Of a stretch of DNA of 64,000 bases, positions 1 to 64,000 are shown in pieces. The DNA is from Herbidospora daliensis (GTDB lineage: Bacteria > Actinomycetota > Actinomycetes > Streptosporangiales > Streptosporangiaceae), in the NCBI RefSeq assembly GCF_001570585.1, contig NZ_BBXF01000005.1, positions 682,001-746,000 on the forward strand, read 5' to 3'. The notes under the pieces were generated by a model. It was not told where the DNA came from. It did not search any database and saw only the letters and a program-made list of their open reading frames with translations. The translations under genes were made by a program, and so were the position numbers. Each line of letters begins with the position of its first letter. Position 1 is the stretch's first letter.

Positions 1-1
1 G

Positions 2-442
2 GCCGACCTGACCCGCTACGCCGACGAGCTGCGGGCCATGTGGCGGCGGCACCCGTGGATCGGCGGCGTGCGGCGTTCACTGCCCGGCCTCGGCCCCAAC
101 CAGCTCGTGCTGATCGAGCGGCTGATGGGGGTGCTCGACCCCCACGTGCCCATCGACGAGAACCTCGGCCTGGTGGCCCTGCTGAACGGCTACGTCGAGG
201 GCGTCGTGCGCGAGGAGATCGGCGCGGCCGAGCAGCTGCGCCGCAGCGGGCTCAGCGAGCCCGAGTGGATGGCGCGCAGCCACGCGCACGTCGACCGATT
301 GGTGAAGAGCGGGGACCACCCGATCTTCACCAAGATCGTGACGGAGGCGCGCCGCCCCCATCTCAGCCGCGACGACCAGTTCCGGCACGGGCTGCGGCGC
401 GTCCTCGACTGCGTCGCGGCGGCCCTCCCGCCCGCGACGTAG
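2..442 (+). CDS. TetR/AcrR family regulator, C-terminal part (5' end outside window)
   Basis: The reading frame is open from the first complete codon, so the gene starts upstream of the window and its helix-turn-helix is not visible. The 146 residues present are an all-helical ligand-binding domain of the TetR_C type (HPWIGGVRRSLPGLGPN early, then a helix with DENLGLVALLNGYVEGVV, a typical dimer-interface pattern). It would be a one-component repressor. It converges on the aldo/keto reductase gene; the stops are 10 bp apart. The effector and target cannot be read from the fragment. Confidence 0.75.
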   Translation, partial: ADLTRYADELRAMWRRHPWIGGVRRSLPGLGPNQLVLIERLMGVLDPHVPIDENLGLVALLNGYVEGVVREEIGAAEQLRRSGLSEPEWMARSHAHVDRLVKSGDHPIFTKIVTEARRPHLSRDDQFRHGLRRVLDCVAAALPPAT

Positions 443-452
443 CCGCGTCGCG

Positions 453-1286
453 TCAGTGGCCGAAGGCGTCGGAGTCGACGGCCGCCGACTCGCCCTGGTC
501 GAGGGCGCCGATGTCGGCGATCTGCTCCGGGGTGAGGCTGAAGTCGAAGACGGCCAGGTTCTCGCGCAGGCGCTCGGGGTTGGCCGACTTCGGGATGGTG
601 ACCAGGCCCAGCTCGATGTTCCAGCGGAGGATCACCTGGGCGGGCGTCCGCCCGATCTCCTCGGCGATCGAGTTGATCACCTCCTGGCCGAGGACGTCGG
701 CGCCCTGGCCGCCCAGCGGCGACCACGACTCGGTCACGATGCCGTGGGCCTGGTGGTAGGCGCGGGCCTCGTCGCGGGTGACCGCGGGGCTGAGCTGGAT
801 CTGGTTGACGTCGGGCACCACGCCGGTCTCGCCGATGACGCGGTCGAGGTGGGCCGGCTTGAAGTTCGAGGTGCCGATCGCCCTGAGGCGGCCGTCCTGC
901 AGCAGGTCGACGAGGCCCTCGTAGGCGGCGACGTAGCGGTCGAGGCCCGGGTTGGGCCAGTGGATGAGCAGCAGGTCGGCGTAGTCGAGGCCGAGACGGT
1001 CGAGGCTGGCGTCGTAGGCCTGCGGGACCAGGTCGCGGCCGTGCCAGTGGCGGTCGAACTTGGTGGTGACGAACAGTTCGTCGCGGGCGACGCCCGCGGC
1101 CTTGATGCCCCGGCCGACGCCGACCTCGTTGCCGTACGCCTCGGCCGTGTCGATGAGCCGGTAGCCGGCCTCGATGGCGGAGGCGACGGCGCGCTCGGTC
1201 TGGGCGTCGTTCATGGGCGAGGTGCCCAGGCCGAGTCGCGGCATGTCGGCGCCGTGGGCCAGCCGGACGGTGGGAGTCGTGATCAC
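453..1286 (-). CDS. Aldo/keto reductase
   Basis: The product is a 277-residue cytosolic NADPH-dependent carbonyl reductase of the AKR fold (TIM barrel). The catalytic tetrad is visible: D46 and Y51 in GYRLIDTAEAYGNE, K76 in FVTTKFD, and H109 in LLLIHWPNP. The NADP-binding end is present as TIPKSANPERLRENL. The length and motifs fit the 2,5-diketo-gluconate reductase-like AKR5 group; the actual substrate is unknown. It is transcribed toward the TetR fragment at the window edge and away from the TetR/DUF1772 scar, so no regulator is clearly assigned. Confidence 0.93.
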   Translation of the reverse strand: MITTPTVRLAHGADMPRLGLGTSPMNDAQTERAVASAIEAGYRLIDTAEAYGNEVGVGRGIKAAGVARDELFVTTKFDRHWHGRDLVPQAYDASLDRLGLDYADLLLIHWPNPGLDRYVAAYEGLVDLLQDGRLRAIGTSNFKPAHLDRVIGETGVVPDVNQIQLSPAVTRDEARAYHQAHGIVTESWSPLGGQGADVLGQEVINSIAEEIGRTPAQVILRWNIELGLVTIPKSANPERLRENLAVFDFSLTPEQIADIGALDQGESAAVDSDAFGH

Positions 1287-1302
1287 GGGCGCAGTCTAGG
1301 CG

Positions 1303-1587
1303 TCAGGCCAGGAGGGTGTCGCAAAGCACGCGGGACAGCCAGTCACGGCATTCCTCCGGCGTCCAGCCGGCCACCTCCGTCAGGTGCTCGAACACCTCCG
1401 GCGAGGTCAGCGCGTAGATGTGGGCGGCGGCCCGCTCGACCGTCAGGCCGTCGCGCAGCGCGCCCACCTCCTTCAGGTGGGCGGCCGGGCCGCGACCGCC
1501 GGCGAGGCGCTGGTGTTCGGTGGCGGCCAGCACCTCGGCCAGCCCGGCGTCGGCGGCCGCCGCGGCCCGCAGGACGCGGTGGACGGG
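1303..1587 (-). pseudogene. TetR family regulator, 3' fragment only
   Basis: About 90 C-terminal residues in the minus frame (HRVLRAAAAADAGLAEVL at the start, ALTSPEVFEHLTEVAGWTPEECRDWL near the end) match the effector domain of TetR regulators, where the ALTSPE-W-P-W pattern is characteristic. No helix-turn-helix and no start precede it. Upstream of about 1587 the frame continues only as antisense of the plus-strand gene. The 5' half has been lost, so this is a remnant. The breakpoint sits within a few codons of where the oppositely oriented DUF1772-like remnant begins. Confidence 0.7.
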
Positions 1588-1589
1588 CC

Positions 1590-1884
1590 CGACCCGCTGA
1601 CGTGCCTGGCGCTGCTGGTGGCGGCGTGCGTGCTGGGATACGGGCGCGGCGGGACCGGGTTCTGGCTGAGCGCCGGCGCGGTGGTGCTCGTCGTCGCGGT
1701 GATCGTGCTCACGGTGACGCGGCTCGACGCGCTCAACCGGCTCGCCGACTCGTGGGATCCCGATCTGCTGCCGGCCGACTGGGCGCGGGCGCGCGCGGAA
1801 TGGTGGAACCTCCATCTCGTGCGCACCGCGATGGCCGTCGCCGGATTCCTCCTCCTGTTACTCGCCCCGGCGCTGCACGAGTGA
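1590..1884 (+). pseudogene. DUF1772-like (anthrone oxygenase-like) membrane protein, 3' fragment
   Basis: The plus frame from about 1590 reads DPLTCLALLVAACVLGYGRGG, a hydrophobic segment (FWLSAGAVVLVVAVIVLTVT), a soluble stretch ending ADWARARAEWWNLHLVRTA, and a last membrane helix. The W-x2-L-H-L-V-R-T-A segment before the last helix is the pattern seen in DUF1772/anthrone-oxygenase-like proteins. The usual N-terminal pair of helices is absent and no start codon with a ribosome site is near. It faces away from the TetR remnant. The simplest reading is one deletion that removed the shared promoter and both 5' ends of a divergent pair. Confidence 0.6.
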
Positions 1885-1907
1885 GTGAATTCAATTGTCG
1901 AAGAAAC

Positions 1908-1940
1908 AGCGGAGCCCTTTCGCGGGAAAAGGGCTCCGCT
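1908..1940. terminator. Bidirectional terminator hairpin
   Basis: A 13-bp perfect stem (AGCGGAGCCCTTT at 1908-1920 paired with AAAGGGCTCCGCT at 1928-1940) with a 7-nt loop, followed by TTGTC on the plus side. It lies between the converging DUF1772-like remnant (stop 1884) and the secreted repeat protein (stop 1953). Confidence 0.85.
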
Positions 1941-1952
1941 TTGTCAAAAAGG

Positions 1953-2852
1953 TCAGCCCGGCGGGAAGGCGCCGTTCTTGGCGACCGGCAGGGCCAGCTG
2001 GCTGGCGCCGGTCAGCACGGCCTGTTCCGCCGGGAGATGGGCGAGGACGGGGTTGATGTGCCGCAGCTGCAGCCCGACCTGCGGCGTGGCGGCGACGTTC
2101 AGGTCGAACTTCTCCAGGTCGATCCAGCGGATGATGCTGAAGACGTCGCTGGGGATGTTGTCACCGGCCTTCTGCACCGGTACGCACAACTGGCGGGCGT
2201 AGCCGACCTGGGCGGCGTGCGCCGGGATGATCGGCGCCAGCACGGGGTTGAGCTGGCGCAGGCCCAGCTGCGTGTTCAGCGGCGCGTTCGGGGTGATGCC
2301 GTAGCACTTCAGGTCGATGTGCCGCACCAGCTTCAGCACGTCGTCCGGCGGGACCGCGTTGTTCTTGATCACCGGCACGCAGAGGTGCTGCGGGCTGGTC
2401 ATGGTGATCTGCGTGCGCGGGAAGCCCTGGAGCAGCGGGTTGAGGTGGCTTAGGACCAACCCGGTGTTCACGGTGGCGCCCGAGATCCGGTAGCACGACA
2501 GGTCGATGTAGCGGATGAAGTCGAGCGACGGCGACGGCGGGATCTGGTTGTTCTTGGCGACCGGGACGCAGAGCTGCTCGCGCGGGCCGAGCGTGACGGT
2601 CTCGATCGGCAGGTTGGCCAGCACCGGGTTGATGTGCCGCAGTTGCAGCACGGTGGCCGGCGGCTGGTAGTAGCTGGTCTTGAAGCATTCCAGATCGAGG
2701 TAGGCCGTCAGCTCCTTCGGCGACGGCAGCGAGACGGCGGCGGCCGGCGGCACGGCGAGGAACGCCACGGAGAGCATGGCGACGGTGACGGACGCGATGC
2801 GCCGGAACATCGATTTCCGGCGCTTGTGAATTCCGATTACGGCTCGGTCCAT
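1953..2852 (-). CDS. Secreted four-repeat protein (DUF7450-like repeats)
   Basis: The product is a 299-residue exported protein. A start at 2852 is preferred because GGAG lies 6 nt before that ATG; 2867 is an upstream alternative and 2810 an internal one with a weak ribosome site. An arginine/lysine-rich n-region, a hydrophobic stretch (VTVAMLSVAFLAVPPAAA) and an AxA-like site form a signal peptide. The mature part is four repeats of about 62 residues. Each has an IDL-x-C-Y/F motif, an LNP-V or INP-V core, and LCVPV-KN at its end. The pattern resembles DUF7450 modules, whose function is not established. Repeats 1-3 keep two cysteines; repeat 4 has lost both (LEKF and QLALPV). No catalytic motif is visible, so binding or structure is more likely than enzymology. 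Confidence 0.8.
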   Translation of the reverse strand: MDRAVIGIHKRRKSMFRRIASVTVAMLSVAFLAVPPAAAVSLPSPKELTAYLDLECFKTSYYQPPATVLQLRHINPVLANLPIETVTLGPREQLCVPVAKNNQIPPSPSLDFIRYIDLSCYRISGATVNTGLVLSHLNPLLQGFPRTQITMTSPQHLCVPVIKNNAVPPDDVLKLVRHIDLKCYGITPNAPLNTQLGLRQLNPVLAPIIPAHAAQVGYARQLCVPVQKAGDNIPSDVFSIIRWIDLEKFDLNVAATPQVGLQLRHINPVLAHLPAEQAVLTGASQLALPVAKNGAFPPG

Positions 2853-2997
2853 TGCGGCTCCAAACAATGAGGGGTCAGGCCTCCTTGACCCTGAGTGTGA
2901 GCCGCGGTCGACGCCATTTCAATTTACCGTCGCCACTTTTTTTGCCGCACGAATTCCGGCCCGGCGGAAAATATTGTGATATTTCAAATAACGCCGC

Positions 2998-3546
2998 TTA
3001 GGCCGCCGGCAGCGACGGGTGGGGGGTCCAGGGAGACGGCGCGGAGATCGCCCAGCGTTCGTGGTCGCGCCAGGCGCCGTCGATGTAGAGGTAGGCGGGC
3101 GACAGGCCCTCGTACCGGAAGCCGAGCCGCCGGACCAGCGCCAGCGACGCCGCGTTGCCCGGTTGGATGTTGGCCTCCAGCCGGTGCAGCCGCAGTTCCC
3201 CGAAGGCGTGGCGCAGGGTGAGGACGAGCCCTTCCGTCATGTAGCCCTGGCCGGCCGACGGCGCGAACGCCGCGTAGCCGATGGACGCGCCCTGGTAGCG
3301 CCCGCGGATGATCGAGTTGATGTTGACCACGCCGACGGCGGCGCCGGTCTCCCTGACTCTGATCAGGAAGCCGAGGTTGGCGCCGTCGGCGAAGCGGGTC
3401 ATCCAGGCGTGGAACGCCTCCGGGGTCGCGGGCAGCTGCATCCACGGATGGTGGAGCTCGGCGCTCGCCGCCACCAGGGAGCAGAACTCGTCCTGGTCGG
3501 CGGCGGTGAAGGGGGACAGTTCCACCCGTGACGGCATTTCGGACAT
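2998..3546 (-). CDS. GNAT family N-acetyltransferase (RimJ/RimL type)
   Basis: A 182-residue acetyl-CoA-dependent N-acyltransferase. The acetyl-CoA loop region is SAGQGYMTEGLVLTLRHAF and the motif-B end is IQPGNAASLALVRRLGFRYEG, both typical of RimJ/RimL-like GNATs that acetylate protein N-termini, amino acids or drugs. It begins 10 bp downstream of the Gfo/Idh/MocA gene stop on the same strand and is probably cotranscribed with it. A second ATG three codons in (MPSR) is an alternative start. The substrate is unknown. Confidence 0.88.
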   Translation of the reverse strand: MSEMPSRVELSPFTAADQDEFCSLVAASAELHHPWMQLPATPEAFHAWMTRFADGANLGFLIRVRETGAAVGVVNINSIIRGRYQGASIGYAAFAPSAGQGYMTEGLVLTLRHAFGELRLHRLEANIQPGNAASLALVRRLGFRYEGLSPAYLYIDGAWRDHERWAISAPSPWTPHPSLPAA

Positions 3547-3556
3547 GCACCGAACC

Positions 3557-4597
3557 TTAGGGCCTGTGCTCGACCGGCTCCCAGCGTCCGGTCTTCATCG
3601 ACAGGTAGCAGGCGTCGATGATCCGGTTGACCACCACGCCGTCGTCGAAGGTCTCCAGCGGCGTCTCCCCGGCGGCGAACCGGTCGACGAAGTGCCGCAT
3701 CTGCTGCGAGAAGCCGTACGCCCGGGTCTCCTCCGGCACCGGGTAGACCCAGCCGGTGTCCGCGTCGGCCTTCTCCACCAGGTAGCCGACGGGCTGGGTG
3801 ATGAAGCCCCACACGGGTGTCGAGGCGGTGTCGGTGACCAGGCGGCCGGCGCTGCCGACGAACTCGTGCCGCAGTTGCATGCCGCCCTTCTCCACCCACG
3901 ACGACTCGATCGAGGCGACCTGGCCCCCGGCGAACTTCAGCAGCGCGATGGCGGTGTCCTCGCCGGTGGTCTTGTCCTTGTGGGCCAGCGTCGCGCCCCA
4001 GGCGAAGACCTCGACGACCGGGTTGTCCTTGCCGAAGAAGTGCCGGGCCGACTCGACCGTGTGGCAGCCCATGTCGAGCAGCGCGCCGCCGCCCGCGGTC
4101 TCGGCGTCCCAGAAGTGGGGGGCGTGCGGGCCGGAGTGGCCCTCGCGGGCGCGCATCCAGAGCACGTCGCCGATGCCGCCCGCCTCGACGATCTCGTGGG
4201 CCTTGGCGATGTTGGGCGAGAAGACCGAGCTCTCGGCGTAGCCGTGCCAGATGCCGGCCTCGGTCACCACCTTGAGGATCTCCTCGGCCTCCGGGCCGGT
4301 GCGCGCGAGCGGCTTCGTGCACACGACGCCCTTGCCCGCGGCGGCCACGTGCCGGACCGCCTCCAGGTGGACCTCGTTCGGCAGGGCGACGACGACGAGG
4401 TCCACGGCCGGGTCCTCGCAGAGCGCCTGCATGGTCTCGTGTGGTCTCGTGTTGCGTCCCGGTCGGGCGGCGAAAGCGGCGGCCCTCTCGGGCGATCGGG
4501 AGTAGTGCGCGACGAGCTCCGCACCCTTCACGTCGTCGAGTGCGTCGGCGTAACACTCACCGATAAACCCTGCACCGAGCAGGCCGACACCGATCAT
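3557..4597 (-). CDS. Gfo/Idh/MocA family oxidoreductase
   Basis: A 346-residue NAD(P)-dependent sugar or polyol dehydrogenase. The Rossmann GLLGAGFIGECYADAL is at the N-terminus, followed by DLVVVALPNEVHLEAV, the family EKP-like KPLA motif (VVCTKPLARTGPEAEE), and the catalytic-domain signature GGGALLDMGCHTVESARHFF with its histidine. The start at 4597 is set by GGAGG 6 nt upstream; the frame is open further 5' without a ribosome site. It diverges from the ABC importer, with which it shares a 175-bp control region containing phased ACC(A/T) repeats. A role in oxidising the imported carbohydrate is inferred from this arrangement. Confidence 0.92.
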   Translation of the reverse strand: MIGVGLLGAGFIGECYADALDDVKGAELVAHYSRSPERAAAFAARPGRNTRPHETMQALCEDPAVDLVVVALPNEVHLEAVRHVAAAGKGVVCTKPLARTGPEAEEILKVVTEAGIWHGYAESSVFSPNIAKAHEIVEAGGIGDVLWMRAREGHSGPHAPHFWDAETAGGGALLDMGCHTVESARHFFGKDNPVVEVFAWGATLAHKDKTTGEDTAIALLKFAGGQVASIESSWVEKGGMQLRHEFVGSAGRLVTDTASTPVWGFITQPVGYLVEKADADTGWVYPVPEETRAYGFSQQMRHFVDRFAAGETPLETFDDGVVVNRIIDACYLSMKTGRWEPVEHRP

Positions 4598-4662
4598 CTG
4601 GTCCTCCGGACGCGGTTCCAGGCGGCAAAGGGCACGCCGTGGTTCGAAAGGTAGCATCACCG

Positions 4663-4690
4663 TAAACCAAAGCAATACCTCTTGTTACCA
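4663..4690. promoter_or_regulatory. Phased TGGT(A/T) repeat array (minus-strand orientation)
   Basis: Three copies of the half-site read on the plus strand as AACCA (4665-4669), TACCT (4676-4680) and TACCA (4686-4690), 11 and 10 bp apart. They lie between the divergent oxidoreductase and solute-binding protein genes. The same half-site recurs in the GntR and amine oxidase control regions, so it is proposed as the operator of this locus; the binding protein is not known. Confidence 0.5.
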
Positions 4691-4772
4691 CGCAGGTCGT
4701 CTGTGTACGCTGCCGCATCAGGCGCTGGCCTCCGGGGGAGCAAGCGATGACAACGAAGCGAGAGGCAACCCC

Positions 4773-6077
4773 ATGCATGCAATACGTGCATCCGTTGCGT
4801 TGGTCGCGGCAGCGGCTGCCGTCCTGACCTCGGCCTGCGCGCCGTCGGCGACACCCGTGACCACCGGCGGCGGTTCCGCCCCGGCCGCCGCCGGCGAGAA
4901 GACCGTGCTGACACTGGGAAGCTGGCGCACCGAGGACCTGGCGATGTGGGAGGACGAGATCCTCCCCGCCTTCGAGAAGTCCCACCCGAACATCGACGTC
5001 AAGTTCGCGGCGACCAACACCAACGAGTACAACGCGGCCATCCAGTCGCAGGTCGACGGCGGCACCGGCCCCGACCTCATCACCTGCCGGCCCTACGACG
5101 TGAACCGCTCGTGGATCAAGAAGGGCTACTTCGAGAAGCTCGACGGCAAGCCGATGCTCGACTCGTTCGAGCCGCTCGCGCTCGACCCGTGGTCGGACGA
5201 CGCCGGCAGCCGCTACTGCCTGCCGACCGCCGCCGTGCTGGCCGGCTTCTACTACAACAAGGACATCTTCGCCGAGCTCGGCCTCCAGGTGCCGACCACC
5301 CAGGAGGAGTTCCTGGCGGTGCTCAAGAAGATCAAGGACAACGGCAAGTACACGCCGCTCGCGGTCGGCTCGTCGGAGTCGTGGCAGCTGGCCTACAACG
5401 GCCTCTACAGCATCGGCCCGGTCTACTGGAAGGGCGAGGAGGGCCGGCAGGGCCTCATCAAGGGCACCAAGAAGGTCACCGACCCCGACTTCCAGAAGGC
5501 CTTCGAGGCGTTCGCCGCGTGGAAGCCCTACCTGCCCAAGGGCTTCGAGAGCCTGAAGTACCCGGACATGACGCAGCTGTTCACGCTCGGCAAGGCCGCG
5601 ATCCTGCCCGACGGCTCGTGGAACATCAACCAGGTCGCCGTCGACGGGCTCAACGTCGGCGTCTTCGGCCCGCCGACCGACGTCGCCGGGGGCGAGCGCT
5701 ACCTCCAGGAGATGCCCGACATGGCGATCGGCGTCAGCGCGGCCAGCAAGAACAAGGCCGCCGCCGAGGAGTTCCTCGCCTGGACCGCCACCCCCGAGTT
5801 CCTGGAGTTGTACGTCAACAAGCTGCCCGGCTTCTTCTCGATGGCCAAGCAGCCCGTGACGTACACCAACGCACTGGCCCAGAGCTTCGCCGACCTGAAG
5901 AACGGCGCCAAGCTCACCCCGCGCCTCGGCCTCGACCGGCTCAGCGCCGGCACTCCCCCGTTCGACGACGAGGTGTGGCGGGTGCTCCAGCTCATGCTCA
6001 ACGAGGACCTCAGCGCGCAGAAGGCGACCGAGGAACTCCAGAAGGGCCTCGCCAGCTGGTACACGCCGCAGCAGTGA
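4773..6077 (+). CDS. ABC transporter sugar-type substrate-binding lipoprotein
   Basis: A 434-residue extracytoplasmic solute-binding protein of the carbohydrate cluster (family 1). The signal peptide ends in the lipobox LTSAC with lipidated C22, followed by a Gly/Ala/Pro linker. The binding fold shows LTLGSWRTEDLAMWEDEILPAFEKSHPNI at the start, ADGTG-like GGTGPDLITCRP, and the hinge segment LFTLGKAAILPDGSW. It heads a three-gene importer operon without its own ATPase, as is common in actinomycetes that use a shared MsiK-type ATPase. Two tryptophan/aromatic-rich segments (WQLAYNGLYSIGPVYWKG) are consistent with a carbohydrate ligand, which cannot be named. Confidence 0.95.
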   Translation: MHAIRASVALVAAAAAVLTSACAPSATPVTTGGGSAPAAAGEKTVLTLGSWRTEDLAMWEDEILPAFEKSHPNIDVKFAATNTNEYNAAIQSQVDGGTGPDLITCRPYDVNRSWIKKGYFEKLDGKPMLDSFEPLALDPWSDDAGSRYCLPTAAVLAGFYYNKDIFAELGLQVPTTQEEFLAVLKKIKDNGKYTPLAVGSSESWQLAYNGLYSIGPVYWKGEEGRQGLIKGTKKVTDPDFQKAFEAFAAWKPYLPKGFESLKYPDMTQLFTLGKAAILPDGSWNINQVAVDGLNVGVFGPPTDVAGGERYLQEMPDMAIGVSAASKNKAAAEEFLAWTATPEFLELYVNKLPGFFSMAKQPVTYTNALAQSFADLKNGAKLTPRLGLDRLSAGTPPFDDEVWRVLQLMLNEDLSAQKATEELQKGLASWYTPQQ

Positions 6078-6082
6078 GAACC

Positions 6083-6113
6083 GTGCCGGGCCCCCTCCCT
6101 CGGGGCCCGGCAC
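6083..6113 (+). terminator. Intra-operon stem-loop after the binding-protein gene
   Basis: A 12-bp perfect stem (GTGCCGGGCCCC at 6083-6094 with GGGGCCCGGCAC at 6102-6113) and a 7-nt loop sit 5 bp after the stop of the binding protein and 25 bp before the first permease. There is no strong T run. Such stems usually stabilise the upstream mRNA or partly terminate, giving excess binding protein over permease. Confidence 0.7.
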
Positions 6114-6138
6114 CCTTCTGCGATCCGAAAGGCACGTC

Positions 6139-7017
6139 TTGAACCGGGCCCACTACCGCTACTTCCTCGCGTTCACCCTGCCCGCCCTCGCGGTCTACGT
6201 GGTGTTCGCGGCGCTCCCGCTGGTGAACTCCATCTGGTACAGCCTGTACGACACCGACTCGGGCGTCGCCAGGTTCGTCGGCCTGGAGAACTACGTCTAC
6301 CTGTTCACCAACCCGACGACCAGCGAGCGTTTCTGGAACGCGCTGACCAACAACCTGGAGTTCTTCGCCATCCACCTGCTCGTGGAGGTGCCGCTCGGCC
6401 TGCTGCTGGCCGCGCTGCTCACCTCCGGCAGGCTGCGCCGGTCGACGGGCCTCTACCGGACGTTGTTGTTCATCCCGACCACGTTGTCGGTGGTGATCGT
6501 CGGCTTCGTGTGGCGGCTCATCATCAACCCGCTGTGGGGCCTGGTCGACTTCCCCCTGCTCGGCGACGAGCGCACCGCGCTGCCGACCATCTCGCTGATG
6601 TCGGTCTGGCAGTACGTCGGCATCCCCATGATCTTTCTGTACGCCGCCCTGCTGGCCGTCCCCAACGACGTGCTGGAGGCCGCCCGGGTCGAGGGATCGG
6701 GCGCCTGGTCGACGTTCTGGCGGGTGAAGTTCCCGCTGATCGCGCCGCAGTTCGGGCTGATCGCGATCCTGACGTACATCTGGACCTTCAACGGCTTCGA
6801 CCTGGTCTTCGCGCTGAACGGCTCGGCCCCCGGCCCCAACTACAGCACCGACATCCTCGGCACGCTGTTCTACCGCACGTTCTTCGGATCGAGCGGGCAA
6901 CTCTCCGACCTCGACCTGGGCGCGACGGTGGCCAGCGTGATCTTCCTGATCATCCTGGTCGTCACCGCCGCCTACTTCGGGCTGCTGCACCGCCGTCTCA
7001 GGAGTTACGAACTGTGA
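6139..7017 (+). CDS. ABC transporter permease (MalF/UgpA type)
   Basis: A 292-residue inner-membrane permease with about six transmembrane helices. It begins at a TTG codon with GAAAGG 7 nt upstream. The cytoplasmic EAA loop that contacts the ATPase is visible as LEAARVEGSGAWSTFWRVKFPLIAPQF. It lies downstream of the binding-protein gene and overlaps the next permease by 4 nt (GTGA), which indicates coupled translation. Together they form the heterodimeric channel of a carbohydrate importer. Confidence 0.95.
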   Translation: MNRAHYRYFLAFTLPALAVYVVFAALPLVNSIWYSLYDTDSGVARFVGLENYVYLFTNPTTSERFWNALTNNLEFFAIHLLVEVPLGLLLAALLTSGRLRRSTGLYRTLLFIPTTLSVVIVGFVWRLIINPLWGLVDFPLLGDERTALPTISLMSVWQYVGIPMIFLYAALLAVPNDVLEAARVEGSGAWSTFWRVKFPLIAPQFGLIAILTYIWTFNGFDLVFALNGSAPGPNYSTDILGTLFYRTFFGSSGQLSDLDLGATVASVIFLIILVVTAAYFGLLHRRLRSYEL

Positions 7018-7847
7018 AAAGCAACCGAGACCGCGCCGGGTCGCTCGTGACGCACGCGCTGCTGATCTTCTTCGCGCTGCTCGCGGTCGCGCCCATCCTG
7101 GTGATCGTGGTCAACTCGTTCAAGACCACGCAGGGCATCTTCGGCCAGCCGTTCGCGCTGCCGAACGCCGAGACCTTCAGCCTCGGCGGCTACGAGCGGG
7201 TGTTCACGCGCGGGCAGTTCGTCACCAACTACGGCAACAGCCTCATCGTCACGGTCGGCTCCACGGTCGCCACGCTGGTGCTGGCGACGCTGGCGGCCTT
7301 CGCGCTCACCGAGTACAAGGTGCGGTTCGCGCCGCTCGTGGGCGGGTTCTTCGTGCTGGGCATCATGTTGCCGATCCGCCTGGGCACCGTGCCGATCATC
7401 AAGACGATGATCTCGTGGCAGCTCATGGACACGCTGGTGGCGCTGATCCTGGTCTACACGGCGATGAGCCTGCCGCTGGCGATCGCGCTGCTCATGACGT
7501 ACTTCAAGGCGGTGCCGGGCGCCATCAAGGAGGCCGCGCGCATCGACGGCGCGGGCGAGCTGCGCACCCTGACGATCACGCTGCCGATGGTGCGGCCGGG
7601 GCTGGCGGCGGTGGCGTCGGTGACGATGTTGCCGATCTGGAACGACCTGTGGTTCCCGCTGATCCTCGCGCCGAGCAAGGAGAACCAGACGGTGACGCTC
7701 GGCGTGCAGCAGTTCGTGGGGCAGTTCCTGAACGACTACCCGGCGCTGCTGGGCGCGCTCACGCTGGGCGCGGTGCCGCTGATCGTGCTGTTCGTGGTGT
7801 TCTCGCGGCAGTTCATCCAGGGCCTGAGCGCGGGCATCGGCAAGTGA
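7014..7847 (+). CDS. ABC transporter permease (MalG/UgpE type)
   Basis: A 277-residue permease starting at the GTG that overlaps the previous stop. Six hydrophobic segments are visible, and the EAA motif is KEAARIDGAGELRTLTITLPMVRPGL, with the invariant glycine 18 residues before the end of the motif. The conserved WN-W/L-F segment is IWNDLWFPLIL. It completes the importer. The operon ends here: 5 bp separate its stop from the convergent GntR gene, and no hairpin is visible between them. Confidence 0.95.
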   Translation: MKSNRDRAGSLVTHALLIFFALLAVAPILVIVVNSFKTTQGIFGQPFALPNAETFSLGGYERVFTRGQFVTNYGNSLIVTVGSTVATLVLATLAAFALTEYKVRFAPLVGGFFVLGIMLPIRLGTVPIIKTMISWQLMDTLVALILVYTAMSLPLAIALLMTYFKAVPGAIKEAARIDGAGELRTLTITLPMVRPGLAAVASVTMLPIWNDLWFPLILAPSKENQTVTLGVQQFVGQFLNDYPALLGALTLGAVPLIVLFVVFSRQFIQGLSAGIGK

Positions 7848-7852
7848 ACCTG

Positions 7853-8605
7853 TCAGCGCTGGAAGCTGGTGCGCAGCCGGTAGCGGTCGCCCCGGTAGCA
7901 GACCATCGAGGCGAACAGCGGGGTGTCGCTCGCGCTGTAGACGAGCTGGCGCATCACCAGCACCGGCTTGCCGATCTCCAGCTGGAGGTGGCCGGCGAGG
8001 TGGTCGTCGGACTCGCGGGCCTCGATGGTGGCGTTGGCGCGGGCCGGGTGGAGGCCGACGGAGGCGATCTGCTCGTAGAGCGAGCCGCCGGTGAAGTCGA
8101 GCTCGGCGAAGCCGGGCACCAGCTCGGCCGGGACCTGGGTCAGGTCGAGCGCGGTCGGCACGCCGTTGAGCAGGCGCACCCGTTCGAGCACGAACAGCGG
8201 GGTGCCGGGCGCGATGGACAGTTGCTCGGCCTCGTCGAGGTTGGCCGGCACCACTTCGTGGCGCAGCACGGTCGAGCTGGGCGTCAGGCCCATCTGGCGG
8301 GCGGTCTCGGTGAACGACTCCAGGCTGTTGGGCCACTCGCGGGCGGGCGCTCCGGCGCCCGGCGCGACGTACCAGCCGCGGCCGTGGGAGGGGCTGAGGA
8401 TGCCCTCTTCGACCAGGGTGCGCAGCGCCTTGCGCAGCGTGACCCGGCTGATGCCGAGGCGCTCGCACAACTCGCGCTCGGGGGGCAGCCGGCCTCCCGG
8501 CTTCAGCACGCCGGTGCCGAGCTGCTCTTTGATCAGGTTCACCGCCTGGATCCACAGCGGCTCGGGGTGATCGGCGTGGATCGACGTCGACGTCGGGGCG
8601 TTCAC
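7853..8605 (-). CDS. GntR/HutC family transcriptional regulator with UTRA domain
   Basis: About 250 residues. The winged helix-turn-helix spans roughly residues 18-75 (KPGGRLPPERELCERLGISRVTLRKALRTLVEEGIL, the classic GntR signature). A UTRA effector domain with the HutC-type FVLERVRLLNG and LYEQIASVGL segments fills the rest. A GTG start at 8605 is preferred because GATAAT lies just upstream with TTGCGT 18 bp further, giving a leaderless transcript; TTG 8641 is possible. It lies between the importer and the amine oxidase operon and is the obvious candidate regulator of both; its ligand would be a phosphosugar or amine metabolite by family analogy. Confidence 0.92.
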   Translation of the reverse strand: MNAPTSTSIHADHPEPLWIQAVNLIKEQLGTGVLKPGGRLPPERELCERLGISRVTLRKALRTLVEEGILSPSHGRGWYVAPGAGAPAREWPNSLESFTETARQMGLTPSSTVLRHEVVPANLDEAEQLSIAPGTPLFVLERVRLLNGVPTALDLTQVPAELVPGFAELDFTGGSLYEQIASVGLHPARANATIEARESDDHLAGHLQLEIGKPVLVMRQLVYSASDTPLFASMVCYRGDRYRLRTSFQR

Positions 8606-8640
8606 GTTCGCATTATCGCGGAACCACCCTCCGGTACGCA
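8605..8640 (-). promoter_or_regulatory. Probable leaderless promoter of the GntR gene with ACCA repeats upstream
   Basis: On the minus strand TTGCGT and GATAAT are separated by 18 bp, and the GTG start follows the -10 by 6 nt. Plus-strand AACCA (8622), AACCA (8641) and GACCA (8651) overlap or flank it with 19- and 10-bp steps, i.e. whole helical turns, which suggests autoregulation through the same half-site as the other promoters of the locus. Confidence 0.45.
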
Positions 8641-8778
8641 AACCACAGAAGACCAGATGAGTCCTGGTTTAGCCCGGTCGGATATCCCGACAAACACGTA
8701 GTCACCGGCATGAACAGGCAGGCTCTCCTGCCGTTACGGTCACCCGAATCAAGCCATTCGGTATCGCCACGCCTTCAT

Positions 8779-8816
8779 TGGTATGGCGTGGTACACACTT
8801 TGGTACTAATCTGGTT
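8779..8816 (+). promoter_or_regulatory. Four helically phased TGGT(A/T) repeats upstream of the amine oxidase
   Basis: TGGTA occurs at 8779, 8789 and 8801 and TGGTT at 8812, with steps of 10, 12 and 11 bp. The array ends 15 bp before the GTG start of the amine oxidase gene, so it covers the promoter. The orientation is the same in all four copies, unlike the inverted repeats typical of GntR operators. Confidence 0.55.
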
Positions 8817-8831
8817 ATGAGAGGAGTCATC

Positions 8832-10709
8832 GTGAGGGAACACAGCACACTCCGCGCCGAGGAGATATCGGCGGCACGCGAGATCCTCGTCCGCGAGGGC
8901 CTGCTGAACGAGACGACCCACGTGTCGTACCTGGGCCTGAAGGAGCAGGACAAGCGCAAGCCGGCCGGGGCGCGCGAGCTGCGGGCGATGCTCGTCGACA
9001 TGGCCGACGGCCGCTCCCACGACGTGGTGGTCCGGCCGGGTGACGCGGCGCTGGTCTCGGCGGTGGAGCTCGACCCGGCGGTCGACGGCCAGGTGCCGGT
9101 CGTCATGCTGGAGTTCGCGATGGTCGAGGCCATCGTGCAGGCCGACGAGCGCTGGCTCGCCGCGATGCGCCGGCGCGGCCTGACCGACCTGTCGAAGCTG
9201 CGCGTGCAACCGCTGTCGGCGGGCCGGGCGATGACCGAGGACGAGCGGGGCCGCCGCCTCCAGCGCACCCTGACCTTCCTGCAGAAGGACGAGCACGACC
9301 TGCCGTGGGCCCACCCGGTCGACGGCGTCGTCGCCTACGTGGACGTCATCGCGAAGACCGTCGTCGAGGTGCTCGACAGTGCCGTATTGGACGTGCCGCA
9401 GGAGGACGGCAACTTCCACCTTCCGTCCTTCGTCGGAGCGACGAGGGAGGGCCTGAAGCCGATCGAGATCACCCAGCCGCACGGCCCCAGCTTCACCATC
9501 GACGACGACCAGGTGCTCGACTGGCTCGGCTGGAAGGTCCAGGTCTGCTTCGACTCGCGCGAGGGCCTGGTCCTGCGCGACCTGTCGATCAACGACAGGA
9601 AGGTCGTCGACCGCGCCTCGATCGCCGAAATGGTCGTCCCGTACGCCGACCCGAGCCCCCAGCGCTGGTTCCAGACCTTCTTCGACGGCGGCGAGTACCT
9701 GCTCGGCAACTTCGCCAACTCCCTCAAGCTCGGCTGCGACTGCCTCGGCGAGATCACCTACCTCGACGCCGTGGTCGCCGACAACGCCGGCAACCCGCGC
9801 GTGATCCCCCAGGCGATCTGCATCCACGAAGAGGACGCCGGGGTGCTCTGGAAGCACACCAGCCACTTCACCGATTCGAGCGAGGTGCGCCGCAACCGCC
9901 GCCTGGTGATCTCCTTCTTCGTCACGGTCGGCAACTACGACTACGGCTTCTACTGGTACCTCTACCTCGACGGCACGATCGAGCTGGAGGTCAAGGCCAC
10001 CGGCGTCGTGTTCACCTCGGGCCACCCGAACCCCGGCGGCGACTACGCCTACGCCACCGAGGTCGCCCCCGGCCTGGGCGCCCCGCACCACCAGCACCTG
10101 TTCAGCGCCCGCCTGGAGATGGCCGTCGACGGCCCCGCCAACTACGTCGAGGAGATCGACGCGGTCGCGGTGCCGCGCGGCCCGGAGAACCCGACCGGCA
10201 CCGGCATCACCCAGCGGGTCACCCGGCTGCGCAGGGAGAGCGACGCCCCCCGCCTGGCCGACGGCCGGTGCGGCCGGGTCTGGCGCGTCGGCAACCCCGA
10301 GGTCCAGAACCGCCTGGGCAAGGACGTCGCCTACGTCCTGCACCCGGAGGGCATGCCGGTGCTGCTGGCCGACCCCGAGTCGGACCTCTACGGCCGGGCC
10401 GTCTTCGCCTCCGGCCACCTGTGGGTCACCGCCTACGACCCCGCCGAGCTCTATCCGGCCGGCGACCTGGTCAACCAGCATCCCGGCGGGGCGGGCATGC
10501 CCGCCTGGGTCGCCGCCGACCGCGACGTCGACGGCGCGCCGATCGTGCTCTGGCACACCTTCGGCATGACGCACTTCCCGCGCCTGGAGGACTGGCCGGT
10601 CATGCCGGTGGACACCACCGGCTTCAAGCTCAAGCCATCGGGCTTCTTCGGCCGCAACCCGACGCTGGACATCCCGGCGTCCGGCGGCGCCACGCACTGC
10701 CATTCGTGA
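8832..10709 (+). CDS. Copper-containing amine oxidase
   Basis: A 625-residue primary-amine oxidase (amine + O2 to aldehyde + NH3 + H2O2). The topaquinone precursor is Y369 in the consensus NYDY (TVGNYDYGFYW), and the copper histidines are in APHHQHLFSARLEM and in the C-terminal HTFGMTHFPRLEDWPVMP. The catalytic-base region is PYADPSPQRWFQTFFDGGEY. The start at GTG 8832 is set by AGGAG 6 nt upstream; ATG 8817 is in frame but lacks spacing. Length and motifs match bacterial tyramine/phenylethylamine-type oxidases. It leads an operon with a SIS protein, a sugar kinase and an aldehyde dehydrogenase, which suggests that an amine released from a glycoside or amino sugar is its substrate. Confidence 0.95.
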   Translation: MREHSTLRAEEISAAREILVREGLLNETTHVSYLGLKEQDKRKPAGARELRAMLVDMADGRSHDVVVRPGDAALVSAVELDPAVDGQVPVVMLEFAMVEAIVQADERWLAAMRRRGLTDLSKLRVQPLSAGRAMTEDERGRRLQRTLTFLQKDEHDLPWAHPVDGVVAYVDVIAKTVVEVLDSAVLDVPQEDGNFHLPSFVGATREGLKPIEITQPHGPSFTIDDDQVLDWLGWKVQVCFDSREGLVLRDLSINDRKVVDRASIAEMVVPYADPSPQRWFQTFFDGGEYLLGNFANSLKLGCDCLGEITYLDAVVADNAGNPRVIPQAICIHEEDAGVLWKHTSHFTDSSEVRRNRRLVISFFVTVGNYDYGFYWYLYLDGTIELEVKATGVVFTSGHPNPGGDYAYATEVAPGLGAPHHQHLFSARLEMAVDGPANYVEEIDAVAVPRGPENPTGTGITQRVTRLRRESDAPRLADGRCGRVWRVGNPEVQNRLGKDVAYVLHPEGMPVLLADPESDLYGRAVFASGHLWVTAYDPAELYPAGDLVNQHPGGAGMPAWVAADRDVDGAPIVLWHTFGMTHFPRLEDWPVMPVDTTGFKLKPSGFFGRNPTLDIPASGGATHCHS

Positions 10710-10735
10710 CTCATCGACATCTGGGGAAAGCAAGC

Positions 10736-11758
10736 ATGTCAACGCCGAAAGAAGGCCACATCTCCTTCGCGTCCGCGCGGGCCGGTCAGGCCGCCGCGCT
10801 GCGGACCGCGATCGAGCGGCTGAGCAGGGACGTCACGGTCCGGCAGGCCGAGGGCTGGTTCCGGGGAGACGGCCCGATCTTCGTCGCCATCGGGGCCAGC
10901 CACGCCGCCGCCTGCGCGCCGGTGTGGACGCTGCGCAGCCGGGGCGTGCACTCCTGGCGGCTGAGCGCGGGCGACCACCCGCTGCCGTTCCCGCGCAGCG
11001 GGCACCCACTGGTCGCGGTGTCGCAGAGCGGGCGCAGCTCCGAGACGCTGGCCGTGCTCGGCACCGTCGACCCCGATCTCCGGTACGCGGTCACCAACGC
11101 CGCCCCCTCCCCCATCTCCGACCTGGCGGGCCGCGCCCTGTCGCTGGGCGGCATCCCCGACAGCTACGCCTCGACGATCGGCTACACCGCGACCGTCGTG
11201 GCCCTCGGGATGATCGCCGAAGCGTGGGACGGCGGGACCGTCGACCCGTCCTGGGCGCAGCTGCCCGGCCACGTCGACGCCCTGGAGGCCGAGCTGGCCG
11301 GGCGGGTTGCCGCGCTGGCGACGCCGTTCGCCACCGCGCGGGCCGGCGACTTCGTCGGCGGCGGGCCGTCGGCCGGTTCGGCCGAGGCCGGGGCGCTGCT
11401 GTTCCGCGAGACGGTCCGGCTGCCCTCGGCGGCGATGAGCACCCGCCAGTACCTGCACGGCGCGATGGAGTCGGCCGGCGACACCGTCCACGTGCTGTTC
11501 GGCGACGACCGCGAGCTCACCCTGGCCCGCACGCTGGCCGCCGCCGGCCACCCGGTCATCCTGGTGACCTCGGCCGACGTCGCGCCCGGCCCGGCGTTGC
11601 AGGTGGTCCGGCTGCCGCCGGTCCCGGCGAACCAGCGGGCGGTGCTGGAGGCGTTCGTGCTCCAGGCGCTCGTCGCCCGGGTCGCCGAGGACTCCGGCGT
11701 CGACATCGAGGAGTTCGTCTTCGACAACGCCGACACCAAGGTCGGGGCGGCCCTGTGA
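10736..11758 (+). CDS. SIS-domain phosphosugar-binding protein (AgaS/GlmS-isomerase-like)
   Basis: A 340-residue protein with two SIS domains. The first shows IFVAIGASHAAACAPVWTLR and the phosphosugar Ser/Thr pocket VAVSQSGRSSETLAVL. The second has the STRQYLHGAMES segment and ends with DSGVDIEEFVFDNADTKVGAAL. This is the layout of GlmS-type isomerase domains and of AgaS/FrlB-like deglycases or deaminases. The start has GGGGAAAG 6 nt upstream. It follows the amine oxidase by 26 bp and overlaps the kinase by 4 nt. Probable role: isomerisation, deamination or deglycation of the phosphorylated sugar made by the neighbouring kinase. Confidence 0.88.
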   Translation: MSTPKEGHISFASARAGQAAALRTAIERLSRDVTVRQAEGWFRGDGPIFVAIGASHAAACAPVWTLRSRGVHSWRLSAGDHPLPFPRSGHPLVAVSQSGRSSETLAVLGTVDPDLRYAVTNAAPSPISDLAGRALSLGGIPDSYASTIGYTATVVALGMIAEAWDGGTVDPSWAQLPGHVDALEAELAGRVAALATPFATARAGDFVGGGPSAGSAEAGALLFRETVRLPSAAMSTRQYLHGAMESAGDTVHVLFGDDRELTLARTLAAAGHPVILVTSADVAPGPALQVVRLPPVPANQRAVLEAFVLQALVARVAEDSGVDIEEFVFDNADTKVGAAL

Positions 11759-12657
11759 CCGTCCTGGCTGGTCTCGACATCGGCGGCACCAAGACCCACC
11801 TGCGGTTCGAGACCCCCGACGGCCGGGTCCTGGCCGACGTGGTCGACCCGACCGACACGTGGTCGGCGACGCCCGTCGACGGGGCGGCCCGCTGGATCGC
11901 CGATCTGGTCGAGCGGCACCGCCCGGCGGGGGTCGCGCTCGCGGCGGTCGCCGTGGGCGCGCAGGGCTGCGACGACGAGCACCACTGCGCCGAGTTGTCG
12001 CACGCGTTGTCGGCGGCGGCCGGGGTCCCCGCCGCGGTCACCAACGACGCGGCGCTGCTGGTCCCGGCGGCCGGGCTGACGTCAGGCATCGGCGTCATCT
12101 CCGGCACCGGCTCGATCGCCGTGGCGGTGCGGCCCGACGGCGGGCTGATGTTCGCCGGCGGCTGGGGCTGGGTCATCGGTGACGAGGGCAGTGCGCCCGC
12201 CCTCGTCAGGGAGGCCGTGCGGGCCGCGCTGACCAGGAACGACACCGGCGACGGCGGCGACGTGCTGCTGGCGCTGCTGGTCGAGGCGTTCGGGGTGGCC
12301 GACGCGGTCGGGCTGGCCCGCAGCGTCAACGACCTTCCGACCGCCGAGCACTGGGCGCCCAAGGCCCCCGCCGTGTTCGCCGCCGCCGCACGAGGGTCGA
12401 CCGACGCCCGCGCGACGATCGTGGCGGGCGCCGAGAGCCTGGCGTACCTGGTCGGGGTGCTGGCCGGCCGGGGCGCGGGGGTCGCCGACGTCGTCGCGGC
12501 GGGCGGGGTCATGACGGGCCAGCCCGACCTCTTCGCCGCCTTCCGCGACGCGGTCGCCCGCGAGCATCCGGGGCTGACCGTCCACCTGCTGAACGAACCC
12601 CCTGTCACGGGCGCGGTCGCGCTCGCCCGGCGTCTCCAACCTGGGGAGCAGACATGA
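11755..12657 (+). CDS. BadF/BadG-type N-acetylglucosamine kinase-like sugar kinase
   Basis: A 300-residue ASKHA-fold kinase. The phosphate-1 motif is LAGLDIGGTKTHLRF, the catalytic aspartate region is AAVTNDAALLVPAAG, the adenosine/phosphate-2 loop is GIGVISGTGSIAVAV, and the family GWGWVIGDEGSAPALVREAV follows. This is the pattern of GlcNAc/glucosamine kinases. GTG start and TGA stop of the preceding gene overlap (GTGA), as do its own stop and the next ATG, so the three enzymes are made in a coupled way. It probably phosphorylates the sugar brought in by the upstream importer. Confidence 0.9.
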   Translation: MTVLAGLDIGGTKTHLRFETPDGRVLADVVDPTDTWSATPVDGAARWIADLVERHRPAGVALAAVAVGAQGCDDEHHCAELSHALSAAAGVPAAVTNDAALLVPAAGLTSGIGVISGTGSIAVAVRPDGGLMFAGGWGWVIGDEGSAPALVREAVRAALTRNDTGDGGDVLLALLVEAFGVADAVGLARSVNDLPTAEHWAPKAPAVFAAAARGSTDARATIVAGAESLAYLVGVLAGRGAGVADVVAAGGVMTGQPDLFAAFRDAVAREHPGLTVHLLNEPPVTGAVALARRLQPGEQT

Positions 12658-14024
12658 AATCAAGGGACAAATCGACCGGCGAATCGCTCGGCTCCGTGGT
12701 GGAGTCGACGGTCTCCGACGTCGACGCCGCGGTCGGCCGGGCCGCCGCCGCCCAGCCCGAGTGGGCCGGGCTGCCGTACACCGAACGCGCCGCCGTGCTG
12801 CGCGCCGCCGCCGCGCGCCTGGAGGCGAGGGCGGCGGAGGTACGCGACCTGATCGTGCGCGAGACCGGCTGCATCCCCGGCAAGGCCGACTACGAGATCG
12901 GCGCCGCGATCGGCGAGCTGCACGCCGCCGCCGCGCTGGCCGCCCGCCCGGTCGGCGAGGTGCTGCCCTCCAACCACGCGGGCCGGTTCAGCCTGGCCGA
13001 GCGCCTCCCCCTCGGGGTGGTCGCCGCGATCACGCCGTGGAACTTCCCGCTGGTCCTCGGCATGCGGGTGGTCGCGCCCGCGCTCGCCCTGGGCAACGCG
13101 GTCGTGCTGAAGCCGTCCCCGGAGACCCCGCTGAGCGGCGGCGCGCTGTTCGCCGACCTGTTCGACGGCGACGTGCTGCAGATCGTGCAGGGCGGCCCCG
13201 AGGTCGGCGAACGCCTGGTCACCCACCCCGACACCGCGATGGTGCACTTCACCGGCTCGACCGCGGTCGGCCGTGCCATCGCCGCCCAGGCGGGCGGCCT
13301 GCTGAAGAAGGTGTCGCTGGAGCTCGGCGGCAACAACGCCCTGGTCGTGCTCGACGACGCCGACCTGGAGCAGGCGGCGATGATCGGCGCCTGGTCGAGC
13401 TTCCACTACCAGGGCCAGACCTGCATCACGGCCGGCCGCCACATCGTCCAGGCCGGCATCGCCGACGCCTACGTCGAGGAGCTGACGCGGCGGGCGGCGG
13501 CCGTCAAGGTCGGCGACCCCTTCACCGAGGCGGTCGGCCTCGGCCCGATGATCAACGAACGCCAGTTCACCCGCGCCGCGGAGATGCTGTCGGAGGCGGT
13601 GGCGGCCGGGGCCTCGGTGCTCACCGGGGGTCCGGGCGAGCTCCCGTTCTTCCGCCCCGCCGTGGTGACCTCGGTCGACGAGGGCATGCGGCTCTGGCGC
13701 GAGGAGATCTTCGCCCCCGTCGCGCCGGTGCTGGTCGTCGCCGACGAGGAGGAGGCGATCAGGGTCGTCAACGACACCGAATACGGCCTGGTCAACTCGG
13801 TCGTGACGGCCGACCTGCGACGCGGCCTGGCGGTGGCCCGGCGGCTGCGCGGCGGCATGGTCCACGTCAACGACGCGACGCCGCAGGACGAGGCGGGCGT
13901 GCCGTTCGGCGGCGTCGGCCAGTCGGGCCTCGGCGGCCGGTCGGGCGGCGACGACAACCTGGAGGAGTTCACCACCCGGCGCTGGCTGACCACCACGGAC
14001 CTGCCCGTCCACTACCCCTACTGA
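12654..14024 (+). CDS. NAD(P)-dependent aldehyde dehydrogenase (benzaldehyde/vanillin dehydrogenase-like)
   Basis: A 456-residue ALDH. The nucleophile is C257 in HYQGQTCITAGRHIV, the activating glutamate is in KVSLELGGNNALVVLDD, and the cofactor loop is FTGSTAVGRAIAAQA. ITPWNFPLVLGMRVVAPALALGNAVVLKPSPETP is canonical. It ends the operon and would oxidise the aldehyde produced by the copper amine oxidase to an acid. Its closest recognisable type is the aromatic aldehyde group, which agrees with an aromatic or short-chain amine as substrate; that is inference. A ribosome site (GGGGAG) precedes the ATG that overlaps the kinase stop. Confidence 0.94.
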   Translation: MKSRDKSTGESLGSVVESTVSDVDAAVGRAAAAQPEWAGLPYTERAAVLRAAAARLEARAAEVRDLIVRETGCIPGKADYEIGAAIGELHAAAALAARPVGEVLPSNHAGRFSLAERLPLGVVAAITPWNFPLVLGMRVVAPALALGNAVVLKPSPETPLSGGALFADLFDGDVLQIVQGGPEVGERLVTHPDTAMVHFTGSTAVGRAIAAQAGGLLKKVSLELGGNNALVVLDDADLEQAAMIGAWSSFHYQGQTCITAGRHIVQAGIADAYVEELTRRAAAVKVGDPFTEAVGLGPMINERQFTRAAEMLSEAVAAGASVLTGGPGELPFFRPAVVTSVDEGMRLWREEIFAPVAPVLVVADEEEAIRVVNDTEYGLVNSVVTADLRRGLAVARRLRGGMVHVNDATPQDEAGVPFGGVGQSGLGGRSGGDDNLEEFTTRRWLTTTDLPVHYPY

Positions 14025-14031
14025 CGCCGCC

Positions 14032-14060
14032 GGGGGAAGACCGCCAGGCGATCTTCCCCC
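14032..14060. terminator. Terminator hairpin between convergent ALDH and lipase genes
   Basis: GGGGGAAGA (14032-14040) pairs with TCTTCCCCC (14052-14060) around an 11-nt loop. The stem lies 8 bp after the aldehyde dehydrogenase stop and 10 bp before the lipase stop on the other strand, so it can serve both. Confidence 0.75.
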
Positions 14061-14069
14061 GACCCGGTT

Positions 14070-15272
14070 TCAGAGAGAGGCGAACCAGCGCACGATCGAC
14101 GCGGTGGCCTTCTGGTGCGAGCCCAGGTGGCGCGAGCCGCCGTAGTCCGGGGTGCCGAGGTCGAGCAGCGGGACGTCGGCGCCGTGCGACCGGAAGTCGG
14201 CCCGGCAGACCCGGCTGTTGGCGGTCACCGCCTGCTCGTCCCCCTTCGCCAGGTACAGCCTGATCGGCGCCTTCGGCGTCCACGAGCACACGGAGTCGGC
14301 GACCCGCAGGGCGGCGGCGAGCGCGCCGGTCGGGTGGGCGAGCGCGGCCCGGCCGCGCGGCGTCAGCAGGTCGTCGACGGTGTTCGGGGTGGCCGGCACG
14401 ATCTCCCGGCCGGTGTGGGTGCCGTCGAGGAGCTTCTCGATCTTCTGGTCGTACGGCGCCCTGAAGACCTCGCCCGGCGAGTCGTAGACGTGGTGCAGCC
14501 GGTTGAACGCCACGAAGGTGAGCGCGGCGTAGATGACGCCCGCCTTCGGGTCGGTCTGGCCCTTCAGCAGGGCGGGCAGTTCGGCCTTGCGGAAGGCGTA
14601 GCCGCCGCTGACCGGGGCGACGGCCCTGAGCCTGAACCACGGGTCGGCGTCGGATTGCAGGGCGCGGGCCAGCCCGAGCGCCGCCGAGGCTCCCTGCGAG
14701 AACCCGGTGACCAGCACCCCGCGTTCCAGCGTGCGGCCCGACCCGGCCGCGAACGCGCGGGCGGCGCGCAGCATGTCGAGGGAGGCGGTGGTCTCCGAGG
14801 GGACGTCCATCCAGGGATGCGGGCCGGGGCCCGTGCCCAGCCCGAGATAGTCGGGGGCCACGGCGGCCATCCCGGCCGACGCGTAGGTCAGCGCGGGCGC
14901 CTTGCCCCAGACGTCTTCCGTGGTCGAGGGCGCGTCGCCCTTGTAGAGCTCGGTGCCGTGGGTGAACGACACCGCCCGCAGGCGGCGCTCGCCGTTGCGG
15001 GGTAACGCGACCAGGCCGCTGGCGGTGGTCGGGCGGCCGGTGGCGTCGACGGTGCGGTAGACGAGCCGGTAGGTCTCCACTCCGTAGCGGACCTTGCCGG
15101 TGTCCCAGGCGTCACCCTTGAGTGCGGTGGTGACCTGCTTGGGCGACAACTTCTCCAGGCGGGTGGCCGACACGATGTCTCCCCGCTGGCCGGCCGAGGC
15201 GGGCAGCGGGACCAGGGCCAGGGCGATGACGGCGGCGGCGAGGGCGGCGGTGGTCTTTCTGATCGTTTTCAT
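14070..15272 (-). CDS. Secreted lipase (secretory lipase LIP family), alpha/beta hydrolase
   Basis: A 400-residue exported esterase or lipase. The signal peptide is KTTAALAAAVIALALVPLPASA. The nucleophile is S192 in VLVTGFSQGASAAL, the acid is in IRLYLAKGDEQAV, and the histidine is in YGGSRHLGSHQK. The mature length and order of motifs agree with the LIP family first described in fungi and common in actinomycetes. It is monocistronic with an upstream gap of about 80 bp to the dehalogenase. It probably hydrolyses extracellular esters or lipids. Confidence 0.9.
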   Translation of the reverse strand: MKTIRKTTAALAAAVIALALVPLPASAGQRGDIVSATRLEKLSPKQVTTALKGDAWDTGKVRYGVETYRLVYRTVDATGRPTTASGLVALPRNGERRLRAVSFTHGTELYKGDAPSTTEDVWGKAPALTYASAGMAAVAPDYLGLGTGPGPHPWMDVPSETTASLDMLRAARAFAAGSGRTLERGVLVTGFSQGASAALGLARALQSDADPWFRLRAVAPVSGGYAFRKAELPALLKGQTDPKAGVIYAALTFVAFNRLHHVYDSPGEVFRAPYDQKIEKLLDGTHTGREIVPATPNTVDDLLTPRGRAALAHPTGALAAALRVADSVCSWTPKAPIRLYLAKGDEQAVTANSRVCRADFRSHGADVPLLDLGTPDYGGSRHLGSHQKATASIVRWFASL

Positions 15273-15351
15273 GGTGGGAAGTCTGGTTCGGCCAGGTCAG
15301 CGCAGCCATCCTGCCCGCCGCCCAACGGAGGTGGAGCCCGCTCCACCCTCC

Positions 15352-16209
15352 TCAGGGCAGCCCGCGCACGAAGTCGGCGACCACGGCGCCGATCAGATCG
15401 GGGCTGTCCTCCTGGACGAAGTGCCTGCCCGGCACCGTCACCTCGGTCTGGTTGGGCCAGGTGCGGCAGAACTCGCGCGGCCCCCGGATGAGCAGGTGGC
15501 CCGGGTCGCCGTTGACGAACAGCTTGGGCACCGTGGACGTCGCCAGCCACCGGCCGTACCCCTCGACGATCTCCACCACGTCGGCGGGCTCCCCCTCGAT
15601 CGGCAGCTGACGCGGCCAGCTCAGCGTCGGCCGGCGGCTCTCGCCGGGGATGAGGTAGGGCGCGCGGTAGACCGCCATCTCCTCCTCACTCAGCTGCCGC
15701 AGGACGCCCGACGGCAGCACCTCCTCGACGAACACGTTGTGCGTGAGCACCATCGACTCGCCGGCGGGCGAGCGGAGGGCCTGGAAGGTCCGCCGCGAGC
15801 TCTCCCGCCGGTCGTCCCAGGTCGCCGGGGCGGTGATGGCCTCCATGTAGGCGATGCCGCCGACCCGGTCGGGATGCTGGTGGGCCCAGTCGAAGCCGAG
15901 GGCAGAACCCCAGTCGTGGACGACGAACACGACGTCGTCCCCGAGATCGAGCTGCTCCCAGAGCGCGAACAGGTAGTCGCGCTGCTCCCGGTAGGAGTAA
16001 CGGCCGGGCCCCGACCCGGGCAGCTTGCCGGAGTCGCCCATGCCCACGAGGTCGCAGGCGATCAGCCGGCCGAGCCCTTCGAGGTGCGGCATGACGTTGC
16101 GCCACAGGTAGGACGAGGTCGGGTTGCCGTGCTGGAACACGATCGCCCGGCCCTCCCCCTCGTCGAGATAGGCCATCTTCACGCCGTCGACCTCGGCGAA
16201 CCTCTTCAT
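15352..16209 (-). CDS. Haloalkane dehalogenase (DhmA/LinB type)
   Basis: A 285-residue cytosolic alpha/beta hydrolase that cleaves carbon-halogen bonds. The halide-binding asparagine is N29 in [11 protein letters not shown]. The nucleophile is D99, followed by the halide-binding W100, in [20 protein letters not shown], and the catalytic histidine is in [13 protein letters not shown]. Asp rather than Ser in the elbow and the HGNPTS motif separate it from esterases. Its start codon overlaps the stop of the DUF302 gene (ATGA), so the two are translationally coupled. The pair is divergent from an HxlR regulator. Confidence 0.93.
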
Positions 16210-16733
16210 GCCGACACGAGCCGTTCGGGCACGGGCACGTCGAGGTGGTCGAGGAGCGCGGCGACCTTGCGGTCGAGTTCGACGCCGACGGCGGCGATCT
16301 CGGGATCGCCGAAGGAGGCGAACTGGGCGCTCGGCTGGTCGATGGAGAAGCGGGTGGCCCCGGTGGCGTCCTGGTAGATCGTGGTGCGCAGCGGCGCGTA
16401 GAGCAGGATGCCGGGATCGTGGTGGAACATGCGCTGGGCGATGGTGTGATTGCCCATCAGGTACTGCACGCTCTGCCACCGGTCGCCGGAGGCCCGCATG
16501 AGCGCGGTGTTGTCGAGCTTCCAGAAGATCATGAAGTCGTAGGGCGCGTCGGCCGCGGCGGCGCGCAGGACGGCGTTCCAGTCGCCCCGGTCGGCGTAGC
16601 GGGCGAGCTCGAACGGCGGCACCGCCCGTTCGTAGCGCTCCAGGAAGGTCTCGAACGGCAGGCCGGTGTCGACGGTCAGCCGGTGGACCTCGCGCGCGAC
16701 GTCCTGGACCCGATCGGTCGTGATGGCCGTCAT
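16206..16733 (-). CDS. DUF302 domain protein
   Basis: A 175-residue soluble protein. The DUF302 core is seen in [36 protein letters not shown] and [19 protein letters not shown], where the last motif corresponds to the conserved substrate-pocket loop of the family. Its biochemical role is unknown. It is the first gene of a two-gene operon with the haloalkane dehalogenase, and that pairing suggests a role in the same detoxification or signalling step. Confidence 0.85.
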
Positions 16734-16821
16734 GGTGATCCCCCTTCACCAGGTCGGACATAAGCTGACTTTCAAATCAAAAGCCACTCTACGCCTGCCA
16801 CTTCCCGATGACAAGCGTAGA

Positions 16822-16836
16822 CTTGCACTATGCAAG
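16822..16836. promoter_or_regulatory. Perfect inverted repeat over the HxlR start codon
   Basis: CTTGCA (16822-16827) and TGCAAG (16831-16836) flank CTA; the ATG at 16830 lies inside. It is a candidate operator for the HxlR protein, repressing its own leaderless start and possibly the divergent DUF302 operon. Confidence 0.5.
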
Positions 16837-17348
16837 CCAGTAATGCGGACGCACCCTGCCCGATCGGCCGCGCCGTCGGCCTCCTGGGCGAACGATGGAC
16901 GCTCCTCATCCTGCGCAACGCCAACCTCGGCACCACCCGCTTCGACGCCTTCCGCGCCGAACTCGGCATCGCCGACAACATCCTGTCCAACCGCCTCGCC
17001 CGCCTGGTCGAGGCGGGCCTGCTGCTGCGGGTGCCCTATCGGGAGGGCGGCCGGACCCGGCACGAATACCGGCTCACAGCCGCCGGGGCCGAGGTCCTGC
17101 CGGTCCTGCACGCCCTGGCGGTCTGGGGCGAGGAACACACCGAGCCGGCTGCGACGACCGGCTCGATGCAGGTGATCCACCAGCGCTGCGGCCAGGTCAC
17201 GACGCCGGGAGGGGTGTGCCAGGCGTGCGGGGAGCCCATCCGGCGCGAGGAGGAGGCCTGGGTCCGCCCCTGGCTCTCCCCCGACCCGATCACCCTGGCC
17301 GCCCCCATCCTCACGGACACGACCGGCACCGCGGAAACGGGCTCCTGA
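16830..17348 (+). CDS. HxlR family transcriptional regulator with C-terminal cysteine motif
   Basis: A 172-residue winged-helix regulator. The HxlR core is CPIGRAVGLLGERWTLLILRNANLGTTRFDAFRAELGIADNILSNRLARLVEAGLL at residues 11-65, with the family cysteine at the start. After residue 115 there is an extension with QRCGQVTTPGGVCQACGEPI, a C-x-C-x2-C cluster that could bind zinc or sense redox state. It is divergent from the DUF302-dehalogenase operon and is likely to control it. No ribosome site precedes the ATG, so a leaderless mRNA is likely. Confidence 0.9.
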   Translation: MQASNADAPCPIGRAVGLLGERWTLLILRNANLGTTRFDAFRAELGIADNILSNRLARLVEAGLLLRVPYREGGRTRHEYRLTAAGAEVLPVLHALAVWGEEHTEPAATTGSMQVIHQRCGQVTTPGGVCQACGEPIRREEEAWVRPWLSPDPITLAAPILTDTTGTAETGS

Positions 17349-17464
17349 TTCAGGTCGAGATCGATCAGGAAGCGGGCGGGGCGCAGCCCCGATGCCGGTT
17401 TTCGTCCCCTGGAGCCGAGCGACGCCTAAGCTGAAGATCAACTCTGCGGCAGAACGGGGAGACC

Positions 17465-18019
17465 GTGATCGATCGACGGGTTCGGGCTGCGACCACCCTC
17501 GTGGTCTTACTCGTGCTGGGGGCCTGTTCCACGCCGCCTCCCGCGAACCCGGTGCTGAAGGACCCGTCCCAGTGGCCGCTGGTCAAGCTCGCGGGTATGA
17601 CCGGCGACCCGAAATTGCCCGACGAGGCGGGGCGGCCCCTGGCGCAGATCCGGGTCGGCCGCTACGACCTGCACGCGTGGATCGATCCCTCGGGCGTGTG
17701 CGGGCTGGCCGGCTCGGAGTGGAGCGAGCGCACCGACGTCGACATGTCCATCGACCTGACCCGGTCCGAGGGCGGCCCGATGCGACCCGACGGGTTCTCG
17801 GGACCGGTCGAGCCGACGGTGACCGCCTCCAGCTCCAAGGCGGCTCTGTTCTGCACCCCCACCAGGATGCTGATCAAGGTCTTCGGGGAGACGTCCGAAC
17901 CGTTCGTCAACGGTGCCGCCGTCGGCCAGGTCGTCGACGGCGGGCTCGACGTCGTCGTCGGCGACGAGGAAGCTCTGTGGGAGTCGCTGCCCCGTGCGAC
18001 GTTGACCCCCGGCGGATGA
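17465..18019 (+). CDS. Putative lipoprotein of unknown function
   Basis: A 184-residue protein with a GTG start and a GGGGAG ribosome site. The signal ends in the lipobox VLGAC with the modified cysteine at residue 20, followed by a proline-rich linker (STPPPANP). The mature part has two further cysteines (GVCGLAGSEWSERTD and ALFCTPTRM) that could form a disulphide. No family is recognised. It stands alone between the HxlR gene and the VOC gene. Confidence 0.75.
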   Translation: MIDRRVRAATTLVVLLVLGACSTPPPANPVLKDPSQWPLVKLAGMTGDPKLPDEAGRPLAQIRVGRYDLHAWIDPSGVCGLAGSEWSERTDVDMSIDLTRSEGGPMRPDGFSGPVEPTVTASSSKAALFCTPTRMLIKVFGETSEPFVNGAAVGQVVDGGLDVVVGDEEALWESLPRATLTPGG

Positions 18020-18091
18020 CGGCGGCGGGACAACCGTCCGTCCCGTTCCCACGACCCGTCGCGCCGGCCGCCGGGGGTTAGGGTCCTCGAC

Positions 18092-18814
18092 ATGGGACTG
18101 CGACTCGTTCAGGTGAACGTCAAGGCCGGTGACGACGTGGCGCTCGGCCGGTTCTGGGCCGATGCGCTCGGGTGGGAGGTCGACACCGAGGAGCCCGGGG
18201 TGAGCAACATCGAGCCCGTCGGCTTCGACTGGCCCCATCCCTCCGCCGTCTGCGTCGACTTCGTCGCCGTGCCCGATCCCACCGCCGTGCGCCACCGCGC
18301 CCACCTCGACCTCGGCACCTCCTCCGACGCCCACCACGCCGAACTCGTCGCCCGGCTGACCGCGCTCGGCGCGACGCCCGTCGACGCCGACGTGCCGTGG
18401 ACGGTGCTGGCCGATCCGGAGGGCAACGTCTTCTGCGTCCGGGAGCCCCGGGAGGGCGACACCGGGCCGATCGCCGCCGTGGTCGTCGACTGCGCCGACC
18501 CGCACGCCATGGCCGCGTTCTGGGGCGAGGCGACCGCCTGGGTCGTCCACGAGGAGACCGGCGACCGCGCGCGGCTGCGCGCGGCCGAGAACATGGGGCC
18601 CTACCTGGAATTCCTTCGCGTCCCCCACCTCAAGACCACGGCGCATCGCGTCCACATCGATCTGCTGCCGAACCCCGTCGACGCCAAGGCGGCCGAGCTG
18701 GCCCGGCTGGAGGCGCTGGGGGCCAAGCCCGCCGACGTGGGGCAGGGGGACGTGCCGTGGACGGTCATGGCCGACCCGGAGGGCAACGAGTTCTGCGTGC
18801 TGGGGCGGCGCTGA
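18092..18814 (+). CDS. VOC superfamily protein (two glyoxalase-like domains)
   Basis: A 240-residue protein made of two tandem glyoxalase/dioxygenase-fold halves. Each half ends in the same segment, VPWTVLADPEGNVFCV and VPWTVMADPEGNEFCV, and begins with VNVKAGDD--LGRFWADALGW and VVVDCADPHAMAAFWGEATAW. Histidines HRAHLDLG and HRVHIDLL are the expected metal ligands. This architecture (glyoxalase-like domain 6) is common in actinomycetes; the reaction is unknown. Confidence 0.88.
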   Translation: MGLRLVQVNVKAGDDVALGRFWADALGWEVDTEEPGVSNIEPVGFDWPHPSAVCVDFVAVPDPTAVRHRAHLDLGTSSDAHHAELVARLTALGATPVDADVPWTVLADPEGNVFCVREPREGDTGPIAAVVVDCADPHAMAAFWGEATAWVVHEETGDRARLRAAENMGPYLEFLRVPHLKTTAHRVHIDLLPNPVDAKAAELARLEALGAKPADVGQGDVPWTVMADPEGNEFCVLGRR

Positions 18815-18817
18815 AGA

Positions 18818-18844
18818 ACGGGGCGGGCGCGGGGCCCGCCCCGT
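18818..18844. terminator. Bidirectional terminator hairpin
   Basis: ACGGGGCGGGC (18818-18828) and GCCCGCCCCGT (18834-18844) form an 11-bp perfect stem with a 5-nt loop between the converging VOC gene and the secreted three-repeat protein gene. Confidence 0.8.
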
Positions 18845-18848
18845 CACG

Positions 18849-19928
18849 TCAGAGGGTCGACGTGTACGACACGAACGAGGCCCGGTTGAGTCTCGTCGTG
18901 GCGTTCCAGCAGACCACGTTGCGCACCGTGGCGATCCCGCTCCACGTGTTCCACAACATCTGCAGGTTGCAGTAGTCGGCCGAGTTGCCGTAGGCCGTCA
19001 CCTGCACGTGGTCCTGCGCATAGCCGACCTTCGGGAAGGTGACCATGCGCAGGCCCGTGCCGGAGCTCTGCACGGTGTTGGTGGCGCTCTGCGAGTTGAA
19101 GTTGACCCCCACGGGGGCGGGGGCGTAGGGCCCGGCGTTCGTCGGGGTGTGGTCGAAGGTGTAGGCGTAGGTCTTCGGCGGCACCCAGCGCCCGTTGATG
19201 TTGCGTTCGCGCTGGTAGGTGAGGGAGAACCCGCTGTTCTGCGGCGTGTTGGCCGCGTTGAAGCACCGTACCTCGGCCTGTTGGGCCGCCGATCCGGGCG
19301 CCCACATCGAGACCTTGCACCGGGCCGGCGCCAGGTCGTTGACCGCCGTCACCTGGAGGTTGCCCGCCGCGGCCGTGAAGCCGAGCCCCGGGAGCGTGAC
19401 CTTGTAGTAGCCGGTGCCGAGCACCGCGACGATGTTGCCGAGACCGGCCGAGTTGTACTGGGTGACGATGCCGGAGTCGTAGTGGACGTACCCGAACGCC
19501 GAGGTGGCCGGGCCCGTCATGGCGCCGCTGCTCTCGGAGTAGGTGACCGTGAACGGAACCGTCAGCGGCGAGCCGCCGAACTGGTGGCACCGGACGTGGA
19601 CGACCATGTCCGGGCCGATCGACATCCACTTGGCGGCCTGGCAGATCGCCGGGCCGTCGTAGACCGCCGTGACGTGGACGACGCCGCCGAAGCCCGCGAT
19701 CTGCGGGAACCGGACGATGGTCTCACCTGCCCCACCCGGGGTCACGCTGACGTTGAAGCCACTCGGCCAGCTTCCAGCCTGGTGGCTGAGGCTGGGGATT
19801 CCGGCCGGGACGTTGACGTAGGCGAACCCCCAGCGGTTCGGCACCGCTGCCTGGGCCGTGGGGGCGGCGACCTGGATCACGCCCAGCGCGACGGCGACGC
19901 TGAGCAGAATCCTTGATAATCGCGACAT
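18849..19928 (-). CDS. Secreted three-repeat protein, copy A
   Basis: A 359-residue exported protein with no recognised family. The start at 19928 has AGGAAG 4 nt upstream. The signal peptide is SRILLSVAVALGVIQVAAPTAQA. The mature chain is three repeats of about 105 residues, each with an aromatic-rich start (NRWGFAYVNV, TSAFGYVHYD, KTYAYTFDHT), a central HVTA or QVTA strand, and a cysteine pair about 17 residues apart with W or MW between (CQAAKW...VRC). This suggests disulphide-closed beta domains. A second gene for the same protein lies at 39031-40110 in opposite orientation with a conserved upstream sequence. Function unknown; an adhesive or cell-surface role is only a guess. Confidence 0.85.
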   Translation of the reverse strand: MSRLSRILLSVAVALGVIQVAAPTAQAAVPNRWGFAYVNVPAGIPSLSHQAGSWPSGFNVSVTPGGAGETIVRFPQIAGFGGVVHVTAVYDGPAICQAAKWMSIGPDMVVHVRCHQFGGSPLTVPFTVTYSESSGAMTGPATSAFGYVHYDSGIVTQYNSAGLGNIVAVLGTGYYKVTLPGLGFTAAAGNLQVTAVNDLAPARCKVSMWAPGSAAQQAEVRCFNAANTPQNSGFSLTYQRERNINGRWVPPKTYAYTFDHTPTNAGPYAPAPVGVNFNSQSATNTVQSSGTGLRMVTFPKVGYAQDHVQVTAYGNSADYCNLQMLWNTWSGIATVRNVVCWNATTRLNRASFVSYTSTL

Positions 19929-19954
19929 GTGCTTCCTTTCGGTGCGACAAGGTG

Positions 19955-19978
19955 TCACGCCGTTCATAAACCGGAAAC
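19955..19978 (-). promoter_or_regulatory. 24-bp upstream element shared by both secreted three-repeat genes
   Basis: The 24 bases here, read on the minus strand as TTTCCGGTTTATGAACGG plus flanks, are identical to 38980-39003 in front of the second copy, at nearly the same distance from the start codon (26 and 27 nt). CCGGTT-tatg-AACGG is an imperfect palindrome. It is probably the common promoter or operator. Confidence 0.55.
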
Positions 19979-20029
19979 ACGAGCGGGAAAAGGAGGCGTT
20001 CCGCCAGGTGAGACGGGCAATTCGAAATA

Positions 20030-20953
20030 ATGTCATATGACATGTCCCGGTTAAGCCCGAGGTTGCGTCCGGGCGACCGGGTGGCGGTGGTCGCGCCCAG
20101 CGGGCCGGTGTCGCCCGAACGGCTGGCGTACGGCTGCGAGCGGCTGCGGAAGGCCGGTCTCGACGTGGTCGTGGGCGACCACGTGCTGGCCCGGCACGGC
20201 CTGTTCGCCGGCGCCGACGAGCAGCGGGCCGCCGATCTGACCGCCGCCTGGTGCGACGAGCGGGTGCGCGCGGTGCTCTGCGCCCGGGGCGGCTACGGCG
20301 CGCTGCGGCTCCTCGGCCACCTCGACCCGGCCCGGTTCGCCGCCGCCGCGCCGAAGCCGCTGGTCGGCTCCAGCGACGTGACGGTGCTGCACCGCTGGCT
20401 GGCCGAGCACACCGGCGCGGTCGGCCTCTACGGGCCCATGGTGGCCGGCACGGCGCTGGGCACCGGCGACCTCGGCGACCGCTGGGCGGGGCAGCTGATC
20501 CGCACCCTGATGGCGCCCGGCGAGACGCGGCGGCTGCACTGCCCCGGCGCGGTCGAGCTCGTACCCGGGAGGGCCGAGGGCCCGGTGACCGGCGGCAACC
20601 TCAACCTGCTCGCGGCGCTGCTGGGCAGCCCAGAGGCCGGGTCGGCGGCGGGCTGCGTGGTGGTGCTGGAGGACGTCAACAAGGAGGCCCACCGCCTCGA
20701 CCGGCTGTTCACCCAGCTGCTGCGGGCGGGCTGGTTCGACGGCGCGGTCGCGGTGGTGGCGGGCCGGTGGCGGAACTGCGGGCCCGACCCCGATTCGATC
20801 CTGTACGAACGCCTCGCGCCCCTCGGCGTGCCCATTCTGGCCGGGTTCGACGTGGGGCACGGCCCCCGCCAGCTGACCGTGCCCCTCGGCGTCCCGGCGG
20901 TGCTGGACACCGGTGACCGTTCGCTGACCTACACGGTTTCCGCGCTGGCCTGA
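20030..20953 (+). CDS. LD-carboxypeptidase (peptidase family S66)
   Basis: A 307-residue serine peptidase of the muramoyltetrapeptide carboxypeptidase/MccF family. The nucleophile is in the elbow PLVGSSDVTVLHRWL, the catalytic glutamate in VVLEDVNKEAHRLDRLF, and the histidine in GFDVGHGPRQLTVPLG; the N-terminal LRPGDRVAVVAPSGPV is typical. It removes the terminal D-residue from cell-wall tetrapeptides or, in MccF-like members, inactivates peptide-nucleotide antibiotics. The start may be 20030 or the in-frame ATG at 20042; a 10-bp palindrome GTCATATGAC lies directly between them. It is divergent from copy A of the secreted protein. Confidence 0.9.
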   Translation: MSYDMSRLSPRLRPGDRVAVVAPSGPVSPERLAYGCERLRKAGLDVVVGDHVLARHGLFAGADEQRAADLTAAWCDERVRAVLCARGGYGALRLLGHLDPARFAAAAPKPLVGSSDVTVLHRWLAEHTGAVGLYGPMVAGTALGTGDLGDRWAGQLIRTLMAPGETRRLHCPGAVELVPGRAEGPVTGGNLNLLAALLGSPEAGSAAGCVVVLEDVNKEAHRLDRLFTQLLRAGWFDGAVAVVAGRWRNCGPDPDSILYERLAPLGVPILAGFDVGHGPRQLTVPLGVPAVLDTGDRSLTYTVSALA

Positions 20954-21597
20954 ACGCGGAACAGGTCGTCGAGCCCGACCCCGGCCAGCGAGGGCAGCAG
21001 CAGGTCGGCGGCGGCCAGGTCGTGCCCGGCGGTGAGCGGCCCGGGGACCGCCACGCAGCGCAGCCCGGCCGCCTTGGCGGCGGTGACCCCGGTGGCGGTG
21101 TCCTCGATCGCGACGCCCGCCTCCGCCGTCGCGCCCAGGCCGGCCACGGCCGCCAGGTAGACGTCCGGGGCGGGTTTGGCGGCCGGAACGTCGTCGCGGC
21201 CGTACACCCCGGCGAACTGCGGCAGGAGGCCGAGCCGGTCGAGATGGCCGGTCACCCATTCCCGCGACGCGCCCGAGGCGACGGCGGTCGGCACCCCGGC
21301 CGCCCGCGCCTCGGCCAGCAGCTCCCGCACGCCCGGCAGCGCCGGCAGGTCGAGGGCCAGTTCCCGCACCCGCGTGCGGATGCGGAGCAGCGCCGCCAGC
21401 GGGTCGCCGCCGGCGTCGCCGAGGACGTCGGCCACCCGTTCGGGCCGCAGGCTCTGCTGCCCGAGCGTGGCCACGAACGCCTTTTCGTCGAAATGGATGT
21501 CAAGGTCGGCGCACTCGGCGCGCCATCCGGCCACCACCGCCGACTCGGTGTCCATGATCACGCCGTCGAAATCGAAAACGAGAATCCGGTCGGTCAT
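20929..21597 (-). CDS. HAD superfamily phosphatase (beta-phosphoglucomutase-like)
   Basis: A 222-residue HAD hydrolase. Motif I is LVFDFDGVIMDTES with the nucleophilic aspartate, motif II is TAVASGASREW, motif III lysine is in PAAKPAPDVYL, and motif IV is GVAIEDTATGVTAAKAAG. A four-helix cap follows motif I, as in the beta-PGM group acting on small phosphosugars. GGAGG precedes the ATG by 5 nt. It diverges from the 6PGDH-like gene across a 108-bp AT-rich spacer and overlaps the LD-carboxypeptidase 3' end by 25 bp. Shared sugar-phosphate substrates with 6PGDH are possible. Confidence 0.92.
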   Translation of the reverse strand: MTDRILVFDFDGVIMDTESAVVAGWRAECADLDIHFDEKAFVATLGQQSLRPERVADVLGDAGGDPLAALLRIRTRVRELALDLPALPGVRELLAEARAAGVPTAVASGASREWVTGHLDRLGLLPQFAGVYGRDDVPAAKPAPDVYLAAVAGLGATAEAGVAIEDTATGVTAAKAAGLRCVAVPGPLTAGHDLAAADLLLPSLAGVGLDDLFRVQASAETV

Positions 21598-21705
21598 TGT
21601 GCCTCCTATTTCCGGATATGTATATATGCCAATTTGGGCGTGTGTTTGATAACGTCTTGACCGCGACATTTCACCGAGGCCGGGGCGCAGCGTCGGGAGG
21701 ACGAA
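21598..21705. promoter_or_regulatory. AT-rich divergent promoter region, HAD gene and 6PGDH-like operon
   Basis: This spacer is much richer in A/T than its surroundings; 21617-21628 reads ATATGTATATAT. On the minus strand CATATATACATAT could supply the -10 for the HAD gene. For the plus-strand operon a TTGACC is present at 21657. No operator repeat stands out. Confidence 0.35.
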
Positions 21706-22617
21706 ATGGATATCGGGCTGGTGGGACTCGGCCGGATGGGGGCCGGCATCGCACGGCACTGGCTGCGGGACGGTCACCGGGTGGTGGGCCACGACCTCGA
21801 CGACGCGGCGACCGCCGATCTGCTCGGCGAGGGCCTCGAACGGGCCGGCGACCTCGCGGCGCTGATCGCCGCCCTGCCCGCGCCGCGCACCGTGTGGACG
21901 ATGTTGCCGGCCGGTCCGCCGACACGTGAGGTGACCGCCTACCTCGAAGACAATCTCGAACCGGGAGACCTCCTGATCGACGGGGGGAACACCAACTTCC
22001 ACGAGACGGTCGAGCGGGCCGAACGCTGCCGGGAGAAAAGGTTACGGTTCCTCGACGTCGGCACGTCGTCGGGGCTGCTCGGCCGGGCGGAGGGCTACTG
22101 CCTGATGGTCGGCGGCGACCCCGAGCTGGCGGCGGAGACGATGCCGATCCTGCGGTGCATCGCCCCCGAGGGCGGATGTCGGTACGTCGGCCCTTCGGGA
22201 GCCGGCCACTACGTGAAGATGATCCACAACGGCATCGAATACGGGCTGCTCGAAGCCTATGCCGAAGGCTTCGAGGTGCTCAAGGCCAGCACCTACGACC
22301 TCGACCTGCCCGCCATCGCCGAGCTGTGGCGGCACAACAGCCTCGTCCAGTCGCGGCTGCTCGACCTGCTCGCCGGGAAACTCGACTCCGATCCGGAGTT
22401 GTCGAAGTTCTCCGACTACGTCGAAGACCTCGGGACGGGCCGCTGGGCGGTGCTGGAGGCGATCGACCGCAACGTCCCGGCCCCCGCGATGACCGCCGCC
22501 CTGCTGACGCGGCTGCGCTCCCGGCAGGAGACCTCCTTCGGCGGGCAGGTCCTCTCGGCGCTGCGGGAGGAGTTCGGCGGTCACGTCGTCAACCGGCCCC
22601 ATGGACCGGTGGCCTGA
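21706..22617 (+). CDS. 6-phosphogluconate dehydrogenase-like enzyme (decarboxylating, short NAD type)
   Basis: A 303-residue beta-hydroxyacid dehydrogenase. The Rossmann motif is IGLVGLGRMGAGIARHWLRDG, the substrate motif is DGGNTNFHETVERAE, and the catalytic lysine and asparagine are in GHYVKMIHNGIEYGLLEAYAEGF, which is specific for true 6PGDH rather than hydroxyisobutyrate dehydrogenase. The length fits the short Gnd forms. It overlaps the next gene by 17 bp, so it is the first gene of the biosynthesis-like operon. It could supply pentose phosphate or act on a dedicated hydroxyacid. Confidence 0.9.
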   Translation: MDIGLVGLGRMGAGIARHWLRDGHRVVGHDLDDAATADLLGEGLERAGDLAALIAALPAPRTVWTMLPAGPPTREVTAYLEDNLEPGDLLIDGGNTNFHETVERAERCREKRLRFLDVGTSSGLLGRAEGYCLMVGGDPELAAETMPILRCIAPEGGCRYVGPSGAGHYVKMIHNGIEYGLLEAYAEGFEVLKASTYDLDLPAIAELWRHNSLVQSRLLDLLAGKLDSDPELSKFSDYVEDLGTGRWAVLEAIDRNVPAPAMTAALLTRLRSRQETSFGGQVLSALREEFGGHVVNRPHGPVA

Positions 22618-23626
22618 CCCGGAGGTCCGGTTCCGGACCGCCACGACCCTGTCGGACCTGCCCGGCCTCACGCCCGCCGCGTTCGACCCCGACGCGGGCG
22701 CGGCCGGCGCACCGGCCCGGCTGCTCGGCGTCGAGGCCGACGGACGCTGGCGCTGCTCCTACGTCGCGGCGGAATCGGCCGGCGGCCTCGACGCGCTGGT
22801 GCCGCTCTACCGCCCGGCCGGGCGCGTCTGGCCCGACCGGGCCTACACCCCCGACCCGGAGATCGCCCCCGTCCGCTGCCTGCTCGTCGGGGGCGTGTAC
22901 GACCGCCGCACCGCCCTGCACCTGCCCGCGCACCTGGCCCGGGAAGGGCTGCGCGCGGCGGCCCGGATCGCCGTCGAGGAGGACCGCTGCCTGGTCTTCC
23001 CGTTCCTCTACGACCGCGCCCGCCGGATGGTCGACGCCGCCACCGGCGGCCGGGTGCGCTGGGCGGTCGTGGCGCACGAGGCCCGGTTCACGCTCGGCGA
23101 GCCGCCGTCGCGGGTGCGCGGGGTGCTGCGCCGCGACCGGCGGCTGATCGAGCGGGCCGCCACGGCCGTGTCGGTCGTGCCGTGGCGGGACGCCGATCCG
23201 GCCACCGCCGGGCTCGTCGCCGCGCACAACCTGCGGATGGGCGCGTTCGACGACGCCGAGTTCGTGCGCCTGCGCCACGACCAGTGGGCCGCCTGCGAGG
23301 GGGTCGAGGTGATCGTGTTCGACGGCCGCGCCGGGCCGCACCGCGGCGTGCTCACCGCCCTGGTCTGGCGCGGCGGCCTCGAACTGCACGAGATCGGCCT
23401 GCCGCCCTCCGACGACCCGGCCCGGCTGGCGCTCTACCTCGACCTGATCCACCACCGCCCGCACGCGTACGCCCGCGCGCACGGGCTGACCGCCATCCGC
23501 GCGGGCACCGCCGCCCGGACCCCGAAGGCGTCGAGGGGCGCCGTGTTCGAGCCGCTGCACGGCGGCGTGCTCGACGCCGAGAACACCAGGCGGCTCGCGC
23601 GCGGGCCCGAGAGGAGTGACGGATGA
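22601..23626 (+). CDS. Unrecognised protein, possibly Fem/GNAT-like transferase
   Basis: A 341-residue cytosolic protein with no clear family. The C-terminal third resembles a GNAT-fold acyl or aminoacyl transferase: EVIVFDGRAGPHRGVLTALVW, then LYLDLIHHRPHAYARAHGLTAIRAGTAARTPKASRGAVFEPLHGGVL, which is laid out like the late A-x3-G--I-x-G segment of FemAB/BioF2-like proteins. There are no membrane segments. Its start overlaps the 6PGDH gene by 17 bp and its stop overlaps the carrier protein start by 4 bp. In a pathway with a carrier and an ATP-grasp ligase, an amide-forming or acyl-transfer role is plausible but unproven. Confidence 0.7.
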   Translation: MDRWPDPEVRFRTATTLSDLPGLTPAAFDPDAGAAGAPARLLGVEADGRWRCSYVAAESAGGLDALVPLYRPAGRVWPDRAYTPDPEIAPVRCLLVGGVYDRRTALHLPAHLAREGLRAAARIAVEEDRCLVFPFLYDRARRMVDAATGGRVRWAVVAHEARFTLGEPPSRVRGVLRRDRRLIERAATAVSVVPWRDADPATAGLVAAHNLRMGAFDDAEFVRLRHDQWAACEGVEVIVFDGRAGPHRGVLTALVWRGGLELHEIGLPPSDDPARLALYLDLIHHRPHAYARAHGLTAIRAGTAARTPKASRGAVFEPLHGGVLDAENTRRLARGPERSDG

Positions 23627-23841
23627 CCGAGTCAGAGGTGGCCGGCCTGATGGCCGAGATCCTGGAGACCGACGACCTGGCGGCCGACGAGAGCTTCTTC
23701 GAGGTCGGCGGCACCTCGTTCCTGGTGCTGACGCTGATCGCGCGCATCCAGGAGCGCACCGGCGTGACCCTGCGCATGATCGACGTCATCCGCCGCCCCA
23801 CCCCGGCCGGGGTGCACGAACTGGTGGACGGCCGCGCGTGA
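23623..23841 (+). CDS. Free-standing peptidyl/acyl carrier protein
   Basis: A 72-residue carrier protein. The phosphopantetheine attachment site is S32 in FFEVGGTSFLVL, preceded by DESFF and followed by the helix-III pattern RPTPAGVHELV. Its ATG overlaps the upstream stop and its stop overlaps the GTG of the adenylation enzyme, so it is coupled to both. It most likely carries the aminoacyl or acyl group loaded by the neighbouring adenylation enzyme. Confidence 0.92.
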   Translation: MTESEVAGLMAEILETDDLAADESFFEVGGTSFLVLTLIARIQERTGVTLRMIDVIRRPTPAGVHELVDGRA

Positions 23842-25205
23842 CCGTCTGGACCGCCTTCCTGGAACACGCCGAACGCCAACCGGAGCACCCGGCGATCCGC
23901 TCCGACGCCGGGGTCGTCGCCTACGGCGAACTGCGGGCCCGCGCCGACGACCTCGGCTCCTGGCTGGAGCCTTTCCGCGGCGGCCTGGTCGCGCTCGACA
24001 CGGGAGACCCGGCCCTGGGCGCGCTGGCCTATCTGGCCGCCGCCCGCTCCGGCTGCGCGCTGACGCCGCTCAACCAGGACAGCCCGCCCCTGCACCGGGC
24101 GGTTCTGCTGGCGGACGCCCGCCCGGCCGCCGTCCTGCGGCCGGGCAAAACCATGCCGCTCGACGTCGTGCGCGAACCGGGCGTGCCGCGAGCCGGGCTG
24201 GAAGAAGTCGCCTATCTGCTCTACACCTCCGGCTCGACCGGCGGCCCGAAGGGCGTGCTGGTCTCCCATCGGGCGCTGGCCGACCGGCTGACCGGCCTGG
24301 CCGCCGTGCCGGGGCTGCGGGCGGGCCAGGCCATGCTGGCGATGACCGCGTTGTCGTTCGACATCTCGATCGCCGAGCTGCTGCTGCCACTGACCGTCGG
24401 CGGCACCGTGGTCGCCGCCCCGGAGGAAGCCCGTCTCGACCCGGAGATCTTCGCGGCGGCGGTGCGCAGGCACTCCCCCGACGTCGTGCAGGCGACCCCG
24501 AGTTTCTGGCGGCTGGCCGTGGCCGCCGGCTGGCCCGGCGCGCCCGGCGCCGACCTGTGGTGCGGCGGCGAGGAGCTGACCACCACCCTGGCCGCGCACC
24601 TGCTGACCCGGGGCCGCCGCCTCTGGAACGTCTACGGCCCGACCGAGGCGACCATCTGGGCCTCGGCCCACGAGGTCTCCTCCGCCGACGACGTCGCCCT
24701 CGGCGCCGCGCTGCCCGGCAGCGGCCGGTGCCTGTCCCCGGAGGGCGAGATCCTCCTGTACGGCCACGGCCTCGCCCTCGGCTACCTCGACCGGCCCGAC
24801 CTGACGGCCGACCGGTTCCGCCCCCGCGAGACCCCCGACGGCACCCGGCTCTGCTACCACACCGGCGACCGGGGCCGGCTGCGCGGCGACGGCCGGATCG
24901 AGTTCCTCGGCCGCGACGACGACCAGGTCAAACTGCGCGGCCACCGCATCGAGCTCGGCGAGATCGAACGCACGCTGGAGACGCACGAGAGCGTGTCGGA
25001 GGCGGTGGTCGTGGTCAGCGCCCGCGACGACCCGGCCCGCACCCACCTCACCGCGTTCGTCGTCGGCGAGGGCGTGGACGTGCGGAGCCTGCGCCGCTGG
25101 CTGGCCGAACGGCTGCCCGCCGCCATGCGTCCGGCCCGCATCGAACCCGTGGCCGCGCTCCCGAGGACCACCGCGGGCAAGGTCGACCGCCGGGCGTTGC
25201 GGTGA
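23838..25205 (+). CDS. Stand-alone amino-acid adenylation enzyme (NRPS A domain)
   Basis: A 455-residue AMP-forming ligase. Core motifs are A3 LLYTSGSTGGPKGV, A4 LSFDISIAELLLPL, A5 NVYGPTEATIW, A7 YHTGDRGRLRGDGR, A8 EFLGRDDDQVKLRGHRIELGEIE and the A10 lysine in TTAGKVDRRAL. The aspartate in FDIS is the one that holds the amino group, so an alpha-amino acid is expected. Aligning by eye to GrsA gives a pocket code of D-I-A-S-W-G-V-I-W, which I do not recognise. The loop before A6 is shorter than usual. It would activate one amino acid and load the adjacent carrier. Start: GTG overlapping the carrier stop. Confidence 0.92.
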   Translation: MTVWTAFLEHAERQPEHPAIRSDAGVVAYGELRARADDLGSWLEPFRGGLVALDTGDPALGALAYLAAARSGCALTPLNQDSPPLHRAVLLADARPAAVLRPGKTMPLDVVREPGVPRAGLEEVAYLLYTSGSTGGPKGVLVSHRALADRLTGLAAVPGLRAGQAMLAMTALSFDISIAELLLPLTVGGTVVAAPEEARLDPEIFAAAVRRHSPDVVQATPSFWRLAVAAGWPGAPGADLWCGGEELTTTLAAHLLTRGRRLWNVYGPTEATIWASAHEVSSADDVALGAALPGSGRCLSPEGEILLYGHGLALGYLDRPDLTADRFRPRETPDGTRLCYHTGDRGRLRGDGRIEFLGRDDDQVKLRGHRIELGEIERTLETHESVSEAVVVVSARDDPARTHLTAFVVGEGVDVRSLRRWLAERLPAAMRPARIEPVAALPRTTAGKVDRRALR

Positions 25206-26413
25206 CCGGCCCGCTGGCGGTCCTGGTCGCCGACCGCGCCTCCCTGACCCCGGTGGAGATCGTCACGGCCGCCGGGGACGACCTGCCGGTCCTGTTCGTC
25301 CTGGACCACCGGACCGACGACCGCCTGCGCACGGTCGCCGAGGCGCTGGCCCCGACCGTCCACGCCGACTTCGCCGACGCCGAGGGGTGCGCGGCCGTCA
25401 TCGCCGCCGCCGGGGCCGGCGCGGTCACGACGTTCACCGACCGGCTCTGCCCCCTGGCGGCGCGCATCCGCCGCGAACGCTGGCCGGACAAGGAGGAGCA
25501 GCGCCGCCGCCTGGTCGCGGCGGGCGTCTCCCGCGTGCGGTCGGCCGTGCTCGACCACCCGGAGCAGGTCCGGCCCCTCCTGGCCGAGTGGGGCGGCGGC
25601 GTGGTGGTCAAACCGGTCGACGGGGTCGCCAGCGCGCACACCTGGTTGCTCCGCACCCCCGCCGACGTCGACGCGTTCACCGCCGGCCCGCACCGGCTGT
25701 TCGCCGAGGAGTTCGTCGCCGGGTTGCCCGGCACGGCGTCCCTGCCGGCCGACTACCTCTCGGTCGAGCTGGTCGGCCCGCTGGCGTTCGGCACCGACCG
25801 CGCCCCGCTGGCCGCGCCGTGCCGGGAGACCGGGCTGATGTGGCCGACGTCGCGGCCGGAGAGCGTGGTGGCCCGGCTGGTCGCCACGGCCGGCGAGGCG
25901 CTGGCGGCGCTCGGGGCGGGCCCCGGGAGCTACCACGTGGAGCTCAAGCCGGGCGTCGACCGCGACGAGATCATCGAGGTCAACGGCCGGCTGGGCGGCT
26001 TCGTCGCCCGCGCGGCCCGTTACGGCGCCGACGTCGACGTGGGCAGGCTGGCCCTCGACGTCGCGGCCGGCGCCTCCGGAGCACCCGCGTCGATCGCCTG
26101 GCGGCGGTGCGTGGCCGTCATGTTGTTCCCCGCGCCGCAGGGCGCGCGGCGGATCAGCCGGGCCCCCGACCGCCGCAGCCTGGGCCGCCGTCCCGGCGTG
26201 CTGGCCGTCGACGAGGTGCGCGGGGCCGGGGAGCCGTGCGACTGGCGGCGCGGCACCGACGACGCGGTCGCCACGGTCTGGCTGGCGGGCGCAGACCACC
26301 GGGAGCTCTGGGACCGGTTCCGCGACCTGGCCGACCACCTCCACGCGGCGTTCGCGTTCACCGGCGAGCACGGCGAAGCCGTGACCGGGGACTGGCCCGC
26401 ATGCCTGCGGTGA
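25202..26413 (+). CDS. ATP-grasp carboxylate-amine ligase
   Basis: A 403-residue protein. The ATP-grasp fold is seen in WPDKEEQRRRLVAAGVSRVRS, the central lysine strand GGVVVKPVDGVASAHTWLLRT, the hinge LFAEEFVAGLPGT, and the metal-binding glutamate and asparagine in VELKPGVDRDEIIEVNGRLGG. The family forms amide bonds through acyl phosphates, for instance in bacilysin and dapdiamide biosynthesis. GTG start and upstream TGA overlap. It probably joins an amino acid or carboxylate to the carrier-bound or released product. Confidence 0.9.
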   Translation: MTGPLAVLVADRASLTPVEIVTAAGDDLPVLFVLDHRTDDRLRTVAEALAPTVHADFADAEGCAAVIAAAGAGAVTTFTDRLCPLAARIRRERWPDKEEQRRRLVAAGVSRVRSAVLDHPEQVRPLLAEWGGGVVVKPVDGVASAHTWLLRTPADVDAFTAGPHRLFAEEFVAGLPGTASLPADYLSVELVGPLAFGTDRAPLAAPCRETGLMWPTSRPESVVARLVATAGEALAALGAGPGSYHVELKPGVDRDEIIEVNGRLGGFVARAARYGADVDVGRLALDVAAGASGAPASIAWRRCVAVMLFPAPQGARRISRAPDRRSLGRRPGVLAVDEVRGAGEPCDWRRGTDDAVATVWLAGADHRELWDRFRDLADHLHAAFAFTGEHGEAVTGDWPACLR

Positions 26414-27588
26414 CGACCTCGCCCGTGCGCCGCTACGTGGCCGGTTCGTCGGTGTCGGCCTTCGGCAACCAGATGGCGGCCGTCGCGCTGCCGGTGGCGC
26501 TGATCTGGCACGGCGCGAGCGCCGCCGCCCTCGGCGTGGTGCTCGGCGCGGCGATCCTGCCCAAGACGGTGTTCCTGCTGGCCGGAGGCGTGCTCGGCGA
26601 CCGCCTCGACCGCCGGGCCGTGCTCGTCGCAGGCGACCTGCTGATGGCGTCCACCCAGATCGCGACCGCCCTGCTGCTGTGGCACGGCGGCACGAGCCTG
26701 CTGCACCTGCTGGTCCTGGTCCAGATCCTGTACGGCTGCGCCAGCGCCCTGGCCGTGCCCGCGCTCATCGGCGTGCTGCCGCAACTCGTGCCGGTGACCG
26801 GCCTGCAACGGGCCAACGCCGTGTTGCGCACGGCCATGAACACGGCGGCGGTGCTCGGCCCTCCGGCCGCCGCCGGGATCGCGGCCGTCTGGCGGCCGGA
26901 GTGGGCGCTGCTGGCGAACGCGGCCACGTTCCTGGTGTCCGCCGCGGCGGTGGCGGGGCTGCCGCGGCTGTCCGCGCCGGCCGGACGGGCGTCGTTCACC
27001 CGGGAGCTGGCCGAGGGGTGGTCGGTGTTCCGCCGCACCACCTGGGTGTGGCTGATGGTGGGGTCGTTCGCGGTCTACCAGGCCACCGTGCTGCCGGTCG
27101 TCTACGTGCTCGGGCCGCTGATCACCGGAGACGCGGGCGGGTGGGCGGCCGTCCTGACGGCGCGCAGCGTCGGGGCCATCGCCGGGGGGCTGCTGCTCCT
27201 GCGCCGGCGACCTCGCCGGCCGGTCGCGCTGGCGTGCGCGCTGCTGCTGCTCGACGTGCCGTTCCTGCTGGGCCTGACCGCCGGGCTGCCCGTGGTGGCG
27301 CTGGTGTTCGCCTCGGTCGCGGCGAGCGCAGGGCTGGTCGCGGCCGACACGTTGTGGGAGTCGGCGCTCCAGGAGAACGTCGACCCGGCCGTCATCTCGC
27401 GGATCAGCTCCTACGACTGGATGGGGTCGGTGTTCTTCGCCCCGCTCGGCTACCTGGCGGTCGGCGCGGTGGCCGCCGCGGCCGGCACGTCGGCGACCGT
27501 CGTCGCGATCACCGTCGTGCACGCGGTCGTCCATCTGTCCCTCCCGCTGGCCCGGCCGATCCTGGCCGTGCGGCGGGCTCCGTCGTGA
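26401..27588 (+). CDS. MFS transporter, probable product exporter
   Basis: A 395-residue membrane protein with about 10-12 hydrophobic segments. The loop 2-3 motif is LGDRLDRRAVLVAGDLLM, as in DHA3-type drug exporters. An in-frame GTG at 26410 gives the same GTGA overlap that the other genes of this operon use and may be the true start. Position between the ATP-grasp and thioesterase-like genes suggests export of the pathway product and self-protection. Confidence 0.9.
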   Translation: MPAVTTSPVRRYVAGSSVSAFGNQMAAVALPVALIWHGASAAALGVVLGAAILPKTVFLLAGGVLGDRLDRRAVLVAGDLLMASTQIATALLLWHGGTSLLHLLVLVQILYGCASALAVPALIGVLPQLVPVTGLQRANAVLRTAMNTAAVLGPPAAAGIAAVWRPEWALLANAATFLVSAAAVAGLPRLSAPAGRASFTRELAEGWSVFRRTTWVWLMVGSFAVYQATVLPVVYVLGPLITGDAGGWAAVLTARSVGAIAGGLLLLRRRPRRPVALACALLLLDVPFLLGLTAGLPVVALVFASVAASAGLVAADTLWESALQENVDPAVISRISSYDWMGSVFFAPLGYLAVGAVAAAAGTSATVVAITVVHAVVHLSLPLARPILAVRRAPS

Positions 27589-27602
27589 AGAGAGGCTCGA
27601 TC

Positions 27603-28643
27603 ATGGACGACTACCTGCGGTCCCGCTGGCGGCGGATCGCGCCCGGGGCGGGCGACGGCTTCCTGTCCGGCCCCGGCGGCGTGGCGGCGATGGTCGCCTT
27701 CGTGGTGGGCCTCCAGCAGTCGGGCCTCCCGGTCAGCATGCGCGACCTGCTCCGCTCGCCGACCGTGCCGCTGCTGGCGGAGGCCCTGCGGAACCGGCCG
27801 CCCGACGCGCCCGGGGAGTACCCGGCCTTCGCCGACCTGTGGGAGGAGGGCACGTCGGTGTGGTCGTCGGAGGCCGACACGCTGGTGCGGCTCGCCGACG
27901 GCGCGGGCCCGCCGCTGTTCTTCGTGCACACCGGCCTCGGCCAGGTGCGTTTCATGGAAGAGGTCGTGGACGACTTCCGGCGCGGCCGCCCGGTCTACGG
28001 CATCGAGGCCATCGGGCTGCGCGACCGCACCCGCCCCCCGCTGTCGATGGTCGAGATCGCTCAGCAGTACGTCGCCCAGATCCGCCGCGTGCAGCCGCAC
28101 GGCCCGTACACGATCGGCGGGTTCTGCATGGGCAGCCACGTGGCGTTCGAGATGGCCCACCGGCTGGCCGAGGCGGGCGAGGAGGTGCCCGTGCTGGCGC
28201 TGCTGCCGTCGGCGTTCTCCCTCGACGCGGGCGGGGTGAACTCGATCAGGCCGGGCGTGCGGCAACGGCCCGCCGGGACCGGACCCGCCGACCTCTACCT
28301 CGAACGGCTCGCCTACGTGCAGCTCATGTTCGGCGACCTCGACCTGGCGGCGAACCGCGCCGACGTGCTCGCCGTCTTCGAGGAGACGTTCCGGCTCGAC
28401 GGGGTGAAACCGGAGGACCTCTTCTGGCACGCCGTGGTGGCCGCCGCGGGCGCGTTCGCGCAGGAGAACTACGACCCCCGGCCCTACCGGGGACCGGCCC
28501 TGGTCTTCCAGACGGCGCGGACCGCGACCGGCGAGGCCGCCGACTGGTCGCCGGTGGCCCCGAACGCCCGGAACGTCGTGCTCGACGAGGAGGACAGCCT
28601 GGGCCTCATGCGGACCCGGGAGTTCGCCGACGCCGTGGCGTAG
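27603..28643 (+). CDS. Degenerate carrier-thioesterase didomain protein
   Basis: A 346-residue protein. Residues 10-65 resemble a carrier domain (DGFLSGPGGVAAM, then the VSMRDLLRSPTVPLLAEAL end) but the pantetheine serine is replaced by V27 in PGGVA. Residues 95-340 are an NRPS-type thioesterase fold (PLFFVHTGLGQVRFMEEVV, RPVYGIEAIGL, SMVEIAQQYVAQI). The elbow reads GGFCMGSH, so C175 replaces serine. The aspartate after the next strand is replaced (LALLPSAFS), and no histidine is seen where GxH is expected (VVLDEEDSLGLM). It may be a cysteine transferase with a moved triad, or a non-catalytic partner. AGAGAGG precedes the ATG. It ends the operon. Confidence 0.85.
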   Translation: MDDYLRSRWRRIAPGAGDGFLSGPGGVAAMVAFVVGLQQSGLPVSMRDLLRSPTVPLLAEALRNRPPDAPGEYPAFADLWEEGTSVWSSEADTLVRLADGAGPPLFFVHTGLGQVRFMEEVVDDFRRGRPVYGIEAIGLRDRTRPPLSMVEIAQQYVAQIRRVQPHGPYTIGGFCMGSHVAFEMAHRLAEAGEEVPVLALLPSAFSLDAGGVNSIRPGVRQRPAGTGPADLYLERLAYVQLMFGDLDLAANRADVLAVFEETFRLDGVKPEDLFWHAVVAAAGAFAQENYDPRPYRGPALVFQTARTATGEAADWSPVAPNARNVVLDEEDSLGLMRTREFADAVA

Positions 28644-28699
28644 CGACACACCGCGCGGGAACCGCGATCGTCGCCATCTGCCGCTTAACCTGCGGAAAT

Positions 28700-29710
28700 A
28701 TGTCCAACCACTTCACCGGCCTCAGCCTCGGCCCGCCCATGGGCGACCAGCGTCTCGACCTGTGCGACCTCTACGCCTTCACCGCGCCCGGCGACCCCGA
28801 CCGGACCGTGCTCATCCTGAACGCCAATCCGAACGCCGACGCCCTGCACCCCGACGCGATCTACCGGATGAACGTCGACACCGACGGCGACCTGCTGACC
28901 GACGTCGCCTTCAGCTGGGTCTTCGGCACGCCGGGGCCCGACGGCGCGCAGACCTACAGCGTCACCATGGCGACCGGCGAGCAGGCCCGCGACCCCGAAG
29001 CGGCCGGCACGCCGATCGTGACCGACGCCGCCGTCTCGTTCGGCCCGCGCGCCAACGTGGTCGAGAGCGGGGCGTACACGGTGGCCGCCGGGAGCCGCAG
29101 CGACGCGTTCTTCTTCGACTTCGACGGCATCAAGAACCTGTTCGACACCAGCGGCAACCGGAACTTCACCGCGCCGCACCTGGGCGGGAAGTCGCCGTGG
29201 ACCGGCGTCGACTCCAACACCACCGCCAACGTCTTCTCGATGGCGATCGAGCTGCCGACCGCCGCGTTGCGGCCCAGCCCGACGCTGCGCGTCTGGGGCC
29301 GGTGCAGCGTGCGGCGCGACGGCGAGCTCGTGCACGCCGACCGCGCCGGGCACCCGTCGATGAGCAGCTTCTTCAACACCGACGACACGAAGGAGGAGTA
29401 CAACGCCAGTGAGCCGGTGCACGACCGCGAGCGGTGGACCGACCAGTTCGTGCACCTGCTGGGCCACACCGGCGGCTACACCGAGGAGGAGGCGCGGGCC
29501 GCGATCGACGACCACGGCCTGCTCCCCGACGTGCTGCACTTCGACCCGGCCAAGCCGGCGTTCTACCCCAACGGCCGCACGTTCACCGAGGACGTCATCG
29601 ACATCCGGGTCGCGTTCCTGACCAGGAACGAGGCCCCGCCCACCGGCCTGTCGCCGCACACCGACACGCTCGACCGGTTCCCGTACCTCGGCGATCCGCA
29701 CATGTCGTGA
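28700..29710 (+). CDS. DUF4331 family protein
   Basis: A 336-residue protein without a signal peptide. The DUF4331 pattern is clear: DQRLDLCDLYAFTAPGDPDRTVLILNANPNA near the start, DVAFSWVFG, and FFFDFDGIKNLFD in the middle, and a conserved end with DVIDIRVAFLTRN. Members of this family are uncharacterised; some are secreted. It follows the thioesterase-like gene by 56 bp and has a weak ribosome site (GCGGAA), so it may be a separate unit. Confidence 0.88.
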   Translation: MSNHFTGLSLGPPMGDQRLDLCDLYAFTAPGDPDRTVLILNANPNADALHPDAIYRMNVDTDGDLLTDVAFSWVFGTPGPDGAQTYSVTMATGEQARDPEAAGTPIVTDAAVSFGPRANVVESGAYTVAAGSRSDAFFFDFDGIKNLFDTSGNRNFTAPHLGGKSPWTGVDSNTTANVFSMAIELPTAALRPSPTLRVWGRCSVRRDGELVHADRAGHPSMSSFFNTDDTKEEYNASEPVHDRERWTDQFVHLLGHTGGYTEEEARAAIDDHGLLPDVLHFDPAKPAFYPNGRTFTEDVIDIRVAFLTRNEAPPTGLSPHTDTLDRFPYLGDPHMS

Positions 29711-29752
29711 AAAAGCAGTGGACGGGGAGCAGCGCGGGCTTGTAGCTTGCCG
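29709..29752 (+). promoter_or_regulatory. Putative WhiB7-like promoter of the leader/monooxygenase transcript
   Basis: An A-rich stretch (GAAAAAG, 29709-29715) lies just upstream of a -35-like TGGACG (29719-29724), with TAGCTT or TGTAGC as -10 candidates 16-18 bp further. An A/T-rich block touching the -35 is the known feature of WhiB7-dependent promoters of antibiotic resistance genes. The hexamers themselves are weak matches, so this is tentative. Confidence 0.35.
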
Positions 29753-29784
29753 TCGACCGTGACACACCCGAGGAGGTGAGACCC

Positions 29785-31321
<1,537 letters not shown>

Positions 31322-31357
31322 TCGAGTTTGTCGGTGGCGGGACCTAGGGTGCCCGCC

Positions 31358-33256
31358 ATGACCCCTTGGACCGAACCCCCCGGCTCCGGCGAACGCTGGC
31401 TGGCGACCTTCGTCGCCGGAGCCGCCGCCGATCGGGCGGCGCTGCGCGACGAACTGCGGTCCCAGGTCGACGCCGACGACGGATGTCGGCAGTCCAGCGA
31501 GACCTACCTCCACCCCGCCCAGTGGCAGGCCGCGCTGGCCGCCGAGCTCGTCACGCCGGGCAGCGCCCTGGCGGTGCCGCCGATCGAACCGCACCGCTAC
31601 TGGGAGGGGTCGGGCCACTCCACGAGGGTCCGCGTGGTGACCCGCGGCGAGGAGCCCGACCCCGCCTGGCCGCCCCGGCGGTTCGTCGTCATGGGCCGGC
31701 ATCCCGGCGACCCCGCCGCCGACGACACCCCGAGGCGTGTCTTCCTCGTCACCTGGACCAGCGACGACGGCCCGAGCGGGGCGGTGGCCCGCGAGGGCGA
31801 CCGGGAGATCCCCTACGCGCGGGGCCGCATCCACCTGAACGGCGCCCCCACCGACGTCGAACGCCCGCCGCCGCCCGCGCGGGCCTGGTCCGGCTACGAC
31901 CACGACCCGGTGATCCGTCCCGGCGTCGTCTACGACGACGCCGAGGAGGTCATGCCCGACCACCTCCACGACCACGTCTTCGCGCGCATGGCCGAGCTCG
32001 GCGTCGACCCCGTCCGGATCGCTGCGATGCGGGCCGACGTGGAGGTGCCCCCGCCCGGCCCCGGCGAGCCCCTCGTCGAGGTCACCGTCGCCTTCGTCCC
32101 GTCGCGGCTGCGTTCGGTCCTGCCCGAGGAACTGTCCGGGCCCGACGAGTGGCGGCGGCGGAACCGGCTGCCGCGTTCGGGCGCCCTGGCCCCGCTCCAC
32201 GAGTTCCAGCTGCACCGCTACGCGGAGGTCGCCGCCGCCCTCCGCGACGACGCCCTGCCGCCGGTGCTGCTGGCGACGCCGACCCGCCCGAGCGGCCACC
32301 TCGACCCCGGCGTGCTGGTCGACCGGCTGGAGACCTGCGCGGCCGCCGGTGTGGAGCCGCTCCCCGCCGACCTCGCGCAGGCGCTGCTGCGCCTGCCCCG
32401 GGGCCGCCACCCGGCGGCGGCCGAGCGGGCCGCCCGGATCGGCTCGGCCGCGGCGGGCGAGGCCGCCCGCTGGCTGGCCGGCGACGGCCTGGCCGACCCC
32501 GAGTGCGGGTTCACCTGGCAGCGCATGGTGAACGCCACCATGGTCGACCTCGGCGACGACGAGCTCGACGAGCGCCTAGAGCTCCGGCTGCGGCCGATGT
32601 TGCGGGTCACCACCCCGACCGGCCTCCCGCTGATCGACGAGGTGCTGCTGCGCGAACCCCGCGACTGGATGGTCGACGACTCCGCCGGACAGCTGGGCGA
32701 CTGGCCCGCCATGCTGCCCTCCCATCGCGAGGTCGTGGCGCTCAACCTGCTGCCCTACCTGCTGGGCGAACGGGTGACGCCAGACCTGACCGGCCTGGCA
32801 CTCGGCGAGGGCCCGGTCGGCCGGTCGACGGCGGTGATCGTCGCGTTCCTGGTGGCCTGCGGCGCGCCCGGTGTGGTCCCGCTGTTCCAGGCCATGGCGG
32901 CCACGGGCGAACTGCCCGCCGAGGAGGTCGCCCGCCAGCTCGTGCTGGTGCTGCGCCGCACCGGCCGGCAGACCCGCCCCACCGTCGCGGTGCTGCGCGA
33001 GCTCGCCGAGGCCGGCGGCCACGCGGAGGTGTGGCGCGTCCTGAGCGCCGTGTTGCCGTCGGTGCTGCCGAGCGAACGCGAGCACATGACGCTGACGCTG
33101 ACCGAACTCGTCGCCTTCGCCGCCGACGTCGCCCGCCTGGCCGGGGCGCGCGGGGCGATCCCGGTCGTCGCCGAGAACGCGCGCAGTCCGCGCACGCTCC
33201 GCTTCGTCCACGAGTGCCGGCGGCTGCACGCCCAGCTCACCGGGGCGACACCGTGA
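31358..33256 (+). CDS. DUF6493-related protein (C-terminal DUF7825-like domain)
   Basis: A 632-residue soluble protein of unknown function. Its last 220 residues (WPAMLPSHREVVALNLLPYLL, LGEGPVGRSTAVIVAFLV, MAATGELPAEEVARQL) match the fragment at 48860-49645, which I take as the C-terminal module of DUF6493 proteins; it looks like a helical, HEAT-like solenoid. The N-terminal 250 residues, which include YWEGSGHSTRVRVVTRG and VFLVTWTSDDG, are not recognised. No signal peptide. It overlaps the convergent acyltransferase gene by 20 bp. DUF6493 proteins often accompany SWIM-finger or MoxR-type genes, but none is here. Confidence 0.72.
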   Translation: MTPWTEPPGSGERWLATFVAGAAADRAALRDELRSQVDADDGCRQSSETYLHPAQWQAALAAELVTPGSALAVPPIEPHRYWEGSGHSTRVRVVTRGEEPDPAWPPRRFVVMGRHPGDPAADDTPRRVFLVTWTSDDGPSGAVAREGDREIPYARGRIHLNGAPTDVERPPPPARAWSGYDHDPVIRPGVVYDDAEEVMPDHLHDHVFARMAELGVDPVRIAAMRADVEVPPPGPGEPLVEVTVAFVPSRLRSVLPEELSGPDEWRRRNRLPRSGALAPLHEFQLHRYAEVAAALRDDALPPVLLATPTRPSGHLDPGVLVDRLETCAAAGVEPLPADLAQALLRLPRGRHPAAAERAARIGSAAAGEAARWLAGDGLADPECGFTWQRMVNATMVDLGDDELDERLELRLRPMLRVTTPTGLPLIDEVLLREPRDWMVDDSAGQLGDWPAMLPSHREVVALNLLPYLLGERVTPDLTGLALGEGPVGRSTAVIVAFLVACGAPGVVPLFQAMAATGELPAEEVARQLVLVLRRTGRQTRPTVAVLRELAEAGGHAEVWRVLSAVLPSVLPSEREHMTLTLTELVAFAADVARLAGARGAIPVVAENARSPRTLRFVHECRRLHAQLTGATP

Positions 33257-34244
33257 CGGGCCGCTGAAACACGGCCCGGCAGGCCAGCAGGGCGAGCCCG
33301 AACAGCGGCAGCCAGGCGAGCCGGGCCGCCACCCAGCCCGGATCATCGGGCCCGGTGTGCAGCCCGGCCAGCGGCCCGAAGGGCAGCCCGAGCGCGGTCA
33401 CGCTGATGAGGGCCGTCTGGTGCCAGACGTAGACGGTCATCGCCGACAGGTTCACCGCCGCGACCAGGCCCCACAGGGCCGGCCGGCGCATCAGCCGGCG
33501 CAGCGGGCCGAGCAGCAGCAGCGCCGCGCCCGCCTGGGCCAGCCCGAACGTCACGGCGGCCAGCGTCGGCGGCGACTGGTTCGACACCGCCGCTCCGGGC
33601 ACCCCAACCATGGCCGCCGGGTAACCCCCGGCCGTGACCAGGACGCCGGTCGCGACCGCCCCGCCCGCCAGCAGCACCCAGCCGTTGTGCCGCCGCCGGC
33701 CCAGTCCCACGCAGTAGGGCACCAGCCAGGCCGCCCCCACGTTGAGCCAGCCGACCCAGCCCGGGGCGTCGAAGGCGAACCGGGCCAGGTCGACGGCCGC
33801 GACCACGGCCACCGGCCAGCCGGGATGCAGCCTGGCCACCAGCGGCGTGACCGCCATCAGCGCGCCATAGACGGGCAGGAACCACAGCGGCGCCCACACC
33901 AGCTTGGCCAGCGCCGCCACCGTGCCGGGGTCCGCGCCGCAGGCGAGCAGCACCACCACCACGACCGCCCACACCCCGGCGAGGGCGGGCAGCGGGCGCA
34001 GCAGCCGGGCCAGCCGGAACCGGAGCGGGGTCGTGCTCCGGGCCGCGACCATGCCGCCGACCAGGAAGAACAGCGCCATCGTCTGGAGGAGCCACGACAC
34101 CGGGGCCAGTTCGGGCAGGTGCTTCAGCGGGCTCGTCACCCTGATCGTGCCGCTGTCGGCGACGAGCGCGGTGACGAGCCAGTGGCCGCACACCACCCCC
34201 GCGATCGCGAGGGCGCGCAGCGCGTCGACGCCCCGGTCACGCAT
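33237..34244 (-). CDS. Acyltransferase 3 family membrane protein
   Basis: A 335-residue protein with about ten membrane helices. It starts RDRGVDALRALAIAGVVCGHWLV, where the R-x10-R and G-H motif is the hallmark of acyltransferase-3 enzymes that O-acylate sugars, antibiotics or cell-wall polymers, and later shows MTVYVWHQTALI. Its start lies 8 bp inside the end of the DUF1023 hydrolase gene, so both are coupled. The acceptor is unknown. Confidence 0.85.
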   Translation of the reverse strand: MRDRGVDALRALAIAGVVCGHWLVTALVADSGTIRVTSPLKHLPELAPVSWLLQTMALFFLVGGMVAARSTTPLRFRLARLLRPLPALAGVWAVVVVVLLACGADPGTVAALAKLVWAPLWFLPVYGALMAVTPLVARLHPGWPVAVVAAVDLARFAFDAPGWVGWLNVGAAWLVPYCVGLGRRRHNGWVLLAGGAVATGVLVTAGGYPAAMVGVPGAAVSNQSPPTLAAVTFGLAQAGAALLLLGPLRRLMRRPALWGLVAAVNLSAMTVYVWHQTALISVTALGLPFGPLAGLHTGPDDPGWVAARLAWLPLFGLALLACRAVFQRPVTVSPR

Positions 34245-35076
34245 GGGCCACGATCCCGGCGATGCTCGTCAGCGACCGGCCCAGCAGGTAGTCGCCGTGC
34301 CCGGCCTCCCCGGCGTCGAACGGCCGCGCGCCGAAACCCGGGGACACGGGGTCGGCTCCGAAGATCGCGGGCACGTCCCCGATCCAGTCGTCGCGGCCCC
34401 GGCCGGCCCAGACGGTCGCCGGGCTGCGCAGGGCGGCGGCCGATTCGGCCGGGACGCCAGCGGCGCCGTACAGGACCAGGTTCTCGACCGGCAGGCCCGG
34501 CGCGGCGCGGGCGCACACGACGGCGCCGTAGGAGTGGCAGAGCAGGGAGATCCGCGCGCCCGGGTGGGCGGCGGCGAGCCCGGTGACGAACGCGCGCAGG
34601 CGCGGGGCCGCCGCGTCGGCGCGCGTGGTGGTCACCGAGCCGAGGCTGAGCAGGCGCGGGGCCGGATAGCCGAGCCAGGCGATCACCGCCGAGCCGGGCC
34701 CGAGCGCGGCCTGGAGACGGGTCGCGCCGCCCCGGAGCCGCCCGTAGGCGTCGAGGGTGGTGCCCGCGCCCGGGACGACGACCGCGACGGTCCGGGCCGG
34801 GAGCACGCCGACCACCTCGACCGCCGTGCCGCCGTCGTGGCCGTCGAAGGCCAGGAAGGCGCGCGACGGGCTCGCCATCGCGCGCAGCGACGCGGCCCGG
34901 GTGGCGTCGCCGCGTTCGGCCGCGAGCCGGGCGGCCTGGCCGATGGCCTCCCTGGTCAGCGCGTACTGCGCCGGGCCGAAGGCCACCGGGGTCTCCGGTG
35001 GCGCGGCGACGCCTTGGCCGCCGACCGGCACGGCCACCGACGCGGTGAGCAGGAGGGATCCGAGCAGTCGCTTCAT
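34237..35076 (-). CDS. Secreted alpha/beta hydrolase (DUF1023 family)
   Basis: A 279-residue exported hydrolase. The signal peptide is KRLLGSLLLTASVAVPVGGQGVAA. DUF1023 features are VAVVVPGAGTTLDAYGRL, SLGSVTTTRADAAAPRL and the nucleophile elbow SLLCHSYGAVVCARAA, with a possible histidine in GEAGHGDYLLG. The family is common in actinomycetes and is assumed to be esterases or peptidases. It is the first gene of a two-gene operon with the acyltransferase; an acylation/deacylation pair is conceivable. Confidence 0.88.
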   Translation of the reverse strand: MKRLLGSLLLTASVAVPVGGQGVAAPPETPVAFGPAQYALTREAIGQAARLAAERGDATRAASLRAMASPSRAFLAFDGHDGGTAVEVVGVLPARTVAVVVPGAGTTLDAYGRLRGGATRLQAALGPGSAVIAWLGYPAPRLLSLGSVTTTRADAAAPRLRAFVTGLAAAHPGARISLLCHSYGAVVCARAAPGLPVENLVLYGAAGVPAESAAALRSPATVWAGRGRDDWIGDVPAIFGADPVSPGFGARPFDAGEAGHGDYLLGRSLTSIAGIVAHA

Positions 35077-35177
35077 GCCGGGGACGATGCCGGAGGCCGT
35101 GGTGGCGGCGCATCGGAGCCGGGGCGTACGACCACGGTCCGATTCCCCGTATACCGCCGCGAACCTACGATCGGCCC

Positions 35178-35216
35178 ATGATTCAACCGGGCTTGTGGTG
35201 GACGGTCCCGCCGTGA
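35178..35216 (+). other. Short ORF in frame with the histidine kinase, ended by TGA
   Basis: ATG 35178 lies 6 nt after a TACGAT -10-like hexamer, as a leaderless start would. It reads MIQPGLWWTVPP and then TGA (35214). The frame then continues without interruption into the kinase (AVG then VLVVVLSRGG). The twelve residues look like the start of the first membrane segment. Either this is a recent nonsense change, with translation now restarting at GTG 35226, or a leader ORF. Confidence 0.45.
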
Positions 35217-35225
35217 GCGGTCGGC

Positions 35226-36239
35226 GTGCTCGTCGTGGTTCTGTCGCGCGGCGGCTCCCCGGCCGGTTCCGACCTGGCCGTGCTGGCGGTCACGACCGTG
35301 CTCGTCGTGGCGGGCGGCGCGCTGCTCGACCGGCGGCCGCTGCCCGGCCTCGCGTTCCTGCTGGTCACGTTGCCGGTCGGCGGGCTGCTCTCCGTCGGGG
35401 TGCTGCCGTTCGCCCAGTTCGCCGTGGTCGCCTTCGGCCTCTACCGGATCGCCGCCACCGCCGCCCGGCGCGTCTCGTCGATCGCGCTGGCCGCCGCGGC
35501 GGGCGTGGAGATCCTCTGCCTGCTGTCCGCCCCGCCCGTCTCCTTCGTGCTGGTGCTGGTCACCGTGATCGCCTGGTTGCTCGGCCGGGCCGTCGGGCAG
35601 GCCGGCGAGCACGCCGCGGCCCGCGTGGGCTGGACCGCCGCCCAGGCCGTCGCCGACGAGCGGCTGCGCATCTCCCGCGAGCTGCACGACACGGTCGCCC
35701 ACTCCATCGGGGTGATCGCCTTCCAGGCCGGGGCCGCCCGGCGGGTGATCGGCACCCGGCCCGAGGAGGCGGCGCGGGCGCTCGGCGAGATCGAGACGGC
35801 CGGGCGCGAGGTGCTCACCGGGCTGCGCCGCATGCTGGTGGCGCTGCGCGACGGCGACCCGGCCCCCTCGGGCGGGCTGGCCGACCTGTCGCGGCTCGCC
35901 TCGACGGGGGTGCGCGTGGAGTTCAGGGAACTCGGTGCGCGGCGGACGTTGCCGCCGGAGGTCGACATGGCGGCGTACCGGATCATTCAGGAGGCGGTCA
36001 CCAACGTGGCCCGGCACGCCGCGACCGGCTCGTGCGCGGTGACCGTCGACTACCGGGAGGCCGAGGTGGCCGTCGAGGTCGTCGACGGCGGCCGGGGCGG
36101 CCGGGGGCCGGTCGTGCCGGGCTTCGGGCTGGCCGGCATGCGGGAGCGGGCCACGCTGCTGGGCGGCGTGTTCACCGCCGGTCCGGTGCCCGGCGGCGGG
36201 TTCCGGGTCGCGGCCAGCCTGCCGGTGGAGGCACGATGA
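35226..36239 (+). CDS. Two-component sensor histidine kinase (NarL-partner type)
   Basis: A 337-residue membrane kinase. Four or five hydrophobic segments cover residues 1-130. The dimerisation and phosphoacceptor helix is DERLRISRELHDTVAHSIGVIAFQAGAARR. The ATPase domain has IIQEAVTNVARHA, VVDGGRGG and GFGLAGMRERATLLGG. This is the HisKA_3 class. The assigned GTG start lacks a ribosome site, and an upstream ATG in frame is cut off by a stop, so expression of the kinase is uncertain. Its stop overlaps the response regulator ATG. Confidence 0.88.
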   Translation: MLVVVLSRGGSPAGSDLAVLAVTTVLVVAGGALLDRRPLPGLAFLLVTLPVGGLLSVGVLPFAQFAVVAFGLYRIAATAARRVSSIALAAAAGVEILCLLSAPPVSFVLVLVTVIAWLLGRAVGQAGEHAAARVGWTAAQAVADERLRISRELHDTVAHSIGVIAFQAGAARRVIGTRPEEAARALGEIETAGREVLTGLRRMLVALRDGDPAPSGGLADLSRLASTGVRVEFRELGARRTLPPEVDMAAYRIIQEAVTNVARHAATGSCAVTVDYREAEVAVEVVDGGRGGRGPVVPGFGLAGMRERATLLGGVFTAGPVPGGGFRVAASLPVEAR

Positions 36240-36883
36240 CCGTGCGCGTGCTGCTGGCCGACGACCAGCCGCTGATCCGGGCCGCGCTGCGAATGGTCAT
36301 CGCCGACGCGCCCGGCCTGGAGGTCGCCGGAGAGGCCGGGACCGGCGCCGACGCGGTCCGCCTCACCCGCGAACTCGGCCCCGACGTGGTCGTGATGGAC
36401 CTCCGCATGCCCGGCATGGACGGCGTCGAGGCGACCCGGCGCATCACCGAGGCGGGCGGCGGCGCGCGGGTGGTCGTGCTGACGACCTTCGACGACGACG
36501 AGAACGTCTACGGCGCTCTGCGCGCCGGAGCGGCCGGGTTCCTGGTGAAGGACATGGCGCTCGACGACATCCTGAGCGCGGTGCGGGTGGTCGCCGCCGG
36601 TGACGCCCTGATCGCACCCGCCGTGACCCGGCGGCTGATCGCGGCCTTCGCGGCCCGCCCGCGGGCCCGTCCGGAACACCGGGCGCTGAGCGTGATCACC
36701 GAACGCGAGCGCGAGGTCCTCACCCTGATCGGGCGCGGCCGGTCGAACGCCGAGATCGCGGCCGAGTTGTTCATCACCCCGGCGACGGTCAAGGCCCACG
36801 TGACCCGGCTCCTGGTGAAGCTGGCCGCCCGCGACCGGGTGCAGTTGGTGATCATCGCGTACGAGACCGGCCTGGCACCCTAA
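36236..36883 (+). CDS. NarL/FixJ-family response regulator
   Basis: A 215-residue DNA-binding regulator. The receiver has acidic D9-D10, phosphoacceptor D55 (VVMDLRMPGMDG), the conserved T in VVLTTF and K105 (GFLVKDM). The LuxR-type helix-turn-helix is at residues 150-207 (LTLIGRGRSNAEIAAELFITPATVKAHVTRLLVKL). ATGA overlap with the kinase indicates one coupled two-component unit. The target genes are not evident; no ABC exporter pair follows. Confidence 0.94.
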   Translation: MTVRVLLADDQPLIRAALRMVIADAPGLEVAGEAGTGADAVRLTRELGPDVVVMDLRMPGMDGVEATRRITEAGGGARVVVLTTFDDDENVYGALRAGAAGFLVKDMALDDILSAVRVVAAGDALIAPAVTRRLIAAFAARPRARPEHRALSVITEREREVLTLIGRGRSNAEIAAELFITPATVKAHVTRLLVKLAARDRVQLVIIAYETGLAP

Positions 36884-37725
36884 GCCTGGACGGCGGCCTC
36901 CACGAACGCGCGCACCAGCCGCTCCTGGCGGCCGGGCACGAAGGCCAGCGACACCGGGATCGGCGGGGCGTCGCACAGCGGCACGAACGTCACGGCGGGG
37001 TGCACCGACCGCCGCATGGCGACCTCCGGCACGACCCCGATGCCGCGCCCGGCCGCGACCGACTCGATCCACTCGTCGAAGTTCTCGGTCTCGACGACGG
37101 CGCGGGGCTGCCGGTCGGGCCACGACCACGGGCCGGTGGTCCCGCTCAGGACGTTCACGACCAGGGGCCAGTCGGGGATCTCGTCCCAGTCGACGTGGTC
37201 GAGCGCGGCCAGCTCGCAGTCGGCGGAGCAGACCGCCACCCGGGCCTCGTCGAAGAGATGGACGAGCCGCAGCTCGCCCGAGGTGGGCGACCTCGGGTCG
37301 CCGCGCAGCAGCGCGACGTCGACCGTGCCGCGTTCGACGGCCGCGATCACGTCGTCGGCGCGGACCATGACGACCGTGCTCCCGGTCGCCTCCTCGAACC
37401 GGGTGACGATCTCCTGCGCCCACGGGTCGGGCAGCAGCCAGCTGAACCCCAGCCGGAGCCTGCTCTGGTGCCGGGCCGTCGCCACGGCGCGGTCGACGTC
37501 GGCCAGCACCCGCTCGGCGTCGTCGAGGAACTGCCGTCCCTCGCACGTCAGCTCGACGTGCCGGGAGCTCCGGTCGAGCAGCCGCACCTGGAGCACGTCC
37601 TCCAGCTGGCGGATGGTCCGGCTCAGGGCGGGCTGGGTGAGCGCCATCTCGTCGGCGGCGCGGGTGAAGGACCCCAGCCGGGCCACCGTGACGAACGCCC
37701 GCAGATGGCGGAGCTCAACATCCAT
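36880..37725 (-). CDS. LysR family transcriptional regulator
   Basis: A 281-residue regulator starting MDVELRHLRAFVTVARLGSFTRAADEMALTQPALSRTIRQLEDVLQVRLLDRSSRHVEL, the standard LysR winged helix. The rest is a periplasmic-binding-like effector domain. The frame is open upstream to 37803 but the family start is at 37725, where no ribosome site is present. It is divergent from the nitronate monooxygenase gene 93 bp away and should regulate it. Its 3' end abuts the convergent response regulator gene. Confidence 0.92.
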   Translation of the reverse strand: MDVELRHLRAFVTVARLGSFTRAADEMALTQPALSRTIRQLEDVLQVRLLDRSSRHVELTCEGRQFLDDAERVLADVDRAVATARHQSRLRLGFSWLLPDPWAQEIVTRFEEATGSTVVMVRADDVIAAVERGTVDVALLRGDPRSPTSGELRLVHLFDEARVAVCSADCELAALDHVDWDEIPDWPLVVNVLSGTTGPWSWPDRQPRAVVETENFDEWIESVAAGRGIGVVPEVAMRRSVHPAVTFVPLCDAPPIPVSLAFVPGRQERLVRAFVEAAVQA

Positions 37726-37817
37726 AACCGTCAAGCATAGATGCACGACAATAGGCATTTCCGGAAGCCCCGGGGCCGCTCTAGCGTCGGAGTGACGACG
37801 CACCGAAAGGATCGATC

Positions 37818-38855
37818 GTGCACAGTGTCCTCACCGGTCTGGGACTGACCTCCCCCGTCCTGGCGGCTCCGATGGCCGGCGGGGCCAGCACCCCGGCGTT
37901 GGTGATCGCGGCGGCGAAGGCCGGTGGCCTCGGGTTCGTCGCCGCGGGCTACAAGACCCCCGATCTGCTCGCCGAGCAGATCGGCCAGGTCCGCGCGGCG
38001 GGCGTGCTCTTCGGGGTGAACGTCTTCGCCCCCAACCCCGTCCCCGTCGACCCGGCCCTCTACCGCGCGTACGCCGACCTGCTGCGCGCCGAGGCCGACC
38101 GCTACGGCGTGGAGGTCGGCGGCGGCACGCCGACCGAGGACGACGACCACTGGCACGAGAAGATCGACCTGCTGCTGACCGACCCGGTCCCGGTGGTGAG
38201 CTTCACCTTCGGCCTGCCCGACGCCCGGACCGTCGCGGCCCTGCGCGCGGCCGGCACCCTCGTCGTGCAAACCGTCACCTCGGCCGAGGAGGCCAGGGCC
38301 GCCGCCGAGCTGGGCGTGGATCTCCTCGCGGTCCAGGCGTCCGCCGCCGGCGGCCACTCGGGCACCCTCACGCCCGAGCGGGTCCCGCCGGAGACGCCCC
38401 TCCCCCAGCTGCTCGGCGAGGTCGGGGCGGCCGTGCGGCTGCCGCTGATCGGCGCGGGCGGCATCGCGACCCCGACCGCCGTCGGCACCGCCCTGGCCAC
38501 CGGAGCCGCCGCGGTGAGCGTCGGCACGGTGCTGCTGCGCTCCGACGAGAGCGGCGCGTCGACCCCGCACCGCGACGCCCTGGCCGACACCCGGCGGCGC
38601 TGCACGGTGATCACCCGCGCCTTCACCGGCCGCCCGGCCCGGGGGCTGCGCAACGAGTTCACCGACCGCTACACCGCCCAGGCCCCATTGGGCTATCCCG
38701 CCCTCCACCACCTGACCAGCCCGATCCGCAAGGCCGCCGCCGCCAAGGGCGACGCGGAAAGGGTCAATCTGTGGGCCGGCACCGGCTACCACAACGCCAC
38801 GGCCGAACCCGCGACGCGCATCCTGACGGGTCTCACGCGCCGGTTGTGGCTCTGA
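37818..38855 (+). CDS. Nitronate monooxygenase (2-nitropropane dioxygenase family)
   Basis: A 345-residue FMN-dependent TIM-barrel enzyme that oxidises alkyl nitronates such as propionate 3-nitronate. The N-terminal LTSPVLAAPMAGGAS and FVAAGYKTPDLL, the LLAVQASAAGGHSGTL phosphate/histidine segment and the GAGGIATPTAVGTALATGAAAVSVGTVLL FMN-phosphate loop are present. GAAAGGAT precedes the GTG start. The divergent LysR gene is the likely regulator. Confidence 0.92.
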   Translation: MHSVLTGLGLTSPVLAAPMAGGASTPALVIAAAKAGGLGFVAAGYKTPDLLAEQIGQVRAAGVLFGVNVFAPNPVPVDPALYRAYADLLRAEADRYGVEVGGGTPTEDDDHWHEKIDLLLTDPVPVVSFTFGLPDARTVAALRAAGTLVVQTVTSAEEARAAAELGVDLLAVQASAAGGHSGTLTPERVPPETPLPQLLGEVGAAVRLPLIGAGGIATPTAVGTALATGAAAVSVGTVLLRSDESGASTPHRDALADTRRRCTVITRAFTGRPARGLRNEFTDRYTAQAPLGYPALHHLTSPIRKAAAAKGDAERVNLWAGTGYHNATAEPATRILTGLTRRLWL

Positions 38856-38979
38856 CGGATCGCGGCGCGAATTCTTCGTAGCGCTATTTCCGTCATCGGC
38901 CCGAATTCGATTTCCGCGGCCCGAAAAGCCGCGCAGGTGAACCGTCTCACTTAGCGGGATCCCCGCTTCTCACCATCGC

Positions 38980-39003
38980 GTTTCCGGTTTATGAACGGCG
39001 TGA
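38980..39003 (+). promoter_or_regulatory. 24-bp upstream element of secreted three-repeat protein copy B
   Basis: It is identical to the element at 19955-19978 upstream of copy A, in the same orientation relative to its gene and 27 nt from the start codon. Conservation while the rest of the leader has diverged points to a regulatory site. Confidence 0.55.
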
Positions 39004-39030
39004 GAACTTCTCCCCACCGGAAGGAAACCC

Positions 39031-40110
39031 GTGACGCGATTATCAAGAATCCTGCTGGCGGTCGCGATCGCCCTCGGCCTCGTGCAGGTCGCCACCAGCC
39101 CCGCGCAGGCCGCCGTGCCGAACCGCTGGGGCTACGCCTACGTCAACGTCCCCGTCGGCGTCCCCAGCCTCGCCCACCAGGCTGGAAGCTGGCCGGGCGG
39201 CTTCAACGTGAGCGTCACCCCGGGCGGGGCCGGCGAGACGATCGTCCGGTTCCCGCAGATCGCCGGGCCGGGCGGCGTCGCCCACGCCACCGCCGTGTCG
39301 ACCGGGCCGCACATCTGCCAGGTCGCCAAGTGGATGCCCATCGGCCCCGACCAGATCGTCGTGGTCAGGTGTCACCAGTTCGGCGGCGCGCCGACCACCG
39401 TTCCGTTCACGGTCACCTGGTCGGAGAGCACGCCCCCCATGGCCGGGCCCGGCACCCAGGGCTTCGGCTACGTCCACTACAACGGCGGGATCATCGCCTC
39501 CTACAACTCCGCGTTCGGCGCGAACCTCGTCAGCGTGCTGGGCGTCGGCTGGTACAAGGTCGACATGAACGGCCTCGGCTCCGCCGCCGTGGCCGGCGGC
39601 ATCCAGGTGACGGCGCAGAACGACCTGGCCCAGGCCAGGTGCAAGGTGGTCAACTGGGCGCCGGGAGCGGTCGTCCAGCAGATCGAAGTCCGGTGCTTCA
39701 ACGCGGTCAACACCCCGATGCACTCCGGCTGGAGCCTGACCTACCAGCGGGAGCGCAACATCAACGGGCGCTGGGTGCCGCCGAAGGCGTTCGGGTACAC
39801 CTTCGACCACACCCCGGCCAACCCCGGGCCCTACGCGCCGGCCCCGGCCGGCGTCAACTACAACTCGCAGGGCGGGGTCAACACGGTGCGGTCGACCGGC
39901 CTGGGCCTGCGCATGGTCACGTTCCCGCTGGTGGGATACGCGATCGACCACGTGCAGGTGACGGCCTACGGCAACAACCCCGACCACTGCAACCTGCAGT
40001 CGATCTGGAACACCATGGGCGGCGTCGCCACGGTGCGGAACGTCCAGTGCTGGACCAACGTGACCCGTGCCGACCGCGCGTCGTTCGTGTCGTACACCTC
40101 GACCCAATAG
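39031..40110 (+). CDS. Secreted three-repeat protein, copy B
   Basis: A 359-residue paralogue of the product at 18849-19928, same length and repeat layout. GTG start with GGAAGG 7 nt upstream. Signal peptide RLSRILLAVAIALGLVQVATSPAQA, then AVPNRWGYAYVNVPVG. Long identical blocks are shared, for example YQRERNINGRWVPPK and TPGGAGETIVRFPQIAG. The three repeats each keep the two cysteines. The two genes point away from each other and bound a 19-kb segment. Function unknown. Confidence 0.85.
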   Translation: MTRLSRILLAVAIALGLVQVATSPAQAAVPNRWGYAYVNVPVGVPSLAHQAGSWPGGFNVSVTPGGAGETIVRFPQIAGPGGVAHATAVSTGPHICQVAKWMPIGPDQIVVVRCHQFGGAPTTVPFTVTWSESTPPMAGPGTQGFGYVHYNGGIIASYNSAFGANLVSVLGVGWYKVDMNGLGSAAVAGGIQVTAQNDLAQARCKVVNWAPGAVVQQIEVRCFNAVNTPMHSGWSLTYQRERNINGRWVPPKAFGYTFDHTPANPGPYAPAPAGVNYNSQGGVNTVRSTGLGLRMVTFPLVGYAIDHVQVTAYGNNPDHCNLQSIWNTMGGVATVRNVQCWTNVTRADRASFVSYTSTQ

Positions 40111-40179
40111 AGAAGCGATGAGTTCTCCGCGTCGTGCCCGTCTGTACGTGTGAACCGAAACTCACGGAAGGCAGGCACG

Positions 40180-40743
40180 ATGCGGAAACTGGTCTTCGCC
40201 ATGAACCTGAGCCTCGACGGCTACGTCGCCGCACCCGGCGACGACCTCGGCTGGAGCACACCGAGCGACGAGTTGTTCCAGTGGTGGTCCGACCGGGTGG
40301 GGGCGACCGCCCTGGCGCTCTACGGGCGCAGGATGTGGGAGACGATGAGCGCCGACTGGCCGACCGCCGACCGGCGGCCCGGCGCCACCCCGGCGCACAT
40401 CGAGTTCGCCCGCCGCTGGCGGGACATGCCGAAGGCGGTGTTCTCCTCGACGATCGACACGGTCGACTGGAACACCCGCCTGGTCACCGGCGACGCGGTC
40501 ACCGAGATCACCCGGCTCAAGGCCGGAGACGGCGGCCCGATGGACGTCTGCGGCGCCACCCTCGCCGCCACCGCCATGCGGGCCGGCCTGATCGACGAGT
40601 ACGTGCTGGTCACCGCCCCGGTCCTGCTGGGCGGCGGCAGACCGTTCTTCACGGCCCTGGACGGCTGGGTGAACCTGACCCTGGTGGAGACGCGCACGTT
40701 CCCCGGCGGCGTGCTGCTGACCCGGTACGAGACGAGGCGCTGA
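40180..40743 (+). CDS. Dihydrofolate reductase-like (RibD C-terminal) protein
   Basis: A 187-residue NADPH-dependent reductase-fold protein: KLVFAMNLSLDGYVAAPGDDLGW at the start, ALYGRRMWETM, KAVFSSTIDTVDWNTRL, and GATLAATAMRAGLIDEYVLVTAPVLLGGGRPFF. Such proteins are common in actinomycetes and their substrate is usually unknown. The start at 40180 has GGAAGG upstream, better than the in-frame ATG 40150. It converges on an ECF sigma gene, a neighbour pair often seen. Confidence 0.9.
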   Translation: MRKLVFAMNLSLDGYVAAPGDDLGWSTPSDELFQWWSDRVGATALALYGRRMWETMSADWPTADRRPGATPAHIEFARRWRDMPKAVFSSTIDTVDWNTRLVTGDAVTEITRLKAGDGGPMDVCGATLAATAMRAGLIDEYVLVTAPVLLGGGRPFFTALDGWVNLTLVETRTFPGGVLLTRYETRR

Positions 40744-40745
40744 CC

Positions 40746-41669
40746 TCACAACGCCGGGGACAGGCCCAGCCAGGGTCGGTCCCTGGCGTCGAACCCGGTG
40801 AGCTCGGCGATCCGCCCGTCGACGACGTGCAGCACCGCGATCGTGTACAACCGGTGCCGCGTGTCGCCGGGGGCGCGCAGGTAGAGCGCGGCGGCGGGCA
40901 TGCGGTTGAGCGTCGTGGCGGCGCAGCGCCAGTCGTCGTGGCCGGGCCGGAAGAGCCCGCCGGAGACCCAGCCGTCCACCGCCTCCCTGGCCGTCGTGGT
41001 CACCGTGCCCGGCACCGGCAGCATCGCGAAGCGCAGGTCGTCGCGGAGCAGGGCGCTCAGCCCGTCGAGGTCGTTGCGCTCATGGGCGTCCATGTACGCC
41101 CTCACGACGCCGCGCTCCTCCTCCGACAACTCGTGCGTGGCGGGGCTGCGCCAGTCGAGGCGGCGGCCGGGCAACCGCTCGCGCACCGTCACCCGGGCCC
41201 GCTGCAACGCGCTGGTCACCGACGCGACGGTCAGCCCGAGGGTCTCGGCCGCCTTCGCCGCCGGCCAGCCCTGGACGTCGCGCAGGATGAACACCGCCCG
41301 CTGCCGGGGCGGCAGGTGCCGGACCGCGACGACGAACGCCAGCTCGATCGTCTCCCGCGCCACCACCGATTCCTGCGGGTCCTCGGGCAGCATCACGTCG
41401 GGGTAGGGCTGGAGGTCCGCCAGCCCGGCCGGCACGGGTGTGCGCTTCTCCAGGTGGTCGAGGCAGGCGTTGGTCGCGATCCGGTAGAGCCAGGTCCGCA
41501 GGCTCGCCTGCCCCTGGAACGTCTCCCGCCGGCGCCACGCCCGCAGGAGCGTCTCCTGCGTCAGGTCCTGCGCGTCCTGGTAGTTCGCGAGCATGCGGTA
41601 GCAGTGCACCTGCAGCTCACGCCGATGGCGCTCGGTCAGCAGCGCGAACCGCGCGGCGTCGTCGGTCAT
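40746..41669 (-). CDS. ECF RNA polymerase sigma factor with SnoaL-like C-terminal domain (SigG/SigJ type)
   Basis: A 307-residue sigma factor. Region 2 is HCYRMLANYQDAQDLTQETLLRAWRRRETFQGQASLRTWLYRIATNACLDHLEKR, region 4 is LPPRQRAVFILRDVQGWPAAKAAETLGLTVASVTSALQRARVTVRERL. Residues 185-300 form an NTF2/SnoaL-like domain (YMDAHERNDLDGLSALLRDDLRFAMLP) that replaces an anti-sigma factor in this class. ATG 41669 is preferred, with GGAAGG upstream; GTG 41687 is an alternative. It may control the neighbouring DHFR-like gene. Confidence 0.92.
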   Translation of the reverse strand: MTDDAARFALLTERHRRELQVHCYRMLANYQDAQDLTQETLLRAWRRRETFQGQASLRTWLYRIATNACLDHLEKRTPVPAGLADLQPYPDVMLPEDPQESVVARETIELAFVVAVRHLPPRQRAVFILRDVQGWPAAKAAETLGLTVASVTSALQRARVTVRERLPGRRLDWRSPATHELSEEERGVVRAYMDAHERNDLDGLSALLRDDLRFAMLPVPGTVTTTAREAVDGWVSGGLFRPGHDDWRCAATTLNRMPAAALYLRAPGDTRHRLYTIAVLHVVDGRIAELTGFDARDRPWLGLSPAL

Positions 41670-41735
41670 GGTCGTCGATCCTTCCACCGGGGCCTCACGA
41701 AGGAACTGACGGCCCGGCCGCGGATTTCTGATCGG

Positions 41736-42059
41736 TCAGTGACCGGCGCCCGCCAGGTTGAGGCCGACCACGCCCGCGAGGATGAGGAAGATCGACACGA
41801 TCTTGAGAGGGCTCACGTCGTCGCCGAGCAGGATCATGCCGAGGGTGGCCGTGCCGACCGCGCCGATGCCGGTCCAGACGGCGTAGGCGGTGCCGACGTC
41901 CAGGCTCTTCAGCGCGACCGCGAGCAGCCCGAAGCTGAGAACGGCGAAGCCGACGAAGGCGACGGCCGGGACGGGCACGGAGAACCCGTCGCTGAGCTTG
42001 AGCGAGTAGGCCATCGCGACCTCGAAGAGACCGGCGGCGATGAGGAGGATCCAGGCCAT
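41736..42059 (-). CDS. Small multidrug resistance (SMR) transporter, SugE/EmrE-like
   Basis: A 107-residue protein with four membrane helices. The membrane glutamate is in AWILLIAAGLFEVAMAYSLKLSDGF, and GTAYAVWTGIGAVGTATLGMILLGDDVSPLKI is the SMR signature. AAGGAG is 6 nt before the ATG. Family members export quaternary ammonium compounds or guanidinium. It is monocistronic. Confidence 0.92.
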   Translation of the reverse strand: MAWILLIAAGLFEVAMAYSLKLSDGFSVPVPAVAFVGFAVLSFGLLAVALKSLDVGTAYAVWTGIGAVGTATLGMILLGDDVSPLKIVSIFLILAGVVGLNLAGAGH

Positions 42060-42122
42060 GACGACTCCTTGTGGGAGCGTCGTCTTGGCGGTCCGGGTAC
42101 GGCGCGTCTCGTCCGGGCGGAT

Positions 42123-42134
42123 CCCGTCGTCGGG
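42123..42134 (-). promoter_or_regulatory. CCCG-ACGA-CGGG hairpin upstream of the SMR gene
   Basis: On the minus strand, 64 nt before the SMR start, a 4-bp stem closes an ACGA tetraloop, the loop of guanidine-II (mini-ykkC) riboswitch hairpins that control SugE-type exporters. That riboswitch needs two such hairpins, and I do not find a second convincing one before the start codon, so the call is weak. Confidence 0.2.
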
Positions 42135-42279
42135 CCGCATCCGGGTCAACGGCCGTGTTACGCGGATGATTCCCCCATCTCACAATTCCGCCGAAACGAT
42201 GGTGAGATCCCGACCCGTCACATTCCGCAGGGTGCCGGACATCTACCAGGTGTCCGACCACCTGCGGCAAGGAGACGCC

Positions 42280-42792
42280 GTGACACATCGAGATCGCTTC
42301 GAAGCGGTCTATGACGCGTACTACCCGGCGATACACCAGTACGCCGCCCGCCGCACCGGTTCCCCCGACGACACGGCCGACGTCATCTCCGAGACCTTCC
42401 TCACCGTCTGGCGGCGCATCGGCGACCTGCCCGAGGGCGAGGAGGCGCTGTTGTGGTTGTACGGGGTGGCCCGCCGCGTCCTGGCCAACCAGCAGCGCGG
42501 CGCGACCCGCAGGGCGGTGCTCGCCGAACGGCTGCGCGCGGAACTGGCCGCCGACCGGCCGGTCACGCCGGTCGAGCTGGAGCACGTCCGCGCCGCCTTC
42601 GACGAGTTGCGCGAACGCGACCGCGAGGTCCTGGCGCTGGCCTGCTGGGAGGGCCTGACCAGCGACCGGATCGCCAAAGTGGTGGGATGCACGGCCTTCA
42701 CCGCCCGGACCCGGCTGCATCGAGCGCGCAAGCGGCTGGCGGCGGCGCTGGAGCGGCAGGCGTCCTTGACGATCGCGATGGGAGAGACATGA
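42280..42792 (+). CDS. ECF RNA polymerase sigma factor
   Basis: A 170-residue sigma factor. Region 2 is RFEAVYDAYYPAIHQYAARRTGSPDDTADVISETFLTVWRRIGDLPEGEEALLWLYGVARRVLAN, region 4 is LRERDREVLALACWEGLTSDRIAKVVGCTAFTARTRLHRARKRL. GTG start with AAGGAG 6 nt upstream. Its stop overlaps the ATG of the CU044_5270 gene, the usual partner, which probably serves as or contains the anti-sigma factor. Confidence 0.93.
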   Translation: MTHRDRFEAVYDAYYPAIHQYAARRTGSPDDTADVISETFLTVWRRIGDLPEGEEALLWLYGVARRVLANQQRGATRRAVLAERLRAELAADRPVTPVELEHVRAAFDELRERDREVLALACWEGLTSDRIAKVVGCTAFTARTRLHRARKRLAAALERQASLTIAMGET

Positions 42793-43808
42793 GCGACATC
42801 GACCACCTGGTGAAGGCCATCGACCCCGCACCGCACGCGCCGGAGCCGGGGCCCGGCGCGCGCGAACTGCGCGAGGCGATCCTGAGCACTCAGCCACAGC
42901 CGCGCCGGACAGCCCGGCGACGGCCGTGGCGGGCCGGCGCCATCGGGCTCGCGGCGGCCGCGGCTGCGACGGCGCTGCTCCTCGACCAGGTCACCCCCAC
43001 CGCACCGCCCTCTCCCCCGGCCGCACCGGTCTCGATCCTGCTGGTCGCGGCCGCCAAAGCCGAAGCCGCCCCCACGGGGGCCTACTGGCACCTCAAGGAG
43101 TCGTCCACGGGATTGCGGTCGCGGCCGTTCGGCAAGAAGGGCGACACCTACCACCTGGAGCTCACCGGCGTGTCGGAGACGTGGGCGGCCGAGGACGGGC
43201 GCACCTGGACCGGCTTCAGGGAAATCGCCCGCCCCTCGGACCTGGCGGCCTGGCGCCGCGACGGCTCGCCGACCGAGTGGCCGATGGGGCCCGACGGCGG
43301 CGTCTACTCCACCTCCCCCGGCCAAGGCACGTTCTTCCAGAACGGCAGGAAGTCCCGGCTCTACTGGAGTGCCCTGCCGATGACCCTGAAGGAGATCCAG
43401 GCGCTGCCCACCGACCCGGAAGCGCTGAAGGAGCGCGCCCTCGAGGCGATCCGCAGAGACGACGGCGCCGGGCCGCCGGAAGCGGGCCTGCCGCGCACCC
43501 TGGCCTCGCTCCTGTACGAACTGCCCGCCTCCCCTCAGGTGCGCAGTGCCGCCTACCGGGCGCTGGCGACGCTGCCCGGGGTGCGGGTCGACGGCCCGGC
43601 CACCGACCCGCAGGGCCGGGCGGGCGTCGCCGTGACCTTCCTGATCCAGGGAGACCGCACCCCCCCGATCAGGCTGATCATCGACCCCGGCACCTCCAAG
43701 GTGCTGACCTTCGAGGTCTCCACCATGCCGAAGCAGGAGGGTTACCGGGTCAACGTGGTGCTGGAGTCGGGCTGGACCAACGCCGAGCCCGCCCCGTCGG
43801 CCCCGTAG
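42789..43808 (+). CDS. CU044_5270 family membrane-anchored protein (sigma-factor partner)
   Basis: A 339-residue single-pass protein. A 47-residue cytoplasmic part (SDIDHLVKAIDPAPHAP... RRTARRRPWRAG) precedes one membrane helix (AIGLAAAAAATALLL) and a long extracytoplasmic domain with the family pattern GAYWHLKESSTG and a final IRLIIDPGTSKVLTFEV. Its gene overlaps the sigma factor by 4 nt. Anti-sigma function is inferred from that coupling; no HxxxCxxC zinc motif is present. Confidence 0.85.
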   Translation: MSDIDHLVKAIDPAPHAPEPGPGARELREAILSTQPQPRRTARRRPWRAGAIGLAAAAAATALLLDQVTPTAPPSPPAAPVSILLVAAAKAEAAPTGAYWHLKESSTGLRSRPFGKKGDTYHLELTGVSETWAAEDGRTWTGFREIARPSDLAAWRRDGSPTEWPMGPDGGVYSTSPGQGTFFQNGRKSRLYWSALPMTLKEIQALPTDPEALKERALEAIRRDDGAGPPEAGLPRTLASLLYELPASPQVRSAAYRALATLPGVRVDGPATDPQGRAGVAVTFLIQGDRTPPIRLIIDPGTSKVLTFEVSTMPKQEGYRVNVVLESGWTNAEPAPSAP

Positions 43809-43818
43809 ACGCCGCCCG

Positions 43819-44220
43819 TCACGCCACCGCGGTTCCTTCGAGTTCGACCAGCTGACCGGGAACGGCCAGCCGCGTCACTCCGAGCATCGTCGTCGCCGGC
43901 GCCGCCCCGGCCGCCCCGAGCCGGGCGGCCAGCACGCCGTAGTGCTGGAAGAGCAGGTCGACGTCGGTCGTGTAGACGTTCAGCCGGACCAGGTCCGGCA
44001 GCGCCATGTCCGCCCCGGCCAGCACCGCCTCGACGTTGTCGAGGCTCAGGGCGAGCTGCCCCGCCATGTCGTCGGAGTGCCGGGGCTTGCCGTCGGCGTC
44101 CATCGCCGTCTGGCCCGACAGGTAGAGGGTCCGGCTCTCGCCGGTGACCAGTTCGCCCTGGTTGAAGCCCAGTTCCAGCGACCACGTCACCGGGTTGACG
44201 GCCGTTCGCCGCAGCGCCAT
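43819..44220 (-). CDS. RidA family protein
   Basis: A 133-residue protein of the YjgF/RidA fold: GFNQGELVTGESRTLYLSGQTAMDADGKPRHSDDMAGQLALSLDNVEAVLAGADMALPDLVRLNVYTTD. Members trim reactive enamines or act on related imines. It converges on the CU044_5270 gene (10 bp between stops) and diverges from the WYL regulator, which may control it. Confidence 0.92.
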   Translation of the reverse strand: MALRRTAVNPVTWSLELGFNQGELVTGESRTLYLSGQTAMDADGKPRHSDDMAGQLALSLDNVEAVLAGADMALPDLVRLNVYTTDVDLLFQHYGVLAARLGAAGAAPATTMLGVTRLAVPGQLVELEGTAVA

Positions 44221-44310
44221 GAGAAGACTCCGTTCGTTCGCGTGGGTACGGTCAGAGCCTCCCGCCGAATCACGACATCCTCTGTCGTGTATTCCTCCTA
44301 AGGTTTCCGT

Positions 44311-45309
44311 ATGCGTGCCGACCGGCTGGTCTCCCTGGTGCTGCTGCTCCGGCGGCACGGCCGGTTGTCCGCGTCGGCGCTGGCCGGGGAGCTGGAGGTG
44401 TCGACCCGCACCGTCCTGCGCGACATCGAGGCGCTGTCGGCGGCGGGGGTGCCGGTCTACGCCGAGAGGGGCCGGCACGGCGGGTTCACGTTGCTGCCCG
44501 GCTTCCGTACCGAGCTCACCGGGTTGACCCCCGACGAGGCCCTCGCGCTGCTGATCGCGGGGTCGCGGCGGGGCGCGCAGGCGTTCGGGCTGGGGTCGGC
44601 GCTGGCGTCGGCGATGCTCAAGGTGGTCGACGCGCTGCCCGACAGCTACCGCGACACCGCCGCCGGGGCGGCCGAGCGGCTGCTCATCGACCCGGAGACC
44701 GATCTGCTGTCGCGGCGGCTGGTCCACGACGAGGCGCCCGACGCCGTCGCCGCGGGGGTGCTGCGCGCGGTGCTCGCCGGGCGCAAGCTGCGCATCCACT
44801 ACGCCGCCGCCGACCAGCGGCCGGAGTGGCGCACCGTCGACCCGATCGGCCTGGTGACCGTGCGCGACCGCGGCTATCTGCTGGCCACGCGGTCGGGCGC
44901 CGACCGCACCTACCGGTTGTCGCGGATCGCGGCCGTCGAGGAGCTCGCCGAAGCGGCCGAGCGGCCCGCGCGCGTCGACCTCGACCGGGCCTGGCAGGAG
45001 CGCGGCACCCGCTTCCGGGCGGGCGGCGACCAGGTCACCGTGCTGGTCCTGCTCGACGCGGCGCGGCGGGAGGAACTGGCCGGCACCGCGCTGGCCGTCA
45101 TCGCCGAGGACGACGAACCCGACGGCCGCCTGCGGCTGGAGGTCTCCTTCCAGGACTCCCGCCACGCCATCTGGGCGTTGTGGCGGCTCGGCGCGGGGGC
45201 CGAAGCCCTGTCGCCGCAGTGGTTGCGCACCGCGCTGCACGAACGCGCCGTCGCACTCGCCGACAGATACGGCTCCGGTACGGCTCCGCCCGCCCGGCCG
45301 CCGGCCTGA
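44311..45309 (+). CDS. WYL-domain transcriptional regulator (YafY type)
   Basis: A 332-residue regulator. The N-terminal winged helix is RLVSLVLLLRRHGRLSASALAGELEVSTRTVLRDIEALSAAGVPVYAERGRHGGFTL. The WYL domain at residues 140-220 includes LRIHYAAADQRPEWRTVDPIGLVTVRDRGYLLA, and a WCX-like C-terminal extension follows. AAGG precedes the ATG by 7 nt. It is divergent from RidA over 90 bp. Confidence 0.92.
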   Translation: MRADRLVSLVLLLRRHGRLSASALAGELEVSTRTVLRDIEALSAAGVPVYAERGRHGGFTLLPGFRTELTGLTPDEALALLIAGSRRGAQAFGLGSALASAMLKVVDALPDSYRDTAAGAAERLLIDPETDLLSRRLVHDEAPDAVAAGVLRAVLAGRKLRIHYAAADQRPEWRTVDPIGLVTVRDRGYLLATRSGADRTYRLSRIAAVEELAEAAERPARVDLDRAWQERGTRFRAGGDQVTVLVLLDAARREELAGTALAVIAEDDEPDGRLRLEVSFQDSRHAIWALWRLGAGAEALSPQWLRTALHERAVALADRYGSGTAPPARPPA

Positions 45310-45327
45310 GCCCGCGCCGAAAACGCG

Positions 45328-45367
45328 TTGCCGCCGGTCTCTCCCGGAACGTATGGTCTTGCGCCCG
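45328..45367 (+). promoter_or_regulatory. Promoter of the MFS gene with probable leaderless start
   Basis: TTGCCG (45328-45333) and TATGGT (45352-45357) are separated by 18 bp and the GTG at 45367 falls at the expected transcription start. No ribosome site is present, which supports a leaderless mRNA. Confidence 0.5.
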
Positions 45368-46605
45368 TGGTCACAGTTGTGGAGCGGGTACTTCCCCGGC
45401 GTCTCGGGCGCGGGTTCCGGTGGTTGCTGGCGTCGAGCTGGCTGACGAACCTGGGCGACGGCATCGCCGCCGCGGCGGGCCCGCTGCTGGTCGCGTCGCT
45501 GACCGACGACCCGCTGATGATCTCGTTGTCAGCGCTGGTGAGCTGGGCGCCGCCGCTGCTGTTCGGCCTCTACGCGGGCGTGTTGTCCGACCGCCACGAC
45601 CGGCGCCGGATCGTGCTGGCCGCGAACGCGGCGCGGGCGCTGGTGCTGATCCTGCTCGTCGTGCTGATGGCGACCGGCCGGGTGACGGTGGAGGCGGCAC
45701 TGGCGCTGCTCGCGCTGCGGGCCGTCGCGGAGGTCTTCGCCGACAACGCGACCGCGACGCTCACGCCGATGCTGGTCGACCGCGACGACCTCGTCGTCGC
45801 CAACGCCCGGCTGGGCACCGGCTTCATCACGCTCAACCAGCTCGCCGGGCCGCCGGTCGGCGCGGCGCTGTTCGGCCTCGGCCTGGCCTGGCCGTTCGCC
45901 GGTCAGCTGCTGCTGGTCGCGGCGGCGATCGTGCTGGTCACCCGCATCACCCTGCCCCCGCAGACCCGCCAGGCCGACGGCCGCAAGCCGAACGCGCTGC
46001 GCGAGCTGGTCGAGGGCTTCCGCTGGACGGCCCGCCACGCCGCCGTCCGGACGCTCGCCCTGACGATCCTGATCTTCAACTTCACCTTCGGCGCGGCCTG
46101 GTCGGTGCTGGTGCTCTACACCCAGGACCAGCTCGGCCTCGGCGCGCTCGGCTTCGGCCTGATGACCACGATCGGCGGCGTCGGCGGCCTGATCGGCACC
46201 GGCCTCTACGGGGCGATCACCCGAAGGGTGAGCCTGGGCGCGCTGATGCGGATCGGGCTCGTCATCGAGACCTTCACCCACCTGGGCCTGGCGCTGACCC
46301 ACTCCCCCTGGGTCGCCGGGGCGATCTTCCTGGTGTTCGGCGCGCACGCGTTCATCTGGGGCACCACCTCGGTCACCGTCCGTCAGCGTGCGGTCCCGGC
46401 CGATCTGCAGGGCCGCGTGGGCAGCGTCAACACCGTCTGCGTGTACGCCGGGCTGGTGGTCGGCTCACTGATCGGCGGCGTGCTGGCCACCCGCTTCGGG
46501 GTCGCGGCCCCGTTCTGGTTCGCGTTCGGCGGCTCGCTAGTGTTCCTGGTGGTGTTGTGGCGGCAGCTCATGCACATCGCCCACGACGACGTACCGGCTA
46601 GTTGA
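45367..46605 (+). CDS. MFS transporter (DHA3, macrolide-efflux-like)
   Basis: A 412-residue protein with about 12 membrane helices. It begins FRWLLASSWLTNLGDGIAAAAGPLLVASLTDDP and has the loop motif LYAGVLSDRHDRRRIVLAANAARALVL, as in MefA/EntS-like exporters. GTG 45367 is chosen over TTG 45328 because the latter lies in the -35. It overlaps the convergent DJ-1 gene by 8 bp. The substrate is unknown. Confidence 0.9.
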   Translation: MVTVVERVLPRRLGRGFRWLLASSWLTNLGDGIAAAAGPLLVASLTDDPLMISLSALVSWAPPLLFGLYAGVLSDRHDRRRIVLAANAARALVLILLVVLMATGRVTVEAALALLALRAVAEVFADNATATLTPMLVDRDDLVVANARLGTGFITLNQLAGPPVGAALFGLGLAWPFAGQLLLVAAAIVLVTRITLPPQTRQADGRKPNALRELVEGFRWTARHAAVRTLALTILIFNFTFGAAWSVLVLYTQDQLGLGALGFGLMTTIGGVGGLIGTGLYGAITRRVSLGALMRIGLVIETFTHLGLALTHSPWVAGAIFLVFGAHAFIWGTTSVTVRQRAVPADLQGRVGSVNTVCVYAGLVVGSLIGGVLATRFGVAAPFWFAFGGSLVFLVVLWRQLMHIAHDDVPAS

Positions 46606-47290
46606 GGACCTTGAGCAGCTGCTCGCCGAGCACCTCCGCCGACGCGGGGTTCTGGCCGGTGAGCAGGTTGTGGTCGACGACCGTGTACGGCTTCCAGGGC
46701 TCGCCCTTGCTGTAGTCGACGCCGAGCGCGATCAGCTCGTCCTCCAGCAACCACCGGGCCTGGGACGCCAGCCCGACGCCGGCCTCCTCCTCGTTGGAGA
46801 ACGCGGTGACCTGGTATCCGGCGAACGGCGACTCGCCGCGCACCCGCGTCGCCAGCAGCGCGGCGGGTCCGTGGCAGACGATGGCGAGCGGCTTGCCCGA
46901 GGCCAGCGCCGCCGTCAGCAGCCGCCCCGCGTCGGGGTCGGCGCACAGGTCCTCCATCGGGCCGTGCCCGCCGGGGCAGTAGACGGCGTCGTAGTCGTCC
47001 AGCCGCGCCTCGGAGAGCCTGATCGGCCGCCGCAGCTCCTCGGCCCGGCGGATGGTGGCCTCCAGGTCGAGCGCCGCCTGCGCGCCGCCCGCCATGTCGG
47101 GCCGCAGGCTCATCATGTCGACGGTCGGGATCACCCCTCGCGGGGTGGCGACGGTGATCTGGTGCCCCGCCTCGGTGAGCAGCCGGTAGGGGGCCGCGAA
47201 CTCCTCGGCCCAGTATCCGGTGGCGTGCCGGGTCCCGTCCTTGAGCGTCCAGTACGACGCCGCGGGCATCATGAAGAGCAACCTGGCCAT
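46598..47290 (-). CDS. DJ-1/PfpI family protein (class I glutamine amidotransferase-like)
   Basis: A 230-residue protein. The nucleophile elbow holds C139-H140 in PLAIVCHGPAALLAT, and the supporting acid lies in GYWAEEFAAPYRLL. YDAVYCPGGHGPMEDL and the C-terminal LLTGQNPASAEVLGEQLLKVL match the Hsp31-like group with glyoxalase III or deglycase-type activity. MARLLFMMP at 47290 is the family start; the frame is open upstream without a ribosome site. Confidence 0.9.
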   Translation of the reverse strand: MARLLFMMPAASYWTLKDGTRHATGYWAEEFAAPYRLLTEAGHQITVATPRGVIPTVDMMSLRPDMAGGAQAALDLEATIRRAEELRRPIRLSEARLDDYDAVYCPGGHGPMEDLCADPDAGRLLTAALASGKPLAIVCHGPAALLATRVRGESPFAGYQVTAFSNEEEAGVGLASQARWLLEDELIALGVDYSKGEPWKPYTVVDHNLLTGQNPASAEVLGEQLLKVLN

Positions 47291-47361
47291 GGGCGAACGC
47301 CCCCCGTCCTGATCGTGGCCTTCACCAGCCACTTTATGCACTTCGTCACATTTGCCGGGGG

Positions 47362-47652
47362 ATGGGGGGCCTGGTTAACGTGGACGGGAGGGACCACCGG
47401 AAGGAGGGGCCCATCGACCGGAAGAGGATCGGCGACAGGTTCTGGGAGACCTTCTCGCCGACGTCCGAACGCCCGCGCAGCGCACTCGGCCTCCGGATGG
47501 TGCTGGCGATCTTCGGGCTGGTCGTCTGCGGCGCCCTGGCGGTCGTCGCCTTCCTGCTCGGCCTCGTGGTGCTGGGCGTCATCATGGCGATCCTGGCGCT
47601 GATCGCCCTCGTCGACCTGGTCGTCGTGGTCCGGCGGCGGCGCGCCGCGTAG
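47362..47652 (+). CDS. Small membrane protein (DUF6343-like), start uncertain
   Basis: Up to 96 residues. Two hydrophobic helices (LRMVLAIFGLVVCGALAVVAFLLGL and VVLGVIMAILALIALVDLVVVV) are followed by RRRRAA. The only ATG (47362) lacks a spaced ribosome site, whereas AAGGAGG at 47401-47407 is 5 nt before an in-frame ATC (47413). A promoter-like TTGCCG-17-TTAACG lies across the ATG, so the mRNA may start after it. The mature protein may thus begin IDRKRIGDRFWE. Function unknown. Confidence 0.6.
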   Translation: MGGLVNVDGRDHRKEGPIDRKRIGDRFWETFSPTSERPRSALGLRMVLAIFGLVVCGALAVVAFLLGLVVLGVIMAILALIALVDLVVVVRRRRAA

Positions 47653-47693
47653 GGGGTGCCGATGTCCCGGGACGGACACCGGCACCCGGCCTG

Positions 47694-48776
47694 TCAGGGC
47701 CTGACCACGCAGCTCATGCCGTTGAGCGTGAAGGCCGTCGGCTCGGGGTTCAGGCCCGTGTGGGAGCCGTTGAAGCCGAGGTTCATCGTCGCGTTCGGCG
47801 CGATCTGGGCGTTCCAGGCGACGTTGCGGGCGGTCACGTGGCGTCCCGACTGCGACCAGTTCGCGTTGTGGCCCGACACGAAGCGCTGACCCGCGTCGGG
47901 GAAGTCGAACTCCAGGCTCCAGATGCTGATGGGCGTCGTGCCGGTGTTCTTCACCGACATCCACACGGCCATGCCGGTCGACCACATCGCGCTGTCGTAG
48001 GAGACCTCACACGGGCCCGCCGTCGGCGTCGGGCTCGGGGTCGGAGTGGGGCTGGGCGACGGGGTGGGCAGGCCCTGCCGGGCCAGGATCGGGGTGGGCG
48101 TCGACGGGGGGCTGACGTTGCCCGCGGCGTCTCTGGCCACCACCGAGTAGGTGTAGTACTGGCCGGTGACCAGGCCGCCCTCGTTGAACATCCGGTACTG
48201 CGTGCCGACGCTGCCGACCTTGATCCAGCCGCCCGAGATCGACTCCCGGTAAATGTCGTAGCCGGTCACGCCCACGTTGTCGGTGGAGGCGTCCCAGCAG
48301 AACGCCGTGCCGGGGAAGTCCCACAGGCAGCCGTCGCGCACGTTCTGCGGCTGGCTCGGCGGCTGGGTGTCGCCCGGTTCGGGCGACGGGGTGGGCGTCT
48401 GCATGCCGGTGGTGGCGGTCAGCGTGATGAACGACGAGGGCGCGCTCACGTTGCCCGACAGGTCACGGGCGACGAGGTAGAAGGAGTAGGCCCGGCCGAG
48501 CGTCAGCCCGCCGACGATGGTGGGGCTGCTCGTGGGCGAGGAGGTCTTCACGAACCCCGTCGAGGTGAGCCGGTACACGTCGTACCCGGCCACCGAGCCG
48601 CTGTCGTCGGTCGAGGGCGTCCAGCAGATGCCGACCATGCCGCCCTGCGAACTCGGCGGCGGGCAGGACATCAGGCCGCCGGGGCGCGACGGCGGGGTCG
48701 TATCGGCCGCGAAGGCCGGGAGCGGGGTGATGATCGCGAGCAGCGCTCCGGCGATCAGGGACATGCGCAGTCTCAT
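47694..48776 (-). CDS. Secreted CBM2 protein with two fibronectin type III domains
   Basis: A 360-residue exported protein. The signal peptide is RMSLIAGALLAIITPLPAFA. Two FnIII domains follow (GYDVYRL and GYDIYRE strands, each ending in a D-SGNVS or D-AAGNVS motif), then a Pro/Thr/Ser linker of repeated PTPSP units, then a family 2 carbohydrate-binding module (CEVSYDSAMWSTGMAVWMSVKNTGTTPI ... GHNANWSQSGRHVTARNVAWN ... FNGSHTG). No catalytic domain is present. It probably attaches to cellulose or chitin, but what it carries or does there is unknown. Confidence 0.92.
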   Translation of the reverse strand: MRLRMSLIAGALLAIITPLPAFAADTTPPSRPGGLMSCPPPSSQGGMVGICWTPSTDDSGSVAGYDVYRLTSTGFVKTSSPTSSPTIVGGLTLGRAYSFYLVARDLSGNVSAPSSFITLTATTGMQTPTPSPEPGDTQPPSQPQNVRDGCLWDFPGTAFCWDASTDNVGVTGYDIYRESISGGWIKVGSVGTQYRMFNEGGLVTGQYYTYSVVARDAAGNVSPPSTPTPILARQGLPTPSPSPTPTPSPTPTAGPCEVSYDSAMWSTGMAVWMSVKNTGTTPISIWSLEFDFPDAGQRFVSGHNANWSQSGRHVTARNVAWNAQIAPNATMNLGFNGSHTGLNPEPTAFTLNGMSCVVRP

Positions 48777-48859
48777 GCCCGGATGCTCCGCCCCGGCTGG
48801 TCGGCAGGCCAGCGAACTCCCCTACGCCGCCGAGGAAGCGCAGGTCGCCTGTGAAACTC

Positions 48860-49600
48860 TCAGCTGCCCGCCCTCACCTGCGCTGATGCCGGTTCGGGCG
48901 GGCCGAGCACGTCGAGGAGGCGACGGGCCGTGTCGGTCACCCGGCTGGCGCCCTTGCGGGCCACCGCCTCGGCCAGCCCCGGCACCTCGCCCCGGGCGCC
49001 CGCGAGCACGGCCGCCTTGACCGCGACGTCGAGCAGGCCGGCCAGCCCGTGGACGGGCCGCCCGCGGCGGCGCAGCAGCAGGGGCAGCGCCTCGGCCAGC
49101 AGCGCCCACGTCTCCCGGTGGGCTCCCGTCAGCACGAGCTCCTCCAGGGCGGGCGTGGCCCGGTTCAGCAGCACGGCGCCCGCCCCGGCCAGTTCGCCCA
49201 GGGCCCAGCCGAAGTCGGGGGCGGCGAGCTCGCCGCGTACGGCCAGGATCTTCATCGCCTCGACGGCGAGGTGCCGTTTCTGGGGATCCTGGTGGCCGAG
49301 CACCATCGTGACGGCGCTCGCCGTCGCGCGGCCGACCGGGCCGCTCCCCTGGACGAGCGCCCGGAGCGCCGACACCCGGGCCCGGTTCGTCCGGACGCCC
49401 GCCGCGAAGCATTCGAGCAGGTGGGCGGCGACCACCTCGCGGTGAGAGGGCAGCACGGTCGGCCACCACCGGATCTCGTCGGAGTAGTGGTTCCAGTCGC
49501 CCGGCCCGAGCGTGCACAACGCGGCGATCGGATCGGCCGACCCGGCGCCGGCCGGCCAGCCGGTGAGGCTGGCGTGCTGTTCGCTCTGACCACCGTTCGA
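48860..49600 (-). pseudogene. DUF6493 gene, 3' part, separated from its 5' part by an insertion
   Basis: About 245 residues (frame open to 49645) match the C-terminal module of the 31358-33256 protein: WWPTVLPSHREVVAAHLLECF, QGSGPVGRATASAVTMVL, EAMKILAVRGELAAPDFGWAL, VAVKAAVLAGARGEVPGLAEAV. There is no credible start: the first residues of the frame (QAWTDVDEARLRTL) are unlike the family. The DUF6493 N-terminal module, on the same strand and in the right order, lies at 56.0-56.9 kb. The gene has been split and its middle lost. Confidence 0.75.
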
Positions 49601-49672
49601 CAGAGTCCTGAGGCGGGCTTCATCAACGTCAGTCCACGCTTGCAAGTTCGGTGACCGCGGATTGAAGGTCGA

Positions 49673-49966
49673 TCACTCTGTTGGGGATCTACTGGCCGGT
49701 GAACGCGTGAATTCTTCTACGACGAGGGCGGAGTTGTCGGTGTCGATCTCCAGCAGGAAAGCGATGATCACCCCGATAATGCTCTGATCATTATCGGGCA
49801 ACTCCTGAACCCACACCGCCCGGCCTTGAAACACCGGCTCACGACCCGGCTGGAACAACGTCACCGGCGACCCTTCAGGCCCGGTGACACGAGCGGAGCT
49901 GAGCACCAGACTCAAGGTGATCAGCGCGTCCGCCCCGGTGACGGCCACCACCCGCTGCCGCTCCAT
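49673..49966 (-). CDS. Hypothetical small protein in the decayed island
   Basis: A possible 97-residue protein (MERQRVVAVTGADALITLSLVLSSARVTG, ending EEFTRSPASRSPTE), with a GTG three codons further upstream as alternative start. No family is recognised. Codon use is less biased than in the flanks, and the surroundings are decayed, so it may itself be a remnant. Confidence 0.4.
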   Translation of the reverse strand: MERQRVVAVTGADALITLSLVLSSARVTGPEGSPVTLFQPGREPVFQGRAVWVQELPDNDQSIIGVIIAFLLEIDTDNSALVVEEFTRSPASRSPTE

Positions 49967-50151
49967 TGACCCCACCCATCCGCCCTGCCCTAACCTCTTG
50001 GGCCGATCCTCAACCCGCGCGCCTGCACGACGTTTACGCGCTCAGCGCTCCGGTGCGGTCACAGACGGCCCGAGTGCCGCGAAACATTCCCCGGCCCCAA
50101 CTCCCCGGGAGCGGCAGGAGCGGCAACTAGCAGATCCGCGCCGTCGCCATG

Positions 50152-50430
50152 CTAGGGAGAAAGCGTGATCTTGACCTTGTGCGTCCGGCCCCGCGAAGCG
50201 CGGGCTCCACATCGCCTCTTACCACCCACGCCTTGAACTGGCCTCGACCTTGGCATCGGCCTTCAACTTCATGGCGAACTCCATCTCGATCGGCCCACCG
50301 TGAACGCGATCTCACCATCGGCGCCGCCCTCGACGACAGCCTCCAGCAGCTCATCGCGCACAACCTGGACCGCCTTGGCCAGCTTGACTCCACCGCTCAA
50401 CTCCCATACCTCGTCACCAGGGGGACCGCG
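50152..50430 (-). pseudogene. Trypco2 (trypsin co-occurring) domain gene, frameshifted
   Basis: On the minus strand the pieces KLAKAVQVVRDELLEAVVEGGADGEIAFTVG, then GPIEMEFAMKLKADAKVEA, then FKAWVVRGDVEPA, then THKVKITLSP-stop are read in successive different frames. Joined, they give one trypco2-type protein of about 95 residues with its normal end at a TAG at 50154. At least three frameshifts are needed. These small domains occur next to trypsin-like proteases and STAND NTPases in bacterial conflict systems. Confidence 0.65.
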
Positions 50431-50599
50431 CCGAACCCGCCCACACATAGCAGGCGAGGTCATCACGGGATCACTCACCGTAAAGCAGACGCCCAGCAAG
50501 TGCCCCAGGCTTCCCTGATCTCCACCGAAGCTCCCGCAATAGCGCCCAGCCATAGAGGATCACCTTGGCTACCATCTCTCTCCACGCTGCCAAAGCCTT

Positions 50600-50914
50600 C
50601 GGCCATCGGCGCAGCGAAGGCCGGGCGTTGGGTACTCCCGGGCTCGCGCTGCGGCAGATGAGGAGTTTGAGGAGGCCATCGACGCCTTCCAGCAAACATG
50701 CATATCTGCCGCGAGACCGCCGACCGGCTCGGCGAAGGCCAGACGTTCAACAACCTCGGGACCGTGCTGGCCGAAATTCAGCGCTTTGAAAAAGCCATCA
50801 ACGCCCACACTTCAGGCCGGGCCGATCTACCGCGAGACCGGCGACCGGCATCGCGAAGACATGGCGTTAAACAACATCGAGCTCACGCTGGGAATAAAGG
50901 GCGCTGACAGATAG
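50600..50914 (+). pseudogene. Tetratricopeptide-repeat gene, 3' fragment with frameshifts
   Basis: Consecutive plus-strand pieces EFEEAIDAFQQT, then HICRETADRLGEGQTFNNLGTVLAEIQRFEKAINAHT, then IYRETGDRHREDMALNNIELTLGIKGADR-stop lie in different frames. They restore the 40-residue TPR unit (EAI-AH---IYRETGDR-GE--ALNNLG-AL) typical of actinobacterial NTPase-TPR signalling proteins. No 5' part or NTPase domain remains. Confidence 0.65.
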
Positions 50915-50946
50915 CCGATCATAGACAGGGTACGCCCACGGCAACC

Positions 50947-50975
50947 CGGACACGCCTGTTTCATAGGCGTGTCCG
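50947..50975 (+). terminator. Hairpin after the TPR remnant
   Basis: CGGACACGCCT (50947-50957) pairs perfectly with AGGCGTGTCCG (50965-50975) around a 7-nt loop, 33 bp after the TPR remnant stop. It is probably the surviving terminator of that gene. Confidence 0.6.
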
Positions 50976-51228
50976 CACAGGAAACAAGCGATTGCTCACC
51001 CGGGGTCTCACCTCGACGTAGTTTTGCGCGATACCACCTATGAAGCAGAACGACTCTTCGGCTCGGTCTGCTCCAGCAGCGGGTGGCCTGGCCCATGTCC
51101 CTCGCCTTTTGCTAGGCGGCGAGGTTGTTCAATCTGGTCAGAGTGTTGGGTCGGTCCCGCACTGATCGTTCGACTTCACGACGGCCGGCAGCAGGCCTCA
51201 GATCGCGGGAGATGCGCCGGGTTTCACA
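50976..51228. other. No gene recognised
   Basis: Between the TPR-remnant hairpin and the PLD-like gene no reading frame with coding character is seen on either strand. There are short inverted repeats (for example CCTCGCC and GGCGAGG near 51100) but nothing assignable. Confidence 0.5.
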
Positions 51229-52092
51229 TCATCTCAGCCGGCGGAGAGAACTTGCCTGCGAGTCTATATATTCAAATATTTGACACAATGAACGAGTTAA
51301 CATTCCTTCCTCGTCGACCAGGATGAGGTCGCCCTCAATTCTAGTTGAGCCGCCCGGTTCTTCCCCCTCAATTGCGAGCTCCATGATCACGATCCTGGCA
51401 TCTATGATAGTTATCGTCATTTTGGGCAGGAATATGGATGATGTCTTAATGGCCGAAGGATATTGCTTGTCCGACTTCTGTACTCGAAGTATCTCCCGGC
51501 AATGACTCTCGAACACTTTGTCATTGGTGGGCGAGCATTCCCACTCAGTCGTTGGGCCATCTTTGAGTTGAATAATTCTCCGATAGCGCAAATAGTGCCC
51601 ATTCGAGTTTCGACGGGTTACGCGTGATGTCAAAATATCATAATAATTCTTCCGCTTCACGCTTTCGAGCGTAAGGGCCGGACCGTAACGCTCGGTTCCT
51701 TCAGACGGCCGATGATCAAGAATCAATATTTCCTTCTCGGCGCGATCAAACAATCGGGCGGCGAAGGTGTACGGATCGGGATCTTCAGTGTTACGGTAAT
51801 TTATAAATTCCCCTCGCAGTCCACCTCGTCGGGAAATAATTTCCAGGAGAGCCATTATTTCTTTGGATCGCCTGTTGTCGTCACGCCGAAAGGCGATTAT
51901 GGCATTGATGATCGCAAGCAGCGAACAGATTGTGATTAGGGATACGGCGATTATTAAGCGGGACGGGTCGTCCAGGATGGGATCTGTTATCTTCCCTAGG
52001 GCTGGCTGAAGAATTAACCCGACCAGAAACGCTATGGTAGCCAGTAGAATCCCAGTGCGCCGCCCCGGCTGAGGTTCTCCGTTCATTGCCAC
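51229..52092 (-). CDS. Two-helix membrane protein with cytosolic PLD-like domain, low-GC
   Basis: A 287-residue intact gene with a GTG start and GGAGG 6 nt upstream; ATG 52086 is an alternative. Residues 12-65 hold two membrane helices (GILLATIAFLVGLILQP and LIIAVSLITICSLLAIINAII), then a basic linker and a soluble domain. That domain has FAARLFDRAEKEILILDHRPSEGTERYG and, after DILTSRVTRRNSNGHYLRYRRIIQL, a strand pattern that recalls phospholipase-D-like sensor or effector domains lacking HKD. A/T-rich codons contrast strongly with the flanks, which indicates horizontal origin. Function unknown; it could be a membrane effector. Confidence 0.65.
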   Translation of the reverse strand: MAMNGEPQPGRRTGILLATIAFLVGLILQPALGKITDPILDDPSRLIIAVSLITICSLLAIINAIIAFRRDDNRRSKEIMALLEIISRRGGLRGEFINYRNTEDPDPYTFAARLFDRAEKEILILDHRPSEGTERYGPALTLESVKRKNYYDILTSRVTRRNSNGHYLRYRRIIQLKDGPTTEWECSPTNDKVFESHCREILRVQKSDKQYPSAIKTSSIFLPKMTITIIDARIVIMELAIEGEEPGGSTRIEGDLILVDEEGMLTRSLCQIFEYIDSQASSLRRLR

Positions 52093-52168
52093 AAAAGTCC
52101 TCCCAGCCTAGTCGCCGCCCGGAGTCAGTACCAGGTCGGCTGGCTAGCTCCTAATGGATTTCGCTCTG

Positions 52169-52782
52169 CTATTGAGGTAGTGGTGGCCCTAATCCGGGTA
52201 GGACGAGCCCGCCGTGGTAGGCGATGACTGGAAAGCGGTCACGCAGCTCCATTTTATGAGGACGCGCCCAACTGTTGCCTCACCTACTTTCAGGGTGGCG
52301 GCTATTTCCTGGTTGGACATGCCGTGGGCGATGTGGATGAGGATTTCGCACTTGCGTGTGGTCAGTGAGCTCATCTTCGCCGGGGTGGGGCTATGAGGGC
52401 CGTGATGAGAGGCGAAGTCCTTGAGGAGTCGGCGGGGGACCGATCGCGCCAGATATCTGTCGCCCGCGGCGCCCGCGCGTAACGCGCTATAGACCACGTC
52501 GCCGATGTTGTACATCGTGAGGATGAGCACCTTGATGGGCCGATCGGCGTCATGGGCGAATCCGCCAAAAGTTACATCCCTGGTGGCCTGGATGCCGTCC
52601 AGTTCGGGCATGCGCACGTCCATCAAGACGACATCAGGTTGAAGCCGGCGGGTAGCCTGTACCGCGTCCAGCCCGCTGCCGCTCACTCCGGCGACCGTGA
52701 TGTCTTCCTCGGCACGAAGCAACATGGCTAGCCCTGCTCTGATCAGCGGCTGATCATCGCAAAGGAGCACCTGAATCGCCAT
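52169..52782 (-). pseudogene. NarL-type response regulator, decayed
   Basis: The receiver half is well preserved (AIQVLLCDDQPLIRAGLAMLLRAEEDITVAGVSGSGLDAV, VVLMDVRMPELDGIQATRDV, VLILTMYN). After SALRAGAAG about 25 residues including the conserved lysine are missing. The helix-turn-helix LTTRKCEILIHIAHGMSNQEIAATLKVGEATVGRVLIK follows, and then a frameshift: the normal end (LRDRF-VIAYHGGLVLPG) is in the next frame down to 52169. The product would not be functional. Confidence 0.72.
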
Positions 52783-52886
52783 GGGCTGCTCCCGGATGTG
52801 GCATGCGGCGAATCCTTGGTCGTAATTGTCCACCTGCGACGGGATCGCGTCGAGCGGGTGCCGCTTTCGGTCACCAAGGGCTTCGG

Positions 52887-53210
52887 TCACGGGTGACTTG
52901 CGGGTGGCTGGCCTTGCTGGCGTGTATGGGCGTTGGGTAACAGGGCCCGGACACGAAATCCGCCGGTGGGGAGAGCAGCGGCTTCGAACGTGCCGCCGAT
53001 CACCAGAACCCTCTCGCGCAGACCCAGCAAGCCGTGTCCGGTGGACAGCTTGCGTCCGCGAGGCTGTGGGCGACTGCTCTCCTGTTTGATGATCTCGACC
53101 GGTAACTGATCGTTCTTCCAGCCCACCAATACGGGCATGCCGTGCTTCTGCCCATCAGCGAACGCGTCCAGGGCGCCGAACACCCCCGAAACGCTCATCG
53201 CCCGCGCCAA
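52887..53210 (-). pseudogene. Sensor histidine kinase, C-terminal ATPase fragment
   Basis: About 75 residues (KNDQLPVEIIKQ, then STGHGLLGLRERVLVIGGTFEAAALPTGGFRVRALLP) are the end of a HATPase_c domain of the NarL-partner class. The phosphoacceptor and membrane parts are absent. It precedes the decayed response regulator on the same strand, so both are remains of one two-component operon. Confidence 0.7.
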
Positions 53211-53946
53211 CCTCGCCTACTGGGGCTGACGATGTAGGGAGACAGGCGCTGGCGGCCGGTCCCAGGACGGCTCGTGAGCGTTCACCGAAATTCGGTCACT
53301 ACTGGCTTATTTGGGCCGTCATAAGCACGGAGGCGGCTAGATCATTCAAGTTCGGGTTGTCCCCCCAGCCGGTCGAAGGTCCGGCGCCTGCCACATGCCC
53401 GGAACCTGTCCGGAACGGCGCGGCACGCTGCGGGGAGTGCGGCGGGCTGTCTCCAGCGTCCGGCTTGCCACGCCGCCTCGAACGTTTGCAATGACTCTTG
53501 ACGTGATTGCAGAAGACCGGACGGATGCTGACGCGTTGACACCTGCACATTCGCAGGATTCCTTAAGCCTGACCGCAGCCCAGGGGTTGGAGAGTGCTCA
53601 CACGTGGATACCGGTTGGTGACAGATGCACCGAAACGCCTTACGTTTGCTGACGGCCTGGGATGCTAGGCATCACCATGACCAATCCCGCTCCGCCACCC
53701 GACGCCGTCCGTCGGCCAACACGCCCGCCCACCCGTATGCGGTGTTGCGGGCGCGGCTGCAGGAGCTGCATTGCTTCCAGCGCAAGCCGTCCTAACGCGC
53801 CCCGGCACTAACGACCGATTGCGCAATGAGCCAGACCACAGCGCATGCGGTGATCAAGTGCGCGAAGCTGCCACGCTTGGGAACCTCGAACTCATCGTGG
53901 GAGCCCTTAGAGCAAGTGCGGAGCTGGTGGAGGAGTTCCGGGTCCT
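53211..53946. other. No gene recognised
   Basis: This stretch of the island contains only short frames with no consistent coding pattern on either strand. A piece near 53850 (EAATLGNLELIVGALRASAELVEEFRVLW, plus strand) could be another protein remnant, but no family is identifiable. Confidence 0.45.
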
Positions 53947-54009
53947 TTGGCTAGCAGCCGACGCCACACTCCAACACTGGTCATCCCCCAGCCAATCGCC
54001 AACGCCACC

Positions 54010-54262
54010 TCGCTGGACAGCATCACTCTCACTGGCCATACCGACCCCATCAAAGGGGTGGCGTTCCACCCCGGCGGCCATGCGCTCGCCACCGCTGGCT
54101 TCGACGGTTGGTCGGCTATGGGACTCGGCCAGCAACCAGCAAGTTGGTAGCCCCCTCGCTGGCCACACAGGCTACGTCTTGGGGGTGGCTTTCCACCCCG
54201 ACGGCCGCCTGCTCGAAACCGCAGGCTTCGATGGAAACGTACCGCTGGGAGACATCGGCTGA
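54010..54262 (+). pseudogene. WD40-repeat protein remnant
   Basis: In one plus frame LDSITLTGHTDPIKGVAFHPGGHALATAGFDG is read, and after a frameshift LWDSASNQQVGSPLAGHTGYVLGVAFHPDGRLLETAGFDGNV. Together they are two consecutive WD40 blades with the GH and WD landmarks. The repeats are nearly identical to each other, as in actinobacterial STAND NTPase-WD40 proteins, but the NTPase part is absent and the last WD is mutated to GD. Confidence 0.72.
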
Positions 54263-54473
54263 GCGAGACCATCCCATCGGCAACGCCCCAGAGACCTTGT
54301 CGCGGCTCCCAAGCGCCTCTGCGACGCGTTCCTGGCCGACCGGGTCTGTCCGTTGAACGGCTCTGTCGCAGGTTCAATGAACGTGCCCGGTCAACCAATT
54401 CAGGTGAGGTTGCTCTTTAGAGAGATGCCGAGCGATCTGACTTGGTCCTGGTGTACGTCAACCCCTGGATGGC

Positions 54474-54504
54474 AAAAGCCCCGACCAGGCTGTCCGGTCG
54501 GGGC
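54474..54504 (-). terminator. Terminator of the DGQHR gene
   Basis: GCCCCGACC (54478-54486) and GGTCGGGGC (54496-54504) form a 9-bp perfect stem. On the minus strand it is followed by TTTT and lies 32 bp after the DGQHR stop, a standard intrinsic terminator. Confidence 0.85.
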
Positions 54505-54535
54505 CCTATTTGTCACATGCACACTTGGGGTCAGA

Positions 54536-55765
54536 TCAATTTCCGAGAGGGAGCGGGATGTTCAGGTCAGGGGACTTGATGCCGAGTGCGTCCATGACGC
54601 GTTGTGCCGCGACTCGTCCTGGTCCGCGAGTTGTGGAGATCTTGTCGCCGGTGATGATGTTGCCTTGCCACATCCCGGCGTCGCGACGCCAGTCGATCTT
54701 GGTGGCGAGGTCGATGTACCGGGCTTGGCGCCAGGCCGGGTCCGGGTTCTTCTCGATCTCGTAGGCGACATGGCCGATGATCACCAGGCCGGTGGCGGTC
54801 ATGTTGATGTAGTGCCGCCGGTAGTCGACCACCTGATTCGCCGGTCCGCCCGAGGTGGGCAGGGCCGCGATGGCGTTCCATGGGGCCATGTGCTCGGTAA
54901 GGGTGGCCAGCATCGCGAGTGTGCGCTCGACGAAGGCGTCCTGGGCTTCGGTGTTGCCGATCACTTGGGTGCTCCGCGCAGGGATGCTGGCCTCGCTGAG
55001 CGCGTAGTCGCGGAAGAGCAGCTCCTTGATCATGCCGCGCACCTGGTTCAGGAGGAAAACCGCAGGGGAGTTCATCGACAGGCTCTTGGAGGTCTCGTCA
55101 ATACGGCCCCGCAGGAATGCCGACTCGTCCACAATCTTCGTGAGTACCCGGTTGAGGGGCTCACGGGTGTTGAAGGCCGCCAGGAGGCTGGCCGCGATCT
55201 GCTTCGTCTGTGCCGCGTCCGCGAAGTCCTGGTGGATGCGAGCCAGGTCGGGCTCCACGACGATCACGACGGAGATGCTGTCGCTCATGAAGGTCGAGCC
55301 ATCGGTGAGGCTTTCACTCCGCCGGGAGATCGCCAGAAGCCGGTGTTGCCCATCGGTGATGGAGAAGCGGGTCTCATCACCGATCACCACGAAGCCCACG
55401 GTCATGGCGAAGTTGCCGCGGGGGACGTGGATGGCGGGCACGGAGCGGACGTTGAGCGTAACCGGCGGCAGGATGTAATCGTGCTCGTTGTCGGCCAGGT
55501 ACTTGGTGATCGACCGGACATGACTGGTGTCGACGGGGCGGTTGGTGGCCATCCGGGGGTTGCCGCCTTTGACCGCCGGCTCGGAGATGACGTGCTTGGT
55601 GAGGAAGGCGAAGGAGAAGGCGGTCGTCAGCATCAGTCGCCCGCCCTGCTGGAAAACCACACAGGTAAAGACCCGGCCCCCTGATGCGGACGCGGCCTCG
55701 CTCGCGGCCGCCTGTGCTGCTGTCAGGGAATCGTGCTGCGTGAGACCCATCTCTGCCAGAAACAT
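54536..55765 (-). CDS. DGQHR domain protein (DndB-like)
   Basis: A 409-residue protein. The family motif is FSITDGQHRLLAISRRSE at about residue 135. Upstream strands (TCVVFQQGGRLMLTTAFSFAFLTKHV) and the helical second half (AFNTREPLNRVLTKIVDESAFLRGRIDETSKSL) follow the DndB/DptB layout. DndB proteins regulate phosphorothioate-modification operons by binding DNA; others sit in restriction or mobile islands. No dnd genes are nearby. The start at 55765 has GAGAGG 6 nt upstream. It is one of the few intact genes of the island and has repeated sites in its promoter. Function here: probably a DNA-binding regulator, by analogy only. Confidence 0.82.
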   Translation of the reverse strand: MFLAEMGLTQHDSLTAAQAAASEAASASGGRVFTCVVFQQGGRLMLTTAFSFAFLTKHVISEPAVKGGNPRMATNRPVDTSHVRSITKYLADNEHDYILPPVTLNVRSVPAIHVPRGNFAMTVGFVVIGDETRFSITDGQHRLLAISRRSESLTDGSTFMSDSISVVIVVEPDLARIHQDFADAAQTKQIAASLLAAFNTREPLNRVLTKIVDESAFLRGRIDETSKSLSMNSPAVFLLNQVRGMIKELLFRDYALSEASIPARSTQVIGNTEAQDAFVERTLAMLATLTEHMAPWNAIAALPTSGGPANQVVDYRRHYINMTATGLVIIGHVAYEIEKNPDPAWRQARYIDLATKIDWRRDAGMWQGNIITGDKISTTRGPGRVAAQRVMDALGIKSPDLNIPLPLGN

Positions 55766-55827
55766 CAAAATCCTCTCGTTGGATACCGATCCCCCGACCG
55801 CGACGACTCTAGCGCGAATCAACTTCA

Positions 55828-55871
55828 ACTACGTTCATTTTTCAACGTAGTACGCCCACTTTTCAACGTAG
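55828..55871. promoter_or_regulatory. Repeated AACGTAG operator upstream of the DGQHR gene
   Basis: TTTTCAACGTAG occurs twice as a direct repeat, 21 bp apart (55839-55850 and 55860-55871). The first copy also forms a perfect 8-bp inverted repeat with ACTACGTT (55828-55835). The array is 63-106 bp upstream of the DGQHR start on the minus strand, a likely operator for the DGQHR protein or another island regulator. Confidence 0.6.
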
Positions 55872-55886
55872 GATTTTAGGCACATT

Positions 55887-56010
55887 TCAAGCAGCGTTTA
55901 GTGCATCCGAAACCAGCTCTAATAGGGCCGGTCCGGAGTCATCACATTCGGCGACATGGTCGCCGCAAAGCCTTAGTAGCGGCGTCAGGCCACCGCTTCG
56001 CTCCGCGCCG
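55887..56010 (-). pseudogene. Possible C-terminal protein remnant at the island edge
   Basis: A minus-strand frame reads GLTPLLRLCGDHVAECDDSGPALLELVSDALNAA-stop directly before the DUF6493 5' part begins in another frame. It has the composition of a real protein end but no family is recognised. It may mark the gene whose recombination created the junction. Confidence 0.3.
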
Positions 56011-56925
56011 ATAAGACAGGCGCGGCGGGCCGAACACGTCGGTGTCGAGCGGGACCCGGCCCAGTTCACCGACCGCCAGCTGCGCCAGGGGCGGCGCGGC
56101 GACCGGCAGCACCCTGACCAGGTCGACCACGGGGACCTCGGCGGGTTCGGGGCGCAGCCGCTCCCACAACAGGGTGAACGGCTCGATGTCGCGGTCGTGC
56201 CCGTGGGTCAGGAACCGCCCGGCGCACCCGTCGAGCAGCGCCCGCCGGTCGAGCCGCCCCTCGGCCGCGAGGGCGGCCAGCGCGCCGATGAAGGTGTTCT
56301 CGTTGTAGGCGCTGTTCCACTTCCCGTCGTGGACGATCGGCGCGGCGACGCCCTCGGCGGTGAACACCCGGGGCGTCAGCACGTCGAGGAACGGATCGTC
56401 GCGGAGCACGCCGAGCTTCCCGCCGTGCCAGAACCGGTGGCACACGTCCCACAACCAGCCGACGACGAAGGCGTCGTTCTCGGGCACCTCGATGCCCGTC
56501 TCGATCGCGAGCCGCGCGGCCAGGTCGTAGCCGGGCTGCCCGTCGACGTTCTGCCACCCCCGCCGGTCGCCCGGCCGAAGGCCCGTGACGAGCCGGTGGG
56601 CCAGGTCACGCCGCCACCGCTCGTCTCTCGGGCGGAGGATCTCGGCGATGCGCACGGCGTCGTCCCTCGGCCGCCGCGGCAGCCGCAGTTCACGGCGGCC
56701 GAGCCAGGCGGCGACCTGCGCGGCCCCGGAGAAGCACGCCGCTCCGGCGACCCGGAACGCCCCCGCCTGATCGGCGACCTCGGCCCGCGACCGCCCGGCC
56801 AGCCGACGGGGCAACTCGCCCGCGACGGCCTTGCGGTCGGCCTCGGTGAGCGACCCGACGTGGGCGGCCAGCCCGGCGTCGTCACCGGCGTCGACGTACT
56901 TCCCGACCTGCTCCCACGCGTTCAC
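56011..56925 (-). pseudogene. DUF6493 gene, 5' part (N-terminal module)
   Basis: From a GTG at 56925, apparently leaderless (TAGAGT 7 nt upstream), the frame reads NAWEQVGKYVDAGDDAGLAAHVGSLTEADRKAVAGELPRRLAG and then the DUF6493 landmarks FVVGWLWDVCHRFWHGGKLGVLRDDPFLDVLTPRVFTAEG and IEPFTLLWERLRPEP. Family similarity ends near VPLDTDVFGPPRL (about 56030); the frame then runs into unrelated island sequence to 55942. The C-terminal module is 6.4 kb away. A truncated product of about 300 residues might still be made. Confidence 0.75.
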
Positions 56926-57015
56926 GCCCGGGACTCTAGCGGCGCCCGCCGACAGAACCGTTCCGGAAGAGGCGGGGCCGGGAGCGAGGGCCGCCACGGC
57001 GTGACAGGCTCCGCG

Positions 57016-57381
57016 TCACTCCGCCGGCTTGAGTGAGACGTGGTAGTGGCCGACGAGCCACCGGTCGCCGTGGCGTTCCAGGACCATCGTCACGTGGCGT
57101 CGGGCGACCTCGCCGTCGGCGTAGGTGAAGTCGGCGGCGGCGTAGCCCGCGATGACGTCGTCGGCGGAGCGGCGGGCGTCGATGATCGCGTAGTCGACCC
57201 GGAGTCCCGCCGGCTGGCCGTCGTAGTAGGCGACGACCGAGGCGCGACCCCGGGTGGGCTCGGGGTGGGCGCCCTGGAACAGCGCGTCTTCGGCGAACAC
57301 CGTGCCGATCTCGTGGGGGTCGTGGACGTCGATGCCGTGTTTCCAGACGGCGAGCACGTCGGCGAAGATCCGCTCGCTCAT
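57016..57381 (-). CDS. SnoaL/NTF2-like protein
   Basis: A 121-residue NTF2-fold protein (FADVLAVWKHGIDVHDPHEIGTVFAEDALFQGAHPEPTRGRASVVAYYDG ... VTMVLERHGDRWLVGHYHVSLKP). This DUF4440/SgcJ-like type is either a small isomerase/hydrolase or a binding protein. Its ATG overlaps the stop of the SDR gene by 4 nt, so both form an operon, read after the TetR-controlled promoter at 58.1 kb. Confidence 0.88.
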   Translation of the reverse strand: MSERIFADVLAVWKHGIDVHDPHEIGTVFAEDALFQGAHPEPTRGRASVVAYYDGQPAGLRVDYAIIDARRSADDVIAGYAAADFTYADGEVARRHVTMVLERHGDRWLVGHYHVSLKPAE

Positions 57382-58085
57382 CGGCCCGCGCTCTGGCCAC
57401 CGTCGACGTGCAGGAACTCGCCGGTGACGAGCGGCGCGCGCTCCAGGTAGAGCACGCCGTGGATGACGTCGCTGATGTGGCCGATCTTCTTCATCGGGTG
57501 CATCTGGGCGAGCTGGTCGGGGTCGCCGCCGCTGTGCAGCGGGGTGTCGATCAGGCCGGGCGAGACGGCGTTGACCCGGATCCCTCGGGACGCGTACTCG
57601 ATGGCGAGCGACTTGGTGGCCGCCGCGACCCCGCCCTTGCTCAGCGAGGCCAGCACCGAGGGGACGGCGGAGTTGGCCTGCTCGACGAGCGTGGTGGTGA
57701 TGCTGACGATGTGGCCGCCGCCCTGCTCGAGCATCGGGTCGATGACCTGCTGGGTGAGGTAAAAGAAGCCGCCGACGTTGATGTCCATGACCTTCTTGTA
57801 GTCGTCGTGGGTGTAGTCGGTGAACGGCTTGGCGACGAACACGCCGGCGTTGTTGATCAGGGTGTCGACGCGCCCGAACCGGTGCAGGGCGGTCTTCACG
57901 ACCTGCTCGGCGGTGGCGGGCTCGGCGATGTCGCCGGCCACCGTGACCACGTCGGGGTCGTCGCTCGGCTCGACGGAACGCGAGGTGGCGACCACGGCGT
58001 AGCCGATCTCCCGGTACGCGGCCACCAGGGCCTCTCCGATGCCCTGCGATGCCCCGGTGATGACGGCGACGCGCTGATCTGACAT
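57378..58085 (-). CDS. SDR family protein lacking the catalytic tyrosine
   Basis: A 235-residue Rossmann protein: VITGASQGIGEALVAAY for NAD(P), LINNAGVF, and a C-terminal FLHVDGGQSAGR. The active-site YxxxK reads A146-SLS-K150 (VPSVLASLSKGGVAAATKSLA), so the tyrosine is replaced by alanine while lysine is kept. The enzyme is either inactive, a binding protein, or uses another acid. It is divergent from a TetR gene, with TetR-like operators between them. Confidence 0.9.
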   Translation of the reverse strand: MSDQRVAVITGASQGIGEALVAAYREIGYAVVATSRSVEPSDDPDVVTVAGDIAEPATAEQVVKTALHRFGRVDTLINNAGVFVAKPFTDYTHDDYKKVMDINVGGFFYLTQQVIDPMLEQGGGHIVSITTTLVEQANSAVPSVLASLSKGGVAAATKSLAIEYASRGIRVNAVSPGLIDTPLHSGGDPDQLAQMHPMKKIGHISDVIHGVLYLERAPLVTGEFLHVDGGQSAGR

Positions 58086-58095
58086 GACTTGCTCC

Positions 58096-58142
58096 TAGAC
58101 GGTCGGTCTACTACTGACATTTCCGTTTTAGCCGACCGGTCG
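58096..58142. promoter_or_regulatory. Two TetR-type operators and -10 between SDR and TetR genes
   Basis: TAGACGGTCGGTCTA (58096-58110) is a palindrome with TAGAC/GTCTA arms, and CGACCGGTCG (58133-58142) is a perfect palindrome; both carry the same GACCG core. The second overlaps the promoter of the TetR gene, whose TATAAT (58143-58148) lies 6 nt before the ATG, consistent with a leaderless, autoregulated gene. Confidence 0.7.
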
Positions 58143-58154
58143 TATAATTGCAAC

Positions 58155-58754
58155 ATGGGCCGAACGTCAGACGCTCGGGAGCGCATCCTCGCCGCCGCCA
58201 CCGATCTGTTCTCCCGCCGCTCCTACGGCTCGATCGGCGTCGCGGAGATCTGCGCGCAGGCGGGCACGCCGAAGGGCAGTTTTTACCATTTCTTCGAGTC
58301 GAAGCAGGCGCTCGCGCTCGAGATCATCGACCTGCAGTGGAACTCCCAGCGTGGCCGCTGGCAGCGCATCCTCGACGGCGACGCCCCGCTCGTCCACCGC
58401 CTGAAAGACCTGTTCGCGTTCACGGTCGAGATGCAGACCGCGTCGCTCAACGACGCGGGCGTGGTCTCCGGCTGCCTGTTCGGCAACCTCAGCCTCGAAC
58501 TGAGCACCGGCGACGACCCGATGCGGCAGAAGCTGCGCACGATCTTCGACGAGCAGGTCGACCTGATCCGCCAGTCGATCGAGGCCGCCCAGGCGAAGGG
58601 CGAGCTGACCACGATCGACGCGCCGGGGGCCGCGAAGTCGATCGTCGCCCAGATCGAGGGCACGGTCCTGTTCGCCAAGCTCTTCAACGACCCGGGGCAA
58701 CTCGACCAGCTCTGGGCCAACAGCCTCCGCCTCCTGCAGGTCGCCGACGCGTAA
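58155..58754 (+). CDS. TetR/AcrR family transcriptional regulator
   Basis: A 199-residue repressor. The helix-turn-helix is RILAAATDLFSRRSYGSIGVAEICAQAGTPKGSFYHFFESKQALALEIID. The C-terminal TetR_C_16/YxaF-like domain includes SGCLFGNLSLELSTGDDPMRQKL. The frame is open upstream to 58089 but promoter and family alignment put the start at 58155. It should repress itself and the divergent SDR-NTF2 operon. Confidence 0.93.
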   Translation: MGRTSDARERILAAATDLFSRRSYGSIGVAEICAQAGTPKGSFYHFFESKQALALEIIDLQWNSQRGRWQRILDGDAPLVHRLKDLFAFTVEMQTASLNDAGVVSGCLFGNLSLELSTGDDPMRQKLRTIFDEQVDLIRQSIEAAQAKGELTTIDAPGAAKSIVAQIEGTVLFAKLFNDPGQLDQLWANSLRLLQVADA

Positions 58755-58764
58755 CGTCGGAGAG

Positions 58765-59516
58765 ATGGCTGAGACGTACGACCATCGGGGGACCCCGGTC
58801 ACGCACGGCCGCGCCCACGTCAACGGCATCCGCATGCACTACGTGACCGCCGGGCGCGGCGAACCGCTGTTGCTGCTCCACGGCACCCCGAAGAACCATT
58901 TCTACTGGTACAAACTGATCCCGCTGCTGACCGAGCACTTCACGGTCGTCGCCCCCGACCTGCGCGGCTTCGGCCACACCGACAAACCGCCGGCCGAAGA
59001 GGGCTACGACAGCCTGGCCAGCGCCGCCGACGTGGCCGAACTGATGGACCGGCTCGGCCACCCGAGCTACCACGTCCACGGCGAAGACCGCGGCGCGGAA
59101 TACGGCTACGTGCTCGCCGCCACCCGCCCCGAGCAGGTCAGGACCCTGTCGTTCGGCGAGATGCTGCTGTCGGGCGGCGGCTTCGAGGAGTGGACGCACT
59201 TCACGCCGGAGCACGTCTCGGCCCAGTACCGGCGGCAGGGCGTCTGGTTGTGGCACCCGCCGTTCTTCTGGCTCCCGCACATCCCGGAGATGCTGATCAC
59301 CGGGCACGAGCAGGAGTTCTGGGAGTATTGGATCAAGGCGGAGACCTACAACCCCTACGCCATCTCCGAAGAGGCCGTCGCCGAGTGGATCGGCTGCCTG
59401 AAAGCGCCGGGCGGCCTGCGCGGCTGCCTGGAGAGCTACCGCGCGGGGCTGAAGACCGGCTGGCCGCGAGCCTGCGCGACTTCATGCTGAACCGGCCTTC
59501 AGCAGCAGTTCGCTGA
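58765..59516 (+). pseudogene. Epoxide hydrolase-like alpha/beta hydrolase with C-terminal deletion
   Basis: The first 225 residues are a normal epoxide hydrolase/dehalogenase-type protein: LLLLHGTPKNHFYWYKLIPLL, DLRGFGHTDKP, and nucleophile D108 in VHGEDRGAEYGYVLA. After CLESYRAGLKTG the frame goes to an abnormal end (WPRACATSC, stop 59490). The usual C-terminus (LAASLRDFMLNRPSAAVR) is in the next frame up to 59516. About 60 residues that should carry the catalytic histidine are missing. The junction GACCGGCTGG suggests a deletion between short repeats. The gene is probably dead. Confidence 0.75.
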
Positions 59517-60162
59517 GCTCCGCGGGCGCCGTGACCATGCAGTCGTGCCCGCTGCGCAACTCCTCGACCCGCGCCCCGGGCGGGACGCGGCGGGCGACGC
59601 CGTCCGGGACGTCGCCGACGCAGTGGACGTGGGTCTGCGGGATGGCCGCCAGGGCCGCCTCGTCGAGGCTCACCGGCTGCCGGAAGCAGCGTGCCGGCTC
59701 GTCCGAGAGCAGCGGGCGCAACCAGGCGACGTCGGCGGGGTCGGTCACCCCGAAATCACCGTCCATGGGCGGGACGCGCCAGCTCCCGGCCGCGTCGATG
59801 AGGTCCTGCGTGAACGGCATGACGTCGAGCACGCTCTCGCCGTCGGCGGGGACCATCGCGTCGACGTACACGAGCGCGGAGATGCGCTCCGGAGCCTGGC
59901 TCGCCACGGCGGAGATCACCATGCCGGCGTAGCTGTGCCCGACGAGGACCACGTCGGTGAGGTCCTCGTCGGTGAGCACGGCCAGGACGTCGGCGATGTG
60001 GGTGTCGAGGCCCACGTCGGGGCCGAGCAGGTGTGCCTTGTCGCCGTGGCCGGTCAGCGAGGGGGCGAGCACGCGGTGCCCGGCTTCGGTCAGCAGGGGG
60101 ACGACGCGGTCCCAGACGCGGCCGCTGTGCCAGGCCCCGTGGACGAGCAGGAAGGTCTTCAT
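59482..60162 (-). CDS. Alpha/beta hydrolase (EstC-like esterase)
   Basis: A 226-residue hydrolase: FLLVHGAWHSGRVWDRVVPLLTEAGHRVLAPSLTGHGDKAHL, nucleophile in VVLVGHSYAGMVISAVA, and histidine in EELRSGHDCMVTAPAELSELL. It matches the EstC/methylesterase-like group (hydroxynitrile lyase relatives). It overlaps the broken epoxide hydrolase gene at its 3' end and diverges from an HxlR regulator. Confidence 0.92.
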   Translation of the reverse strand: MKTFLLVHGAWHSGRVWDRVVPLLTEAGHRVLAPSLTGHGDKAHLLGPDVGLDTHIADVLAVLTDEDLTDVVLVGHSYAGMVISAVASQAPERISALVYVDAMVPADGESVLDVMPFTQDLIDAAGSWRVPPMDGDFGVTDPADVAWLRPLLSDEPARCFRQPVSLDEAALAAIPQTHVHCVGDVPDGVARRVPPGARVEELRSGHDCMVTAPAELSELLLKAGSA

Positions 60163-60185
60163 GGGAACGACGCTAGAGATCCGTT

Positions 60186-60203
60186 AGGAACCTTTTGGTA
60201 CCT
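60186..60203. promoter_or_regulatory. HxlR-type operator between esterase and HxlR genes
   Basis: AGGAACC (60186-60192) and GGTACCT (60197-60203) form an inverted repeat (one mismatch) around TTTT, 9 bp before the GTG of the HxlR gene and 24 bp from the esterase start. It is placed to control both. Confidence 0.5.
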
Positions 60204-60211
60204 TTCGGCTC

Positions 60212-60583
60212 GTGCACGATTCCGCGGGGAGCGTCTTCCTCGCCGACTGCCCCGCCCGCCTGGCCATCGAGCTCATCACCACCAAGTGGGCGGTCGTCGT
60301 GCTGTTCGCGCTCAGCCGGGGGCCGTGCCGGCACGGCGAGCTCGTCGACCTCGTCGGCGGTGTCTCGCGCAAGGTGCTGACCCAGACGCTGCGCCGCCTC
60401 CAGGGCTACGGCCTGGTCGAACGCCACGCCTACGCCGAGGCTCCGCCGCGCGTCGAGTACAGCCTGACCGACCTGGGGCTGACCCTCGTCGAGCCGATCG
60501 CCGTGCTCACCGACTGGGCGAGGTCGCACGGCGACGCGATCGTCACCTTCCAGGAGAACGCCGCTCCAGACCGTCGAGCATGA
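60212..60583 (+). CDS. HxlR family transcriptional regulator
   Basis: A 123-residue winged-helix protein: CPARLAIELITTKWAVVVLFALSRGPCRHGELVDLVGGVSRKVLTQTLRRLQGYGLVERHAYAEAPPRVEYSLTDLG. The family cysteine is at the start. It is divergent from the esterase gene and overlaps the convergent TetR gene by 41 bp at its 3' end. Confidence 0.92.
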   Translation: MHDSAGSVFLADCPARLAIELITTKWAVVVLFALSRGPCRHGELVDLVGGVSRKVLTQTLRRLQGYGLVERHAYAEAPPRVEYSLTDLGLTLVEPIAVLTDWARSHGDAIVTFQENAAPDRRA

Positions 60584-61064
60584 GCGGCAGGAAACGTTCC
60601 GGGATGACGCCCGGGTTGCAGGCGAAGACGTTGAGCAGGTCCATGACGTCGCCGGTGCCCACGTCAGACCGCATCGCGCCGTCGGCCTGCGCCTGGCCGA
60701 CCAGCACGTCGAGCCGTTCGACCAGCGCTTCTCTCGCCTCCGGCGCGGAGGTGCCGGCCAGCGCGGCCGCGACGGCGCCCCGGCCCTCCTCGACGGCGTG
60801 GACGACGAAGGCGCGCACGGCCGCCCACGCGTCGGGCCCGGCCGACGCGGCCGCGTCGAGGGCGTCGATCAGCTCGTGGACGTACTGCTCCGCCAAGGCC
60901 GCGAGCAGCCCGGCCCGGTCAGGGAAACGCCGGTAGAGGGTGCCGACCCCCACCCCGGCCCGGCGGGCGATCAGCTCCATCGGCGCGTCGGTGCCGCGCT
61001 CGGCCACCACGTCGCGGGCCGCTTCGAGAATTCTGTCCCGATTGCGGCGGGCGTCGGCGCGCAT
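60543..61064 (-). CDS. TetR/AcrR family transcriptional regulator
   Basis: A 173-residue repressor beginning RADARRNRDRILEAARDVVAERGTDAPMELIARRAGVGVGTLYRRFPDRAGLLAALAEQYVHEL. The effector domain is short, of the SbtR-like type. It is divergent from the NAD(P)-binding protein gene, with an inverted repeat in between. Confidence 0.93.
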   Translation of the reverse strand: MRADARRNRDRILEAARDVVAERGTDAPMELIARRAGVGVGTLYRRFPDRAGLLAALAEQYVHELIDALDAAASAGPDAWAAVRAFVVHAVEEGRGAVAAALAGTSAPEAREALVERLDVLVGQAQADGAMRSDVGTGDVMDLLNVFACNPGVIPERFLPLMLDGLERRSPGR

Positions 61065-61079
61065 GTGAGATCCTCCGGC

Positions 61080-61104
61080 TAAGTGGACGACAGGCTTCCG
61101 CTTA
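61080..61104. promoter_or_regulatory. TetR-type operator
   Basis: TAAGTGGA (61080-61087) and TCCGCTTA (61097-61104) are inverted repeats with one mismatch and a 9-bp spacer, between the divergent TetR gene and NAD(P)-binding gene. AAGYGGA-TCCGCTT sites are frequent for TetR repressors. Confidence 0.6.
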
Positions 61105-61125
61105 CTGTAGACGAGGAGGAGTCAC

Positions 61126-61926
61126 GTGGCGATCGTGGTGACGGGCGCGACGGGCACGATCGGGCGCGCGCTGATCGGGGAGCTCGGCGGCGAGGCGCTG
61201 GCGGTGGTGCGGCGGCCGGACCAGGGCGCGGAGCTGGGCTGCGACTACGTCGTCGGCGACCTGGAGCGCCCGGAGGGCATCCCGATCGGCCCCGGCGACC
61301 GGCTCTTCCTCAACAGCTCGATCTGGCCCGGTTTCGTCGCGGCCCACCGGGCGGCGATCGACCACGCGGCGGCCCGGGGCGCGGCGCAGGTGGTGACGGT
61401 GTCGGTGCGCGGCGCGACGCCGGCCGGGCTGCTCGCGTCCGGCCTGCACGGGCAGGTCGACGACCATCTCCGGGCGTCGGGCGTGCCCTGGTCGATCCTG
61501 GCGCCGGTCGGGTTCATGCAGAACCTCGCGGGCGACGTCGACGAGGAGGGCCGGATCTTCGGTTCGTACGGCCGGGGCCCGGTCGGCTACGTCGACGCGC
61601 GCGACGTCGCGGCGGTCGCGGCCGCGCTGCTCACCCGTCCGGTCGGCGACGACGCGACCTACGAGCTCACCGGCCCGGCCGCGCCGACGCACGACGAGAT
61701 CGCCGCCGAGCTCACCCGGACGCTCGGCCGGCCGGTGCGCTACGTCGACCTGACGGTCGAGGAGGGCGCGGCGCACTTCGAGCAGCGCGGCCTGCCCGCC
61801 CCGGCGGCCCGCGACCTGGCCCTGCTGATGGCCCAGACCGGCGACGGCCGCTGGGCGGGCACGACGACGGCCGTCGCCGACGTCCTGGGCCGCCCGGCCC
61901 GCTCGTTGCGGGAGTTCCTCGGGTAG
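61126..61926 (+). CDS. NmrA-like NAD(P)-binding protein (atypical SDR)
   Basis: A 266-residue Rossmann-fold protein. The cofactor motif is VVTGATGTIGRALIGELGG, and SILAPVGFMQNL and YVDARDVAAVAAALLTRPVGDDATYELTGPAAPTHDEIAAELTRTLGRPVRYVDLT follow the QOR2/NmrA-like layout. The GTG start has GAGGAG 4-5 nt upstream. The TetR gene next to it is probably its repressor, and quinone or enone reduction is a likely activity. Confidence 0.9.
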   Translation: MAIVVTGATGTIGRALIGELGGEALAVVRRPDQGAELGCDYVVGDLERPEGIPIGPGDRLFLNSSIWPGFVAAHRAAIDHAAARGAAQVVTVSVRGATPAGLLASGLHGQVDDHLRASGVPWSILAPVGFMQNLAGDVDEEGRIFGSYGRGPVGYVDARDVAAVAAALLTRPVGDDATYELTGPAAPTHDEIAAELTRTLGRPVRYVDLTVEEGAAHFEQRGLPAPAARDLALLMAQTGDGRWAGTTTAVADVLGRPARSLREFLG

Positions 61927-61934
61927 CGGCCGCC

Positions 61935-62102
61935 CTACCGCGTCGTCAGGAGGCCGCGCTGGTAGGCGGCCACCAGCCGCCGGGGCACCAGCACCCGTTC
62001 GCCGTCGACGACGATCGGGACCAGGTCGGGGGCCGTGGCCTTCCATTGGGCGCGGCGGTGGCGGGTGTTGCTGCGGGAGGTCCTGCGCTTCGGGACGGCC
62101 AT
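61935..62102 (-). CDS. rpmF: 50S ribosomal protein bL32, zinc-free form
   Basis: A 55-residue protein reading [20 protein letters not shown] at the start and ending [15 protein letters not shown]. The N-terminal AVPKR-TS-S-TR-RR is diagnostic for bL32. The CxxC zinc motif normally in the middle is absent. It begins 2 bp after the rpsN stop and is last in a four-gene set of cysteine-poor ribosomal proteins that replace zinc-binding forms under zinc shortage. Confidence 0.9.
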
Positions 62103-62104
62103 CG

Positions 62105-62404
62105 TCACCAGCTCGCCTTCGTGATGCCGGGCAGTTCGCCCCGGTGGGCCATCTCGCGGAAGCGGATCCGCGAGAGGCCGAACTTGGTCAGGTGCCCCCG
62201 GGGGCGGCCGTCGACGGAGTCGCGGTTGCGGACGCGGGTCGCGCTGGCGTCGCGGGGCTGGCGGGCCAGTTCGCGGGCCGCGGCGGTCTTCTCCTCGGGG
62301 GTGCCCACCCGGATGAGGTCCTTGAGTTCGGCGCGGCGGGCGGCGTAGCGCGCGACGACCGCGCGGCGGCGGTCGTTGGCGGCGATCTTGCTCTTCTTGG
62401 CCAT
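62105..62404 (-). CDS. rpsN: 30S ribosomal protein uS14, zinc-free form
   Basis: A 99-residue protein: [31 protein letters not shown] ... [40 protein letters not shown]. It is the long form without the CxxC pairs of the zinc-binding uS14. Start and rpmB stop share one base. Confidence 0.95.
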
Positions 62405-62640
62405 CAGATCTTCTCTCCCCTGGCTCGGATGCGGGCCACGGCCGCCTCTATGCCGATCTTGTCGACGGTCTTGATCGCGCGGGTGCTGAGGGTGAGGCGG
62501 ACGTGCCGGTTCTCGCTGGGCAGCCAGTAGCGGTGACTCTGGATGTTGGGGTCCCAGCGGCGGCGGGTGCGGCGGTGGGAGTGGGAGATCCGGTTGCCGA
62601 AGACCGGCTGCACGCCCGTGAGCTGGCAGTGGGCGCTCAT
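62404..62640 (-). CDS. rpmB: 50S ribosomal protein bL28, zinc-free form
   Basis: A 78-residue protein: [62 protein letters not shown]. Only one cysteine remains, so the zinc site of the primary bL28 is not formed. Its ATG overlaps the rpmG stop by 4 nt. Confidence 0.95.
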
Positions 62641-62801
62641 CGTTCCTCCCGGAACTCGACGTGGCGGCGCACGATCGGGTCGTACTTGCTGAGGGTGAGG
62701 CGGTCGGGGTCGTTGCGGCGGTTCTTGCGGGTCACGTACGTGTAGCCGGTGCCCGCCGTGGAGCGGAGTTTGATCACCGGGCGGAGTTCGTTCCTGGCCA
62801 A
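62637..62801 (-). CDS. rpmG: 50S ribosomal protein bL33, zinc-free form
   Basis: A 54-residue protein from a TTG start: [53 protein letters not shown]. No cysteine is present, in contrast to zinc-binding bL33. GGAAGG lies 9 nt upstream of the TTG. The frame is open further 5' but that part overlaps the Zur box. It is the first gene of the rpmG-rpmB-rpsN-rpmF operon. Confidence 0.93.
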
Positions 62802-62839
62802 GGCCGAGGTCCTTCCTTGAGCTGTGTCCGTGTGATGAT

Positions 62840-62858
62840 AATGATAATTGTTTTCATT
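62840..62858. promoter_or_regulatory. Zur box
   Basis: AATGATAATTGTTTTCATT is a near-palindrome (7 of 9 pairs match around the central T) in the 77-bp spacer between the divergent rpmG operon and the CobW-like gene. A/T-rich palindromes of this kind bind Zur in actinomycetes and repress exactly this set of genes when zinc is sufficient. Confidence 0.8.
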
Positions 62859-62878
62859 CGCCACTTGAGAGGTCCGCC

Positions 62879-64000
62879 ATGACCACCCCCGTCGTCCTGG
62901 TCGCCGGCCTGCACCGCCGGGCCCGCACCGACACCGTCCACCGACTGCTGGCCGCCCATCCCGGCTCGGTGGCCGTCCACCACGATCTGCGCGAGGTCGC
63001 CTCCGGCCGGGTCGAGCGCACCGTCCGCGACGTCACCGGCGTGCTGGAGCGGGCCGAGGTGCGGCTGGCGCACGGGTGCGTCACCTGCACCGTCAGGGAG
63101 GACCTGCTGCCCGAGCTGATCCGCCGCGCGCCGGCCGCGTCGCTGCTGGTCGTCGACCTGTGGGACGCGGTCGAACCCCGGGCGGTCGCCGAGGCGCTCG
63201 ACACCGAGGAGGCGGCCGAGGCGCTGCGGCTGACCTGCGTGGCGACCGCGCTGCACGCCGCGCGGCTGCCGGTCGACATCGTCCGGGGCGAGCGGTTGGC
63301 GGAGACCGGGCACGGCACCGGCGGCGACCGCCGGCACCTGGCCGAGGTGCTGGCCCGGCAGACGGAGTACGCGACCGCTCTGGTCCTGTACGGCGGAGAC
63401 GAGGAGGACCACGACCTCTCGCGCGCCCTCCTGGCCCACCTCGCGCCCGCCACCCCCGTGGCCGACGGCCTCCCGGAGGTGACCGGTCCCGCCCTGGACA
63501 CCCGAACTTTGGCCGAGCGCGTCGACCCCGCCACCGCCGTGTTGCCCTGCGACGCGCGGGACGGCGAGGTCACCACCGTCGTGTGGCACCGCCTGCGCCC
63601 GCTGCACCCCGCCCGGCTGTTCGAGGCCCTCGACGACCTGGTCACCGCGTCGGTGCGCTCGCGCGGCCGGTTCTGGCTGGCCACCCGGCCCGACCGGCTG
63701 CTCGGCTGGGACGCCGTCGCGGGCGGCATGGCCGTCGAGGACGCGGGCCCGTGGCTGGCCGCGCTGCCCGGGGCCGCCTGGGACCTGGTCTCCCCCGCCC
63801 GCCGCGCGGCCGCCGCCCTCGACTGGAGCGACCCGCTCGGCGACCGCGTCCAGCATCTCGTCTTCGTCGGGCCCGACCTCGACCGCGACCACATCCACGC
63901 CGCGCTCGACGCGTGCCTGCTGACCCCGGAGGAGGCGGTGGCCGGTTCGTCGGCGTGGGCGCGCTACGACGACCCGTTCGCCCCGATCCTGGAACCGGCC
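62879..64000 (+). CDS. CobW/G3E-like protein of the Zur regulon, lacking a P-loop (3' end outside window)
   Basis: At least 374 residues, with the frame open to the window end. [33 protein letters not shown] takes the place of the G3E start, where GxxxxGKT is expected; no GKT is present. The metal motif is [16 protein letters not shown], a CxxC form of Cx[21 protein letters not shown], and late in the sequence [14 protein letters not shown] with [11 protein letters not shown], match the CobW C-terminal domain. It is divergent from the zinc-free ribosomal protein operon across a Zur box and probably helps allocate zinc, but GTP binding is doubtful. Confidence 0.85.

Follow-up and report, generated by a model that had tools for sequence, protein, structure and literature searches.

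The locus described here, on contig 5 of the 8.5 Mb genome of Herbidospora daliensis (Streptosporangiaceae), raises the question of how an amide could be made by a gene set that specifies an adenylation (A) enzyme and a carrier protein and yet includes no condensation domain. The condensation-domain profile PF00668 found no match anywhere in the window, that is, the whole 64,000-nucleotide stretch analyzed; the nearest match on the contig lies about 550 kb away. Approximately 57 condensation-domain matches are found elsewhere in the genome, and the possibility that the corresponding proteins act in trans counts against the pathway proposed below.

Extent and inheritance of the cluster

The initial annotation described seven plus-strand genes at 21706-28643, and recomputation returned exactly these coordinates and the reported overlaps: 17 bp between pgd and the following gene (here called X), 4 bp at each of the X/carrier, carrier/A and A/ATP-grasp junctions, and 13 bp between the ATP-grasp and MFS genes. 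The last two genes are separated by a 14-bp gap, or overlap by 4 bp if the GTG at 27585 is used as the start. The left boundary at 21706 proved wrong. Beyond a putative divergent promoter lie an S66 peptidase gene and a HAD phosphatase gene that belong to the unit, and the cluster extends from 20030 to 28643:

20030..20953, plus strand: S66 (LD-carboxypeptidase/MccF-like) peptidase; Pfam S66 N and C domains
20929..21597, minus strand: HAD-superfamily phosphatase (beta-PGM/YqaB-like); Pfam/NCBIfam
21598..21705, no strand: putative divergent promoter region, 107-108 bp, conserved in 5/5 clusters
21706..22617, plus strand: pgd, NAD-type 6-phosphogluconate dehydrogenase (6PGDH); TIGR00872 and NF007161 above cut-off
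22601..23626, plus strand: X, predicted tandem-GNAT Fem-type aminoacyltransferase; AF2 and Foldseek
23623..23841, plus strand: free-standing peptidyl carrier protein; PP-binding, 46 bits (cut-off 20.8), and alignment
23838..25205, plus strand: free-standing A enzyme, GTG start; AMP-binding, 161 bits, pocket DIAQWGVIWK
25202..26413, plus strand: ATP-grasp carboxylate-amine ligase, GTG start; NF002563 and motif residues
26401..27588, plus strand: predicted MFS exporter (2A0121/DHA3-like); Pfam (MFS_1, 84 bits) and NCBIfam
27603..28643, plus strand: carrier-like/thioesterase-like fusion (TE-like); Thioesterase, 61.5 bits, and alignment

Gene content, order and co-inheritance could be observed directly. 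Five of 343 Streptosporangiaceae genomes carry a close homologue of X (E below 1e-150): the source genome, H. galbida NEAU-GS14, H. sakaeratensis NBRC 102641, H. mongoliensis NBRC 105882 and Acrocarpospora phusangensis NBRC 108782. All five are soil actinobacteria and show the order S66, HAD (on the opposite strand), pgd, X, carrier, A, ATP-grasp, MFS, TE-like. The source proteins are 70-97% identical to those of the four other genomes, with reading frames and gene order kept, and dN/dS is well below 1 for every gene, indicative of purifying selection. Preservation of order and frames in four genomes, combined with these low ratios, argues that the arrangement is not due to chance. Comparison of the neighbourhoods thus bore out the expectation that the genes stay together in related genomes, and the view of a single transcription-unit-like cluster is supported. 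The sequences flanking the cluster in H. mongoliensis and Acrocarpospora differ from those in the rest, and horizontal mobility of a small biosynthetic gene cluster forms part of the explanation that we infer to be best. DUF4331 and rifampin-monooxygenase-like coding sequences (28700-31321) were weighed as possible members and excluded, because of the relatives only the two closest have them downstream; H. mongoliensis and Acrocarpospora do not.

In H. mongoliensis and A. phusangensis, two additional genes, one encoding a Gfo/Idh/MocA oxidoreductase and the other a protein of the nucleoside-hydrolase family, lie between pgd and X. No copy of the nucleoside-hydrolase-family gene was found genome-wide in the other three cluster genomes. 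The occurrence of the pair in two genera suggests that both genes are ancestral and were lost in the source genome, a loss that would explain the odd 17-bp overlap of pgd and X. A sister Acrocarpospora genome (G217, locus L152) carries a remnant with a single internal deletion running from S66 to MFS: the S66 frame ends at about residue 88, the MFS gene starts about 55 bp beyond, followed by the TE-like gene, and everything in between is missing. The MFS and TE-like genes of this remnant are intact (79-83% identical). The deletion thus marks S66 and TE-like as the two ends of the cluster and indicates that the exporter and the TE-like protein are retained where the pathway has been lost.

X, the carrier and the enzymes encoded alongside

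Searches with Pfam and NCBIfam gave no match for X itself (one homologue matched Acetyltransf_6 at 5e-4), and a profile search against PDB sequences returned nothing, so that a comparison of folds was required. The AF2 model (pLDDT 82, pTM 0.78) was matched by Foldseek to clavulanate Orf14, Sba18/Sbb17, MprF and lipid aminoacyltransferases, and FemX, with E-values down to 3e-10 at 11-14% identity; alignment of the model with tandem GNATs reveals two GNAT domains in a single chain. As judged from the modelled fold, X is a tandem-GNAT transferase of the Fem/Sba18/MprF kind, in agreement with the Fem/GNAT-like assignment made in the initial annotation. K309, 32 residues from the C-terminus, is the sole lysine invariant in nine X homologues; judged by sequence, it lies where the catalytic lysine of the C-terminal GNAT domain would be expected and is a candidate for that residue. 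Key lysines of this type are Lys305 of FemX and Lys329 of DhpH-C (PMC12945691). The X and carrier genes are adjacent in every case, both in the Herbidospora/Acrocarpospora group and in the Nonomuraea group described below.

The free carrier, of 72 aa, has the phosphopantetheine serine, within GG(T/S)SF, in all five clusters. The A enzyme retains motifs A3, A5, A7, A8 and A10 as well as D235 and K517, and its pocket is invariant in the five clusters; a sixth pocket, DIAQWGLIWK, from a Nonomuraea relative at 50% identity, agrees at 9/10 positions. The glycine code is DILQLGLIWK. By motif alignment only, the pocket matches it at 7/10 positions, D235 and the terminal IWK being alike. Among structures, the A enzyme is best matched by LgrA, with the highest score going to the second, glycine-activating domain of that protein. 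Glycine may be guessed as the substrate with moderate confidence.

The ATP-grasp assignment is weak in Pfam (E 0.07), and an ATP-grasp-containing NCBIfam model, NF002563, was matched at 9e-12. The protein keeps the ATP-binding lysine, the acidic Mg ligands and the K/EE/E/EVNGR motifs, and these residues are conserved out to relatives at 28-32% identity; its AF2 model (pLDDT 43.5) is too poor for use. Most matches to this protein in Streptomyces and other actinobacteria lie in unrelated contexts. One ATP-grasp locus (L085 of genome G321) was discarded: it belongs to an ordinary NRPS cluster whose thioesterase is normal. The presence of an exporter in the set, noted earlier, is upheld by the MFS matches.

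The Thioesterase match of the TE-like protein covers only positions 2-99 of the 226 in the profile, and the N-terminal carrier-like domain lacks the phosphopantetheine serine. In six of six copies the nucleophile elbow reads GFC(M/L)GSH in place of GxSxG. The Ser-Asp-His triad was not found in any of the six: a proline (PSAF) occupies the Asp position and there is no C-terminal catalytic His. The protein had been called a degenerate thioesterase, which is right as regards the triad and not as regards decay. At 0.20-0.24, its dN/dS is below that of every other gene in the operon except 6PGDH, and loss of the triad together with this low ratio and the invariant GFC(M/L)GSH argues for conservation in some altered function. 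How a protein of this family is conserved without its triad makes a separate question of enzyme function.

6PGDH, the S66 peptidase and the HAD phosphatase

The cluster 6PGDH scores 314.7 bits against TIGR00872 (cut-off 297.2), also passes the cut-off of NF007161, and keeps the KxxHN site (KMIHN). Cluster-type pgd genes are 89-96% identical and occur only in X-bearing genomes; a housekeeping paralogue, 46-47% identical, is present in all Herbidospora searched. The nearest non-cluster relative found (56%) adjoins transketolase- and transaldolase-like genes, named by eye from their translations, and these pentose-phosphate neighbours point to descent of the cluster 6PGDH from a true pentose-phosphate enzyme. 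Likewise, cluster-type S66 genes, 84-92% identical, occur only in the five cluster genomes and, as the truncated copy, in G217, and every genome checked has a housekeeping copy at 47-51%, the figure being 50-51% in every Herbidospora searched. Both cluster-type genes are absent from the three Herbidospora without X. Since the two co-occur with the cluster only, both belong to the unit. The HAD gene occupies the same place in all five cluster genomes. A lone copy was found in one Herbidospora without the cluster, an observation that counts against the pathway.

Alignment with the housekeeping copies shows that the Ser-Glu-His positions of the S66 protein are kept. Its nearest relatives in the PDB are PA5198 (3e-30) and MccF (2.4e-24), and comparison with the MccF immunity subfamily places it nearer the LdcA type. 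The S66 peptidase is a candidate for self-protection or product trimming. The two extra copies might, alternatively, be self-resistance versions of the product's targets, with no biosynthetic part: the pentose-phosphate pathway in the case of 6PGDH, and murein LD-carboxypeptidase or, as in MccF, aminoacyl-nucleotide hydrolysis in the case of S66. Both indeed duplicate the function of a housekeeping enzyme family and are co-inherited with the rest of the cluster, and S66 is a known immunity family. We nonetheless regard this explanation as doubtful, given that both are old paralogues (46-51% identity) rather than recent resistant duplicates, that the S66 protein leans toward LdcA as noted, and that pgd stands first in the biosynthetic operon. 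The extra copies offer clues to a building block or to a target.

Proposed pathway and relation to known systems

Taken as a whole, the reading that we favour, with a probability of roughly 0.6, is that 20030-28643 is a small mobile cluster for an exported, carrier-assembled amide metabolite. We infer its substrates, order of steps and product class as follows. The A enzyme would activate a small alpha-amino acid, with glycine the likeliest, and load it onto the free carrier. X would then form an amide on or from the carrier-bound residue, replacing a condensation domain, for which the action of PacB on PacH provides a precedent. In a second amide step, the ATP-grasp ligase would couple a free carboxylate and an amine. 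The altered carrier/TE-like protein might dock, transfer or release the chain through its conserved cysteine, and 6PGDH and the HAD phosphatase may provide a pentulose- or sugar-acid-derived building block, a sugar-phosphate-derived unit in the product being likely. The MFS protein would export the product and the S66 peptidase would protect the producer or trim the product, which may be a peptide, an amide or an aminoacyl-sugar.

The role of X, proposed by analogy as the amide-forming enzyme in place of a condensation domain, can be read in several ways. All characterized natural-product members of the Fem fold named in a review use aminoacyl-tRNA and a catalytic lysine (PMC12945691), and PacB adds alanine from tRNA to a chain bound to the PacH carrier (PMC4052509). 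X may accordingly resemble PacB in depending on aminoacyl-tRNA and adding a residue to the amino group of a carrier-bound amino acid, the carrier then being acceptor and not donor. In keeping with such a role, X has a helix rich in arginine (170-185), a type proposed for binding the acceptor stem. Its fold scores, however, favour the tRNA users no more than the CoA-type tandem GNAT of clavulanate, and the cluster lacks an aminoacyl-tRNA synthetase-like gene; we give this possibility serious weight, if somewhat short of an even chance. That same clavulanate protein, an acetyl-CoA binder, is among the matches that share the lowest Foldseek E-values, as would suit a role for X as an N-acyltransferase that depends on acyl-CoA and modifies the product, leaving the ATP-grasp ligase to make the sole amide. 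The invariable adjacency of the X and carrier genes in both genus groups, as well as the Fem-like invariant lysine, make this improbable. Finally, the donor of X might be carrier-bound rather than tRNA-bound. A enzyme, free carrier, GNAT transferase and ATP-grasp ligase would then constitute a full tRNA-independent, condensation-domain-free system for peptide bonds, with a sugar-derived amine as acceptor, a tentative and rather unlikely proposal. If X does act on carrier-bound amino acids, it would offer a compact way around condensation domains and could serve as a part for amide synthesis. Because the cluster is short and almost self-contained, and named strains carry it, its product can be sought directly.

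More distant relatives bear on the same point. The core formed by X, carrier, ATP-grasp, MFS and A genes is found together, in a related order, in three Nonomuraea genomes (G230, G242 and G713) at 28-49% identity; neither 6PGDH nor S66 was found in these three loci. The Nonomuraea clusters differ in having a condensation-domain protein, an A-carrier protein with a valine/isoleucine-like pocket, DAF(F/L)VGATFK, and other enzymes added. Presence of a condensation-domain protein beside the core counts against the pathway, and implies that X may not be the sole condensing enzyme. The earlier idea of amide formation without condensation domains agrees with the window, where there are none, but does not hold generally.

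In the butirosin pathway, which ends on an aminoglycoside, an ATP-grasp enzyme, BtrJ, loads glutamate on a free carrier, BtrI, and no A enzyme or GNAT is known to take part. The likeness to the present cluster consists in an ATP-grasp enzyme and a free carrier in one pathway. Dapdiamide and bacilysin pathways share with it ATP-grasp amide formation, a small cluster and an MFS exporter; to our knowledge they lack a tandem-GNAT enzyme and the 6PGDH/HAD/S66 set. The Orf11 proteins of the BD-12/streptothricin type, Sba18 and Sbb17, which rank with the top fold matches to X (E 4.8e-10), transfer glycine to the amino sugar of streptothrisamine, and the A pocket here is likewise glycine-like; they use Gly-tRNA, however, and have no carrier and A enzyme dedicated to the glycine, and streptothricin biosynthetic genes are absent from the present cluster. 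The pacidamycin pathway contains many other NRPS parts, condensation domains included. Its PacB, with the carrier PacH, is a Fem/GNAT-fold transferase that makes a peptide bond on a carrier-held chain, a bond for which no condensation domain is used (PMC4052509), as proposed for X; the present cluster differs in having no condensation domain, and in its ATP-grasp ligase, 6PGDH, HAD and S66 proteins. No described cluster with these parts was found in the open-access papers searched, which is weak evidence of absence and accords with the initial annotation, where none with this exact gene order was known. The parts are thus of known kinds, in a combination undescribed in the open-access literature searched, and the cluster is best classed among carrier-based pathways to small molecules, with a Fem-type GNAT and an ATP-grasp ligase taking the place of condensation domains.

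Breadth of the X family and related loci

The tandem-GNAT Fem-type aminoacyltransferase X of the cluster has homologues (32-34% identity) in two further genomes:

L032:10070-11092, X homologue, Sphaerisporangium album
L031:10014-11024, X homologue, Actinomadura sp. KC216

Adenylation genes adjoin both, accompanied by an FkbH-like protein in the former and by a P450 and an NRPS in the latter: the X family extends beyond this cluster.

L034:16102-17937, 611-aa protein, Nonomuraea (homologues in L094 and L126)

This protein is 92% conserved and has no match in Pfam. It adjoins the X/carrier/ATP-grasp core as well as an A-carrier protein.

L127:12629-14065, homologue of the window's A enzyme (50% identity), Nonomuraea G296

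The pocket of this enzyme almost matches that of the window's A enzyme. It belongs to a different cluster, with carriers and aldose-epimerase-like and aldehyde-dehydrogenase-like genes; a distant X homologue lies about 5 kb away.

A deletion derivative and a lone cluster-type gene in relatives

L152:8100-10654, deletion derivative of the cluster, Acrocarpospora G217
L151:9244-9900, lone cluster-type HAD phosphatase (75%), Herbidospora G101

The derivative, immediately preceded by a GntR-like gene, retains intact MFS and thioesterase-like genes and a truncated S66 gene, all biosynthetic genes having been lost. Herbidospora G101, which carries the phosphatase copy, lacks the cluster.

Other genes of the window

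29894-31321, +, flavin monooxygenase closely resembling rifampin monooxygenase (NF033145, 764 bits; cut-off, 800)
42074-42141, -, Guanidine-III riboswitch (Rfam RF01763, 49 bits)
41736-42140, small multidrug-resistance-type transporter gene

The monooxygenase, scoring below the cut-off, is not part of the cluster. The riboswitch precedes the transporter gene, the ordinary arrangement for a predicted guanidine exporter.
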